Positions 1 to 64,000 of a DNA stretch of 64,000 nt are shown in pieces; the first letter of the stretch is position 1, and every line of letters starts with the position of its first letter. The DNA comes from Lepas anatifera. Taxonomy: Eukaryota; Arthropoda; Thecostraca; Lepadidae. Location of the stretch: NCBI GenBank assembly GCA_034440635.1, contig JAOTON010001055.1, positions 186,001 through 250,000 on the forward strand, given 5' to 3'. The notes beneath the pieces were generated by a model. The model was given only the letters and a program-made list of their open reading frames with translations. It was not told the origin of the DNA and searched no databases. A program made the position numbers and the translations under genes.

Positions 1-63
1 CACTTGTGACCCACCCCTTACATTTCTATGGCAGAGGACTTTCTCGCCCCTGACGGCCCCGCT

Positions 64-2178
64 TCAGTCCAGAGTCTTGTACATCTCATCGATCTGCTTC
101 TGGAAATGTTTCTGGATGTTGTGCCGGCGCGCCTTCAGCGTCGGCGTCAGCAGGCCATTCTCGGTGCTGAGGGGCTCGGCCGACAGGTGAACGTCCTTCA
201 CCTTCTCAAAGCCCTTGAGGCCGGCGTCGGTGGAGACTCGGGTCAGGTCGGTCATCACCGCCTTCTTGAACTCGGCCTCCTTGCAGAGCTCGGTCAGCGG
301 CGTGGATGTGGGCCGGCCGGCGCGACGCAGCCAGTCCCGTACACCGTCCGCGTCCGGCACCACCACCGCCACCAGACACGATTTGAGGCTGTCGCCGTCG
401 ACGAAGATCTGGCCGACCAGCGGCGAGCGGCTGAAGATGTTCTCCAGTCGCTCCGGCGCCACGTACTCGCCCTGCGACAGCTTGAAGATGTTCTTCTTGC
501 GGTCGATGATGCGGAGCGTGCCGTTGGGCAGCCACTGGCCGATGTCTCCAGTGTGCAGCCAGCCGTCGTCGTCGAGCGCCTCGCTCGTCAGCTCCGGCGA
601 GCGGTAGTAGCCCTTGAAAACCTGCGTGCCGCGCACGCACACCTCGCCGCGGCCCTCGGCCGCCGCGTACCCCATGTCCGGCACGTCCACCAGCTTGATT
701 TCGCCGCAGGCTAGCGGCGGACCCACGTGACCGGCCGAGTGGTCGCCGACCAGCGTCAGGGTGCAGGGACACACACACTCCGTCTGACCGTAGCCTTCCA
801 GAATGACACAGCCGAGCGCGGCGCGCATGAACGTGAGCACGGCCGGCGCCATCGGGGCCGAGCCGACCACTATTATCCGCAGCCGTCCACCGAAACCGTC
901 TCTCACTGGTGCGAGAACAAACTTGTCCCATAAAGAGTCGTTTCGGATCACGCCACGGGCCATCTCAGCCTGTTTGGCGGAAAGTGCCCAGCGAAGCAAA
1001 CGCGCCTTCATGGGGCTCTTCGCGGCCATCGCCATGGTTTTGTCGTGGATCCGGTTGAAGATGCGCGGCACGGCCGGGATGCAGGTCGGCCGCAGCGCCT
1101 TCAGGTCGTCCATGAGGCCACGGATGTCGCCACGGTAGAAGCCGACTGCGCCGCCCACCATGTACATGGCGACATTGCACATGCGCTCCAGGGTATGAGA
1201 CAGTGGCAGGAAGCTTAACATCACATCATTCGTAGTCAAAATGTGCTCGCCCATTTGCATCAGAACTGCCGAGACGTTGGCGATGACTCCCTCGTGAGTT
1301 AGCATGACGCCCTTCGGGTCGCCGGTGGTGCCGCTGGTGTAGCTGATGGTGGCGACGTCCTGTGGCCGCGGCGGGATCTCGGGCACCGCCTGCAGCGCGC
1401 CGCGCGACTCCACCTCGTCGAAGGCGCTGACCCGTAGACCGGCTGCCACGGCCTGTCGTACCGTCTCCGGCTGCAGGCTGCCGCTATGCACGATATGCTG
1501 CAGTGAGTCCGGCTTGGCCGCCAGCAAACTCAGTACGCGCGCATCCGAGTCGACGATCACCGTCGAGATGTTCCCGTGCGCCACGATGTAGGAGCACGCC
1601 TCCGGGCCGAGCGTGTCGTACAGTGCTACCGTCACCATGCTGAAGCTGTAGCAGGCGTACTCCGCCAGCACCCACTCCGGTCTGTTCTGGGCATAGATGC
1701 CGACCAGCGTGCTCTGGCCCGGCGTCAGGCCGCCGCCCACCAGACCAGAGCCGAAGTCGCGCGACCGCCGCACGAACTCGCCGTAGCTCATCCACTGGTA
1801 GTGCGCGTCGGCGCCGGCGCGCCAGCCCAGACAGTTTCCGTCTGAGGAGAGCTGCAGCCCCCGCCGCGGCGCGTCGTACATGGTGCGGCAGCTGCTGTCG
1901 AGCGTCTTGAGGAACTGGCCGCCGCCGTAGTCGGCCAGCGGCAGCCGCGACCTGCGGACGGGCGTGCCACCATCCGACCGCTCCGAGCTCTGGTTATCCA
2001 GCGGCAGCAGAGGCGTCATCGGCGACGGTCGGGAGTACATGTAGACGGCCGCAGCGGCTCCGGCGGCCGCCGTCAGCGCCACCGCGCCGCCGATCTCCAG
2101 ATAGTCGGCCATCTGGCGGCAGGCAGGGCAATCGGCTGTTACGTCACTGGTGGCGTGATAGTCGGGCGCAGACCGCAT
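64..2178 (-). CDS. Long-chain-fatty-acid--CoA ligase (ACSL1/5/6-like), intronless, complete
   Basis: The 704-residue product should activate long-chain fatty acids to acyl-CoA using ATP and CoA, the entry step to lipid synthesis and beta-oxidation. A hydrophobic Ala-rich segment near residues 29-47 fits the N-terminal membrane anchor of animal ACSL proteins (ER or outer mitochondrial membrane). The ATP/AMP loop YTSGTTGDPKGVMLTH is at 280-295, GYGQTE at 462-467, DGWLHTGD at 538-545, and the long-chain signature DRKKNIFKLSQGEYVAPE at 559-576. Length matches the usual ~700 residues and no catalytic motif is broken. A second Met at residue 23 (codon at 2110-2112) begins MADYLEIGG directly before the anchor and could be the true start. 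The lack of introns is unusual for animal ACSL genes and suggests a retrocopy that stayed functional or a lineage with intron loss. It points away from SMG8 and may lie within an upstream SMG8 intron. Confidence 0.93.
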   Translation of the reverse strand: MRSAPDYHATSDVTADCPACRQMADYLEIGGAVALTAAAGAAAAVYMYSRPSPMTPLLPLDNQSSERSDGGTPVRRSRLPLADYGGGQFLKTLDSSCRTMYDAPRRGLQLSSDGNCLGWRAGADAHYQWMSYGEFVRRSRDFGSGLVGGGLTPGQSTLVGIYAQNRPEWVLAEYACYSFSMVTVALYDTLGPEACSYIVAHGNISTVIVDSDARVLSLLAAKPDSLQHIVHSGSLQPETVRQAVAAGLRVSAFDEVESRGALQAVPEIPPRPQDVATISYTSGTTGDPKGVMLTHEGVIANVSAVLMQMGEHILTTNDVMLSFLPLSHTLERMCNVAMYMVGGAVGFYRGDIRGLMDDLKALRPTCIPAVPRIFNRIHDKTMAMAAKSPMKARLLRWALSAKQAEMARGVIRNDSLWDKFVLAPVRDGFGGRLRIIVVGSAPMAPAVLTFMRAALGCVILEGYGQTECVCPCTLTLVGDHSAGHVGPPLACGEIKLVDVPDMGYAAAEGRGEVCVRGTQVFKGYYRSPELTSEALDDDGWLHTGDIGQWLPNGTLRIIDRKKNIFKLSQGEYVAPERLENIFSRSPLVGQIFVDGDSLKSCLVAVVVPDADGVRDWLRRAGRPTSTPLTELCKEAEFKKAVMTDLTRVSTDAGLKGFEKVKDVHLSAEPLSTENGLLTPTLKARRHNIQKHFQKQIDEMYKTLD

Positions 2179-5100
2179 ACATGCGCTGCTCTAGTGCACA
2201 TGTTTCGTGGAGGTCGTGGGGGCACTGCGTTGAATCGATGGAAAATGTTTACGTTTGGCTGTAACACTTGTACGAGAGAATGAGTGGCGGTGTCGAAAAG
2301 TATGGTCGTCAGTGGAAGTTCAAAGGTCGCTTCTCACGACACGATTTTTAGTACGGCCGAAACTGGAATTAAACCGATTTAAATTGAGCACAAAAAATCC
2401 AATAGAAAACTCGAAAACTCAATTTTTGGAACAACAGACCACGTTGATTCTTCCTGTGGGTTCTTCACATTGTGAAAATTCTATGTTTCAAATTCTTGAA
2501 TCCTTATAAAAATATTTAAACAGGTTTCCTCCCCTGTATCCCTCCAAAATGTCAGTGTCCCCGAACATGTGGTTTGCACGAGCATATGCTATTTCACTGA
2601 CTGTAGAATAAGTCGATATAACTTAACGTGATATGCCTTAAGCTCTAGAGACGCAATTGAAGCTTTTCAGTATGCAAACCATTGTCAGTGTGTGCACCAC
2701 TGCGCAAGCAATATACATTTGAATCGACGTAGTACAGTGTCCCAAAATTGGTTATGCGCTGGGGTGCCGTGCTAATATTAATGTGGCGTGGGGTGGAATT
2801 AATATTGCAAAATATAGTTTGCGAGTGAAAAACCGAAGAAATACGGTTTTGTAAGAGTCAACTAACACCCTTTATTAAAACCCTGATTTAAAGTTTACGA
2901 AAAAATTCTCGACAAATTTTCTTACTGCCATACGTTTGATCAGTTCGTATAAACCAGGATTATTGAATTGTAAAAAAACCTTCCCTTGAAAAGTGACCGG
3001 AAAACTGAGTAAAAATAACATAGAAGTGAGTGGAAAATTTCAGCTTGCTCGAAAAAGCGCATGGCAAATCGTTTATTTCGAGTTTTTAAGACCGCACGAA
3101 ATCTGAACTAGTCGCCCAGATGACATTTTGGAAAATCAATAGCCTGCATCCCAGCACAGGGCTCAGGATAGCATCTCCTGATGTACTCCCGATCCTTTAG
3201 TGAGGACTCATTTCAGATAACCCGTTTACACTAGTTTATCTTGCATACCAACTTAACCTTGATCCTACGGTTTCAAGTTTCACATTTATGTCAACAGCGC
3301 CAGGATCCGATTAATAATAAATTTAATAAATTCCAAAGAGCAACTTTGTACAATCGAAGTAGAAAAAGTCCTTGATTCAGGGCGAGGACATGCCTTAGTA
3401 CCTGAGACGGTAAGCTTCTAATCAATAGAAAACGGACCAAAAACACTTGTGAGTAAAACAGCGTTTTCATGCATTGCTGAAGGTCTAATTGTAAGAAAAA
3501 ATTACAGCCGGGATAATTAAACCTTTGGCGCTGTTTTATTCTTCTAAAATCGTAACGGTCGTCGAAAAAATTATCGTAAAATACGCGTTTATTTGGGATC
3601 TCTATTAAAATAAAACATTTGCAATGGCGGTATCAAAGTTGTGAAAAATATGGAACTATAAAATGAGTCGGTCGATACTTAGCGTCTGGGGCATTGTTTT
3701 CCCCAATTAGTTTAAATCACACCGCGATTTTTTCTTGGGTTATGTAACATAAGTGACCGTGAGCTTGCACCCAAGACGATCCCGTGGCATGGATGAAGAA
3801 ACCAGCTCCGTTAACGACATGCGCATTGAAACTTGCGGTTAATGCAATTTTCAACGTTGAACAGGTCTATTTTGCAACTGTTCGGAGTAAGACCAGCCAC
3901 TGGCTGTTTCTTGTACCGTTGTCATACATTTGTCTGGACAAATTGCTTTGTTACATCGGCAATGATGCATAAATAATTTATTCTTCGTTAGGTGCTCTCA
4001 AAGAGCCAGTTTGGCGGATCCGTGGACGTGGTCGTTTAAACCTCGGCGGTGGTTTTAAAAAATCAGAATATTGAGGGTAAATTGTATACTACAGAAATAC
4101 AATTGTCTACTATTCATTATGTTGGGTTTCGCGTAGTGAAAGGATTAGTTTTTCTCAGTCAGCTTCTGGCTCAAAGCGGCCGAAATCTTTCACTTGAAAA
4201 GCCCTATCCAACTCAAACTACCACTATCAACCAACACCCGGCCACGTGAACACTTTTCACCGCGTAAATCCGACCTCGCATCCGTATCAACAAGATAATG
4301 CAAGCGCATGCAGATCTATTGTTATCAGATAGCACATCAACTTGAATTAAGCAAATTTAAATTTGGATGGCTGGGAGTAATATTGAGGGCGTCACCTTCA
4401 CTGCTGACGTATGCCCCGAGTGGCCGCGTCGATACTCGTGGCAAGACTGGCGGCCGCACCCCACGCCGACGCTAGTCCCCTCCCCCCTCCCACACTGAGG
4501 CGCCTACTGCAGAGGGGTCCCGCCGCTGCACTGGCCCGACGACCCCGAGGTCTCAGCTACAGCGCGATAACCCGTGGACTGGCCTCCGCACCAGGTGCAC
4601 TCGCCATTGAGATTTGAGATAGGTGTTGAGATACACTTGATCCACTTGACCAACTTTTCTTTGGCTCGCTGCTGATACACACGTGCTATTTGTAGCGGGA
4701 ATCCACGGCAGGGATACCTACCCTCTTCTGGCATCTGCTCGCTTTTTGCCTTTAATTTCCATAAAAGTGGAATATAAGATTTGGTTTAGGCCGAAAAAAT
4801 AAAACGAGAGAAATTATTCGAAAAAAATGTACGAAATTATTAATTTGCTTAGCCTGTCGTGTTTCGATACGAATGATCACGTGGGACGACCAATCCTCCA
4901 GTGTTGGGGTCTACCTGCATTCAGGTGCGAACGACGCACTTTTCTCTATCCATAGAGTTTAATTACCTGTTTTCATGTACAAACATTGCAAACACAGCCC
5001 CCCTATATATGCAACGAGCAAAAGCTCTCCGAAATTATGGCCACCTATCCCTAATAATATGTCCAAGATTAACTTACATCAGTAATGCGTCAAAGGAAAA

Positions 5101-7444
5101 TCTGTCTACCAGTACTGCGAAAAGGAAAACTCAATTTTCAATGCATACAGTCGGCAGCTGTAAGAAACGAAATCCGCACACACCCGTGGAAAACAGTGGG
5201 GATATAAGCCAGGTCTACTTATTCGCCAGTTGCGAATTGAAAGTGCACCTTCCCAGCACTATTACATCTCCATATATCAAGCAAAGCCAGGCAGCGGAGA
5301 GGAGAAGGTCGGGCGGTGAGCAGATGTGTAGGGGAGTCGATCTGAAAGCAAGTATAAATAAATTCGGCGCATGCTCCGCGGACTCGCGTCTCCCTAATAA
5401 CACCACACACACACCCAAGGCCAGCGGTCCGGGCCGAGCAGTGTGCACGCCGCACGAGCCGGATCGGAAGTGACCTTTGCACGCATTGTGCCAGATACGC
5501 TAAAGCCGAACCGCGAACCTGCCAGCGCAACAACAGTGGCTAGTGATGGTAACTACTGGACTGGCACACTGCACCCACAGCTGAGGTCCTCTGGTGTCGC
5601 CAGCTCCTTCCCCGTTGAAAAGGCCTACGGGGAATACAACTCTACGCTACTCAAAGAAAGCTGGCGCCGAGCGCGCCAAGAAAGTAACTCTGACATTGAA
5701 AAGCGCCCTTGATACCGTACAAACAATTCTTGACATCCATCGCATACAGGGACTTAGCGCTGAAAGGAGCGCCTTGATGAGTGGGTTTCGTTCTGCCTTT
5801 CCGTACCATGCCGTAAAGGGTGTATCCCGTTCTCCTTCCATACTATCTGGATTATCTTTGCTGGCTTCGTGCGATGGAGCTTTCGTTGAGGGAAGGGGCA
5901 GTTTTCTCTTTATCAGCTGAAGACAAAGACACTGCTCCGCTGTTTCCAGTGGTGCGCCAAAAACTTTCCACAAAAACTCTGAAGGCCAGCGCTGACTTGC
6001 AAAGCTGTTGGAAATCATATTAACTCACGACTCGCTGCTGTCTCAGTCGTACAAGCCATGCACGCGCGGTGCCACGATTTTGTCGGCGGACGATCGCTGC
6101 GCGTGCCTCGATAGTGGCTGCCGGCAGGTACTTTGGAAGATTTTTTCCAGGTGTGAATGGGGCCTAACGGCGGCGCGCCCGCGGATTACGAGATGAGCTG
6201 GCGTAGCTGTTAATAAGCCTGCTGTCGATAACATGCCATTGCGGCCTGATACTTCACATGTAAAATTTCTGACATTAGAAACTGATGCGGCGTTTCGTGG
6301 AACCAGGCATCTGAGGCTCAATAAAAAGTTACATTCAGCTGGACAAAAAATGTATTGTGGAAAATTTTGAAATCAATTTGCCCTCACAGACAACTCAAAT
6401 ACTGGAGCTGCCCCAGCTAACATCATGTACATGTTCCTACTCGTCACCCACCCCAACATAGATTTCCCTTCCCCACCCAAGTGAGGAACTAATTTTTGGG
6501 ATACAGCTGTTGAGGGACAATGGGGAATGTGGGTTATATGGCACCTTCATAATGGGGTTTGAAATGAGGTAGCCATATTCTGAGAGAGCATGCCCAGCGA
6601 CCACTTGTCGGATCATGCCCCATAGCTTACTGTTTGCGGAGAAAAAGTAAACATTCGCCACCTATCGCCCCCTCCTCCCCGGGTGGTCACGGGGTATGGG
6701 ATGACCTTGGAAAATGACGTCTTGCTCAAGCCCCGCTGCGCGGACAATTTTATATCGAAAAATATATCCAATGTACCGAGAAAATGACCAAAATGTATCA
6801 TTGTCCTCTTTCATCCCAACAACAGTCTTTGTTTGACTAAAAACGCTTCATTTGCACTCGTATTCGTTTATGTCCTAAATAAATTAAGTTCCAAAATGTG
6901 GTACAGATCGGACTGTCGATCAGGATACACCCTGTAGTTATAAAGTCCATCGAGTTACCAGCCTTTAGTCATAGTGCTGGGGAAATAACACTTTACCTAT
7001 GAGTGGGTTAAAGTCTATAAATTCAGGGAGCGATACCATATTCTGTATGTGGGCCATGTGGTGAGCACTTGCTCCTCCTTTTTCCCTCATTCCAAGTAAA
7101 TTTATGCCATGCTGGAACTGAAATACACATTTTCCCAGGTCATTTTGAGCTATTTTCCAAGGTAATCGTCATCAGGTTTTGTGCAGTAGTTAGTCTAGTC
7201 CTCAAAGTATGGATCTTTTAGCAATATACTGTTGGTGCTGCAACTGGAGATAAACAATAATACCAGTGCTATCAGTGCAGATAATGCTTGGTGCAATGTT
7301 AATCAGATATACCTAGCTTAGTGTGAGGGAATTTATCTGGTCAAATATCCCATTGTTACACTGCTTTTAATTTGGAAGACAATTGAAAGCTTGGTAATGG
7401 AGTTCCTAACTGTTGGTGATGGATACAGTTGTTTTATTCTGAGA

Positions 7445-7660
7445 GGGGGCCAGGTGGCCTAGTGACCTAGTGGCTTCATTGCCTGTCTTCAGATCGGACA
7501 GCATGGATTACCGTGGGTTCAATTCCCACGGCGGGAAACCACCTTCAGTGTCCGATCTGACCCGGTGGAGAGGATCCTTAAACACCCACGACAATACTCT
7601 CTGTATTTGGGCAAGTGTACCTGTTGGGAGTGGCCCTAATAAACAATAAAATAAATAGGG
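7445..7660 (+). mobile_element. tRNA-derived SINE
   Basis: A tRNA-like head carries an A-box-like TGACCTAGTGG (7462-7472) and a strong B box GGGTTCAATTCCC (7515-7527), as in an internal RNA polymerase III promoter. It ends in an A-rich tail (AATAAACAATAAAATAAATA). The tRNA-like part does not fold as a clean tRNA, so this is a SINE. A 12-bp inverted repeat, TCAGATCGGACA (7489-7500) and TGTCCGATCTGA (7549-7560), flanks the B-box arm, which is not normal tRNA structure. Confidence 0.7.
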
Positions 7661-10600
7661 GACGATTTTCCTGGTGGTTCTGTCTGCTGTGGTGCCATAC
7701 TTTATGGATTGCACCCAGCTTCCCTGATACCATCTAAAACCGAATGTTTAGGTAGTTTAGTGAATGGAATTTACAAAGTCACACCAGGTTCTGACATGCT
7801 TTCCATGAGATGCAGCAAAATTTCCCAAAATTCTGAATCAACATGCACATTACCATCCAAAGCTGTCTTTCAATGCTGAGAGCTAACTGGTCACTTCTGT
7901 ATCAAAATTTGGTAGGCATACCATGGTAAAGACTCAGTGTGGTGTCTCCATTGATTCAATTTTTGAAGCCAGGCCATGCCCTGTGCAATGTTCCTCTTTC
8001 ATTAATTTACTTCACACAGCATGGCAATGCAAGAATTGCCTAGAAATATACCTCGGTTGGGGACCCACCCTTGAACATGCCGAACATCCGAGCTTATAGT
8101 GTCCTCTATGCAAGCAAGAACACCTCACTGCTGACTGGATGAGCATGGTTGGTGAACTCTGGCAATGGCAGGCAGCCTGTGCAGTACACACAGGCAAAGT
8201 GTTTAAAAAGGAGGCCTTCCATCTGTGGGTAATATCTTAAAATTGAAAATTTCACCTTGGGCAACGTGCAAGCATTACACGAATACCTCATTTGCAAAAC
8301 TTTTAGACAATTATTCATGGGTGTGGGACTGAATGTGATCCTGCTAACTGTGTACAGGATATGGAGGATGAAAGGCAATTGGATGTAACACTGGATATCA
8401 GTAACTTCTATCTATGCAAACATTTGGATTTGGCCCTCATGGTTGTGAAATGTGCCCATGAAGTATTTTCTTATCCTGTTGCTCCTTGGTGCTTGCCTTT
8501 TTCAATGTTCTTTTCCTTCGCTTCTGTTCACCAGTCTGCAAAGTATGACAACAGGCCAGACAAGTTGCACCAGCCATCTAAAATTCTCGCTCCACCAGCC
8601 ACAAAAAATTCGCACCAATCTGCCATATACCAGGGAGAAAAACGCACCCATTCCCACCCACACAACACGATAAACCTCTATTAGTTTGTAAGTTGAGGAC
8701 TTTTATAAGGCCCCCTTCTGTGTCTTTATAACCATTTAAACATTATTTGTTTGGTTTTCAGTGTCACCTTCCTCGCACCAGTCTCACAAATTTGCACCAG
8801 GTTGATAAAATTAGCAGCACTCACTCCTGTCTACAAGGCCACTCACACCGACGAGACTTGAACTTGAACTTGAAGGATACAGACTTGATGAGGCCCTAGG
8901 CCTGTAAGTGTCCAGTCTTACTGCGCTCGTGTAAGTGTGGTTTCACTACTTAATCAGTGTCTGGTATAGTATACCAAGAGTCCTCCCAGTGTTTGTCAAG
9001 CCTCGACTGTTTGTCAAGCAACGACTGGTCTTGAATGTGTTGACAGTGGGTGCAGTGACAACATGACTGGGGAGAACATTCCAGTCGTTAACGAATCTGA
9101 TGCTGAATGGTCAAAAATGCCATAATTTGCACACTGGTGTGTTCAACTGTCTCAAAATAAAATAACAAATTGAAGTTGATGATGAATAGGTAACACCCTA
9201 CCACCTAGTCGTTGAATCGATTGAGATGGATTAACAAGGGTTACTCACGCTGCGCAGTAGTGCAGTAAATGAACGGGTAAGCCTGCAGACACAGATCACT
9301 GACCCAAGAGGAAATGCCGATAATCAATAATCATCCGGTAGATACCGCCCGTCGGATGCACCCCACTCCCCCGTCCGCAAACCACGCGGACTGCGCGCCG
9401 CTCCCTGGGCCAACGGCCAACCAGCGTTGAGGTCGAGTGGCGTGATGCGGTCTTGATTTTGTGCCAAAATATTCTAATGCCGTAGTCAGCTGGCTTCATT
9501 GGGATTGAACGAAAGGGCATTGCCTGACGTCATTTTTAAGAATTGTTTTTACAGCCGTATTGGTGCGGCTCCAATGCCGCATCTGAAAGTTCAATAACTT
9601 GTGTGCTGCCAAGTTTGGTACTGTTTTGAAGGAATAAACCAAGGTTTCCCTTTCCATGTAGGACTTACTTTACCGACGTGTCTTTTCGTGCCAACCGGAT
9701 GGAGCTTTTGGACGGAGAGGTACGTCAGCAGATTCCGGGGGCAAGCGCTCTGGCGGATGACGGTGGGGGGAGGGGGGCGTATGCATGGCCTCCCAAAATG
9801 GTGAGATTTTGGCAAGTTATTAAAAAACACTTATGTTTTTATTATTTCTCCCGAGTTGGGCCCCCTCCAAACGGCGCTCCTGCGTCCACCCCTGGGCAAG
9901 GAAGATGTGTATTTCCTGATCAAGTACCCTGCGCCCTCCCCCTCCCCACTGCGCCCCGGCTCTGTGATTCACGGGAGGGTGAGTTTAGCCCTGGATAAAA
10001 ATGGCATTGCATATTTTGGAGCATGCGCAGTCAAAGATGTGACGCAGGAGAATCTGTTGTGCAAGTCATCTATGCAGAGCCGGATCCAGGGCGGAGGTAA
10101 TCGTATGTCATCATCCTAACCGTTTCGATTACCGCTTGTTTCCCACTTCAATAGAATGTTTCTCACAACTTAAAGTTCCGCTGCCTCTCCCCAAACCATC
10201 GGCTTAGGTCCGGCACGGGATCTATGCTAGTGGCAAACTGCATTAGTCACCAGCCGCGTGACCTGTATGCATCACTTCCTCGACCCTACTGGACCTCTTC
10301 GGTACCATCCACTGAGACCCTGCGCAGCTTCGGGACGGTGGGGCCGTGTTGACCTTGGCCCGCAGCTGCTTAAGACATCGAGATCCTCTCGGCTACGGTC
10401 TAGCCGGCCCTGGTGACTCCGCTGCCACCACCGTGACCACTATCCTACTTGAACATAAGGTATTCCCTCGTCAACATTCCTCTTAGCTTAGAGCAAGACT
10501 TTCGGTCGTAGCAGCTTCTGAAATGGAAACCATCCCGGCGCTTCCCCAAAACATCGCTCCCCACCCCTTTCCCCTGGGATGAAAGTATTTTCGCCCTCAC

Positions 10601-10863
10601 AATGCGATTTCGCGCCGCAACCTTGATGTAGACGTCGTTAGAAGCCAAAATGCCCCCCCCCACTGGAAACTCTGAGTTCACGTCTGAACGCGGGAGGGGC
10701 TGTGGTTAATGGTTAGCACGCCCAGGTCCAGGGTAGAAGAGGACAGCACACCAGCTTTCCCCCTCGGTTTGACACGGTGATGACAGATCAATGATCTCCC
10801 CAAAACATTGCGAAGGGTTCCCTCTCGGTGTGCTAGAGCCCTATAGGCTGACAAGGGTTTACA

Positions 10864-10896
10864 CCCCCCCCCCCACACACACACACACACACACAC
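10864..10896. repeat. C-run followed by CA dinucleotide repeat
   Basis: About eleven C bases run into about eleven CA units. This is a simple-sequence microsatellite just upstream of the first visible SMG8 exon. Confidence 0.9.
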
Positions 10897-11159
10897 GAAC
10901 AAACCAAGAAGCTGGATCTGGCCTTCTAGTGAATGTTAACCGTTTGCTTTGAAAAGCGCGCTCAGGTACTTGAGTCCTCTTTGTTGTAAGGCTCCACCTC
11001 CATTGGTTACGGAGATAAACACAGCCGCAAGCCGTTGGCATATTGCGTTGCCCGTCTCTCGGGCTTCCCGCAGTCTTCAAGACAGCAATAGCCGACTGCA
11101 GACTTAGTGTGTGATTGCACATTCTAAACATCATCAACACCTTCCCCTCTTGGTTTCAG

Positions 11160-11335
11160 ATGACAGGAGCGTCCCTCCCCCGACGGCCGAGCACGGCCTC
11201 TGGACCTCTGCGCATGCGCCGAACTCGGCCGCCGCCAGCTCGTTCGCGGCGCTGGTTGGACGCCACCTCATCACCGCGCGCACCAAGGGCTTCGACGACA
11301 ACGTCGGAAAACATCTGGCAGCGCCCAATTTCGAC
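11160..11335 (+). CDS. Smg8: SMG8 visible exon 1
   Basis: The acceptor is CCTCTTGGTTTCAG and the donor GAC|GTGAGT. Its first 2 nt complete a codon from an unseen upstream exon (phase 1), and it ends in phase 0. It encodes a low-complexity Pro/Ala part and then LITARTKGFDDNVGKHL, the conserved KGFDDSVG-type motif of SMG8. Confidence 0.85.
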
Positions 11336-14300
11336 GTGAGTAAACCGCAGTGGCATAATCATATTTGGGGCTTTAGGTCACACGGGCAGCGTAGTTCATA
11401 GAGCGCCAGCAGGGGTGGATTCCTTTCGGAGTGGAAGGCTTTGTGCACCTGCGAGGTAAGAACAGAAGTACGACTTGTTTCTCGGAAACGACTTCAATAC
11501 CTAGTGACTTAATGAACAACCTAGATGCACACGTAGGATATCAGGTGTCTGGGAAAGTCTGGGATGAGACGGAGGAGACAAGTGGCGCCGCACTTCAGAG
11601 GTGTACCACAGGTGCCGCCACCTTTGTTCGACTTATTAGCGGGGCGTCGTGACTTGTATCCCAGGGCGGCAGCTATGGCTTGTCATTGCGCTGTGTGCTT
11701 TTAGCTTTACAAGCGGAACGTACAATTCTACCGCAAAGAAGAAAAGCGTAGCTGTAGTGTATTTGCACATGTGTTGCCCTTTCTCTAATGACCCGTCAAA
11801 CTCCGTGCCGAGTGCGCCAATTGCCATTTTTATAGAAACGGCAGGCGTGCTCAGTTGCAGGTGCCATGTGCTAAATGAGTGATCAAGGAGATCTGTTAAG
11901 GTTGTGGTCAAAGAGACCTGTCAAGATTTCGATTGGGCCAAAGTAAGCGCAGCATGTAGTCGCCTGACTCTAAATTTGAACCTGTATCACTATGTGCCTT
12001 TCAGACTGCAGACAGCTGTTACCTCAACGCAAACATGGGTCGCTTGGCCCATGGATATGACTTAATCGTCTTTTCTTTGAGCTGTTTTTCTCTGTGCATG
12101 TACTTTTTATTCTGATTGTAACAAGGTTTGGGCCCGATTCAAATCATGTACTTGTACTGCATGTCAGAGCTGGATTTTCAGCTGGTCCACCATGTCGCTG
12201 TGCGCAATAGCAGTGCGTTTTTCTTTGCAGTTGCCGCCGGCAGACCTCTGGCGCAAAGCTGCAGTCAAACTCTACAATGAAATCATCTCAGCTCCAGATG
12301 GCTCAGCCTTCAAAAAAGTAAGTGGTTCAGCGAACATTGTCCGCGATCCGCCGTGCCAGAACACTGGATTTTGCAAATCCAGCTCAGCTAGGATGTCAAG
12401 CGTAAGTATAAAACGAATTAATCTGTAACTGCACCCCTCCTCCAACAGCCGCTGTCCATTGCCCCTCAGACAGCCGCTGTCCGGCCTGTAACTGCCCCCC
12501 TCCTCCGACAGCTGCTGTACGGCCTATAACTGCCCCCTCCCCCAACAGCCGTTGTCCGGCCTGTAACTGCCCCCTCCCCCAACAGCCGCTGCTTCCGGCC
12601 TGTAACTGCCCCCTCCCCCAACAGCCGCTGTCCGACCTGTAACTACACCCCTCCCCCAACAGCCGCTGTACGGCCTATAACTGCACCCCTCCTCCAACAG
12701 CCGCTGTCCGGCCTGTAACTGCCCCCTCCTCCAACAGCCGCTGTCGGGCCTATAACTGCCCCCTCCTCCAACAGCCGCTGTCGGGCCTGTAACTGCCCCC
12801 TCCTCCAACAGCTGCTGTCCATTCCCCCCAACAGCTGCTGTCCGGCCTGTAACTGCACCCCTCCTCCAACAGCCGCTGTCCGGCCTGTAACTGCACCCCT
12901 CCTCCAACAGCCGCTGTCCGACCTGTAACTGCACCCCTCCTCCAACAGCCGTTGTCGGACCTGTAACTGCACCCCTCCTCCAACAGCCGTTGTCCGGCCT
13001 GTAACTGCCCCCTCCCCCAACAGCCGCTGTCTGACCTGTAACTGCCCCCCTCCCCCAACAGCCGTTGTCCGGCCTATAACTGCCCCCTCCCCCAACAGCC
13101 GCTGTCCGGCCTGTAACTGCACCCCTCCTCCAACAGCCGCTGTACGGCCTATAACTGCCCCCTCCCCCAACAGCCGCTGTCCGACCTGTAACTGCACCCC
13201 TCCCCCAACAGCCGCTGTCTGACCTGTAACTGCACCCCTCCTCCAACAGCCGTTGTCGGACCTGTAACTGCCCCCTCCCCCAACAGCCGCTGTCTGACCT
13301 GTAACTGCCCCCTCCCCCAACAGCCGCTGTCTGACCTGTAACTGCCCCCGTCCTCCAACAGCCGCTGTCTGACCCGTAACTGCCCCCTCCTCCAACAGTC
13401 GCTGTCCGGCCTGTAACTGCCCCTCTTCCAACAGTCGCTGTCTGACCTGCAACTGCCCCCTTCCCCAACAGCCGTTGTCCGCCCTGTAACTGGCCCTCCT
13501 CCAACAGCCGCTGTCTGACCTGTAACTGCCCCTCCTCCAACAGTCGCTGTCCGGCCTGTAACTGCCCCCCGTCCTCCAACAGCTGCTGTCCATTCCCCCA
13601 ACAGCCGCTGTCTGGCCTGTAACTGCACCTCTCCCTCTACAGCCGCTGTCCGGGCTGCGCTCGGCGTTGGACTCGGACGCCCGGTTCTCAGAGGCCCGCT
13701 GTGCCAAGGTGCTGCCCATCGCCGTTGCCGCGTATCAGGATGGTCTGCCGGCCCGCTACTCACTGGAGTACCACACCAGCAAGGTAGGTCGTCGCCGCTG
13801 TCCCCTGCACTGAGCCAGGGGCTGCTATCCAGCTGGATACTGTACAGAGGCTCGATTATGCGACTGCCCTGGCTTTGCATAGAAGTTGAAACGGCCAAAA
13901 CTTAAGGAAAAGGAGGCGGACATTTTTAGGTAAGTTTTTCATGGAACGCGATAGATTATGCACATATTTGTATTTGTATATTTGTCGAGCTACTTTGGTT
14001 TTTTTTGCGCCAGATTCGATTTCTTTCGGTTTTTGCTTTCGTATTTTGTGCTCTACTCATATTTCATCCAAAAATATCGATTTCAGCCGAGGCCCAGCTT
14101 AATAATTATATCACGATTGTGAGGTCAAGGCAAAAATGGCTCCTAACCAGGGGAACTTTTATGGTTTAAATTTGAAAAATATATTTGAAAAATATTATTT
14201 AAATTGAAACATGAAAAAACTCAGCCTAAGTTGGAAATTTTGCAGTCTCTCATTCATTCTGATCTTCCACCGGATCTTTTGTCGGTGATGATTTTCTCGA

Positions 14301-17300
14301 TGATAAGTAATCCAACATTACACAAATCAGTGCCCTGCGTTAAATGTCCGCTGTGGTTCTTGACTTGGCCATGATCTAACAAATGTGCACACTACTTCAA
14401 TGGAGCTGGCTTCCCTGAGCACCGGCTTGAAACACCACGACACCCCCTCCCCAGTTTTTTGGGGGACTAGCCCCGCCACTTCCCTTGCCTCTATGTACGT
14501 ACCTTGATTTACAACTGTCAGTTTGTTACATCTACAAAAAACGGAGAGGTGCCCAAATAGACCACTTATGCAAAATTTTGGTGGCTAGTTTCGTTATTTT
14601 TTTGGAACTGAAATCCAAAACTCTGCGAACAACACCTCACACTGATACATAAATTTTGTAGTCCTGTGGCCCATGTTAAAACTGCCCAAAGCCATAGCCA
14701 AGGCGGTTCTGTGCCATCCTTTCCTGTTGGGGCCGACATTTGGTTTATAAAGCTCTGAGGTAGTAGGAGGTAAGCAACTTTGGCCGTGATTACGTTGTCC
14801 GCCCGTGGAGAATTTTTGGCCACGCCATTTTACCTCCCGCCTCCGGTCAATGTTCAGCGATAAGGGTCAGCGTCCACGAGAGCCTGGTCCGAGTACTGCA
14901 GCAGCTGCAGCAGCGTGCCCGGCTCAGCGCCTCGGACATTTCCAACCGAGGTCGTGGGAGTGTGACTGCAAAATTTAATGGGAGAAAACTCCAAGTGGCT
15001 GAGCTCTTATATTGGTAGTGTATGTTGCCTGATTTCTGTGCCTGTGATGTACCTTTGTATCTCGATTCCTTGCCTTTCTACTAATAGGTCATTGAAAGTG
15101 CTGACATAAGGCGACAGACTGCTTACTTTCGGCATAGAATGTCCCTGACCATCGAAGACGGATAGCTCGAGGACTCGAACAGGGAGCAGACGTTGCGGTC
15201 CTTGTTGCGGGGCTATTATTTAGAAGCAGGTTGAGGCAATAATTGTCTCATACGGGTCAACCGCCGACATATAATTCTACTATATGTATGAAGGATACAG
15301 CAGCGGGGTCAAATTCAGTGGGTAGCTCCGATAGAAAGTGGTGGGTATCCAACGGGACTGCCGCCAGCACTGGAAAACCAAGCCACCCACGACCTCGGAG
15401 GCTGGGTGGGGCTTCTGCGTCGGTACATCTGTACAATGAACATGCAGGCCCCCCACAGCCGTGTCTCTGTGGCGAGGCTGGAACCCAGTGCAATGGGCTC
15501 ACCGGCGGGCGGACGTCCAGCGGATCTGAAGCGTCAGTGAGCTACATGTGCAGAAAATTAGGATACATATGACAGTAGGGAGCAGGGTGTCGGGCGCCCG
15601 AGCAATACAATCGGTGGCCGGGGACGCCAACGCCGATTGACCCCAGTTGGAAGGGGCCTGAGCGTCGTTACCGACGAAAAAGTGAAGAGGCAGTGAATAT
15701 TCAGCCTCCTGCTGGCAAGGAACTTGCCCCCTCTAGAAACAAAACTCGTCGGGTTTGGACTCCTTGTTACCTTGCCCACAGGCTGGTTACAAAAATTTCC
15801 GACTTTTGATTATTTTGTTGGACAATATAATTTTGTAGTGAAAAATGGGTCATGCCCAGTTTCATTTCTTTCCGACGTCATAAACGTAATTTAAACAAGT
15901 CAAAATCCGACGAGTCTTTGGTGCCAAAGGGGAAAGTTTCTCGTCAGCCGCAAGTTGAGGGTTCGCTGGCTCCCTCAATTTTTTGCCGGTGGCGACGATG
16001 CCATCTGCCGTCGCTACAGCACCGGATCGGGCGTGTCACCCCTTTAACTTGCATCCTTTTTGCTGCGATCGATTCCTTCTCATGACTGTTTTTGAAGAAA
16101 TATAAAATTGACATCGCCATGGTTCGATGCGAAAATGGTAAGAGCGTAATGTTACCGTTCGTCATGTTATTGACGGTGCAATCTGGAGTGCCGGAGCAAC
16201 CGGGCCCAGGGAGGCACGGTCACGTGACATCAAAACAATTTCATGCCAGCTGATGATTGAACCTCGTATTCCGGAGATGCTCAAATGGGACAAGCAAAGA
16301 GCGTAAACGTAAAGTAAAGGACGCAGTTCGACGTAATTTTAGCAATGCCATCAGCGGAGACTATTCTAGTGCACTGAATTTTCACCGACGCTTGATAAAA
16401 AATTGGAAAGGTAATAGTACCTTGGAAAAGTAGCATTCGCATGGAAATAATATGCGGAACGGTGGAAAATATATACATACTCCGACGGATTTCTACCATA
16501 CTCAGCGACGGTGGAACGTCCAAATGTAAGGGGGCAGGCACCATGAGCTTTTCAACCCATAGGCGGATGCAGGGGTGAAAGGGGGCACGTTCCCCCGATC
16601 GACTCTCGCCCCTGAAATGTCGCTTGTTCCCCCTCCAGGATGCGAAAATCGGCGCCCACCGATAGAATTTTGCGCCCATCTGATAGGTTTTCCGGTCAAA
16701 GTGGCACCCCCACGCCGGATGGCGCCCACCCGGAAACGCCCCCGATCAGCAATCCTGGATCCGCTTATGTTTCAACCCATTTCTTTCCAGTCAACGACAT
16801 TGGGTTATTGTTAAAATTTATGATTTAAGGGAGGGTACCGTGCCCCGGTGCTCCCCCGTTCCGCCGCCAGTGACCATACTCTCGTCCTCATATAATCGGG
16901 TAAAAGTAACAAATGTCCGGAGCAGCAACGGATCCAACTTCCAAGGGGAGGAGAGTGAATAGAACATTACCCACCCCTCCTTGCCCCCATTGGCAGACGC
17001 AGAGGGGCTTAGGCGGATTCAAGATTGTCGATCGGGTGAGGGGGGCACCATCCGGACCAGGGGGTGTCATTTTTGACCGGCAGAACTTATCAGGTGGGCG
17101 CAAAATCATATCCGTGGGCACGGATTTTTGCATCAATGGGGGGTAAGAAGCGACGTTTCAGGGGACACCATTGGCCTTCCAAGGCGACGCCGTGACCATT
17201 TCAGGGGCGACGAGGGTTGATGGGGGCACCTGCCCTCCTGGATCCGCGTACGGAGGGGGCAGAGGCCATGCCCCCAAAATGACAATTTTTACCGATCTTT

Positions 17301-20300
17301 TAACAATACTATGTTTTTACTATTTCTCCTGCGTTGCCCCACCCCCCCAAACAGCACTCATGCGTCCGCCCTGTCCACCCCCACCTACACATATGAAGCT
17401 CGATCACTTCGATGACGGGCGCCGCAAAATGTGAGACTGCGGTGCAGAGGCAGGGCGTCGCCACGGAATTTTTACCGGTGGGGATGGACCATGACTCGGG
17501 ACGACCAGAGGCGGGGAGGGGCGCTGGGGCGCAAAATTTGGAGCGAATGGGCTGTATCTGAAAACGATACTGGCAATACACTTCACCGACAAACTTAGCG
17601 AGTTGGGTTGCAGAATTCCACGCAATTAACGAAGGTAAACGCAAATAATAAGAGGATCCAAATAAAAACCTAGGACGAGTCACCAAGTTTTTGCGGGACC
17701 GTCCCCCTCTGATCCGCGAGTAGGGAGACGCGTCTCATCATCCCCGCTTTCGACGTCCATGTGTACGTAGGCAATCCACATCTTGTCGGAGGTTGAGAGG
17801 CCATGGTCTCCTCAAATGACTATATTCTAGCTGATTTATAAAACACCATGCTTGCGGCAATTTATCGCCGAACACCTTTCTCAAACGTGTTGCCCCTGTG
17901 CCTAAAAATGGCTTTAGATATTGGCACCGACAATGAACGGATTCAGAGGGTGAGGGAGCACTTGTTGGCCGATCTATACAAAGCTTCCTGAAATGCCCAT
18001 CAAACCACTATGAAAGGTCAATGGCTCTCCAATGGCGGAATGGCGAATCCAATGGCAGGGAGCCGGCGCGACATACGAAAATATAGAAATTTGGCAGTGC
18101 AAAATGAGTCCACCGTAAATGTGCAATTATATTGGTAGTCCACTGTTCTACCATACGTATAACTCAAAGTCACTTTGCCATCCTAGGTAGATGGTAAATC
18201 TAGAGGAGTTGGTCGCTGAGCAAGGCCAAATGACAAGAACAGTGAAGAGTTCCATTGCAGTTATCAAAAGTAGGTATTCGAAAGTTTTGCGAGCCAAGTC
18301 CCGCATGGCACCAATAGATCTTCTGTGGGAACTGGGACACAGCATTAATAAAAATACTCATCTAATCTAAAAAGGCATGGGATAAATGTTCACCCCGTTA
18401 GTACCACTCGTAGCTTATTCAATATCTCATTGGTATTTATTTTGAACATTTCTTGCAAACGCAGGGACAAGAATCCCAAATTGATTGACAAATCCAGCTA
18501 TCAATTGAACTGCGGCTACACGCCACCATATCGAGAGAGCACTGGTAACACAGCGCCTGAATGACGGCTTTGCGGCACGCGAGCTTTGTCGGCACTGCTG
18601 CTCGCCGCCGAAGGGTTTCGCAAGTCCAGGCTGCCTTCGCCGCGCTGCTGCTCGCGACCGAAGAGGTTTCGCATGTCCAGGTTACCTCAGTCGCGCTGGA
18701 AAAGAACACAATACAACACGATTACAATGGGTACCAAATGGGCGATAATTAATATTGGTTCGTGCGCCCGAAAACCCAAATAACTAACAATCGGTACTGA
18801 GGGGTATTATAAATAATCAAATCATTTTGATGAATAAGGCTTTTGAAGCCTGTCCAAATATATTAATGAAACGGCTATTAGTGCCCCACCAGCTGACAGG
18901 ACTTGAATTCTTATGAAGCCAGGCATCAAATTCTTACCACCCCGGGCACGGTGCCCCCACCCATCGGTGATCCTGGATCCGCCTATGACGGGAATGTCAT
19001 TTAGTCAAGGGCTGATCTGCAGAATGTGGCAGGAAACTGGAAAATATGCTTGGGGTAGCTCAAATCCTACCCCAATTGGGGAAGAACTTCAGCAGCTGGG
19101 CCAGAGTCCTTTGTACACTGAAGCAGACATTTTCTTTTCATCAATTTTACCTGTTTTACTAACTTATTGACACATTTATGACTTTTAACAAGGGTCAGCA
19201 CTGTCCAAGCTGTCACACTCAGCTCCAATATTGTTGTACCTGCCACAAAGAATGACAAGAGTTGCCCCAAACCAGTAATTCTGCCCAAAGGCTACACCAA
19301 TGAGATCTTGTGTAAATCTATCAAATTCTACATGCTGAATCAAGTGGCAGTCAGTCAGCACTGATAGAGGAAACCATCCAGTAAGACGGCCAGTTGGCAA
19401 AGTATGGCAGCATGCCAAAGAAGTTGCACCAGCTATTGAGAATGATCGTACCACCACTCACCTAAAATTGGAACCAAAATGGGCATAAAATCACACTGAC
19501 CTCTACTTATTTCCAAACAATTTGGCTGGTACTCCAACCACACAACTGGTACTATATCCCCAGCTGCCCTAGGGCATGAAATATGAATGTGATGAATTAT
19601 TATTTAACTTAGAATAACAATATGGTATTTTATATTCTTTCGTCCAGTTTCTATACGCTGCAAATTCTATGTGAGTTCAGTATTGGCAACTGCCACTCTC
19701 ATTATTGGTAAACTCACACTCAGTATTACATAATTTATTATTATATTATTTGTTACACTCAGTATTGGTAAATACTGGTCAACATTTCATTTTCTCCAAA
19801 ATTTGCTTTGCGTGGACCAGTCTTGAGGTACACTTTACACCAAAAACTGGTCAGAATTATCATACTTTGCAGACTGGCAAGGAGGAGAGCTGCCCAACTT
19901 CCACAGCCCCATAGGCAATTTTGAAAAGTGTAAAATCATTGTGTGCCATATTTCTTACCTAGTTGGTTCCTTTGGGACCCTGAAGAATGGCAGATCACGA
20001 TCCTTTGCCTGATATGATTCTTGGGCACCGCGGTGATCACAGCGCTTAGTATCACACCAAAGAAGTTGGCACTATAGGTAGGTAATTTAAAAGTCAACAG
20101 CTTTCCGTCCATACACAAATTCACACACACAAACAGGAAATCAATCCATCCCAACGTCTCAAATTTATTTCAAAATAAGACACTGGTAGATGTGCGAATA
20201 ACGGTACATGAACATTGTTTGTGAATTGTCTCTTTCACGCCAAGTTGGACGCCAAAAGTCCCTATCTCTTCAACACACCGCCAGCTCCATAGACAATACA

Positions 20301-23300
20301 CACCGCCAGCTCGGGACCTGGCGGCAATCAGTTGACAATAAAATTTACTGAAACTCTTTTTGTGTCTACAAAATAGGATAAATAAATATAATAAAATATT
20401 ATATTCACCTGTAACTTCCTCAGTAGATATATGTATTGATGGAAACTTTCTGGCTCTGTAGCCACCCTATGCTTTTCCAGCAGTCAGCTATCCTGTGCCA
20501 GCTGTAAAAATTGCTGTCATTGGCCATGGCTGAGCGGCCCGCTCCGTTTTACCTTTACTCTATTGCCTTGACCGGGCCGATAAGTGGCATCTCCAGCGCG
20601 GTGTTGGGCCGTCGACCGTGGTGACCTTGGCAGTTGCCCGCGACTGTTCACAGGGGCGCTGGCGTCGATGGGCGGCCGGGGGCGGGAGGGACTAGCCGGC
20701 TGCTGCGCGGCACTGTTGTGACGAGGGGCTACCGCGGTACTGTGGTGGAAATTCTCAATTCTTGGCGTTGAGCATTGTGTGTTTGGTGCGCTGCTCCTGA
20801 GCGGTTAGATACAGAGGCGTCGGCGCTCTAAATCGGAGAACAGACTCTCGCGCGGGCGTACTCTGCATCCTTCAACTTATTAGCCGGGACCGGCTCAGGG
20901 AACGGGATGAAGATCGTGGTGCTGGGCGCCTCTGGACAGACGGGGCAGTGTTTGGTGGACCAGGCCCTGGAGGCAGGTCACACGGTCACTGCCATCGTCC
21001 GCACCCCCTCCAAAATCACCCAACAACACGACAATCTCAAAGTTGTGAAGGGGGATGTGTTCTCTGCTGAGGAGCTGACTGAAGCCTTCAAGGACCAGGA
21101 GGCGGTGTTGTCGACTCTAGGCTTCTCTCGCAGCACCAACCCGCAGACGGGCTACACGGACTCGATGAAGGCTGCGGTCACTGCCATGCGAGCCAACAAC
21201 GTGCCTCGACTCATCGTGATGACGGCGCAATTCACAGACATCGTGTCGGCGCAGGGACGGGGGTTTCTGATCAACTGGATTCTGATACCCTTCATCAAAC
21301 GGGTGCTGATCAACATGAAGGAAATGGAAGACTGGCTGGCGGCCGAGGTCAGTGACCTGAACTGGACGGTGGTACGGCCTGGAGGACTGAACAATAAGGC
21401 AAAGCTGGACCAGACGCCTCTACAGCAGGAGGGGAGCCAGTTTGTAGAAGACGAAGCCGCGGCAACGATGATTCCAAGAGCCAATGTCGCGGCCTTCATG
21501 TTATCCCAGCTCGGCGAGGAGAACTACACTCGCAAGGTGGTGGCGATCGCCATGAAGTGATTGAACATGATGGCGTTCGTGATTCTGTGGACGGCGATGG
21601 TGATGGTGGAGACCGCGTTGGCCGTGATGGCGATACAACTGGAGGAGGAAGATGAGGAGGACGAAGAGATCGAGCTTGATTGGGAGCAGGGGCTACCACA
21701 CCTCTGGTTTGCTGTGTAACTGTGATACTTGGACTTGATGCAGCGACAAGCCCATGTGCTTGTGGAAAAGTTGTGGCAGCAAGGGGTGCATGTTGGTCAG
21801 ACTCGCTTACGGCTCCTGTGATGCTGCAGCAGCTTCAACTAGTGAGAGCAGTAGCTGCATTTTCTGTCCACGCTTAACCGATACATATCAATGTGATGTT
21901 TGCAAGCTAATTGACCTGTCTTACTTTCACTGGTCGCTCGTTTATTGCTTCGCTTCCCCTGACTTTTGCAGTAAATAGTGCTCTCTACCTGGATATATGT
22001 AGCTATCCATATGCATTTTGCGAAGGTTAATGTATACTTTTCTGTATAATTTTTCAAATAAAGGTAATGAAACTCTCTCGTTAATATATTTAACGAATTG
22101 CGTTGAGCCCAGGAACCTACAAAAAAACCATCGTCTTACTAAGTTTTTTTTAACACGCGCACTGGGGGGGCCTCGGGGCCCCACCTGTTTTAGGTGGCCG
22201 GAAACCGCTTGCGCGGAAAACGAAACTTGGCCACATTTAACAGAATTTATGCGTCGATTGGTGAAACTTTTGAAATCGGCCGAATTTTTGACTTATAGGC
22301 TTAAAATCAGACCTGCATTTTGAGATCGCCGTAACGCGCGGTCGGACCGTTGTTGCATTGAGTCGGTGGTGACGTCTAACGTCTTGGGGACTATATGTGG
22401 TCTTCCATGAGTCGGTCGGTGGTGGTAGGTTATCTGTTTTAGGTCACTGACCACTGGCGTCCGGCCATGAGGTTCCCCGTCGACTTATTATGTGCGTTGG
22501 TGGGTCCCCATACAAGGTAGGTATGTGGTAGGTCATTGGGAGGTTTCTTTCGCCAAGTGGCTACGTGTTGTAGTGTAATAATGTGTTACATATGGTGACC
22601 TTAAGGTCATGACCTGTGCCTTGCCCAAGTTGTGGGAGCCTTTTAGACCTCTTTGAACCTTGTCGTTTGTTATTCCGCCTTTTCCTGTATGCATTTATAT
22701 CGATACCGTGGCATATTTGACTTTACCTGTTTGCTTGGATTTGCCTGGTGAATTGGTTTGTCCTGCCCCCCCCTAGTGGGTTTTTTACCCTCTTTTGATT
22801 TGGGGCCTCCCCCTGGGTGTGCCGCCCCGGGTGTTAAGGCAGTGCTGTGTTAATAACCATTTGCTGCCGGGTGAGGCCGGGCCTAATCTAGCTGCCAGGA
22901 AATGACTCGAGACTCCCACACCGGCACACACCGGAAATCCAACCGGTCTTACCTCCGATGGTATCGCGGTGACTTGCCATTATACTGGTTACGTAACGAT
23001 ACCCATGAGCGTCGAAGGCAGGAGGACAGGAGACGCCCGACCCAAACTGGCGAACCAGAGCGACCTTTACCCAATATTTTCGGGTTTGGACTATAACTTC
23101 CTCCTTTGAGGGGACCTACGTAAATGTTCAAATTGTTTGCTGAAGTATATCTATAGCATTTTCAGAGACGGCCAATACTTTCAAACTTCGCCCCTCACCC
23201 CTCCCCCGATCATCGCGAGTGGGGCGTTTGATCCTCTAACAAAGATTCGGTGGGGATGCCCCCGACGGTACCTAGCACTTTACTTGTAACGCGAAAGTGA

Positions 23301-26300
23301 CCGTAATTCCGAGCTATTACCTAAGATATTGAGACCGTTGTGTTCTTGAGAAGTATCTGATTCTTGTCGATGGCAATATTGCAATAATTCGTTGAAAACT
23401 TCTCGGAAAAGGTATTGAAAGTGAAGGAAAGGCGTCCCTGTTTTTGGTGACGCTCACTTGGTGAAACTGCCCCTTCCCGCCGCTCAGCTTTGCGAGACAC
23501 TTTACTAAAAAGTTAAAGCCCTGGTCATTGGGCTATTTTGTCGTGGGCTCGTAAACAGAAAAAATTCACTGATGATGTATGAGGCGTTCATCCTGGCCAG
23601 TTCCTATTCTCTCATCGTCACCAAAGGACAAGGCTCTCCAAAAGACCATTCCGAGTGGTCATTAATTCCAAGCTCCATTACTCCATAACACCGTTCGGAC
23701 CATTGTGGCGACGACAATGGCGACACGGCACGGGCGCGCCTGCAGGCGTCAGATCGATACCGCCGTTGCAGCAGCGGTGGGTCGAATCGCCGCAGCTGCC
23801 TACCGGACCCCTCGTCACTGCCCAGCACGTATTCAAACCATCTCTGAACCGTTGCTTGCTCGTATTCGGTTCTGAAGGGCTCGTATGTCAGACTCGCGGA
23901 ATTCGGGTTGCCATGGTTAGGCAGTGGCTTATGGCTACATACTAACCTACACAGAAAACAGGTATATCAAGAGGGCAGACTTATCTGTCAAGCCTCTCAC
24001 GTCTTTTTTGACCCCCATTGGTCAGTAGAGGAACTCTGCTCCTCCCGCGCCCTACCGGCGTGTCACGGTGCTCACTTTCACTGGTCTTCAAGTCATTCCA
24101 AAGAACATGTTGTTCTTCCTAGGACTTCGTCCTTTGACCATCTTGGGACCAATCATCTCTAAAGACGTGTTAGGGACCATCGACGTGCTGAAGGTGGGAC
24201 TATCTGGCAAGTAATGAGCTTAAATGCCTGAGGTGGGCGCCGCTATCAAATTTTTTTAATCCGCTACCGCCACCTCCGCTACCTTGGCTAGCTCAAATCG
24301 CTACCGCTATCAGCACGTTTTCAAATCGCAAAATAACTGCCCGCTATTGCGCTATCGCTGCTTTTTTACCATGAAGCGTTGCCCCAAAAATTATTTTCCG
24401 TTTTTTTAATTGATTGCAATGAAAACTATTGCTTACCTAAATATTACAGAAAAATAATTAGCTCTATCGTAAGGTATGCATAGATCACACAACAAAAACG
24501 TTCATTCAATTTTTTTCTGAGGAGGAAAATATTCCTCTCAATCTCCGTTTCCCTTTTTTGTAGCAGTCCGATTAGCAGGCTGTCGGCTGCAATAGCGGCC
24601 TAGAATTCTTCTGAGTCCGCTACCCACTTCCCCTCTACATTTCGGTGATAGAAAAGGCTACGGCTACTCCGCCACCGTTTGGAGAGTCCGCAAAGGGAGG
24701 ACTACAGTAGCGGCCCGCCCGGTTCTGTTGAATGCTCATTCGGGCCTTTATGGTGTAAATTTGCCCAAAAGGTCTCTGATGTAGCATATGTCTGGAAAAA
24801 TCTCTGGTGGCCTTGCCCGCCAGTCTGGATTTTCACAGCGCTGCGCGGCAGCCATCAGTCTGCCACTGGCTCACACAGCGTGACCACTGAGCCTATGAGA
24901 GTAAGCCGGAACTGCGTGGGTAGCCGAGGACCGTGCGCTGTTGTCGGGTCACTCACCTGTCGATTGCGGACTGTTTCCAGCGGATATTCCGCTTGCTGTC
25001 CATAAGATTCCGCGCAGCACTGCGATTCACGCGGTTTTATAAGCGTGGATAGAAGCAGCCACTCGCCGCTCCCTGCGTGAGGACCCGGTGAGCACAAGAA
25101 GGCTCCAATCCCGATGCATCGGAGCCCGAGGGAGCTGGGCAGCTGACATGCCACTTCCCCTGACAAAGTGGACACATTTTGATCCGGTATCACTTGATAA
25201 TACTTCACACCCACCCCTAAGAAACAAACACGAACTTAGCGTCGATGGGGCGCCCCTGGTAATGTACAAAAGGCGACCCTCACTGGGCTCCAGATCGTAT
25301 CTTTCGCCGCTGAGGCCCTGTAACGAAATCCTAGATCTGTCACTGTTCTCAGCTGTTCTCAGCAGAGCATTCGGGATAAATGTAGAAGCGACCGGGACCC
25401 CTATCGGGCGTAGCTGGATATCCATAGCAGTGGCGGCCTTATACCGCTCGTTTTGGGGGGTAGAAATGAGGCCCAAAATCGTGACAAAAATATATTGTTA
25501 CAGTTGGGGAAGGGGCTCAGGAGTGGCAATGCTTTCCCCAGTAGTAATTCCGCCAGTAGTCCATATAATTTGTTTTAAGAACTTCCGACCCCACAAGCAG
25601 ACTGAGGTCGAAACTCGGCAAAGGATGATGGGACTTGGACATGCGTCTCTTGATGATGCTGTTGGAACTTCCTTCTGTTGAAATGTGTGGAGTCGACTCT
25701 ATATCTATCCAGGACATTTCCTGAATATCTGGCGACGTAAGCACATTTTTTGTTCAAAAGCGCGATTGCCCCTCCCCCTCTCTCTCAAATAGTTCCAGTC
25801 AGTCAGTTCTTTAAGAAGGCATCAAAACGACGCCGTTTTACGTCATACACGTGTTAAGAATCCCCAAGCCTGAATTTTTTCGGTCAAAAGTTTTCGTTTA
25901 CCGGCCAAATTTCGGAAAAAATCCTCAATCAAAGAAACTTTCGCAATCATTGTTGTACTGATATCCCACTCCAAACAAAAGCCATCCGGGATTTGTGTAG
26001 ATCCGTGATCTGTCGAGGGTCTGAACGGTGTCCAGTCAGTTCATTCGAGATATGTACAGAATTTTCAAGACATCTATCAAGACATCTATAGATTCTCAGC
26101 CAGGTGCGTAGCCAAGAGGGGGTGGGGGTGGCAGGGACAGCCGCCCCCCTGAGGGCCCAAAGGGACCCCTGAGGACACGGGCCGCGCGAAACGCGGCTCA
26201 CCCGCACTAAGCTATGTGGCCAAATTTGAAATTCCATACCAGACAGGGCTCTCTTGAAGGGAATGTGGCACCTTCACAACGTGGTTTTAACTGAGATAGC

Positions 26301-29300
26301 CAAGTTGTAAAGCAGGTCGGAAAATCCGGTACTCCATATTTCATTTGTCTTGGAACTCGATATTTCCGTAGAAAAAGCTAAAACCTACCTGACACCAGCC
26401 CCCCTCAGCCCCCCGTCGCCGGCGGCCATTGTTGTGACCTACTGGTGTGACGACATATGCCAACGTCACGATGAGCATCAGCCAATCGAAGCCCTTGAAG
26501 CGTTTCAAGTATGGTAGTGGTTGCCAGATCGTGACATCATTCACAGGCTGATATTTATTTCTTTTTCTAGAGGAGTATTTTTAAAAACCAAATATTGAGC
26601 TTATTGTACATTTTCAGAGAAATCATGAGTGGTTTCATTATTTTTTACTAAAAGTACGCCTAATTACACTAAATTCCAGGATTCGACCAAGGTGCCACAT
26701 TCCCTTTAAAGGGAATGTGGCACCTTGGTGAAATCCTGGAATTTAGTGAAATTAGGCATACTTTGAGCAAAAAATAATGACACCACTCATGATTTCTCTG
26801 AAAAATGTACAATACGTCAGCATATGTCGTCACACCAGCAGCTCACAACAATGGCCGCCCGGCGAGGGGCTGATGAGGGGGCTGGTGTCATGTAGGTTTT
26901 AGCTTTTTTCTACGGAAATATCGAGTTCCAAGACAAATGATAAATGGAGCACCGGGTTTTCCGACTTGCTTTACAACTTGGCTATCTCAGTTAAATTCAC
27001 GTTATGAAGGTGCCACATTCCCTTTAAAGGGAATGTGGCACCTTGGTCGAATCCTGGAATTTAGTGTATTTAGGCGTACTTTTAGCAAAAAATAATGAAA
27101 CCACTCATGATTTATCTGAGAAATGTTCAATAAACTCAATATTTTGTTTTTAGAAATACTACTCTAGGAAAATAAATATCTGCCTGTGGATGATGTCATG
27201 ATCTGGAAACCACTACCATACTTGAAATGCTTTAAGGGCTTCGACTGGCTGATGCTTATCGTGACGTCAGATTATGTCGTCACACCAGCAGCTCACAACA
27301 ATGGCCGCCCGGCGAGGGGTTGATGAGGGGTTGGTTTCAGGTAGATTTTAGATTTTTCTATGGAAATATCGAGTTCCAAGACAAGTGATATATGAAGTAC
27401 CGGGTTTTCCTACTTGCTTTACAACTTGGCTATCTCAGTTAAAATCACGCCATGAAGGTGCCACATTCCCTGTAAGCTCTCTTCAGCACTATTTTCTGTA
27501 ACAATCAGGGCCCTTTTGGCGCTGTCGCAGGGGCCCTTTGTGAGGCGCCGCCCCTCCCCGAGCGAAATCCTGGTTACGCCCCTGTTCTCAGCTACCTCCA
27601 ATCGCACTTCTTCTCAAAGCTATATTGTCATGTATCGCGGCCAATATGGTTTTCAGCGTCGTCAGTAACTGCATCAGGTGCACCAGCATCACGCCCAATC
27701 ACTTCACAGCAATCGCCACTACCTTGCGGCTGTATTTCTGGTCACTGAGTTGTGATAGCATGAAGGCTGCTACATTTGCTCTTGGAATCATCATGGCGGC
27801 AACACTGTCCGCTACGAACTGACCGCCCTCCTCCTCTAAGGGTGTCTGGTCCAGCCTAGGCGCGTTACTGAGACCGCCAGGACGCACGACCGTCCAGTTT
27901 AGGTCACTGACCTCCGCTTCTAGCCAGTCTTCCATTTCTTTCATATTCACCAGGACAGACTTGATGGCTGGGATGAGGAAGTCGTTGAGGCGGGCGCCCC
28001 GTCCCCGCGCAGATACGAGGTCTGTGTAGAAGGACGTCATCACCATCAGGCGGGAGACGTCGGTGGCTCGGATGGCTGCGACTACCGTTTTCATCGATTC
28101 CGTGAAGCCAGTTTGTGGGTCTTCGGCGCTGGAGAAGCCAAGAGCCGACATCACAGCCTCCTGGTCCTTGAAAGCTTCCGTCAGCTCCTCAGCAGAGAAC
28201 ACATCCCCCTTCACAACTTTGAGATTGTCGTGTTGTTGGGTGATTTTGGAGGGGGTGCGGACGATGGCAGTGACCGTGTGACCTGCCTCCAGGGCCTGGT
28301 CCACCAAACACTGCCCCGTCTGTCCAGAGGCGCCCAGCACCACGATCTTCATCCCGTTCCTTCTGCTTGGTTTTATATCAGAGTGCAGTCGCAGAGAGAG
28401 GTGCCTTTACAGCTTACACTTGTGAAATTTAGGACGCGCAAGCACTCTAAACTCGCGATGTAAAAACAGCATAAAAACACCAGTTAGTTTATCAGGGAGC
28501 TGGCACAGAACCACTACCCGCGCGTATGACAGCTGGCTGCCGGCCGGCATGGCTCACTCCGCCGTGTCCCGACCGGCGTGCGACACCAGCGCCCCTGGGA
28601 GCAGCCGGCCGCAACAGCCAAGGTCACAGCTGAGGAGTCGCGCGCTGGGTTTGAGGGGCGGGGGATGCTGCCGTCATAAATATTGCATCGAAGCTTGGAG
28701 TGCTTCGTTAGCGGCAGGCCAACGGGCTCCAGTTTTGTACCACTATGTCTTCCACTTTGACTGCTTCCTCGGCAGACAGTGAAGGCGACAGCCAGCGGCA
28801 TCCCTTCAGGTATTCAAAATTCATCAGAGCCGACACCGCCAATTTTCTCTTCCCTGTGTGTTATTCGTGACAACAGGGAAATTGCTCGTTCCGTCGGGAT
28901 GAGATGAAACTCTTGTCTTGTTTCTTCGGGACACGTCATCCTCTACCACATATTTGGACCTTGACTGGAGTTCAATGTCACTCATTACTGCTCAACCCTC
29001 TCTGCCGAATATATGTTGCCTGCCAGAAACGGAAACAATTATTCGCAGTGTAGGTACTGCGCACGGTTTGTGGACCTGTAATACGTAAGTGAATAAACTT
29101 TTGGGTGGGTATTTATTTTTAGCGTACAATTATTCTTGAATAAAATTAGATACTCATTGGTAATTTTCAAATGGTTTGTTAGTTTATTTATAGCGTGTTA
29201 TTACTGTTAATACGCCTAATAGAAATAATTTGTGTATTACGTGGTATAAAAAAGTTCCACTCAGTCCTCTCGGCAGGAGAGAGAGCCAAGAGCTTGAGAT

Positions 29301-32300
29301 CCTCCCAATTAGGAAGTACTGCTCCTGTGTCATAGATTAGATGATCATAAACTGGACATCCCAGAGGAAGAAGTGTACTGATTCGATCACACCAGCGTCC
29401 GGCCAGTCAGTTCCGTCAGCATCGCCCCCCGCCGGCACGCGCCACAGCACCTCACTCTCTATTTACCGTGGAATCACAACAGTCGGCATTGCCTGGACAA
29501 ACATTGAGAACTTAAACGTCTTTTTTGCATTGATGCCGTCAACTATGTTTACAAGCCTGGTCGGATCACAATTTCTCTTCACTGCACTGCAATAGCCACC
29601 ACCTTGCGGGTATGATCAGTCTCCTGCACCTGGGAGATTATAAATGCCGCAACGTTTGCCCTCGGAATAGCGGTGGAAGCTTTAGCATCGGCCACAAACT
29701 GAGCTCCCTCCTCCTGAAGTGGTACCTGGTCCAGCTTTGCTCTGTTGGTGAGAATACCTGGCCGTGCCACAGTCCAGTCGATGTCCTGGACCTCTGTCAT
29801 CAGCCAGTCCTCCATCACCTTCATGTCTTTCAGCACCTCCTTGATCATGGGAATGATGAACCAGTTGTACATGACGCCACGGCCCGACGTGAGGTCTGTG
29901 TAGTAGGCGGTCATCACCACCAGTCTGGAGATGTTGGTCGCTCGCATGGCGGCTACGATCGCCCTCATCGACTCGGAGTAGCCCTCCGGACGGAAACTGA
30001 AGCCCAGAGTTTTCGAGAAGCCCAGCACGGATACTACGGCGTCGTGGTCCTTGAAGGCAGCCGTGAGCTCCTCGGAGGAGAAGACGGACGCCTGCACCAG
30101 TTGTAGGTTGGCGTGCTGTTTGGTGACTTTGGACGGAGTGCGCACGATGCCGGTGACCGAGTAGCCGGCCGCCAGAGCCTCGTCCAGCACGCACGCCCCC
30201 GTGCGTCCACTGGCGCCCAGCACAACTACCTTCATTTTGCCTCTGTATACACGCAGGGCTTAGCTTAATTTGCAGGGCGTTCCGTTTCTCTGCACCTCTC
30301 CGTATTGGTTGTTTTTTCCAGTACCGGGTACTGGGTGGACGCCACGCGACACAGTCCAGAGACAGCAGCCGATTGCCGCCGCGGCTTGGTCGGTGCGCAG
30401 GAATGTGCTGTCCGGTCGTTATTTTCTGTACTGCCCCGTCACCGTGATTCTCAGTAGCACGCGCCGGTCCTCCGCGACTCGCCGGCACTGCGCCGTCCTA
30501 CCGACTGCCCGCCCTCCGCCCTCCCCCCCCGCCCTCCCCGCCAGCCTGCCGCCGGATACCCACAACAGTGGTGGATGCAGGGCTTCATTTCGGGGAGAGG
30601 GCTGGGGCTCGAGCCTCCCCGTCATTGCCTGGGAACAGCCTTCGGCCGTGCAATTGCTACACGCACTCTGAAAGTTCGAACGGGTGCTTGAACTTCCTAG
30701 CCCCCTTGTATGCACCACTGATCACACCAATCATAAGCGTCGCCAATGGCAAGAAGGTGGGCGGCCAGTCAATATTCAACCTGCTGCTGATAATACACTT
30801 TTCCGCTAGAGCCAAAAACTTTGTCGGATTTGGGCCCATTCTTGCCTTCCGCATTGGCTAGGTAAGTATCCCAATTTGTTTCCAACTCGGCTGGAATCGG
30901 AATGTTTTTAATGAGAAATGGGGACCAGGAACACCCCCTCCCCCATTCCGATGCGTATGACACCAAGGCTTATGTAACATGCAGCTGCAGAAGTACCCGC
31001 ATTTACTCGTACGAGCCGCACTGGTATCATGCGTGTTCAGCCGAGTGGCGCTGCAGTGCCGCCGGCCTGTTTCAGGGTGTTGTGTGCCGCATCGAGCCGG
31101 GCCTCGAGCAGTTCACCTGGAAATTTGTATACTGGTTGATAAGATAGGTCTTTCCACGAAGAGATGAAATTGCCTACGTTTCGAGCTAACTTTTCTAAGG
31201 CAAAGAAAAACCCGCGATTGGTCTACAAAAAAGAAACTCGTGATGGTTTGCAGTTTGGCCCGGTGGTTTCAAGTGTGGATGCCCATCGGCTCGATACTGA
31301 ATATCAATTGCAGACGAAGCTCTCAGCGTTTTAAAGCTATGTTGGATGACAGAGAAGCTGAGGTCTCGAAAGAATCGAGTGTGTTGGGAGAAGATTGAAT
31401 TGAATTTTCAAGTACTGCTACCTATACTTGTTTGTTCCCATGCGGACAATTTTAAGCTAGTACCTATTAACATAGAGCATATAGACTGCTAAGAACTGGC
31501 CCGGACCTCCAAATACCTGACCTTGTTCCCAAATCCCTGCATGCTCCGGCTGGCAGCTGGAGTATGCAGGGATAGTGTTCCGCTGACGTACGGGCGGTCC
31601 GCCCTGCTCCCCACAACATCCCCTCGGCGGAGCACGCCAGTACGGTGTCCCCTGACATACGGGCGGTGTGCCCTGCTCCCCACAACATCCCCTCGGCGGA
31701 GCACGCCAGTACGGTGTCCCCTGACATACGGGCGGTGTGCCCTGCTCCCCACACCCTCCCTTCGGCGGAGCACGCCGGAGCGGTGTCCCCTGACATACGG
31801 GCGGTGTGCCCTGCTCCCCACATCCTCCCTTCGGCGGAGCACGCCGGAGCGGTGTCCCCTGACATACGGGCGGTGTGCCCTGCTCCCCACACCCTCCCTT
31901 CGGCGGAGCACGCCAGTACGGTGTCCCCTGACATACGGGCGGTGTGCCCTGCTCCCCACACCCTCCCTTCGGCGGAGCACGCCGGAGCGGTGTCCCCTGA
32001 CATACGGGCGGTGTGCCCTGCTCCCCACACCCTCCCTTCGGCGGAGCACGCCAGTACGGTGTCCCCTGACATACGGGCGGTGTGCCCTGCTCCCCACACC
32101 CTCCCTTCGGCGGAGCACGCCAGTACGGTGTCCCCTGACATACGGGCGGTGTGTCCTGCTCCCCACACCCTCCCTTCGGCGGAGCACGCCAGTACGGTGT
32201 CCCCTGACATACGGGCGGTGTGCCCTGCTCCCCACACCCTCCCTTCGGCGGAGCACGCCGGAGCGGTGTCCCCTGACATACGGGCGGTGTGCCCTGCTCC

Positions 32301-35300
32301 CCACACCCTCCCTTCGGCGGAGCACGCCGGAGCGGTGTCCCCTGACATACGGGCGGTGTGCCCTGCTCCCCACACCCTCCCTTCAGCAGAGCACGCCAGT
32401 ACGGTGTCCCCTGACATACGGGCGGTGTGCCCTGCTCCCCACACCCTCCCTTCGGCGGAGCACGCCAGTACGGTGTCCCCTGACATACGGGCGGTGTGCC
32501 CTGCTCCCCACACCCTCCCTTCGGCGGAGCACGCCGGAGCGGTGTCCCCTGACATACGGGCGGTGTGCCCTGCTCCCCACACCCTCCCTTCGGCGGAGCA
32601 CGCCGGAGCGGTGTCCCCTGACATACGGGCGGTGTGCCCTGCTCCCACACCCTCCCTTCGGCGGAGCACGCCAGTACGGTGTCCCCTGACATACGGGCGG
32701 TGTGCCCTGCTCCCCACACCCTCCCTTCGGCGGAGCACGCCAGTACGGTGTCCCCTGACATACGGGCGGTGTGCCCTGCTCCCCACACCCTCCCTTCGGC
32801 GGAGCACGCCAGTACGGTGTCCCCTGACATACAGGCGGTGTGCCCTGCTCCCCACACCCTCCCTTTGGCGGAGCACGCCAGTACGGTGTCCCCTGACATA
32901 CGGGCGGTGTGCTCTGCTCCCCACACCCTCCCTTCGGCGGAGCACGCCAGTACGGTGTCCCCTGACATACGGGAGGTGTGCCCTGCTCCCCACACTCTCC
33001 CTTCGGCGGAGCACGCCGGAGCGGTGTCCCCTGACATACGGGCGGTGTGCCCTGCTCCCCACACCCTCCCTTCGGCGGAGCACGCCGGAGCGGTGTCCCC
33101 TGACATACGGGCGGTGTGCCCTGCTCCCCACACCCTCCCTTCGGCGGAGCACGCCAGTACGGTGTCCCCTGACATACGGGAGGTGTGCCCTGCTCCCCAC
33201 ACTCTCCCTTCGGCGGAGCACGCCGGAGCGGTGTCCCCTGACATACGGGCGGTGTGCCCTGCTCTCCACAACCTCCCTTCGGCGGAGCACGCCAGTACGG
33301 TGTCCCCTGACATACGGGCGGTGTGCCCTGCTCCCCACACCCTCCCTTCGGCGGAGCACGCTGGAACGGTGTCCCCTGACATACGGGCGGTGTGCCCTGC
33401 TCCCCACACCCTCCCTTCGGCGGAGCACGCCGGAACGGTGTCCCCTGACATACGGGCGGTGTGCCCTGCTCCCCACACCCTCCCTTCGGCGGAGCACGCC
33501 AGTACGGTGTCCCCTGACATACGGGCGGTGTGCCCTGCTCCCCACACCCTCCCTTCGGCAGAGCACGCCAGTACGGTGTCCCCTGACATACGGGAGGTGT
33601 GCCCTGCTCCCCACACCCTCCCTTCGGCGGAGCACGCCAGTACGGTGTCCCCTGACATACGGGCGGTGTGTCCTGCTCCCCACACCCTCCCTTCGGCGGA
33701 GCACGCCAGTACGGTGTCCCCTGACATACGGGCGGTGTGCCCTGCTCCCCACACCCTCCCTTCGGCGGAGCACGCCGGAGCGGTGTCCCCTGACATACGG
33801 GCGGTGTGCCCTGCTCCCCACACCCTCCCTTCGGCGGAGCACGCCGGAGCGTGTCCCCTGACATACGGGCGGTGTGCCCTGCTCCCCACACCCTCCCTTC
33901 AGCAGAGCACGCCAGTACGGTGTCCCCTGACATACGGGCGGTGTGCCCTGCTCCCCACACCCTCCCTTCGGCGGAGCACGCCAGTACGGTGTCCCCTGAC
34001 ATACGGGCGGTGTGCCCTGCTCCCCACACCCTCCCTTCGGCGGAGCACGCCGGAGCGGTGTCCCCTGACATACGGGCGGTGTGCCCTGCTCCCCACACCC
34101 TCCCTTCGGCGGAGCACGCCGGAGCGGTGTCCCCTGACATACGGGCGGTGTGCCCTGCTCCCCACACTCTCCCTTCGGCGGAGCACGCCAGTACGGTGTC
34201 CCCTGACATACGGGCGGTGTGCCCTGCTCCCCACACCCTCCCTTCGGCGGAGCACGCCGGAGCGGTGTCCCCTGACATATGGGCGGTGTGCCCTGCTCCC
34301 CACACCCTCCCTTCGGCGGAGCACGCCGGAGCGGTGTCCCCTGACATACGGGCGGTGTGCCCTGCTCCCCACACCCTCCCTTCGGCGGAGCACGCCAGTA
34401 CGGTGTCCCCTGACATACGGGCGGTGTGCCCTGCTCCCCACACCCTCCCTTCGGCGGAGCACGCCAGTACGGTGTCCCCTGACATACGGGCGGTGTGCCC
34501 TGCTCCCCACACCCTCCCTTCGGCGGAGCACGCCGGAGCGGTGTCTCGCCGACACCTTCCTGTCCCAGTTTGTTCCCTACAGTCTAAGTGTTCCGCGGTT
34601 CCTTGACTGGAGCACGGCGTTCCTTTCTGGCACGCGCGGACCGGTAACCCGCTCACTCTGTCGGCAGCTGGATCACGCGCAGGCGGTGTTCCGCTCGCAC
34701 GCGCGCGGCCCGTCGTGCGCCCTGTACCGGGGCCAGCTGCAGGCCGAGTGCGACGCCCTCTGGCGTCAGGGTCGGCAGATCTGCGAGACGCTCAGTCTGA
34801 CCGGCAACCCGTGCATCAACCCGGTGCACAGGCTGCCGGGCGAGGCGGAGGACAGTGAGGACGAGGAGTGCAGGTGAGGAGCGGCTGCCAGAACGGCGGC
34901 TGGAGCTCTCGGCCCTTCGCACACGCTTGTGTTCATGTGGAGCTGATCCACGAGTGCTAAGCAGAAACGGGTTTGGTAGGTTTGGAATTGAAATTTGGGG
35001 CGAGGTTCGCCGTGCCGTGGAAAGTTTTCGAGATACGTGGTCAGACGAGCCGTGTAACCGTGCTGGACCTAGATATGTTTTTGATGCGACCTCAGACCTC
35101 GATGGCTCTATGACAGACGCCTGTTCCCTGGGCGCTGACTGCTGCCGTGGCCCGGCAGGAGGCCGGAGACGGAGCACTGTTCCGGCGTACGGTACCTGGC
35201 CACCTGCAACTGCGGCAGGAAGCAGCGGCAACGCGACGACCCCTTCCAGGTGGGCTGAACCCGCAACCCAGCTCCTGCGGAACAGATGGACACTTGTAAC

Positions 35301-38300
35301 TGCGCCCGAATCTTACTCGAATGAGCTCAAAGCTGGGAGGTCTTAGTACAACACAATTTACAGAAAATGGTTATGTTCATGTGTCTCGGTTGCAGCCTAC
35401 TTTTAGGTTTCTCGCAGGTTCGACACGTATTTTTTCTGGAAATGTATGCTCCTTCAATGATATTTAGCATTAAGCATTATTAAAGCCGTAATACATAGGG
35501 AACCTATTACATCGCCGTGGACAGTCTGTGAGTGTGATGACTCGTTACCATGGTAACAACGGGCGTGCTCTCGGGAAGGTACGCCGCGCCAACTACGACT
35601 TCTACGTCAGCGTGTCGGAGGGCTGCTGTCGCGGTCTTCAACAACATCAGTTCCCCGTGTTCCAGCCAGGCGCCACCGCCGGCAGGTAATGCCTCACGTC
35701 AACTCACTGCCGATGGAGGAATTGATCTTTAGGGAGACGCTACACTTTCTGCTTGCATATGTTTTATGTTTCACTGGTTAGGGGGCGATAGGTGGTCGTG
35801 TGGAAGGGGGCAGGCTGAGTGTGAGCTGGTCACACTGCCTGTATCCGCTCAGGCACCAAAGATCAGCGCCGAGCGGGTGGGGATGCGCCAGCTGCCAGAG
35901 ACTGTACGGTGCGGTGGCGACTGTTGGCCTGATATACGCCCCTCGCAGGGCGGCGGCGGTGGTGTCGGCCGTGGGAGGGCGCTCCGGTAGCGCCGAGGCT
36001 CCGGCCGCTGACGCCGAGGAAGGCAGCATCTCACCCACCTTCGGACTCGGCCTCAGTGGGTATAACCGGGCCTCAACCACCCAGTGCGCTGAGGCTGACG
36101 GAGACGTGTTCCGTGCCATTACTTTTTGTCTTTTTCTTTAACAGCGAGTGATGGTGATCGCCCGATCAATCGCTCACTTTTGTCTCATCCGATATGCTTC
36201 TCATTCATTCAGTTTCCAAATCATTCAGGCAAACTGACTGAGGGTACCGTACCGGGGGGCTGGCTAATCTTCTGTTAACCGGGAGGCGTGCTGTGTAAAC
36301 CGTACTCTCCGTGTCTGGTTTGGATCGTGCGCTCCACCCCAGTGTAAATTACGTGCTCCGTCCCCAATGCGAACTGCGCGCTCCGTCCCTATTGAACTGC
36401 GCTCCGTCCCCAATGTGAACCGTGCGCTCCGCCCCCAGGCCAGGGTGAGGCGGATCAGGTGGACAGGGGGGCCGCTGAAGGCAGCAGCCCCTCCGACATC
36501 TCGCTCACCGTCAAAAAGGGTGAGCCCGCCTCTTCAGAAGCCCTTTATACTTTCTGCAATGTCGAGACCACTGAGGATGCTTCACTAGTAGAGGCAGTAG
36601 TGTCCACATTGTTGCACATCCATGTAATGTACAACAATGGGGACACCACTGCCTCCGTTGACAATCGATTTTCTGTCCGGATTTTAATAGTCTTCTGATG
36701 AAGTGTCTTTCATTAATGTTCCGAACTTGTGCAATAGTGTCTCAGAGATGGTATTGTGCAGGAAGGTACTGCAGAGTCCGCTGCGAGCACCGATGGGAGA
36801 TTTCTGCTGTTTTCAGCTCCGACCTGTACATACTTTAGTATTTAGAGGGAATGCAGCACCTTTGTATTGGGATTTCAACTGGTATATCCAGCTGATCACG
36901 TATACCGAAAAAACGGTTAAGAATCTTAATCACCCTGGAACACTCTGTGCTGTGCCCTTGCTGTGCTCGTAAATGCTGTGAGCAGTAGATACCGCCTGCT
37001 CCGGAGGAAGTTAATCGTCTGAAAACTGCTCCACAGAGGCGCGAAAGGAACCAGAGGTGCTCGCTTCGACCGAAGAGTACTTGGATGGGATGCTCACCAC
37101 CACTACTCCCCGCCATCTGTTGCCGGAGTACCCAAGCTTTAGTTTGGTGTGCGTCGGCCAGTCGTCCCTGTACTCACATGCCGTGGGTCTCAGCGGTTTC
37201 ATCCAGGTAAGCTGTGGCTTCACTTCCATCCTCGGATGTCAGGCAGAACTTTGTGGCACGCTCATGCTGGCGGACACGCAGGTCTTATTGATGGTCTACG
37301 ACAGCCAATGCCTAATGTGGCTATGCTTGATCCTGGACCTAGTGTGGTGGGGGTGTTCGAATATCCCTCGGGGTAGTTCCGGGGCTGCGAGAAATTCCGC
37401 TCCGCTTACACACTTCGTCCTTGATCGTACTCACAGCGTTTGCAAAATTTCAGGTCTGGGTCATTTCAGGCCATGTGGTGGCCCTCCCAAAAAATGTGTT
37501 GAGTGGCACCAGTCGGAGTAGGTTGAAAATGTATTTATTTGATATTTACACCATAATAATGGCACTGCAGAGTACCGCAAGTGGTGGTAGCGGAATCTTC
37601 AATGTCCATGGAAGGGTTTAATGAGCCATGGCCTCTCTGTCCGCGGTATGTTTTCCTCTCAAAATCGCAGTCTTAGGTCAGTCTCTAAGACCAAGTTCAA
37701 ACTTTGGACGCATGACCTTTGAGGTCGTCTGGGACTAGCTAAGTGCTTTTCAGACTCTGGTAACTTCGCAGAGAATGGTCTCAAAGGGCTTTTATTTTGC
37801 TATTACTACGATTGTACTGTCATTGCGAATGTATTATATGCATGATGACCATATCAAGTCAGAACTTGGGTCTGGTCGTTTTACATGCTGACCTCGTATA
37901 TGGTCCTGGGATAAATCGTTCCACTCTCCGTTATACAGATGTTGATGCCTGAATATTGTCTCTAACTTAAGCCAGTCAGAAGCCAGAGCTAAAAAATGTC
38001 ACTAACCAGTGACCTTTCACCTGTCATGACCTCCATATTGACCTGGGCCAAAGAAATGACTGGTATAGTGTCCCCTATCATTTCTCTCAGGCTATCTGCG
38101 TTGGGCAGTGTTCGTGCACCCCCTCCCATAAAAGGATGAGGGTCAATCGGAGACACACTGGGGTGGGATTAATTTTGTTCCAGATTTCAAAATAGTTCGA
38201 ACCAAATTAGTTAACTGAGACAGAAAGCGTGATGTAGTGTGCCCATCTGGGCCCAGAGACTCGAACAGCGGCGGTCTGTTATTGATGGAGCATGGCGTGG

Positions 38301-39595
38301 TGCCGAATTGTGTGTGCCAAACCCGCCATCGTTTGAGCGGCAACAAAGTAAGCAGGACCGATGTCGCAACATTAAACTTGGCTCATTTACGATCTCTTGG
38401 TGCTGTCTCCCATTGTTATGTGACCCTTCAAAAGTAAACGGCATTGCGCACAGTCGATGCCCTCGATAATTTTCGGTTTGTCGCGTGCCGACAGGGCTCG
38501 AACTACTTGCTGCCGTGGGAGCTGCGGATGAAGACGGAGAAACACGACACAGGAAAACGGTACATCAAGAAGAAAGGTGAGCTCAGTACTGTTTCAGTCC
38601 GCGGCTATTCTAGCCCCACCGCAAGCAGACCAGTTTCCATCAACGCCTTTTTAATCTAGCGTGAAGCTGAAATTAACCCTGCAGGCGACTCGCTTGGGTG
38701 TATGAGACATTTGGCAGTTGCCTGTGGAAGGTCGCGTTCCAAGTTTTCATGCCTTCTATCTCGATACCTCGCAACGTATTTCACTCACTTTCAGTGCGTA
38801 GTCTGGCAGCAAATCTGTGTAATTCCGACGTACGATTTGGACTCTACCCGTCCTGTCCTGACTGCAGACACGTACGACATCTACGCCAAGATCTTCATCG
38901 GGATGGAGTACGAGTGCCCGCGGGGCCACCGGTTCATGCTGAGCGCGCCGGACCGGGTGATGAAGGCGCTGGGCACCAGCCTGGTGAAGGACAGCGCCGC
39001 CACCGTGGCCAACAGCGACATGCCGCTCTACTTCAACTGTCCCTGCAGGTAGTCACCGCCCTCTGGGTAGCCGGCTCCGAACGCTGCGCCATCTCCCGCG
39101 GCGTGCTGCGGCTCTGTCAGAAATGCTCTTGTAGCCTTCTGTTTTCGAGCAGATGTCAAACCGATTAAATGCGTGCTCAAACTTTGACTTGTTTGTGTTT
39201 TAGGGCACTTTCAGCTGCTTGGCTATATTATTCTTTTCCGACTGCGTGTGTTTTCTGAGCCTCTTTGGTTACTGGAGCATGCCTGCTTTTGCAGTAAGAA
39301 GACCAAGCCGTTTGTGGGTCAGCTGATGCGAGTGCACGTCGTAACGCCCAAGTCGTCGGTGCGGGTGACACTGGAACCTCGAGTTCAGCCGGAGCCGACA
39401 GATGGCTCTGTGTTCGTGCCGGGCGGCTGCGCGGTGGAGCTGAGCCCGGCGGCGTACTGGGTGCTGCGGCTGCCGTACCTGTACCAGGACGGACACGGCC
39501 TGGTGGTACCGCCGCGGACCGAGGTACCGCCCGCCGGCAGAGGGCTTCTGCTCAGAGACATGTTCGGCGTGGTGATCAGGGATGAGATCATGTGA
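11160..39595 (+). CDS. Smg8: SMG8 C-terminal two-thirds, twelve-exon model (nonsense-mediated mRNA decay factor)
   Basis: SMG8 binds SMG9 and the kinase SMG1 and restrains phosphorylation of UPF1 in nonsense-mediated decay. Joined exons: 11160-11335, 12231-12317, 13643-13783, 34668-34873, 35159-35249, 35579-35685, 35949-36055, 36439-36519, 37037-37206, 38495-38576, 38868-39048, 39295-39595. All twelve have AG/GT borders, and the total (1730 nt, the first 2 nt completing an upstream codon) gives 575 residues then TGA. Family landmarks in order are KGFDDNVGKHL, the HARGP segment, CNCGRKQRQRDDPF followed by RRANYDFY, EEYLDGML, NYLLPWELRMKTEKHD, YECPRGHRFM, NSDMPLYFNCPC and GQLMRVHVVTP. Vertebrate SMG8 is near 990 residues, so about 400 N-terminal residues are missing from this model. 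The ~20.9-kb intron between exons 3 and 4 hosts three other genes. Confidence 0.9.
12231..12317 (+). CDS. Smg8: SMG8 visible exon 2
   Basis: The acceptor is TTTCTTTGCAG and the donor AAA|GTAAGT. It is 87 nt, phase 0 at both ends, and encodes 29 residues containing DLWRKAAVKLYNEI. This aligns with the family segment just after KGFDDSVG. The following intron carries the 37-bp minisatellite. Confidence 0.85.
12424..13642 (+). repeat. 37-bp minisatellite (~33 copies) built from a 3' splice site
   Basis: The unit is about 37 bp (mostly 36-38). In order it has TGTAACTGC, a C/T tract, CCAACAG, then CCGCTGTCCGGCCTG. The final unit is the real acceptor of SMG8 exon 3 (CTCTACAG|CCGCTGTCCGGGCTG), so the array grew from the intron-exon border. 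Each unit has a UAAC branch-point-like site about 20 nt before CAG. Long minus-strand open frames here (for example 12524-13579) arise from the repeat and are not genes. Confidence 0.95.
13643..13783 (+). CDS. Smg8: SMG8 visible exon 3
   Basis: The acceptor is the last unit of the 37-bp minisatellite (CCCTCTACAG) and the donor is AAG|GTAGGT. It is 141 nt, phase 0 at both ends, and encodes 47 residues starting PLSGLRSALDSDARFSEARC. This matches the SMG8 segment with a 'FSE.RC.K.LP.A..AY' pattern. Confidence 0.88.
16558..16769. mobile_element. hAT-type MITE, 212 bp, with 8-bp target duplication
   Basis: The terminal inverted repeats read CATAGGCGGATGCAGG at the left and CATAAGCGGATCCAGG (reverse complement of the right end), a 16-bp pair with two differences. 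Both sides are flanked by TTTCAACC (16550-16557 and 16770-16777), an exact 8-bp duplication as made by hAT transposases. There is no coding capacity, so it was mobilised in trans. Confidence 0.82.
17003..17252. mobile_element. Second, diverged copy of the GCGGATCCAGG-ended MITE
   Basis: The left end reads TTAGGCGGATTCAAG and the right end CTCCTGGATCCGCGTA, inverted relative to each other. The interior is G-rich, like the element at 16558-16769. Target duplications are not clean. A right end of the same family occurs alone near 18966-18985. Confidence 0.5.
20907..21560 (+). CDS. NAD(P)-binding atypical SDR (flavin reductase/biliverdin reductase B-like), copy 1
   Basis: This intact, intronless 217-residue protein has a Rossmann fold. 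The dinucleotide loop GASGQTG is at residues 8-14, and a basic RTPSK after the second strand suggests NADPH preference. WTVVRPGGL is near 150-158. Length and motifs fit the family of BLVRB and NmrA-like reductases, soluble enzymes that reduce flavins, biliverdin or quinones; the substrate here is unknown. The gene is in the sense direction inside the large SMG8 intron. A GC-rich stretch at about 20520-20900 may be its promoter, and a poly(A) signal AATAAA is at 22057-22062. Its first 173 coding bases are identical to copy 2. Confidence 0.9.
   Translation: MKIVVLGASGQTGQCLVDQALEAGHTVTAIVRTPSKITQQHDNLKVVKGDVFSAEELTEAFKDQEAVLSTLGFSRSTNPQTGYTDSMKAAVTAMRANNVPRLIVMTAQFTDIVSAQGRGFLINWILIPFIKRVLINMKEMEDWLAAEVSDLNWTVVRPGGLNNKAKLDQTPLQQEGSQFVEDEAAATMIPRANVAAFMLSQLGEENYTRKVVAIAMK
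22057..22062 (+). terminator. Candidate poly(A) signal of reductase copy 1
   Basis: AATAAA lies about 500 bp after the stop codon and upstream of the TTAA element that begins at 22150. It is the first canonical hexamer I see downstream of the gene. Confidence 0.5.
22150..22837. mobile_element. TTAA-flanked non-autonomous element, ~690 bp
   Basis: It starts with TTAA then CACGCGCACTGGGGGGGCC. It ends, read inward from the right, with TTAA then CACCCGGGGCGGCACACCC and an AGGGGGAGGCCCC stretch. The ends are imperfect inverted repeats, and the left end resembles that of the element at 47598. It contains several GGTCA/TGACC motifs (around 22440-22620). TTAA duplication is typical of piggyBac-type elements. 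Confidence 0.55.
22838..26090. other. Intronic stretch without recognised genes
   Basis: Overlapping open frames on both strands at 25027-25681 (149 and 197 residues) and at 23604-24162 show no motif I recognise and look like transposon debris. I see nothing else supportable here. Confidence 0.4.
26254..26709 (-). mobile_element. TTAA MITE family A, copy 1 (reverse orientation)
   Basis: The ends are AGGGAATGTGGCACCTT and its inverse. The right side abuts TTAA (26706-26709); the left duplication has decayed to TTGA. It is about 450 bp with no coding capacity, in opposite orientation to copies 2 and 3. piggyBac-type mobilisation is inferred from TTAA. Confidence 0.8.
26706..27027 (+). mobile_element. 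TTAA MITE family A, copy 2 (internally deleted)
   Basis: It shares the TTAA at 26706-26709 with copy 1 and the TTAA at 27024-27027 with copy 3. It lacks roughly 130 bp of the interior (the CTAGAGGAG-like and 'CTTGAAGC' part) that copies 1 and 3 keep. Confidence 0.8.
27024..27475 (+). mobile_element. TTAA MITE family A, copy 3
   Basis: This is a full-length copy, about 450 bp. It starts at the shared TTAA and ends in CCACATTCCCT followed by GTAA (a decayed TTAA). Confidence 0.8.
27699..28352 (-). CDS. NAD(P)-binding atypical SDR (flavin reductase/BLVRB-like), copy 2
   Basis: This intact, intronless 217-residue paralog of copy 1 is in inverted orientation about 6 kb away. GASGQTG is at 8-14 and WTVVRPGGL near 150-158. 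Residues 1-67 are identical to copy 1, then identity drops to scattered matches. Function is inferred only at family level (NADPH-dependent reductase, cytosolic). It is antisense to SMG8 within the same intron. Confidence 0.9.
   Translation of the reverse strand: MKIVVLGASGQTGQCLVDQALEAGHTVTAIVRTPSKITQQHDNLKVVKGDVFSAEELTEAFKDQEAVMSALGFSSAEDPQTGFTESMKTVVAAIRATDVSRLMVMTSFYTDLVSARGRGARLNDFLIPAIKSVLVNMKEMEDWLEAEVSDLNWTVVRPGGLSNAPRLDQTPLEEEGGQFVADSVAAMMIPRANVAAFMLSQLSDQKYSRKVVAIAVK
29579..30235 (-). CDS. NAD(P)-binding atypical SDR (flavin reductase/BLVRB-like), copy 3
   Basis: This intact, intronless 218-residue paralog is the most diverged of the three. The loop is GASGRTG, RTPSK is kept, and WTVARPGIL replaces WTVVRPGGL. 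An extra residue sits in the GFSKTLGFSF region. It lies tandem to copy 2, same strand, with about 1.2 kb between them. Another long minus-strand frame over 29682-30488 is a shadow of this gene. Confidence 0.88.
   Translation of the reverse strand: MKVVVLGASGRTGACVLDEALAAGYSVTGIVRTPSKVTKQHANLQLVQASVFSSEELTAAFKDHDAVVSVLGFSKTLGFSFRPEGYSESMRAIVAAMRATNISRLVVMTAYYTDLTSGRGVMYNWFIIPMIKEVLKDMKVMEDWLMTEVQDIDWTVARPGILTNRAKLDQVPLQEEGAQFVADAKASTAIPRANVAAFIISQVQETDHTRKVVAIAVQ
31533..31573. repeat. 41-nt near-perfect palindrome (hairpin)
   Basis: The arms are ATCCCTGCAT and ATGCAGGGAT. Inner pairing continues to the centre (CTCC/GGAG, CTG/CAG) with only two G-T positions, which would be wobble pairs in RNA. 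It sits directly before the 69-bp minisatellite. Confidence 0.8.
31577..34545. repeat. 69-bp minisatellite, about 43 copies
   Basis: The unit is 69 bp (23 codons) and includes CCTGACATACGGGCGG, CTGCTCCCCACACC and TTCGGCGGAGCACGCC. It comes in two forms, ending AGTACGGTG or GGAGCGGTG. Because the unit is divisible by three and lacks stops in five of six frames, it gives overlapping open frames of 700-800 codons on both strands. Single-base deletions near 32646 and 33850 shift the frames. I judge it non-coding intronic DNA ending about 120 bp before the SMG8 exon 4 acceptor. Confidence 0.95.
34668..34873 (+). CDS. Smg8: SMG8 visible exon 4
   Basis: The acceptor is CTGTCGGCAG and the donor CAG|GTGAGG. 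It is 206 nt, starting phase 0 and ending phase 2. It encodes AVFRSHARGPSCALYRGQLQ, LWRQGRQICE and SLTGNPC, matching the conserved HARGPA, W..G.QLCEE.SLT motifs, and ends in an acidic EDSEDEE tail. Confidence 0.92.
35159..35249 (+). CDS. Smg8: SMG8 visible exon 5
   Basis: The acceptor is GGCCCGGCAG and the donor CAG|GTGGGC. It is 91 nt and phase-consistent. It encodes the near-invariant CNCGRKQRQRDDPF motif. Confidence 0.92.
35579..35685 (+). CDS. Smg8: SMG8 visible exon 6
   Basis: It encodes VRRANYDFYVSV, then QFPVFQPG, matching ANYDFY...FPVFEP of the family. The donor is CAG|GTAATG. The acceptor (CTCTCGGGAAG) has a poor pyrimidine tract, but both the reading frame and the protein match place the border there. 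Confidence 0.85.
35949..36055 (+). CDS. Smg8: SMG8 visible exon 7
   Basis: The acceptor is CCCCTCGCAG and the donor CTCA|GTGGGT. It is 107 nt and encodes the variable Ala-rich linker ending GSISPTFGLGL, comparable to the Ser/Leu-rich stretch in vertebrate SMG8. A donor 4 nt downstream (GTATAA) would break the frame into exon 8, so 36055 is preferred. Confidence 0.68.
36439..36519 (+). CDS. Smg8: SMG8 visible exon 8
   Basis: The acceptor is CCGCCCCCAG and the donor AAGG|GTGAGC. It is 81 nt of variable acidic linker, including GEADQVDRGAAEG and SDISLTVKK. It is placed by splice sites and phase more than by similarity. Confidence 0.68.
37037..37206 (+). CDS. Smg8: SMG8 visible exon 9
   Basis: The acceptor is ACTGCTCCACAG and the donor CAG|GTAAGC. 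It is 170 nt. It encodes STEEYLDGML, then LLPEYPSFSLVCVGQSSLY and GLSGFIQ, aligning with STVEYLPGML, LP.F.SWSLV.LG and GL.Q.GFI of SMG8. Confidence 0.92.
38495..38576 (+). CDS. Smg8: SMG8 visible exon 10
   Basis: The acceptor is GTGCCGACAG and the donor AAAG|GTGAGC. It encodes GSNYLLPWELRMKTEKHD, then GKRYIKKK, matching GTNYLMPWDI of the family. Confidence 0.92.
38868..39048 (+). CDS. Smg8: SMG8 visible exon 11
   Basis: The acceptor is CCTGACTGCAG and the donor CAG|GTAGTC. It encodes KIFIGMEYECPRGHRFM, then DRVMKALG and NSDMPLYFNCPC. These match the conserved FVGFEYE..RGRRFMCSGPDKVMK and NSDMPLY region. Confidence 0.93.
39295..39595 (+). CDS. Smg8: SMG8 last coding exon
   Basis: The acceptor is CTTTTGCAG; one base completes a Ser codon. 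It encodes FVGQLMRVHVVTP, VQPEP, YWVLRLPYLY and the C-terminus ending GVVIRDEIM, then TGA (39593-39595). It matches the SMG8 C-terminal QLMRLFVV.P and LWVLRFPY.Y motifs. Confidence 0.93.
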
Positions 39596-40586
39596 TCTCC
39601 CCCGCGGGTACCGAGACTTATGGGCCAGCTTATGATGTCGTGGAGATTTTGAAGATGGATGGCTTGTTTGATTAGTTACGATCTTGTGTTTGGTTTCGGG
39701 GATGGTGCTCGCCCGACATGGTGCACTGTGCGGAGAGCAGTTGCCGGCGACCAACTCCCCTAGTCCTGGCTGGGGTTGCACGGCTACTTGCAAGTGATGT
39801 GACCAGTGGTGTGTGTTGAGTACCGCCGTAGTGACAGTGGTTGTCGCGCAATTTGATGCTTCGCCTCCTTTTTCAAAAGAAGCAGCTGTGCGAATTCCTC
39901 GTAAGGCCTGGTGCAAGTGTACACAGTGGACTGAGATCCGTTTTCTGAGCTGCGGGCTCCCCCGGGCACGCGTCTCTACCAGCTTAAATCAGTCAGAAGC
40001 CCTTACCAATCCCTACCGCAAAACGCCGGGCGACCACTCTTCATAAAAGACCGGATGGATAGGCTAAATAAAAGCAGCTTTGCGTGGCGAGAAAACTCAA
40101 ATGCATTCGTGTATTTGGACATATTAATCTGTATTTCCAATATACATTATCACAATACATAATAATCTGTTCATAAGTCCTCGACAATACAGGTGTCTCG
40201 GTCACAGCTTTCACAGGAGCGCAGCTAAAACACACATCAGAATGATGAGCGCTCAGCGTCGCGCCGACCGTCGCAGTGTTAGACATCCATGTAAAAACAA
40301 GTCGGTAAAACACCAGATAAAAGGTCGCCAGCGGCGGCAAGCCGTCCGCGTCACCCATTAGTTTCTGTGGGGGCTCGACCCCACAGCGTGCGCTGCACGG
40401 GAGCTACGTGCGGAGCTGGCGTCGCCGCAGAGCGCGGACGAGACAGAAACACAAAACAGTGTCGGCACTCGCAGATACAAACACACGGAACACACGCACG
40501 CACACCGGAAAACTGAGAGGCCACCTAGGCAGGGGGAGTGGGTGGAGTGAGAGGGCGGCGGGGCTGGCTCGGCACACCAGCACCCG
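39596..40586. other. Convergent 3' intergenic region between SMG8 and the TAK1-like gene
   Basis: It should hold the 3' UTRs of both convergent genes. A plus-strand AATAAA is at 40067-40072. I see no coding exon or clear repeat. Confidence 0.6.
40067..40072 (+). terminator. Candidate SMG8 poly(A) signal
   Basis: AATAAA lies about 470 bp after the SMG8 stop. It is the first canonical hexamer downstream. Confidence 0.55.
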
Positions 40587-40694
40587 TCACATGACGGACC
40601 ACTCGTCGTTGAGGATGGGCGAGTCGGCGCGCCGGGGCCGCGTCAGTGCGTCGCGCTCGGCCAGCAGCGTCTTGTGCAGCTTGCGGAGACTCTC
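40587..40694 (-). CDS. TAK1-like last coding exon
   Basis: The acceptor (minus strand) is GTGCTGCCGCAG and the frame is phase 0. It encodes ESLRKLHKTLLAERDAL, then a basic-acidic tail ending DEWSVM and TGA. It is 36 codons including the stop. Confidence 0.75.
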   Translation of the reverse strand, partial: ESLRKLHKTLLAERDALTRPRRADSPILNDEWSVM

Positions 40695-43600
40695 CTGCGG
40701 CAGCACCGATCGGTCAGAGGGCGGCCGTTTGGCAGGTGCATGCTAGGGACAGGTGCGCTCCAGTCCTCTAGTGGCGTGCTGAAGAGAGTTGTCTAACGCG
40801 ATGAACCAGTGACGTCAGCGTATTAACGCTGCAGGCGTTTTACAGACTGCGTCTATGGGGAGGTGCGGGTTTGGGGGCGGGCGCAGACCAAAAAGTGCTG
40901 CCTGGATTTCTGTGAAGTGAGTTTATTTAAAATAGCTGGTTCTACTCTGTGCAGATCCGATTCAGCTTGGCCGGAGATTTGAAAGCCTTCAGCTTAAACC
41001 ACCCTGGATTCAGGACTCCAGACAAATTGTCCAGTCGGCATTGGCACAGCGACAACTCTCCGCCGCTCGAAGGCAGGCAGCGGTAGGGCTTCAGTGGCAA
41101 AGACAAACATTTCAAAGGGCAAACTCCGTGGTCCGACCAGTCGAAAGCGCAACAACCTGAGTTCGGAAGCACTGAGCAGAGTTTTTGCCGTTACGTACAA
41201 AAATAGCGCCCTGTTCTGCTTATCCGCCTCCGGCCGTTTCCATCGTATTTATCCAGACGACGAAAGAGCCGGGCGGAGGAAGGCTAAGGACTGGCCGTTT
41301 ATCTTTTTCTAGTTTTAAGCTGACCTGTCTCACTCCTTGACGACGCCAAGAGCGTATTTGTTGCAAATTACTACGCATATAAGAATGTTTCCTAACTGTT
41401 TTCCAAAGCCATGAATCTTCTGCACCGGGCTCTCCGTCTCCTAATTGTACCTTTTTTAAAGTTGCAGATCAAAACATTTCTGCGAGTGGAAATGTAGATT
41501 CCTAAAACCAAAGCAGATTAAGAAACAAGAAGCACGGTTAAGTTTTCTCAGATTGTGTGACTTTAACCGCAGTACGGCACGTGGAAATGTGACCACCTAA
41601 AACCAAAACAAATTATGGAACAAGAATCGCGGTCAAATTGTCTCACATCGTGTGATCTTAACCCTCGCCCACCGGGGGCCATCGATCCCCTAGGTTTTTC
41701 CGGGATAGAGAAAACGACGAGGCGCAGCACCGCGGTTGAGGGCTCTACCTCTCACTGCATCATTTTCCCATCATCCCTGAAATTTTTACCCGGGTCAAGG
41801 TAGGTCACCGACGGGTAACCAGGTACCTACTTCCTTTAGAGCTCTGTAGAGCTACATTTAAGTCGATCGATTTGAACTTCCTACACTTCATGACCCCTCC
41901 GGTCTAGGTGTTTGGGATTTTTGATTTCGTGCTGAGGTGGTCGGGCGACTCTCATAGAAGCATGGGGAAAAGCTTTTCATGATATAAAGCCACAAATGAT
42001 TGCAATACCAGACTGCTCAGAACAACGTTTTTGACACCCTTTAATCCGGTTATTTGCCCTTGATTTTCCAGGTCATCTCACCAGGTCAAAACAGTATTTT
42101 GCATAACTTTGACCTAATTGAGCTGGGTAACAAACACCATCGTGTTTATCTTGTCACTGGCTTTATTTGATATACGGCAGGTTTTCACCTTTCTGACCTC
42201 GGTCATATTAGGTCACGGTACCTCTGGCGGTCAAACCACTGGGAGGTCTTTACGTTCACATAGCGAAAAGTACTGGATTTATAATGTACTTTACCAGGTC
42301 TCAATAGCTCTATGGCATAAAGTTATGCCCTTTGTTAATCATTGATATTTGAGTGAAATAGCCGATCTTGACCTATTGACCTCTAGGTAACCATTGACCT
42401 GAGCACTAAAATGCAGTATTTTCAATAGGCTTCATTGATTGATTTGCGCTAAGCCCTATTGTGGGCCATCTGCCCGTGGTCCCTTAAACGCAGCATGCCA
42501 CTCATGGAACATGCTGTTTTTTTTGTCGTTTGGGTTCCGCCAGCAGTGGCGAAGGTACTGGCTTTGTTCATGAACATTAAGAATCGGATTCGAGTTGGGT
42601 GGGTTGGACAAAATATCATGTGATGGGATTCCATCGTTTGATACCCGGGTACCTATTAAGCTACGCTATTTTCCGCAGTACGTAACGGCATGTCCAAATT
42701 AAGCGACCACGTTAGGCTCGACACAAAACTACGCCACCTCATCATCTTTGAGCTACGGCTACGGATAATTGAATTCGCGGCGTAGAGTGGGCGGCCAGCT
42801 GTGCTGTGGGGCGCCTCGCTCGGGCCGCGCCCGGTCGGCGTGGCCGGCGGTACTCACGTTTTCGTCCTGCAGCTGCACCAGCTCCGAGACGTACTTGGGC
42901 GTGTCCCTGCTCTCGCGGCTCACGGCCGTCTGGTTCAGCCGCTCCTCCAGCTGCTTCTTCCGCGTGTCCAGCAGCGTCACCTCCGTCTGCAGCTTCAAGT
43001 AGTCGTTGGCCAACTGCACCAGGCGAGCGGCGTCAGTTTTCAGTAGCGGCGCATAGCTGATGCTGAACGGCCGTATTCAGGGAAGGTTCACTGGCCTGAC
43101 GTTCACCCCAAACTGTTCATGATTGCAAGAATGAGTCAACAGCCAAGTTCTCGTGATTTTCGTGCTGGCCAGAGAGACCACGATCACAAGCGGGGTGTGC
43201 GAATGATTCTAAGCCCTGCCCTCCATCCAATATTGCGCTATGGTAGTTCCCGAGTACATAGCACACAAGCGACAGGGACAGGCAGGATCGATAGCCTGCG
43301 GTATGTGCCCGGACCAGGAAGCATCAGCTAATTGAACACGCGACCGTCCCTGCAGGCTTTTAACGAGGGCTTCCGCCACGCTACCGCCGGAGACGATGCA
43401 TCAGGTATCGTGGGTATCTTAAACTTGATGGTGCGACAATCTATGGACCATTTATATCCCTAATTGGGTTTAGGACACTCTAGCAATAGCCACATAGAGC
43501 CCTTTCCAGCTTAGGCAACACATATCATGAAGTAGATCATCCACAGCAGAGGGGAATGCTTTCAGTCCTTGAAGTCAGGCGAGGTAGTGAGCTTGTCACC

Positions 43601-44153
43601 ATCCTCAACTGTGTCTTACACATTTGTGTCCCTTAGCACCGAGGCTATCCGCGCGCACTCCTCAGCACCTCTTCAGGACTTCGCAATAAATAAATGAGCA
43701 ACGAGTCAGCCCCGTTCCACAGAAGTCGACACGGTATTCCGCGAGTGGGAATTTCGCAATGCTCCTGTTATCAACAGCAAGCCGGATATCGAAGAAGGCA
43801 CGACGGCGGCCGATGCCGCAAAGGTGAATCAGCAATTATGACGTACTGCGTATTGACTGATTCGGTCTACTCAGGTGACTGGCTGGATTTTTACTCTAGG
43901 GTCCAGAAAGCGGCCTTGAATTGAGACGGTGATAGCAGCTGTCTGAGCGCTGTCCACAATGAAACATTTGTTTGTCATGGCGCGTGGAACCAAATGGCCT
44001 TTGGGCCAAGATGACGGTCATATTTCACCAAGGAATGTCCGAGTAATTTGGAAAGTTGGGTTGGCGCCGGGGCAGGTAGGCGGCCGTGGCGAAGAATGGC
44101 AATTACTGCGCTTACGGGAGCGCCGGTCTCTCTCTCTCTCTCTCTCTCGCTCT

Positions 44154-44190
<37 letters not shown>

Positions 44191-44194
44191 CTCG

Positions 44195-44226
<32 letters not shown>

Positions 44227-45331
44227 CCTCTCCCTCTCTCTTGGAACCCTCCAAAAGTGGCCATTTCCAGCCTGATTCCATCCAATTTCCAGCGCAAAAA
44301 CAAGCGCACGATTACCTGTGCTGAGCTATCCTTTTCTCGACTGGGACGGCACCCTGTTTACGCACTAAATAAACACCGTGATTCGCCGCGTTTTCTGAGC
44401 CTGGCCGCCCTGCACCGCACCTCTCCCATAAATATGCAGCCAGTGGAACCTAAAAGTCTCAACAGTGAAAAGTAAAAGGGAGTGAAGCTCACGACCAAAC
44501 TATGTTGAATGAATAGTCAGTTTTACCTTCATCAGGGAACGCATGCGCTAATGGCTAGTGAACGAAACCGCACAAGAGAACTACAAAGGTCGCATGTCGC
44601 ATTCTCAAACCCGACGAAACATGCCTGAGGGAGGAAGCACCTTTCACCAAAAGGCGCGAGCACACACGAAAATACCCGTCCATTTCAGGTGGGCAGGAGG
44701 AAATCGCTATCATCTCCTCTTTCCTGCCAGGGCGCTCGGAAACTAACGCTCAATTAGCGCGATAAGCAGCATCTAAGGAATGTGTTTGTTGAATCATCTG
44801 TCTAGTCATTAATATCCATGTCTAACATTTATAGCCAACAGGTGTAAAATAAACATATCATCATTCTGCACATGAGAGGAATCATTTCCTACAGTGAACC
44901 CTTTTATATTTAGGAACCTGTGAATGGGTATCAACTAAGGTGGACGCCACGACCACAACAAACGAATCACAAGGCAATGAAATCGCTAACAGTCGTCATG
45001 CCTCTGCCTGGCAGGAAGGATTAAGTGTTGACTTCAGCATTACAATGACTATTTAAGACAAAGTTAGAACGAATCATTTTCCAAACAACAATAAAAGCAG
45101 AAAAGCTAAAACGAAAATACATTGATAGAGCCCAAAAGGGTTCAAAACGAAACAAATAGTTTTGGACAAATTATCGCAACAAACAGTTGACAGCGGCAGC
45201 GGGCACCTTTTTGTGGTTCTCGTAGACCCGTCTGGACTCGGCGCAGCTGAGGTCAGGCTTCACCGGCAGCAGGTCCGACTCAATCATCTCAAATATGTCG
45301 TCAAACACGGACTCGTCCTCCTGACCACCGC
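40587..45331 (-). CDS. TAK1/MAP3K7-like gene, three C-terminal exons (TAB-binding coiled coil)
   Basis: Exons in transcript order are 45331-45207, 43013-42858 and 40694-40587. The 129 complete codons read from VFDDIFEMIESDLLPVKPDL through VYENHKK|LANDYLKLQTEV, a Lys/Glu/Leu heptad stretch, LVQLQDEN|ESLRKLHK, to DEWSVM and a stop. The VYE.HKK.A.DYLK.QTE pattern and the DEN.SL coiled coil match the C-terminal tail of TAK1, which binds TAB2/TAB3 in innate-immune and stress MAP kinase signalling. All three have GT-AG borders with matching phases. The tail after LLAERDAL (RPRRADSPILNDEWSVM) extends past the part I can align. No kinase-domain exon was found upstream in the window, so the gene probably continues beyond 64000, or this is a TAK1-like protein without a nearby kinase part. 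Confidence 0.72.
41660..42420. other. TAK1-like intron with TTAA-type end and many GGTCA half-sites
   Basis: A left end TTAACCCTCGCCCACCGGGGGCC-like (41659 onward) recalls the elements at 22150 and 47598. About ten GGTCA/TGACC motifs lie between 42070 and 42410. No matching right end was found, so it is at most a degraded copy. Confidence 0.3.
42858..43013 (-). CDS. TAK1-like penultimate exon
   Basis: The acceptor is GCCTGGTGCAG and the donor AAC|GTGAGT. It is 156 nt, phase 0 at both ends. It encodes LANDYLKLQTEVTLLDTRKK, then QLEERLNQ and YVSELVQLQDEN, a continuous amphipathic coiled coil aligning with the TAK1 tail. Confidence 0.78.
44127..44242. repeat. CT/GA dinucleotide microsatellite
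   Basis: About 115 bp of (CT)n with a few G interruptions and CCT variants. Ser/Leu and Arg/Glu-rich open frames over it are artefacts of the repeat. Confidence 0.95.
45207..45331 (-). CDS. TAK1-like third-from-last exon
   Basis: The acceptor is CCCGTGTTTCAG and the donor AAG|GTGCCC, a weak but GT donor. It is 125 nt; its first 2 nt complete a codon (phase 1). It encodes DESVFDDIFEMIESDLLPVK and AESRRVYENHKK. Confidence 0.75.
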
Positions 45332-46930
45332 CTGAAACACGGGAGAGGGCAGAGTGAAGGAAGGCCGCGCCGGCACCGCCACGGCTGTACACATACAGCC
45401 GGAACATCACAACCAATAGAGGGAGTCACAGGTGCCTGCCATTCATGGGGATGCAGTATCGAGACGTGATTCGCTCCAGAGGCGAACTCACAGATCGTTT
45501 TGCAAGCTTTGGGCTTTACTAAACTAGAGACAAAGGATAAAACCATAAGCCACGAGCCCGCAATTGCATCACCAAAACAAGTGGGACATCGCCTAAACTC
45601 TATCGGTGTTCATCTGACAATCAGTGCCACAGGCTTGCTCAGTTTTACACTATCAATTCCGCAGGTTTTTGTTCGCTTCTCCCCGCAAAACACCAACAAC
45701 ACGTGCCACTGTGGTGCTGGAACAAAATCGGCGAGCTCTGAAGTCAGGCCAAAACAAGAGGCGTGACTCAGGAGTGACGAAAGCGGCGCGTCTCTAGCCA
45801 GCAGCGGAACCACAATATGACAGCAAACCGTCAGCGGGCGCGCTCCCAGGCAGCGACGAAACACCGGTCCGGAGCCAACCCGATCTCAATCGCTTACACT
45901 GCGCGGCGCATCAAAAACAAGCCACACAGTCTGGTTTCACAAAGGTGACTGACAAACCATACCGTATATTGGTATCAGACTAGGTTTAGAAAACAAACTC
46001 TGATTTTCCTACCAAAATGTCTCCATATTTCATCTCCGAAAACAATGGACTTGGTGGCTGCGTTCCCTGCTGGCGACGGCATTTAACAGGTGCGGCGCCG
46101 ACGGCGCGGAATACTCCGACAAACAACCGCCTCCGCGGCCCGCGCCTCCAGCTAGCCGGCCTATCAGCTGATTCATTACGGGCGTCCGGGCTTCACGCAG
46201 CACTCGTAAGCTGCGGACCGAAGCGTGGGTGTCAGCGGCGTACACCGCGCAGGTAGGCAGGGGCAGAGGCCCGGCAACGGAGACAAACAGCAACAAGGTA
46301 CTGCACGCCACAGTCAGAGGTAGCTCCAGACCAGGAATCGACACATGTCGCCTGTTTGGCAAGATCAATTCACAGATAAGCAATTCGCCGGTTTGACGTC
46401 CAACATTTGTTTGTTTGAAATGGGTGGTTTAATGCAGTGTTCGACCGGATGACGGTGTCCCGCTGCTGGCTGCTGACACCATCACTGACCGCCCAGCACA
46501 GAACGAGGGGTTTACATCGAATTACAACACCACTGGGCTAGAGCCTGTTAGAATCAGCAGTCATATAGAAAAAAAGGAAGATTGGAAGGTAACCACGTTG
46601 AAATTTCCGTATCTTGGACGTACAAATCCAGCACTCGGTGACTACATGAAATGACCCAGCGCCCAGAGGACCTCTTCCAGCTCTTCCACAAATTCCAATG
46701 ACAAGTGGAGTGACTAAAAGCAATCAATCCTCTTTTCCACCTGAAGGTCACAACTCTTCCACCAGAAGGTTCACAGCGTTCCAAATGAGGTAAAAATAGC
46801 ACAAGGCATAACGTCAACCAGCTGTCGCAGCCAAAGTCAGGTGCACAGTAGCGTCAGAAGCTGAGGGAAGATCACAGGCGGCGTTGTTTTCACCTCTGCC
46901 CGCCGGCGGCTAGGTATCCCCACACGCTTT

Positions 46931-46932
46931 GT

Positions 46933-46964
<32 letters not shown>
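46931..46964. repeat. GT dinucleotide microsatellite
   Basis: About seventeen GT units with one TTT interruption. Confidence 0.9.
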
Positions 46965-47597
46965 CACACTCACCGTTACCATGAACCGTTTGTCTTTCAG
47001 CCACAGGTTCCGGCAGGTAAGTACTTCCACCCACGGCACGGGCTCTTGCAGGTGAAGCCTGCACCGTGCACGCCGCCGCGGGTCGAGCCCTGCGGCCAGC
47101 CGCTACACCGGGGAACACACTGCACTGTTCGACGGGGTTGACTTTGTAAGCAATAAATGGGAAAACAAACTAAATTTTTTAAACAAAATCAACTGGTTGC
47201 GTCTCTGAAGATGGGGGCAAAGCCCCCGTCCCCACTTCTAGAGCTGGAGGGGAGGAGGGGGAGGGGTGGGGGTACTGTCTCCCACTTACCACGTTTTTGT
47301 CATTAACCTTCGTCCTACCGAGAGAGCGTCGAGTCGAGCCTCTCCATGTATTTCTTATCGTGGACGTCGTGGACATTTTTATCGTTTTTCGTGTTAGTAA
47401 TGTCGCCCTAGATATATGAACCCAGTTAAATTTCATATATTCTATCTCACCAAGTCTAGGTCACCAGTTCTCAGGTCCTGTGTAGAGCAAGACCAGTCAG
47501 AAGCAAAGCTATGGCGTCCAAAGTTTGGTCCATGCAAAGCAAAGTTATGGCTTCAATCGCTCAACATTTTTTCGTCTGTATTCTCAAAAAGGTGACA

Positions 47598-48424
47598 TTA
47601 ACACGCGCATTGACGGGGGCGGGTACCCGCCCCTCGGGTTTTTCGGAAATAACATAAAAACGCGGTGGCGCGTAGCGCCACTGTACTTGGCACACCTTTG
47701 TCTCTTCTTCTTACAACTTTTGTGAAAATGTTAAGGTTAGGTCATCTCAGGTCAGGTCACCAGTACAGGTCAAGTGACCTGACCTAAAAAAAGTTTAAGA
47801 CAGCATAAGTCGGAACAGGGTTGTCCGATTGTCACTCATATGGCATAATGGTCCCACCGAGTTCTCTAGAACAGGTTCCGGTATTTTTGATATCGATGGC
47901 CTAAGGTCAGGTACAAGCCACGACCTCTCCATTGGAAATACATGGGAAAAAATGGTTTTAACTGAATAACTTAATAACGGATGGTGATAGAGCGTTTCTT
48001 TTACCTGTGTTAGACTCGCCTTGTCTTTGTAGTTCTAATGGTATGCATTTTACCTAATTTGACCCTGACCTGACCTCAGGTCAGGTCAAATCCTTGACTT
48101 GACCTAGCAAGGTCATATTGTATATCATTCGATTCGGCTTACTGCGAAGATTCATACAATTCACGTTGTTTTGCTCTATCTTTACTTGTCCAGATGTTAT
48201 GACCAAAAACCTTCATTTACATGCTATCCCTATGACGGCATGCTTTGACCTTAAATATGACCTGAAAAATGGTCCAAATATTTTCGATGGGGAAGTGGAT
48301 GCGCTACCCAACGCTGTTTATCGTTTTTTGCTACCTAGCGTGGTTCTCGAGATCTTATAAGGGGGGCGGGTACCCGCCCCTGCCAAAGCGAAGTTGGCTC
48401 AGACCCCGTCAATGCGCGTGTTAA
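47598..48424. mobile_element. TTAA-flanked element with 17-bp inverted repeats
   Basis: TTAA is at both ends (47598-47601, 48421-48424), followed inward by a perfect 17-bp inverted repeat CACGCGCATTGACGGGG. A second palindromic block, GGGCGGGTACCCGCCC, lies inside each end. The interior is packed with AGGTCA/TGACCT motifs. An 80-residue open frame at 48118-48360 has no recognisable domain, so the element is non-autonomous. TTAA duplication suggests piggyBac-type mobilisation. Confidence 0.8.
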
Positions 48425-49572
48425 GTTGCCCTGTGGGTTCCGCACAAGTCAATTGTGGTTACTAAGCCTCAAAAGCTGTGGTGTCGTGACACTTGATGGG
48501 GACGAGTATGTTGATAAGATTGTTGATATGCCTTCTGATGCGTCTAAACGATACCCAGTATATGAATCAGGACCTGAAACAATGTTAAAGACCAAGAGAA
48601 GGCTTAGCACTCACATAGCTAGCCTCGCTTATTTGCATCCAAAATTACGCAAACATACCTAACTCTCGCCAAAAATGTCTGAGCAAGAGATCCTTATGTC
48701 CGCTCATTAACGGTTCTGACTAACTTATGATTGGAGGCGGATTAGCCGCTTTTGGAGACTCCCAAAATATTTCGCAAGCCAATCAAACGTCACACGTCAC
48801 ATAAGCTAAGTCATCGGTTGGATGCCTTATGTTTTCGCACTTCTCTACGTCCACGAAGTTTGGTCCATGCATGCGGCTGAAGTAACAGAGTAGGCAGACA
48901 ACACCAGTGCCGGCCACACCAGCGCATTCCTGACACGGCTTCAGGTTCGCACACGTTGGGCCCGCACGCCGTTACGGCATGGTCACACGCCGCGTGGAGC
49001 CAGCTCCCTGTGAACCGTGGCTGGCTGCTGCTGAGTCATGGGCGGCACGGTCACCTCGGTCACCGACCAGGCCCAGCCGCCTTCAGACGACCGCCGCTCC
49101 GCTAAATCTCACCCACGGGTCACGCCGGTGCCGCCCCATCGGCGGCATTCGCGGAACTGGGCTTAAAGCTAGCGAGAGCCAGATCAGACATCGCGATATC
49201 GTATCAAAATACCACAGACAAGATCACACGGATCCGCCCTGAGCACATGTCTGGGAACCGTGCTAATGCCTTTGAGCTTTTTCTGACCGGCTGCACAAAT
49301 ATTCAGCGCGACAAAGACGCGATAACGGACGAGGCGGCCTCCGACCGGCTGCACCAGCCCTCTCCAACGGACCAATCATTAGGTACTCGCCAAAGACATC
49401 GGAAAGACCCACTGAGGAAGCATCGCAGGCTCAGCGAATCAGAGACCGGTCACGGGACCAAAATATATTTAAAATTTGAACCTAACGGGAATGATTGTTA
49501 TTTATGCTCTAATGTCACTAGGAATGGGAGTGTGGACAGAAGAAGAGATTAAGAATTTGAGACGAGGCTCCA

Positions 49573-49672
49573 CCAGTCTGTCAGCTGAATTCAGTCATAT
49601 GCGTCAGTCTGTCAGCTGAATTCAGTCAGATGCGTCAGTCTGTCAGCTGAATTCAGTCAGACGCGTCAGTCA
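49573..49672. repeat. 31-bp tandem repeat, three copies
   Basis: The unit is GTCTGTCAGCTGAATTCAGT plus about 11 bp (CATATGCGTCA variants), repeated three times with few differences. Confidence 0.85.
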
Positions 49673-50989
49673 GTCAAATAACCGAGGGGAGCTAGCACCA
49701 CAGGGTGGCGAGGCCAGCCAATAAAGCGCGGCACTTCCTACACCGTCTGGTGCACAGCCACCGAGGACCAGACAGTTGAATGACGTATGCACAGCAGGTA
49801 TTGATATCGGTGAAGGAGATATTGACCAGAAGCCTAAGAAAAATCAAACATATGAAACGTGGGAATGGCCAAAACGTTTCTCCTCTGCCCTATCGATTAC
49901 ATGTTGAACGCACCCTACTCCCTCTGTCATTCTGCGCAATGGCTCATTAAAACGCATGGTCGACTTCCAAAAAGGACAGTTACTCATGACAGCTCCATGA
50001 CAATTTCAGTCTCATAATTGGACTTTGAGTCGAGGCATTGTGCCCTTACAGACAATTACCAGCCTTTGGCTTTCCCCACACAAGCTTTCAAGAAGTGGAC
50101 AATTCGAAAGCTGGTCTGGGTGCTCATTATCTACTTAAAATAAATTAGCCTCACGTCCAGCCCGAAACCAGCAGCAGACTTCACGACCAACAGGACATGC
50201 CCGATGTGCCCGTTACAGGGACCAATGTATCTCACTAAACCTCTGGGCTTTACCGACGCACCGCCAGCTCAGTACGGTGTGGTTAACTTGTCAGCCGTCA
50301 TGGTCCCGAGGGTAACCCGTATTTGGCCCACCAGGACATAAGCCCCGGGCCAGTAAATCAGACAGGAGACGCACCATCACTGAACCATGCAGGCCCGTAC
50401 AGAACACTCGCGTATTCCCGAGTCAGCTCCGACTTCGCACAGATAGCGGCATGGAGGACACTGGGCCGGCAGGTGAAACATCTGAGCCACGCTCCGAGTT
50501 GCAGTCAGCTGGGATTTGGCTGTGCGTCGGCAGCCGGAGCCACAGGGTGACAGCTTTAGTGCGCGGCGACGGCCCAGGCAAACATCCGGCAGAAGACGGC
50601 CCTCACCACGCCCCGCGGCGGCTTGGCAACGCCTCGTCAGCGCTAACAAACAACATCGTCACATTTTCACCCGCACTCAGGTTTTTCTGGCAGCGCCCCT
50701 GAGTCGGCAGTGATTAACGGCGGCCCTGTTCCGGGTCCGGTGCCGGCGTCCCGGCTCTTCTGCGCCGCCGGTTCCTGTGTGGCAGCAGCCGGCTCCAAGA
50801 GCAACAGCACTGAACGTCGCTTCTCCGAACCAACAGGTGGCGCCAATGAGTGGCGCCTGCCAGCCGACATCTCCGCGCAACGCCCTTCAGCTAGATACGA
50901 CAGAAATAATGGTAAAAGCTAGCGTTTAATGACAAACTGCTGGGGTCATATAGCGTCCCTCACCCCCCTGTGAGGCATTGGGATAGTGT

Positions 50990-51090
50990 ACTTATTCAAA
51001 GAACCTGTCGGCCTTGAACCCAGACCTGTCGCTCAGCACTTACCACTAAACTACTACCAAGTGGAGAGTTTAGTGGAATCGTTCACTGTT
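50990..51090 (-). mobile_element. tRNA-like SINE remnant
   Basis: On the minus strand, TAGTGGTAAGTG (A-box-like) is followed about 20 nt later by GGGTTCAAGG (B box, 51013-51022). There is no complete cloverleaf, so it is a SINE or tRNA pseudogene. Confidence 0.5.
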
Positions 51091-51859
51091 ATTCTAGTCA
51101 CGTGACTCAAATGTCAATCAGGTAGAACTGCTGGAAGCCTTCTTTTCTTTCAGCAATGGGGGTCTCCCATTAACATTTGGAAAAGCTCAACGCGAATAGT
51201 CCATTCAATCTCCACGTCTCAAAGAAGTAAAAACTTGGGTTTAAACAGCCCAGGGAATATAAAATCTGTATTTCCCTAACATGATTTAAGCTGTTAAAGC
51301 ACCTCCAAACGCTCTGGGCAATGCAACTAAACCACCAGTCCCATGTGATGACGTGTGACGATGCTCCACAGTGTCGCATCAACTCTTTCCACCAATACCC
51401 CAAGCCGCTGAGATCTCGATTTAAAATGCCGCGACATTCCGCAGACTGAAAGCCTTAAACACGATCCCGTGTGTGTGTGTTGGTGTTTTAGGGCGCTTCG
51501 GCTGCCAGGGCCATATAGCGCGCCTATCAGATCAGTTTAGTCTAGTCTTGGATTAAACTTTGTTGTTGGTGTCACGCTTCCTACGGGCAGCTAAAAATGG
51601 TCCAGACTCGGGCTCTGTCGCCCACTCAAACCCTGTATGGGCTGTAAATGATGTGGAAACCTATCTCAGTCAGGTACAATAAAACGCGGTTAAAGTATGT
51701 TGTTGGGTGGTTACCAAGAATCTCCGCCATCGTTTGTCCAAAGAGGAAGCGGTTACGCACTTCGCGTAGCCCTGCACAGACATCAGTGACTGAGAGAACG
51801 TGCTCGACGCTCAGTCTTGCGCCACAACGGGTGCAGGTGTTTGGTGCGGTGCCACAAAA

Positions 51860-51960
51860 AACGGTCCCGGGGTATAGGAGAGGTCTACAGGTAATGTTAA
51901 TCCCACAATCCTACGGTCTCGGGTTCGAATCTCGCCGCTCAGTCGCTAACTCCCCCGCGC
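51860..51960 (+). mobile_element. tRNA-like SINE remnant
   Basis: A good B box GGGTTCGAATCTC is at 51921-51933, preceded by a weak A-box region (GGTATAGGAGAGG). No acceptor stem pairing is evident. Confidence 0.4.
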
Positions 51961-52844
51961 GCAGCGACGTTGGAACCGACCACAGCGGACAAATATCGAA
52001 GTAGGCAGGTCCAAAGTCTCCAACTTTCTATCAAAGCGCCTCCGCCATACTACATGAACAATCAATCTCACTTAGATTTCGCTTACAGGTATTACATTAC
52101 ATTACATTATTACAGGTACAGGTAGTTTTCTAAATCATTATAAATAGTGTTTATCATATTGGCGGATATCATACCTGGACTAAATATCGGTAAGCGCTGC
52201 ATACTATCAACGACTTAAAATGACCACCTGCGAGTGATGTGAAAAGCGATTTCATTGGCAAATGAATTCTTTCAGGCGGCTGACCATTGGAACCCAAACA
52301 GTATACATTGTCCCATAATGGTGTGGCAATCCATGGGTGCATACCAAGATTCGATGCACTCTCTTCCAATCGTCTTCAAATGGCGGTGAATGAAAACGGG
52401 TAGGCGGAATACCAAACACCAGTTAACATTGAAAGGGTCGATGTTTCGGGACAAACAATCTATTCATGATAAACAGCTGGAAACGAATGCAAATTTTGCA
52501 ATGCATTTTTGCCTGTTCCGTATCGGATACGAGGATTGCCCAACCAAGAAAGGCCAGTTCCGGGACTTTTGACCTTTACCGCCGACACTCCCAACAAAAT
52601 GATTGATTTTTAGGCTTCGCCGAGATCCGCCGGTGTCCAACAGATCTTTGTTTTGCCATTCCAACAAAAACAGCTCCTGGCTCATGGCCGTTTTGCACGT
52701 CTTCAATTCTCGGTACAGGTCAAGACAGCTTTCGCAGAACGGCAAGAGCGGCCGGTGTGGACGTGACACAATTTCCACCGATGTAGCTCAGCAGCGGGGC
52801 CGTCCCAGAAGCGGAGACCGCGCCAGTCACCAGCACACACGCAC

Positions 52845-53001
52845 CTGAGGAGACGCGGCTCTGGTAGCACTTCCACAGCTTGATGGCCATGCTGGAGGAG
52901 CTGAGCGACACCGAGGAGGAGGAGGCGGAGCGGCGCTCGTCCTGCGACTCCCGGCTGCGGTCCCAGCGCCGCCGCCGCTCCCGCTCTCTGTCCCGCTCCA
53001 T
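52845..53001 (-). CDS. Candidate exon, unassigned; possibly upstream TAK1-like exon or first exon
   Basis: A minus-strand open frame starts with Met at 53001. It runs through an Arg/Glu-rich part, a Ser-rich part and MAIKLWKCYQSRVSS, and ends at a good donor TCAG|GTGCGTG. It ends in phase 1, the phase the exon at 45331 needs, which is compatible but has a one-in-three chance of being accidental. A possible acceptor, TTGCGTCGCAG, lies just before the Met. It sits in a GC- and CpG-rich stretch (about 52850-53700), so it could instead be a first exon of another gene. I do not recognise the protein. Confidence 0.35.
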
Positions 53002-53696
53002 CGTCGACTGCGACGCAACACCACCACCACCAGCAACGGCTCCGATCGCCGGTCACGACGGCGGCACAGAGCAAAGACGCTGCTGGTTACAGCTGCGTGG
53101 CTGTGACGGAGACTTGGCGGGGCTGCTCTGACACCGCACCTCACTGACCAGCCCGACTAGCGGCAGGTACATCCGCGCGCTGCCGCCGCCGCCATTCACC
53201 GTCACCGACTGGGCCGTCTCCGCCGCCGCCTCCGCCGCGCGGTCCGGGACCGGACTTCCCAATGGCTCAGCCGGTCGGCGCTGCTGGAGCACCTCGCACC
53301 GACGGCTGGCGAAGAGACCACCGCCGCCGACACAGACACCGCAGTAACGTGATGGATGAGTGGTGCCGGCCTGGAATCCAAATTACACGTGCTGAGTTAA
53401 CACGTTCAGCTGCACGCCAATGATACTGTTCTTAGTTTCACGGAGCTGGATCAACAATCCGGCATCCTAATAAAGTCTCGCTAAGGCCAGATGCTTTCGT
53501 TGGAGAATCCGTTCATCCCAAATTTGGCGAGCAGTTAGTGAGTTGACACGGCTCCTGGGCCCGCCTCTGAGTCCGCTGCCCCGTCATCCGCCGACGCTGC
53601 CCAGTCCACGTAAAAATAGGCGCCGTGCATTCGTGCCGGTCAGCGTCGCCTCGACCGCGCGCGCCGCCGCCGCGGCAGAGAGACGTCTGCCGACCT

Positions 53697-54660
53697 GGGA
53701 GCTTGGCCGCCGTGGCAGACCTCAGAACACTGCCGCTGTGGCAGACCTGAGAACACTGCCGCCGTGGCAGACCTGAGAACACTGCCGCCGTGGCAGACCT
53801 GAGAACACTGCCACCGTGGCAGACCTGAGAACACTGCCACCGTGGCAGACCTGAGAACACTGCCGCCGCGGCAGACCTGAAAACACTGCCGCCGTGGCAG
53901 ACCTGAGAACACTGCCACCGTGGCAGACCTGAGAACACTGCCACCGTGGCAGACCTGAGAACACTGACACCGTGGCAGACCTGAGCACACTGCCTCCGTG
54001 GCAGAGCTGAGAAATTTGTCGCCGTGGCAGACCTGAGAACACTGCCGCCGTGGCAAACCTGATAAAAATGTCGCCGCGGCAGAACTGAGAACACTGCCAC
54101 CGTGGCAGACCTGAGAACACTGACACCGTGGAAGAGCTGAGCACACTGCTACCGTGGCAGACCTGAGAAAAATGTCGCCCTGGCAGACCTGAGAACACTG
54201 CCGCCGTGGCAAACCTGATAAAAATGTCGCCGCGGCAGACCTGAGAACACTGCCACCGTGGTAGACCTGAGAACACTGACACCGTGGAAGAGCTGAGCAC
54301 ACTGCCACCGTGGCAGACCTGAGAAAAATGTCGCCCTGGCAGACCTGAGAACACTGCCACCGTGGTAAACCTCATAAAAATGTCGCCGTGGCAGACCTGA
54401 GAACACTGCCACCGTGGCAGACCTGAGAACAGTGAAGCCATGGTAGACCTGAGAGCACTGCCGCCGTGTGGCAGACCTGAGAACACTGTCACTGTGGCAG
54501 AGCTGAGAACAATAACATCGTGGCAGAACTGAGAACACTCGCTGTGGGCGACCTGAGAACACTCGCTGTGGCAGACCTGAGAACACTAGCTCGGCAGACC
54601 TGAGAACACTAGCTGTGGCCGACCTGAGAACATTCGCTGTGGCCGACCTGATAACCTAAG
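53697..54660. repeat. 26-bp minisatellite, about 37 copies
   Basis: The unit reads ACCGTGGCAGACCTGAGAAC plus ACTGCC. Across unit borders it forms CTGCCAC-C-GTGGCAG, a 7-bp inverted repeat with a one-base loop. Copies decay toward the right end. Minus-strand open frames of 145-256 codons over it come from the repeat. Confidence 0.95.
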
Positions 54661-55485
54661 CATACGACTGTCGCTGTCAAAAGTAAGCTCGCCTGAACGG
54701 AGCATCCGAAATAGGCCCGGGGAGGAAGATAGTTTCTAGAGCACAGTGACCAGCGTTGCCCCGAGGACACGGCTTACGGCGCTGCCTAAACAATACAGCC
54801 CTCAGCACTGCCCAGAGCACATACGCATGTCGCTAGACACGGCTGTGCCGAGTTGCAGGCTTGGTGGTCTGGAACGACCGCTTATAGGGGACCAACGAGT
54901 TTTGTCAGACTTACGAACTGACCCATAATGGACCCGTTTCTGAGTTCTCTCACGCACAGCAGGAGTGGGACAAAATCTAGCCGCGTACGTGTTTTGCACG
55001 CATTTAAAAATCGAAGCCAGTTGGAGCTGTGACGTTTTACAGTCTTCGTGCAGATCCACAGCCCATCCCCGTAAAAATATGAGTCTCCGAACCCGAAAGC
55101 GAACACTTTGAGGCCCAAAAACGCCGCAATTCCTGCAACAGCATTACTATGAACTGGCACTGTTAACATTTTATTTTCTTGGAACTTACGCCAAATGCAG
55201 ATCAAGCGTATTTATACCCGCCAACCGGGTGACTAATACCTGGGCATGCACAGCTGCAGAGCTCATTGCGGTGGGCGGACGCGCCCCTCATCCCCACAGC
55301 GTGTAATTCTCGACGTTCGCCCACTGCGCGTGGTGAGCACCCAAATACCCAATACTAAGCTTACTCCAAAACATGGAAGCCACTTCAGGGTAGTTATGAT
55401 ACACAGACAAAATAAAGACGCTTTTAAAGTAAGTAGTGATGTGAATCTTTTCGGTGCTTTTTCCGGGGCCAACAAGAAGAAAGGC

Positions 55486-55626
55486 ACGGATAAGTCGGTG
55501 CGGCTGGCGGGAGTGACCAAGGTGCTGGGCCCCACCGGCTCTCAGGGACAGTGTACCCAGGCGCGTGTGGAGTTCATGGACGAGACCAACCGCGCCATCA
55601 TCCGCAACGTCAAGGGCCCCGCGCGG
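55486..55626 (+). pseudogene. RPS28: Processed pseudogene of ribosomal protein S28 (start lost, 3' truncated)
   Basis: The 47-codon stretch matches eS28 (about 69 residues) from its second residue: [33 protein letters not shown] and [10 protein letters not shown]. The expected start codon is ACG (55486-55488), two conserved Arg positions have become Gly and Pro, and the last ~18 residues are replaced by unrelated sequence after 55626. It is continuous, without introns. eS28 is a small 40S subunit protein; this copy should not encode it. Confidence 0.8.
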
Positions 55627-56569
55627 ATGATTCAATTCAATACACCACCCTCTCGTCAAAGGCAGTCACCTAGAGTGTGATCCAAATTTCTCTAGTTTTT
55701 ACATGTTAGTGCTTGCATAGCCTCACCGCCTTAAAGCGAGTCTCTGAAAAGCTGTCCCCGCTGTCCACCACTGTCCGTTACCGTCATTGAGCCGTGCCAC
55801 TGCCCCGACACAGCGGTGGCGCGGGTCGGAGCGCCTGGACAACGCCGCAGGCAGCGGTGACTCAGCACCTCCCGAGGAGGGCGCCCGGCGACGCGCGCCG
55901 CAGCATCGCCGCCGACGAGCTCACGGCACACGGCAGACATGCAGCTGACTCAACGGCCTGGCCGGATCGCTGTCCACTGGCCACAACAGCAACGTAAGAC
56001 TGCATAGTTTTTCAAAAGAAACCAGGAAAGGCTTCTTCACCCAAGAGGCCGATCCATATTTTCCTCTTCTATTTTTATATTGTTATTGTACTCCACAACT
56101 AACAGTAGCAACATCATAGCGTTTCCTATCAAGAGACCCATTCTTGCCCACCCCCTTCCGGCTAACCCACAATGTGTAAGCTAAGACAACTGAACACGCC
56201 GACACCAGTCTGGCGCACACCGTTAGAAGCCGGTCCAGCGTAACTCCAGCTCTGGGTTTCAGTTTCATTTAGCCGAATTTCCATGTTAAAGGTTAGCAGG
56301 CTGAACCTGAAGACCAAATAAACTAACTGAGCCTAGCATAAGGGTTCATGGACTGCCAATCCGAGCAGAGTTGCCTCTCGTGAGTGCGGCTTGGATTACG
56401 CCTCACTGCCTGACCACCGCGCACAACGCCACAGGTGGCGCCACCGCTCTGCTGGATACACTGGTCATGTATCCATTTACTGAGCTGGTCGCTGGGAGCT
56501 AAATCAGTCACCTGGACACGCTCCGCCTCCCGCAGCAGGGTGTGCTGGGCGTGACGGTCAACAGGCTGC

Positions 56570-56755
56570 GTGGGCGGTGCTGTTGAACAGGCCGGCTGCG
56601 TGAGACGGGCAGCGGTGCTGTTGAACAGGCTGGCTGCGTGAGACGGGCGGCGGTGCTGTTGAACAGGTTGGCTGCGTGAGACGGGCAGCGGTGCTGTTGA
56701 ACAGGCCGGCTGCTGAGACGGGCAGCGGTGCTGTTGAACAGGCTGGCTGCGTGCG
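56570..56755. repeat. 38-bp minisatellite, about 5 copies
   Basis: The unit is GGCTGCGTGAGACGGGCAGC plus GGTGCTGTTGAACAGGCT, with 36-38 bp variants. On the minus strand each unit ends in CCCGTCTCACGCAG, a 3'-splice-like string. No flanking exon is established. Confidence 0.9.
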
Positions 56756-59463
56756 GCGTGCGCGGATTTGACCCGGAGCCGGCGGCACCACGCACGGTAA
56801 CTGACAGATGCCCGACAGGGTGTCCCAGGCGTCACACACGGCGTCCACGCTGTCAGAGCGCAGGATTTGTCGATAACGCGGCGCTCTGTTCAAAACCGAC
56901 GCGGCACAGAAGCTGTCTGGAATGGCATTTAGCGCAGGAGATGACTGTTTCGTTTCTAAAAAGACGAAAACCATTGGCAGCCAGGGCCAGGTTGGATCAC
57001 GCAGCAGAAGCCTAATCAATCACTTCGCAGATACGAAATACAAGCTCACAAGACTAGCTATAATCTGACCAAATAGCGGGTCAACTTGATGTGGGTCAAC
57101 TTGATTTCTTGGAGGGGAGTGCCAAAAATCATAAACTTCTCCCCAATCTATTGTAAAAAGCCTGCTCCCTTCTATCTGCTAAGATTACAACTGAACAACT
57201 ACCATAAGGACTATCAAATAGGGTCACTACATCATCAAGTCCGACGTAAGTCGCAACAACTCCACAACTTGGCGCTGGTCATATTCTTGAGAAGTTCAAC
57301 TGTGAGCTCGAAAATAGCTGACCTGGAGCGCCAAAATAGCCCGAGAGATGTTGGGCTCAGTTGACAGTTTTCCAGGCAGGACCGGTTTAGCCGTGTGCCT
57401 GCGGCGGCGGGGTTACGACCTGAAGTTGGCGATCCTCCCCTGTCGTGAGTAAGCACTAGAATACGCCATCTCACCGGGCCACTCAGCTACACGTAATAAA
57501 CAGGGCATGTCTCGACCTCAGCCGGCCCAAAATACCTCCCCCGAGGCCCTGACCAACAAGGAGCCGCTCACGTGAAGGATTCATCACCCGCTTACTCACT
57601 GTGCCTCCCGGACGAAAACTACACAAGCGGGGTACGTGTCCAACGTGGAACCGATACCCCAGCGAGTATAGACATTCATTGACATTCGGAAGGGGTCAAA
57701 GCTAAAATTGTCTAGATAAAGTCACATAATCTTATCGTGTTTGCCTCACAGTGGCACTGAGTGTAAACACTGGGTGGAACTTTTCATAGATGAGGCGAAT
57801 GCTGCATGAACTTTTCGGCGAAACCTCACGTCACGGCGGAATGCATTCCACGGTGTAGGTCACAGGCTCCATTTTCACGCTGCACCTGAGGTTAAATAAC
57901 AATATTCTGCCTTCAAAAGGTCACAATTAGGACCCAGCTCGTACAAGTCATGTGTAACATGTCATTCTCAGTGATCTGTCATACCAGCTTCAAAGACAAA
58001 GCTCCATCCAGGAACGGCAGGTTCAATCCACGCAATAATACGGTCTCCAAAATCCTTCTGAAGACTCGATAACTGTCTCATTAATCTCATTATCAATGGC
58101 CAGCCGCCGATCCGGTGCCGAGATCCATGTTCGTGAGACCACACGGACGAGGCCATTGGCCGCCGCCCGCACCACCAGCTGCGGCACCGCCGCCTGTGCG
58201 GCTGCAGGTTGCCAGGTCTGCCATGTGCGGGCGCCGATCCGCTCTCCCCAAGTGGGCCCGACCCAAATATTTGGTCTCTCAGCCGCCCCAGGCGCGCAGG
58301 GAGGTCACCGAAAGGTGAGACCGGCTGAAATACGCAACCCGCTCAATCCGCCAAACGGCTGTTTTCACCTCACAAGGGTTCGCCCGAAAAAAGGTTTCTT
58401 ACATAAGCCACAGAAGGTAAAAGCTAGCAAACAGAGTGAGTGAAACACGACAGATTTATTAAGACAGATCATGAAGCTTTGCCTGAGCTTATGAATATGC
58501 GTACAAAGAAGGGGGACGACACAAGGTGAAGGTAAAAGCCAGTCAGTGAGAGATTGGAGAAGACGGGAGCGGAGCGAATCCGATTTATATGCCACCGAAG
58601 CCCACCGGTGATGTCTAGCTCAAAGCTACAGAATATTCCACGATGGGAGGCAGAGAGCTTGTCGAGCTGTGTCAAACCCTCTAACATTCGGTTATAGCAC
58701 AGCCACCCTTGCTTTGGACGATCTTCCCAACAGCACAACGGCACCGTTTGAGATTCATGCCACAATTAAAACTTAATAGTACTCATATGAAAAAAGCACA
58801 GCTCAGAACCGTACACGTGAATGATTTCTTCTGGATTCCAGTTTAAATTCAACCCTAGCTATATTTCACAGCGAAGGCACCATTTGGGATATTAACTATC
58901 AACCACGTCGGCACGACTTGACATCCCCACTGATATAAGTTATGGCAACATTAATCTTTTTGTCTCTGCGATACTTTGTATCCGTTGCTTGAAAAAGAAG
59001 CAAAACTAATGCGCCGATTTGTTCACAGAATATGAGGAACAGCGATGACAGTAAATCAAACAAATCATCAACTGATTCAATCGGATATAAGCGATGGAGA
59101 TAAGCCGACACCGTGCAGCCCTGCCAGCCCAGCTCCGTGGCGGATCTGCACCCGGTGTTTAGGGGGGGATAAGGTAAAAACTATTGAAAATCAGCGTTTC
59201 AAAGCAGACCGGAGAGACTCGGTGGGTTTGAGGGGCCCTTGTACCGCTGCCCTGGACCCGCCGGTGCACCAGGCATCGCTCTGTCGACACCGACATGGCA
59301 CCGAGCCTGGTTGATAACAGGCCAACCATCCATTCGCCTCCATCCCATACATACATATATTTCGCTAAGAAAAGGAACAGCATATTTGTTATACCGGCTT
59401 GGGCACGACCCCACGCAGCCGGTCTTCTATACGTCAGACACGCCCAAGCCAGCAGATCAAGAA

Positions 59464-59931
59464 TTAAAGGGAAATGTGGCAGCTTGGACGAATCCGAGAA
59501 TTTAGCGTAATTAGGGGTATTTTTAGCCGAAAATCATGACAACGTCCATGATTCCTCTGAAAAAATGTACAATGAGCTCAATATTTTGATTTTTAAAATG
59601 CTCCTCTAGGATGAAAAATAAACCTCTGCCTGTGGACGACGTATTGATCTGGCAACTACTTTTATATTCAATAGGCTTCAAAGGCTTCAATTGGCTGATT
59701 ACTCACCGTGACGTCAGCGCTGTCGTCACATCAACAGCTGAAAACTGTGGCCGCCTGGCTGGTTAAATTTGGGGAACATTTCAGGTAGGTTTTTAGCTTT
59801 TCTCCACGGAAATTTTGAGTTTCAAGACAAATGATGTATTGAGCACCGGGTGTTCCGGCATGCTTTACAACATGGCTATCTCAGTTAAAATCACACTGTA
59901 ATGGTGCCACATTCCCTTTAAGCTGAGCAAT
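59464..59931 (+). mobile_element. TTAA MITE family A, copy 4
   Basis: Exact TTAA is present on both sides (59464-59467, 59928-59931). The ends are AGGGAAATGTGGCAGCTT and its inverse. The interior matches the copies at 26254-27475 along its whole length but is more diverged. It is the best copy for defining the family, because it is single and cleanly flanked. Confidence 0.85.
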
Positions 59932-62189
59932 AATGACCAACAATTCAATGTTATTAATTGAACAGTGACAAAAACAAATTTTCAAAAATGTCTAAGTAAT
60001 TTCACTATAAGAAGATTAAAAGCAGTGATTTCCTGACGTCCTGAAGTGATTTCTAACATGGAGGTAGCCTCACGGTGCCATTTTCACTGTGTCTAGATTT
60101 GCGGGGCACCGAAGAAAAAATGCGGATGCAAGGCACGTTGACAGGTCTGGCTAACTTCCGATTTTTTTCAGACAAGAGGACGTTTCTAAAAAAAATTGGG
60201 AGCCATGTACAGCTCATCGACTGTGGGTATGCTCTTATGAGGCAGGTACTTGCAAGCAATTGCTGAACGGATCCAGCCATCTCCAAACTCAAGGGCCGTA
60301 GGGGGAGTTCGACACGTTAGTGCGGAAGTAACCTCAGCTTATCACAGACCCTAACACCCAGCTGTGCACAAACTTTCCTCTCATCCTGTAGAAATCCTGT
60401 GCATTTCCAAACCTTCACTGAAAACAACAAATGAAAATGTTATTCGAAATACTGAACTGGAACAAATACGCCACCCTTCTTTTTTTCTTTCGCAGCTTCA
60501 TTTTTTTTGCTTAAATAAGTACCTGAGCAAGTTTACGTTATTAATGCATGAACATGGTCCCTGAAAATGTCCACCCATTTGACTCACTTGTACTCCACGC
60601 CCCTTCTGTACGTCCAAAACTAACCCCGCGCTGAATCATAGCATCCTGGCTAGATCGTAAATAGAACATTATTCAGACCTTTCCTCTTACCCCACTAACA
60701 AGCAAAGTCAACATTCATCAAGCCTCAGGCATAACTCTGTTAGAGACAGCTTCAATTTCACGGTGTTGGCTGTGCCAGCCCTCTTCGCAGCCAATCATTC
60801 TGATTCACCAGCGGCGCACTAGTAGGCGCCCAAAAAGCCTGTACCCGGCGGCCGGTGCCGGGACCCGGACCCCGCTCCAGTCTGGCCTCTCCCAGCGTCC
60901 GTCAGCCTGACCACCTGGCTGGCCGAGCAGGAATGTGACGAGTGGCGGGCCAGCTGTCTCGCCGAGAGGAGCTGGCCGACGGCTCACGCTGTGCGCGCCG
61001 CCCAGCTGTGACTCAGGCCCATCTGAATCACCTGGAATTGGAGAGCGGCCGGCACCCCGGCAATGCCTACTGCGTGCCGACTAACGAACAGCCACTTCTC
61101 TTCTGAGAATGAGTCACTCTGTGTGACAGGAGCATCTTTGACACTGCCAACAGTGTTTCACTGCCACTTTGGACCCGATTGTCCCATGTTACATATTTGA
61201 GGAACGGAAAACGTCATAACAATTTTCTGTTTGAAAGTCATCAAACTTTACAGCCACGACACAATCACATACAGTGTTCATGTCTTTCGTGATCTTCAGT
61301 CCGGTCCTGTCATTGGAGTCAATGAACAGCTTCCCCACTGGACAAGGAAGACAGACGTGCCGGGACATTCAGATGTTCCCTCTTCCGAACGCACGGCCAG
61401 ACGCCGGCGTCCGGCCCGTTTCCTGTTTGGCACCGGGTACAGGGCTGACAGGTACTGACGGCGGGCATCAGCACCCTCACCGGGCACCAGCAGCCCTCGC
61501 TCCGTCACAACACGCCCATCCTCGGCAGCCCCGTCCGCCCTGTACACCTATTTGTTCACCAAACCCAATTACATAATTCCTGATGCATATTCGGTTGCGC
61601 CATGACTTCTGTTTCGCACTTTTTCCTAGCGGTTTTCCCCAACGAACATTAATGGGAAGATACCTCCAAAGCCCCCCCTCTACTGAGCACAGCAATGACG
61701 CCAATCACTCCTCAACAAACATGCTTACTCGTTCCATAAAGAGCAAAGACAAAAGCTGAGCTTCCAGCCTGAACTGAATCACGTAGATGACTGATATGTT
61801 CGCACTTACATTAAATCACTGATGAACAAGGAATAATCATTTAGCGTTAATGATGAGGGAACATCCCTCTAGAACAGAAGTTCTCGTCAATTGCAACAGA
61901 CCTTTGAAAACAGCGAGTGGCGAAACAAATATGCGCTACCAAACCATCATTAGACTTTAAGTATTCCGATTCAGAATGCGGGCACAGGGAGGGCAGGGCA
62001 CCCACTCACTGTCAGTCCCACACCGCAGCCAACCCATCGGCAGAGGTACCGCCCAGTCATTACTGTAACAAAGAGGTGGCGTGACGGAGAGTGTCGCGGC
62101 CGCGTGCTGCGCCGTCACGAGCGTGACGAGACCCGGCACTCGTGTGACACGCGCCCAGGTGTCGAGTGTGTGATGGGATCAGCGGCACG

Positions 62190-62450
62190 CCAGGGGTACC
62201 GCGGCCGCGGTCAGCGGCACGCCAGGGGTACCGCAGCCGCGGTCAGCGGCACGCCAGGTACCGCGGCCGCTGTAGCGGCACGCCAGGGTACCGCGGCCGC
62301 GGTCAGCGGCACGCCAGGGTACCGCGGCCGCGGTCAGCGGCACGCCAGGGGTACCGCGGCCGCTGTCAGTGACACGCCAGGGTACCGCGGCCGCGGTCAG
62401 GGCAGCCAGGTACCGCGGCCGCGGTCAGCGGCACGCCAGGGGTACCAAGG
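62190..62450. repeat. ~32-bp GC-rich minisatellite, about 8 copies
   Basis: The unit is GGTACCGCGGCCGCGGTCAG plus CGGCACGCCAGG. Most units carry the 14-bp perfect palindrome ACCGCGGCCGCGGT. Short internal deletions give 27-33 bp variants. Confidence 0.92.
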
Positions 62451-64000
62451 CCACCTCGGCCCAGGTGGCAGCCGACGTCCAGCCGGGCAGGGTCAAACTT
62501 TTACGTAGGTCAGCGCTACGCGAAGCTGACGAGACTGAATACGACAGATCAGTGACAAATATTTGGCGCTGCCAGTCAACAGCGCGACAGCGTGAGGAAC
62601 AGCTTCTAGTCACGTGGACAGCGCACAAATAACACCAGTTACGGAGAAATACGCAGTCACGCTTTGTCCAGTCTTATCTAAAGAGCAATGCGATGTTAGC
62701 CATCCTAAACTTACCAAATACTCACAAAAGGCATGACGCCCTTAATCCTCCGCTGAAAGGCAATCCGTTAAAATGCCAGGTTGTTGCAGCATTCTAATGC
62801 AACGGTGACCCAATCCAAACAGTGGGGGACATGCATCAGGGATGCTCTCCACACGTGGACACGGCGTGCCTTATGGGGCTTCATATCTCTCCCCGGCGCG
62901 GGCCTGGTTCGGCGGGCACGACACATCTGTCTGCACCTGTTGCACTTTCAGCCAGAGCTGACGGCGGCCGTTTAGAACCAGAACGGGACACAGACGGCGC
63001 GACCGAAGGCGGCAGATGGTCGGAAACTGCTGGTGCTACCAGCGATCACCCAGCAAATTCAACGCCGCTCACTGGTCTCATATTTACAGAGCATCTACCG
63101 CCAACCAGTGATATCATATATCTGGTATTCCTTTACTGATAATAGAGGAAAAACAGACCGAGCCCCTGGCATAGCTCAAAGCTGAATGAATAGTTTATTA
63201 ATGAATGGTTGAATATGGGCCAGACACAAATAATAATCATCAACCTTATAGGACAATTTTTTATCAGAACTCAAGGGGTAAAATTTGACTTGAAAACAGA
63301 CTTGTTTTATTTAATTAAACCCTCTGTCTGGTTTGGAAAATGAGCCCTGTGGGATGCCCTCTAGAGCTTCGGCAAAAAGCACAGTAGTCATTGCCCAAAG
63401 AGGAATAAGCCTCAGTTCCTCAGTGCTGAGAGGGCACTGGCCGCTGGTGCAGGAAAATCAGCGGGGTTGAGGGCCGCTGAGAACAGGCCCTATGCGTCGG
63501 AATAGGGGCGAGGGGGCAGGGGCCCGGCACCCCCAGTTTTCATAACAAATTCCACATTTCCGCCAAATTGAGAAGAAATCAGAAAATTGTATAAGCGGTG
63601 GGTGTAGAAAGCAACAGAGCCCAAATCCTATGAAATTTAGCTTCTTGAGGGAAAACATCTTGTCAGCAGGATGAAGGTTGACTGCTCCCTCACTTGTTTG
63701 GCCGGTGGTAACATTTATGTAGTAGGCGATCAAACATTTGTCCCACTTTGTACGTGAAAAACCTGGATACAGAAATAGATACAAAAAGAGACAATATTTT
63801 CCTTCTGTGTTGAAATAATAATCCGTTAAAAAATTGGCTTCATGGGATTCATTGGAGAGCTGATCCCCATGCCTGGTTTGGTGTCGGTTTCTATTTTGAG
63901 GACAAGAGCCCCTTCCCAACCCACCTTATCTCTGAGATCCGGCAGTAATCGATCCTTCCAGTGATGGACATAAAAAGCACCTTGGCGCGAGCAGGAGTCA

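Follow-up and report, generated by a model that had tools for sequence, protein, structure and literature searches.

Duplicated sites built in the laboratory have served to study how the spliceosome chooses among equivalent 3' splice sites. Among natural sequences, the human CBS gene carries a 31-bp VNTR (c.1444_1467+7) in 16–21 copies (PMC2630376). According to these coordinates, the unit of this polymorphic minisatellite spans an exon-intron boundary, and a splice site is thus repeated 16–21 times, which makes it comparable to the SMG8 array that we describe here. However, the CBS unit joins 24 nt of exon to 7 nt of the following intron and contains a donor, whereas the SMG8 array repeats a complete acceptor with its branch site 34 times. 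A second CBS variant, 844ins68, resembles the SMG8 array in that part of the intron 7/exon 8 junction is duplicated, and the distal copy of this 68-bp acceptor-junction duplication is favoured, but it comprises just two copies of 68 bp. In the consulted part of the same report the 844ins68 sites are termed donors, although the junction of intron 7 with exon 8 would be an acceptor (PMC2630376).

Regarding the pathway, feedback by NMD on the mRNAs of its own factors operates in human cells, zebrafish and worm, and depletion of NBAS in HeLa cells increased SMG8 mRNA (PMC3783168). SMG8 belongs to this pathway, in which the mRNAs of the factors respond to loss of NMD; however, the NMD-inducing features named in the consulted part of that report are long 3' UTRs and uORFs, and not acceptor arrays. 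In C. elegans, the intronic CeRep25B minisatellites also lie near exons, in this case alternative ones, and are associated with splicing decisions, but those repeats carry regulatory oligomers, and copies of a splice site belonging to the gene itself do not feature in the consulted part of the source (PMC4039745). Our literature search on repeated or tandem splice acceptors and on splice-site minisatellites, at the level of titles and abstract openings, found no report of an acceptor array. The unusual features of the present case are its scale, the presence of a complete acceptor with branch site in the unit and the recurrence of such arrays across genes of one genome.

The SMG8 gene and the array-bearing intron

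We analysed a window of 64,000 nucleotides of Lepas anatifera (contig JAOTON010001055.1, positions 186,001 to 250,000 of the forward strand); window features are given on its plus strand. The exons around the array matched the Smg8_Smg9 Pfam domain (PF10220, E 9.1e-17) and aligned with residues 421–525 of the solved SMG8 structure (PDB 6l54). Twelve window exons, when joined, gave 576 residues, with 74% identity over 99% of that length to SMG8 of Amphibalanus amphitrite. All three comparisons agree with the gene named in the original prediction. A genome search recovered nine SMG8 pieces, from C995:177334 to 225553; as pieces lie upstream, at C995:177334 and 178712, the exon that follows the array must be the fifth or a later one of the coding exons, and not exon 3 as had been proposed.

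The exon upstream of the array (exon B, 12231..12317), placed by protein alignments, ends with FKK in phase 0, as expected from the original reading. The array-bearing intron starts with the donor GTAAGT at 12318..12323 and is followed by exon C (13643..13783), which was placed by the Pfam, structure and Amphibalanus alignments. The exon segment that recurs in the array derives from the first 15 nt of exon C. The Amphibalanus SMG8 protein aligned without gaps across the junction of exons B and C, which supports normal splicing from donor 12318 to acceptor 13643; on this homology we regard 12318/13643 as the real junction. A second GTAAGT in the same intron (12402..12407), the use of which would add 84 nt in frame, was rejected as alternative donor: the 28 residues added in this way lowered the Pfam score from 61.1 to 55 and have no counterpart in Amphibalanus SMG8.

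We also observed an intronless flavin-reductase-like (NAD(P)-binding) ORF of 217 aa (window 20907–21557, plus strand), nested in the SMG8 intron 13784–34667. Its identity was 75% with a Pollicipes pollicipes protein and 67% with one of Amphibalanus; together with the SMG8 match, these best named protein matches point to a barnacle.

Anatomy of the array

The predicted array of copied 3' splice sites was recovered, with 34 CAG acceptors in tandem at 12423..13642, 33 of them decoys ahead of the real acceptor, which belongs to the last copy. TRF reported a 37-bp period and 30.4 copies (score 1323), and most units were 37 or 38 bp long. The 33 intervals between acceptors comprised 30 of 36–39 bp and three of 22–25 bp; none was of double length, so the array hides no copy without a CAG. 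This served as the check in SMG8 for delimiting units by CAG, which was done for the counts of motifs and of column variation. In transcript order, a typical long unit is composed of 15 nt copied from the start of the exon (CCGCTGTCCGGCCTG), then TAAC, followed by a C-rich tract and finally CAG, with 22–23 nt from the branch site to the CAG. The units are repeated in register, fall within the range of 10–100 bp and span the splice site, given that each includes the CAG and the adjoining 15-nt exon copy. TAAC was present in 29 of the 30 long units and replaced by CAAC in the remaining one, while ACAG was kept in 33/33 units. The proposed 37-bp unit with UAAC, tract, CAG and exon copy thus describes most of the array, except for the three short intervals and the single CAAC. 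Similarly, the array does lie at the predicted locus (12424..13783), but it starts at about 12423, and positions 13643–13783 are the real exon.

The upstream edge of the array reads CTG-TAAC (12423..12429). The exon copy ends in a CTG that matches the exon CTG at 13655–13657, and the founding event looks like a duplication with breakpoints sharing this 3-bp microhomology. When a 75-bp piece of the array was searched against the whole genome, the best-scoring candidates gave 17 DNA matches, all of them inside the SMG8 array and confined to one contig. Long antisense ORFs across the array were taken as a putative by-product of the repeat.

Reading frames from the decoy acceptors

Starting from the phase-0 donor, 32 of the 34 acceptors meet a stop. 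The two open ones are the real acceptor at 13643 and the acceptor at 13583, in a short variant unit (13583..13604) that frame analysis predicts to add 20 residues in frame; the statement that only the last unit continues into the exon was therefore wrong by one. For 28/34 acceptors the stop is the sixth codon (PLSGL* and variants), close to the Pro-Leu-Ser-Gly-Leu-stop foreseen for almost any acceptor, and for 4/34 it comes later. The stop is usually the UAA of the branch motif UAAC, consistent with the proposal that one TAAC could act both as stop and as branch point. All units appear to descend from one duplication, so a stop after each of them represents one event with a chance of about one in three, and not 33 events. 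A stop after a copied acceptor arises free, as UAAC and UGAC contain UAA and UGA, which are in frame about one time in three.

The usual limit for NMD is a stop 50–55 nt before a junction. The predicted isoforms from 32/34 acceptors have their stop farther upstream than this, with 161 nt between the junction and the closest of these stops. The decoy RNAs are therefore expected to be NMD targets, in line with what had been predicted for mis-spliced SMG8 RNA.

Acceptor strength

All acceptors were scored with a hand-typed weight matrix. The scoring of every unit, which the original prediction had called for, gave 10.2 for the real acceptor in the last unit (13605..13642) and 3.3–6.8 for the 33 decoys by this matrix, a gap of more than 3 bits. 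With the same matrix, 27 of the 33 decoys scored 6.1–6.8 and exceeded 8 of the 11 remaining SMG8 acceptors that were placed within the window. These 27 decoys also fell in the range of the kinase acceptors (median 5.4 over the best-scoring sites of all 40 loci, near-duplicates included). The SMG8 decoys thus look competent and the real site looks exceptionally good. One further AG of the intron, at 12469, had a score of 7.0 by this matrix, and the acceptor of exon F in SMG8 scored -3.4 and may be misplaced. Masking of the decoys by RNA structure was rejected, since ACAG was predicted to be paired in all 34 copies, the real one included.

Arrays at other exons

Two further SMG8 acceptors were associated with arrays. 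At an upstream SMG8 exon (locus L025, 928–1508) we found a 29-bp array of 20 copies, whose last CAG was taken as the acceptor by reading the exon against the Amphibalanus protein. It contains 20 acceptors including the real one (scores 1.6–4.1), its units lack an exon copy and the frame of the exon stays open along the array. A second array within the window abuts the SMG8 acceptor before the exon at 36439 (36329..36438; TRF and pattern), with units of about 25 bp in five copies counted by pattern; the three middle copies have no AG, while the first and the last (real) ones have CAG.

We then considered 40 exon starts of kinase genes, or 38 after the removal of L045 and L054 as near-duplicates of L043 and L051. 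These loci were hand-picked from 139 matches, favouring short matches, before the sequence was seen, and for each of them the AG with the highest score close to the match edge was taken as the acceptor, in place of an annotated splice site. In 2 of the 38 exon starts the repeat unit contained both acceptor and exon start (95% CI 0.6–18%). The first, an RSK-like kinase (L067), has 15 acceptors, all preceded by CTGAC and accompanied by 27 nt of copied exon. Of the 14 decoys, 12 give ILLGADGHMF-stop or a closely similar reading, in which the stop is the in-frame UGA of the branch motif CTGAC; the other two stop as well. The second, a GSK3 gene (L063, 31/32 residues identical), has seven matched acceptors with scores of 3.0–3.9 (3.5 for the real one), counted by pattern and leaving aside an additional exon copy at the array start; five of its six decoys are open within the available sequence, which covers about the first 100 nt of the exon. 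Acceptor-like units were also present immediately upstream of the kinase exon in L057, and the arrays of L062 and L064 ended no more than about 20 bp from the edge of the match.

The real acceptor of the RSK-like gene is the weakest of its 15 by the same matrix, so a rule that decoys are kept weak fails there. More generally, we rejected the idea that the productive site is always the strongest, which is true in SMG8, false in the RSK-like gene and a matter of negligible difference in GSK3.

Minisatellites, defined as three or more copies with a period of 9 or more, covered 10.2% of 143 segments of 900 bp from 13 loci chosen by hand-stepping through contig numbers, and single loci ranged from 0 to 41%. 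Nine arrays with 10 or more copies were counted in 194 kb, three of them within the SMG8 window. In the 200 bp before kinase exons the array coverage was 16%, against a background of 10% (p 0.11). Strong arrays occurred at 6/38 exon starts and 3/38 exon ends (Fisher p 0.48), and at a looser TRF score of 30 these values were 7/38 and 4/38, in both cases for windows set on match edges and not on annotated splice sites. Exon starts as hot spots for arrays were therefore rejected, as neither difference was significant. Within these small samples, arrays were about as frequent at splice sites as at other positions, which would be expected of repeats that can originate at any place and are frequently tolerated.

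Finally, we compared the variation of splice-critical and other columns in the three arrays that copy an exon start. When pooled, the splice-critical columns were less variable (permutation p 0.012; one-sided Fisher 0.048), whereas none of the arrays was significant singly (p 0.15, 0.20 and 0.38). This could mean that decoy signals are maintained, with base context and homogenisation uncontrolled in the comparison, and it is the best hint, though a weak one, that decoys matter.

Explanations for the SMG8 array

We consider it probable that the SMG8 array is a splice-acceptor minisatellite that was expanded by duplication and has been tolerated because its last copy is still used. A tandem duplication would have copied the end of the intron, from the branch site to the CAG (22–23 nt), together with the first 15 nt of the exon, and slippage or unequal exchange would have expanded the unit, placing 33 decoys before the real acceptor. 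Splicing to the last copy would yield normal SMG8 mRNA, while occasional use of a decoy would give an early-stop RNA that should be removed by NMD; the stop would be present because the exon segment that was copied is followed, in frame, by the branch motif UAAC. As a tolerated feature, the array would persist in a genome that commonly carries such arrays. We infer this origin, a preferential use of the last copy and a weak or absent selective effect. The original prediction had offered a simply tolerated expansion of a splice site as one of its two readings, and the similar arrays at other genes of this genome favour it. The array would thus test the cell's choice of splice site, and is probably no control switch special to SMG8. 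In this sense, introns that occur in nature and contain 34, 20, 15 or 7 acceptors of nearly identical sequence provide a test of position versus downstream exon sequence versus site strength, and in the RSK-like gene the strongest acceptor is not the last one. Where a genome is rich in minisatellites, gene models and variant calls may pick the wrong acceptor.

A wider proposal, which we regard as unlikely, is that the genome holds a large and so far unrecorded class of splice-acceptor minisatellites (2/38 kinase exon starts, plus SMG8) in which the branch motif often supplies the stop and copy number sets a gene-by-gene leak into NMD, i.e. a fast-mutating dial of expression made out of the splice site.

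The best surviving alternative for the SMG8 array, itself quite unlikely, is a general leak unconnected with NMD genes: in many genes of the barnacle, acceptor minisatellites would send into decay a share of transcripts that depends on array length, and so produce heritable, fast-mutating variation of expression. The occurrence of such arrays at several exons, the stops after 32/33 decoys in SMG8 and 14/14 in the RSK-like gene (two of the three exon-start-copying arrays) and the lower variation of splice-critical columns in the pooled arrays are consistent with this general leak, but the open GSK3 decoys (5/6, about 100 nt past the exon start) and the lack of a significant array excess at exon starts argue against it.

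The other reading of the original prediction was that decoy use gives NMD-sensitive SMG8 RNA, so that falling NMD raises SMG8, with array length setting the gain of the feedback. We consider this improbable. The stops from 32/34 acceptors, at least 161 nt before the junction, agree with it, as does the NMD feedback on NMD-factor mRNAs, including the rise of SMG8 mRNA upon NBAS depletion in HeLa (PMC3783168, consulted in part). However, the array anatomy is not specific to the pathway: the RSK-like gene, outside NMD, has an equal stop-bearing architecture, whereas the 20-acceptor array of SMG8 itself leaves the exon frame open. In addition, the productive acceptor is the strongest one in SMG8 by the hand-typed matrix, and the stop comes as a side effect of the branch motif. 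The proposed tuning of SMG8 by its own pathway thus gained no positive support.

Decoy exons, e.g. in OGT, have been proposed to cause intron retention or slow removal of introns. A corresponding delay in SMG8, where 34 branch sites and acceptors would engage U2AF and U2 unproductively so that the intron is retained or slowly removed, is very improbable: nearly every long unit has a branch site, tract and AG, and the term 'decoy' appears in the consulted parts of two papers on detention of the OGT intron (PMC12017769, PMC12061472), but the predicted pairing of ACAG is alike in decoys and real site.

Further minisatellites

The next SMG8 intron contains a 69-bp minisatellite of 43 copies (31579..34545, TRF; 95% matches), which ends 122 bp before the exon at 34668. 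It carries long open frames on both strands, as expected from a period that is a multiple of 3. Other minisatellites of the window were located at 53706–54655 (26-bp, 37 copies), 56574–56753 (38-bp, five copies) and 62179–62446 (about 31-bp, nine copies).

Arrays were also present at or just past the 3' ends of kinase exons in L089, L096 and L076. In particular, L096 repeats a 22-bp unit containing GTGAG, and the 40-bp unit of L089 may include the donor. The near-duplicate loci L043/L045 (similarity ratio 0.94) and L051/L054 (0.998) lie on different contigs and are perhaps uncollapsed alleles; pairs of this kind could reveal variation in array copy number.
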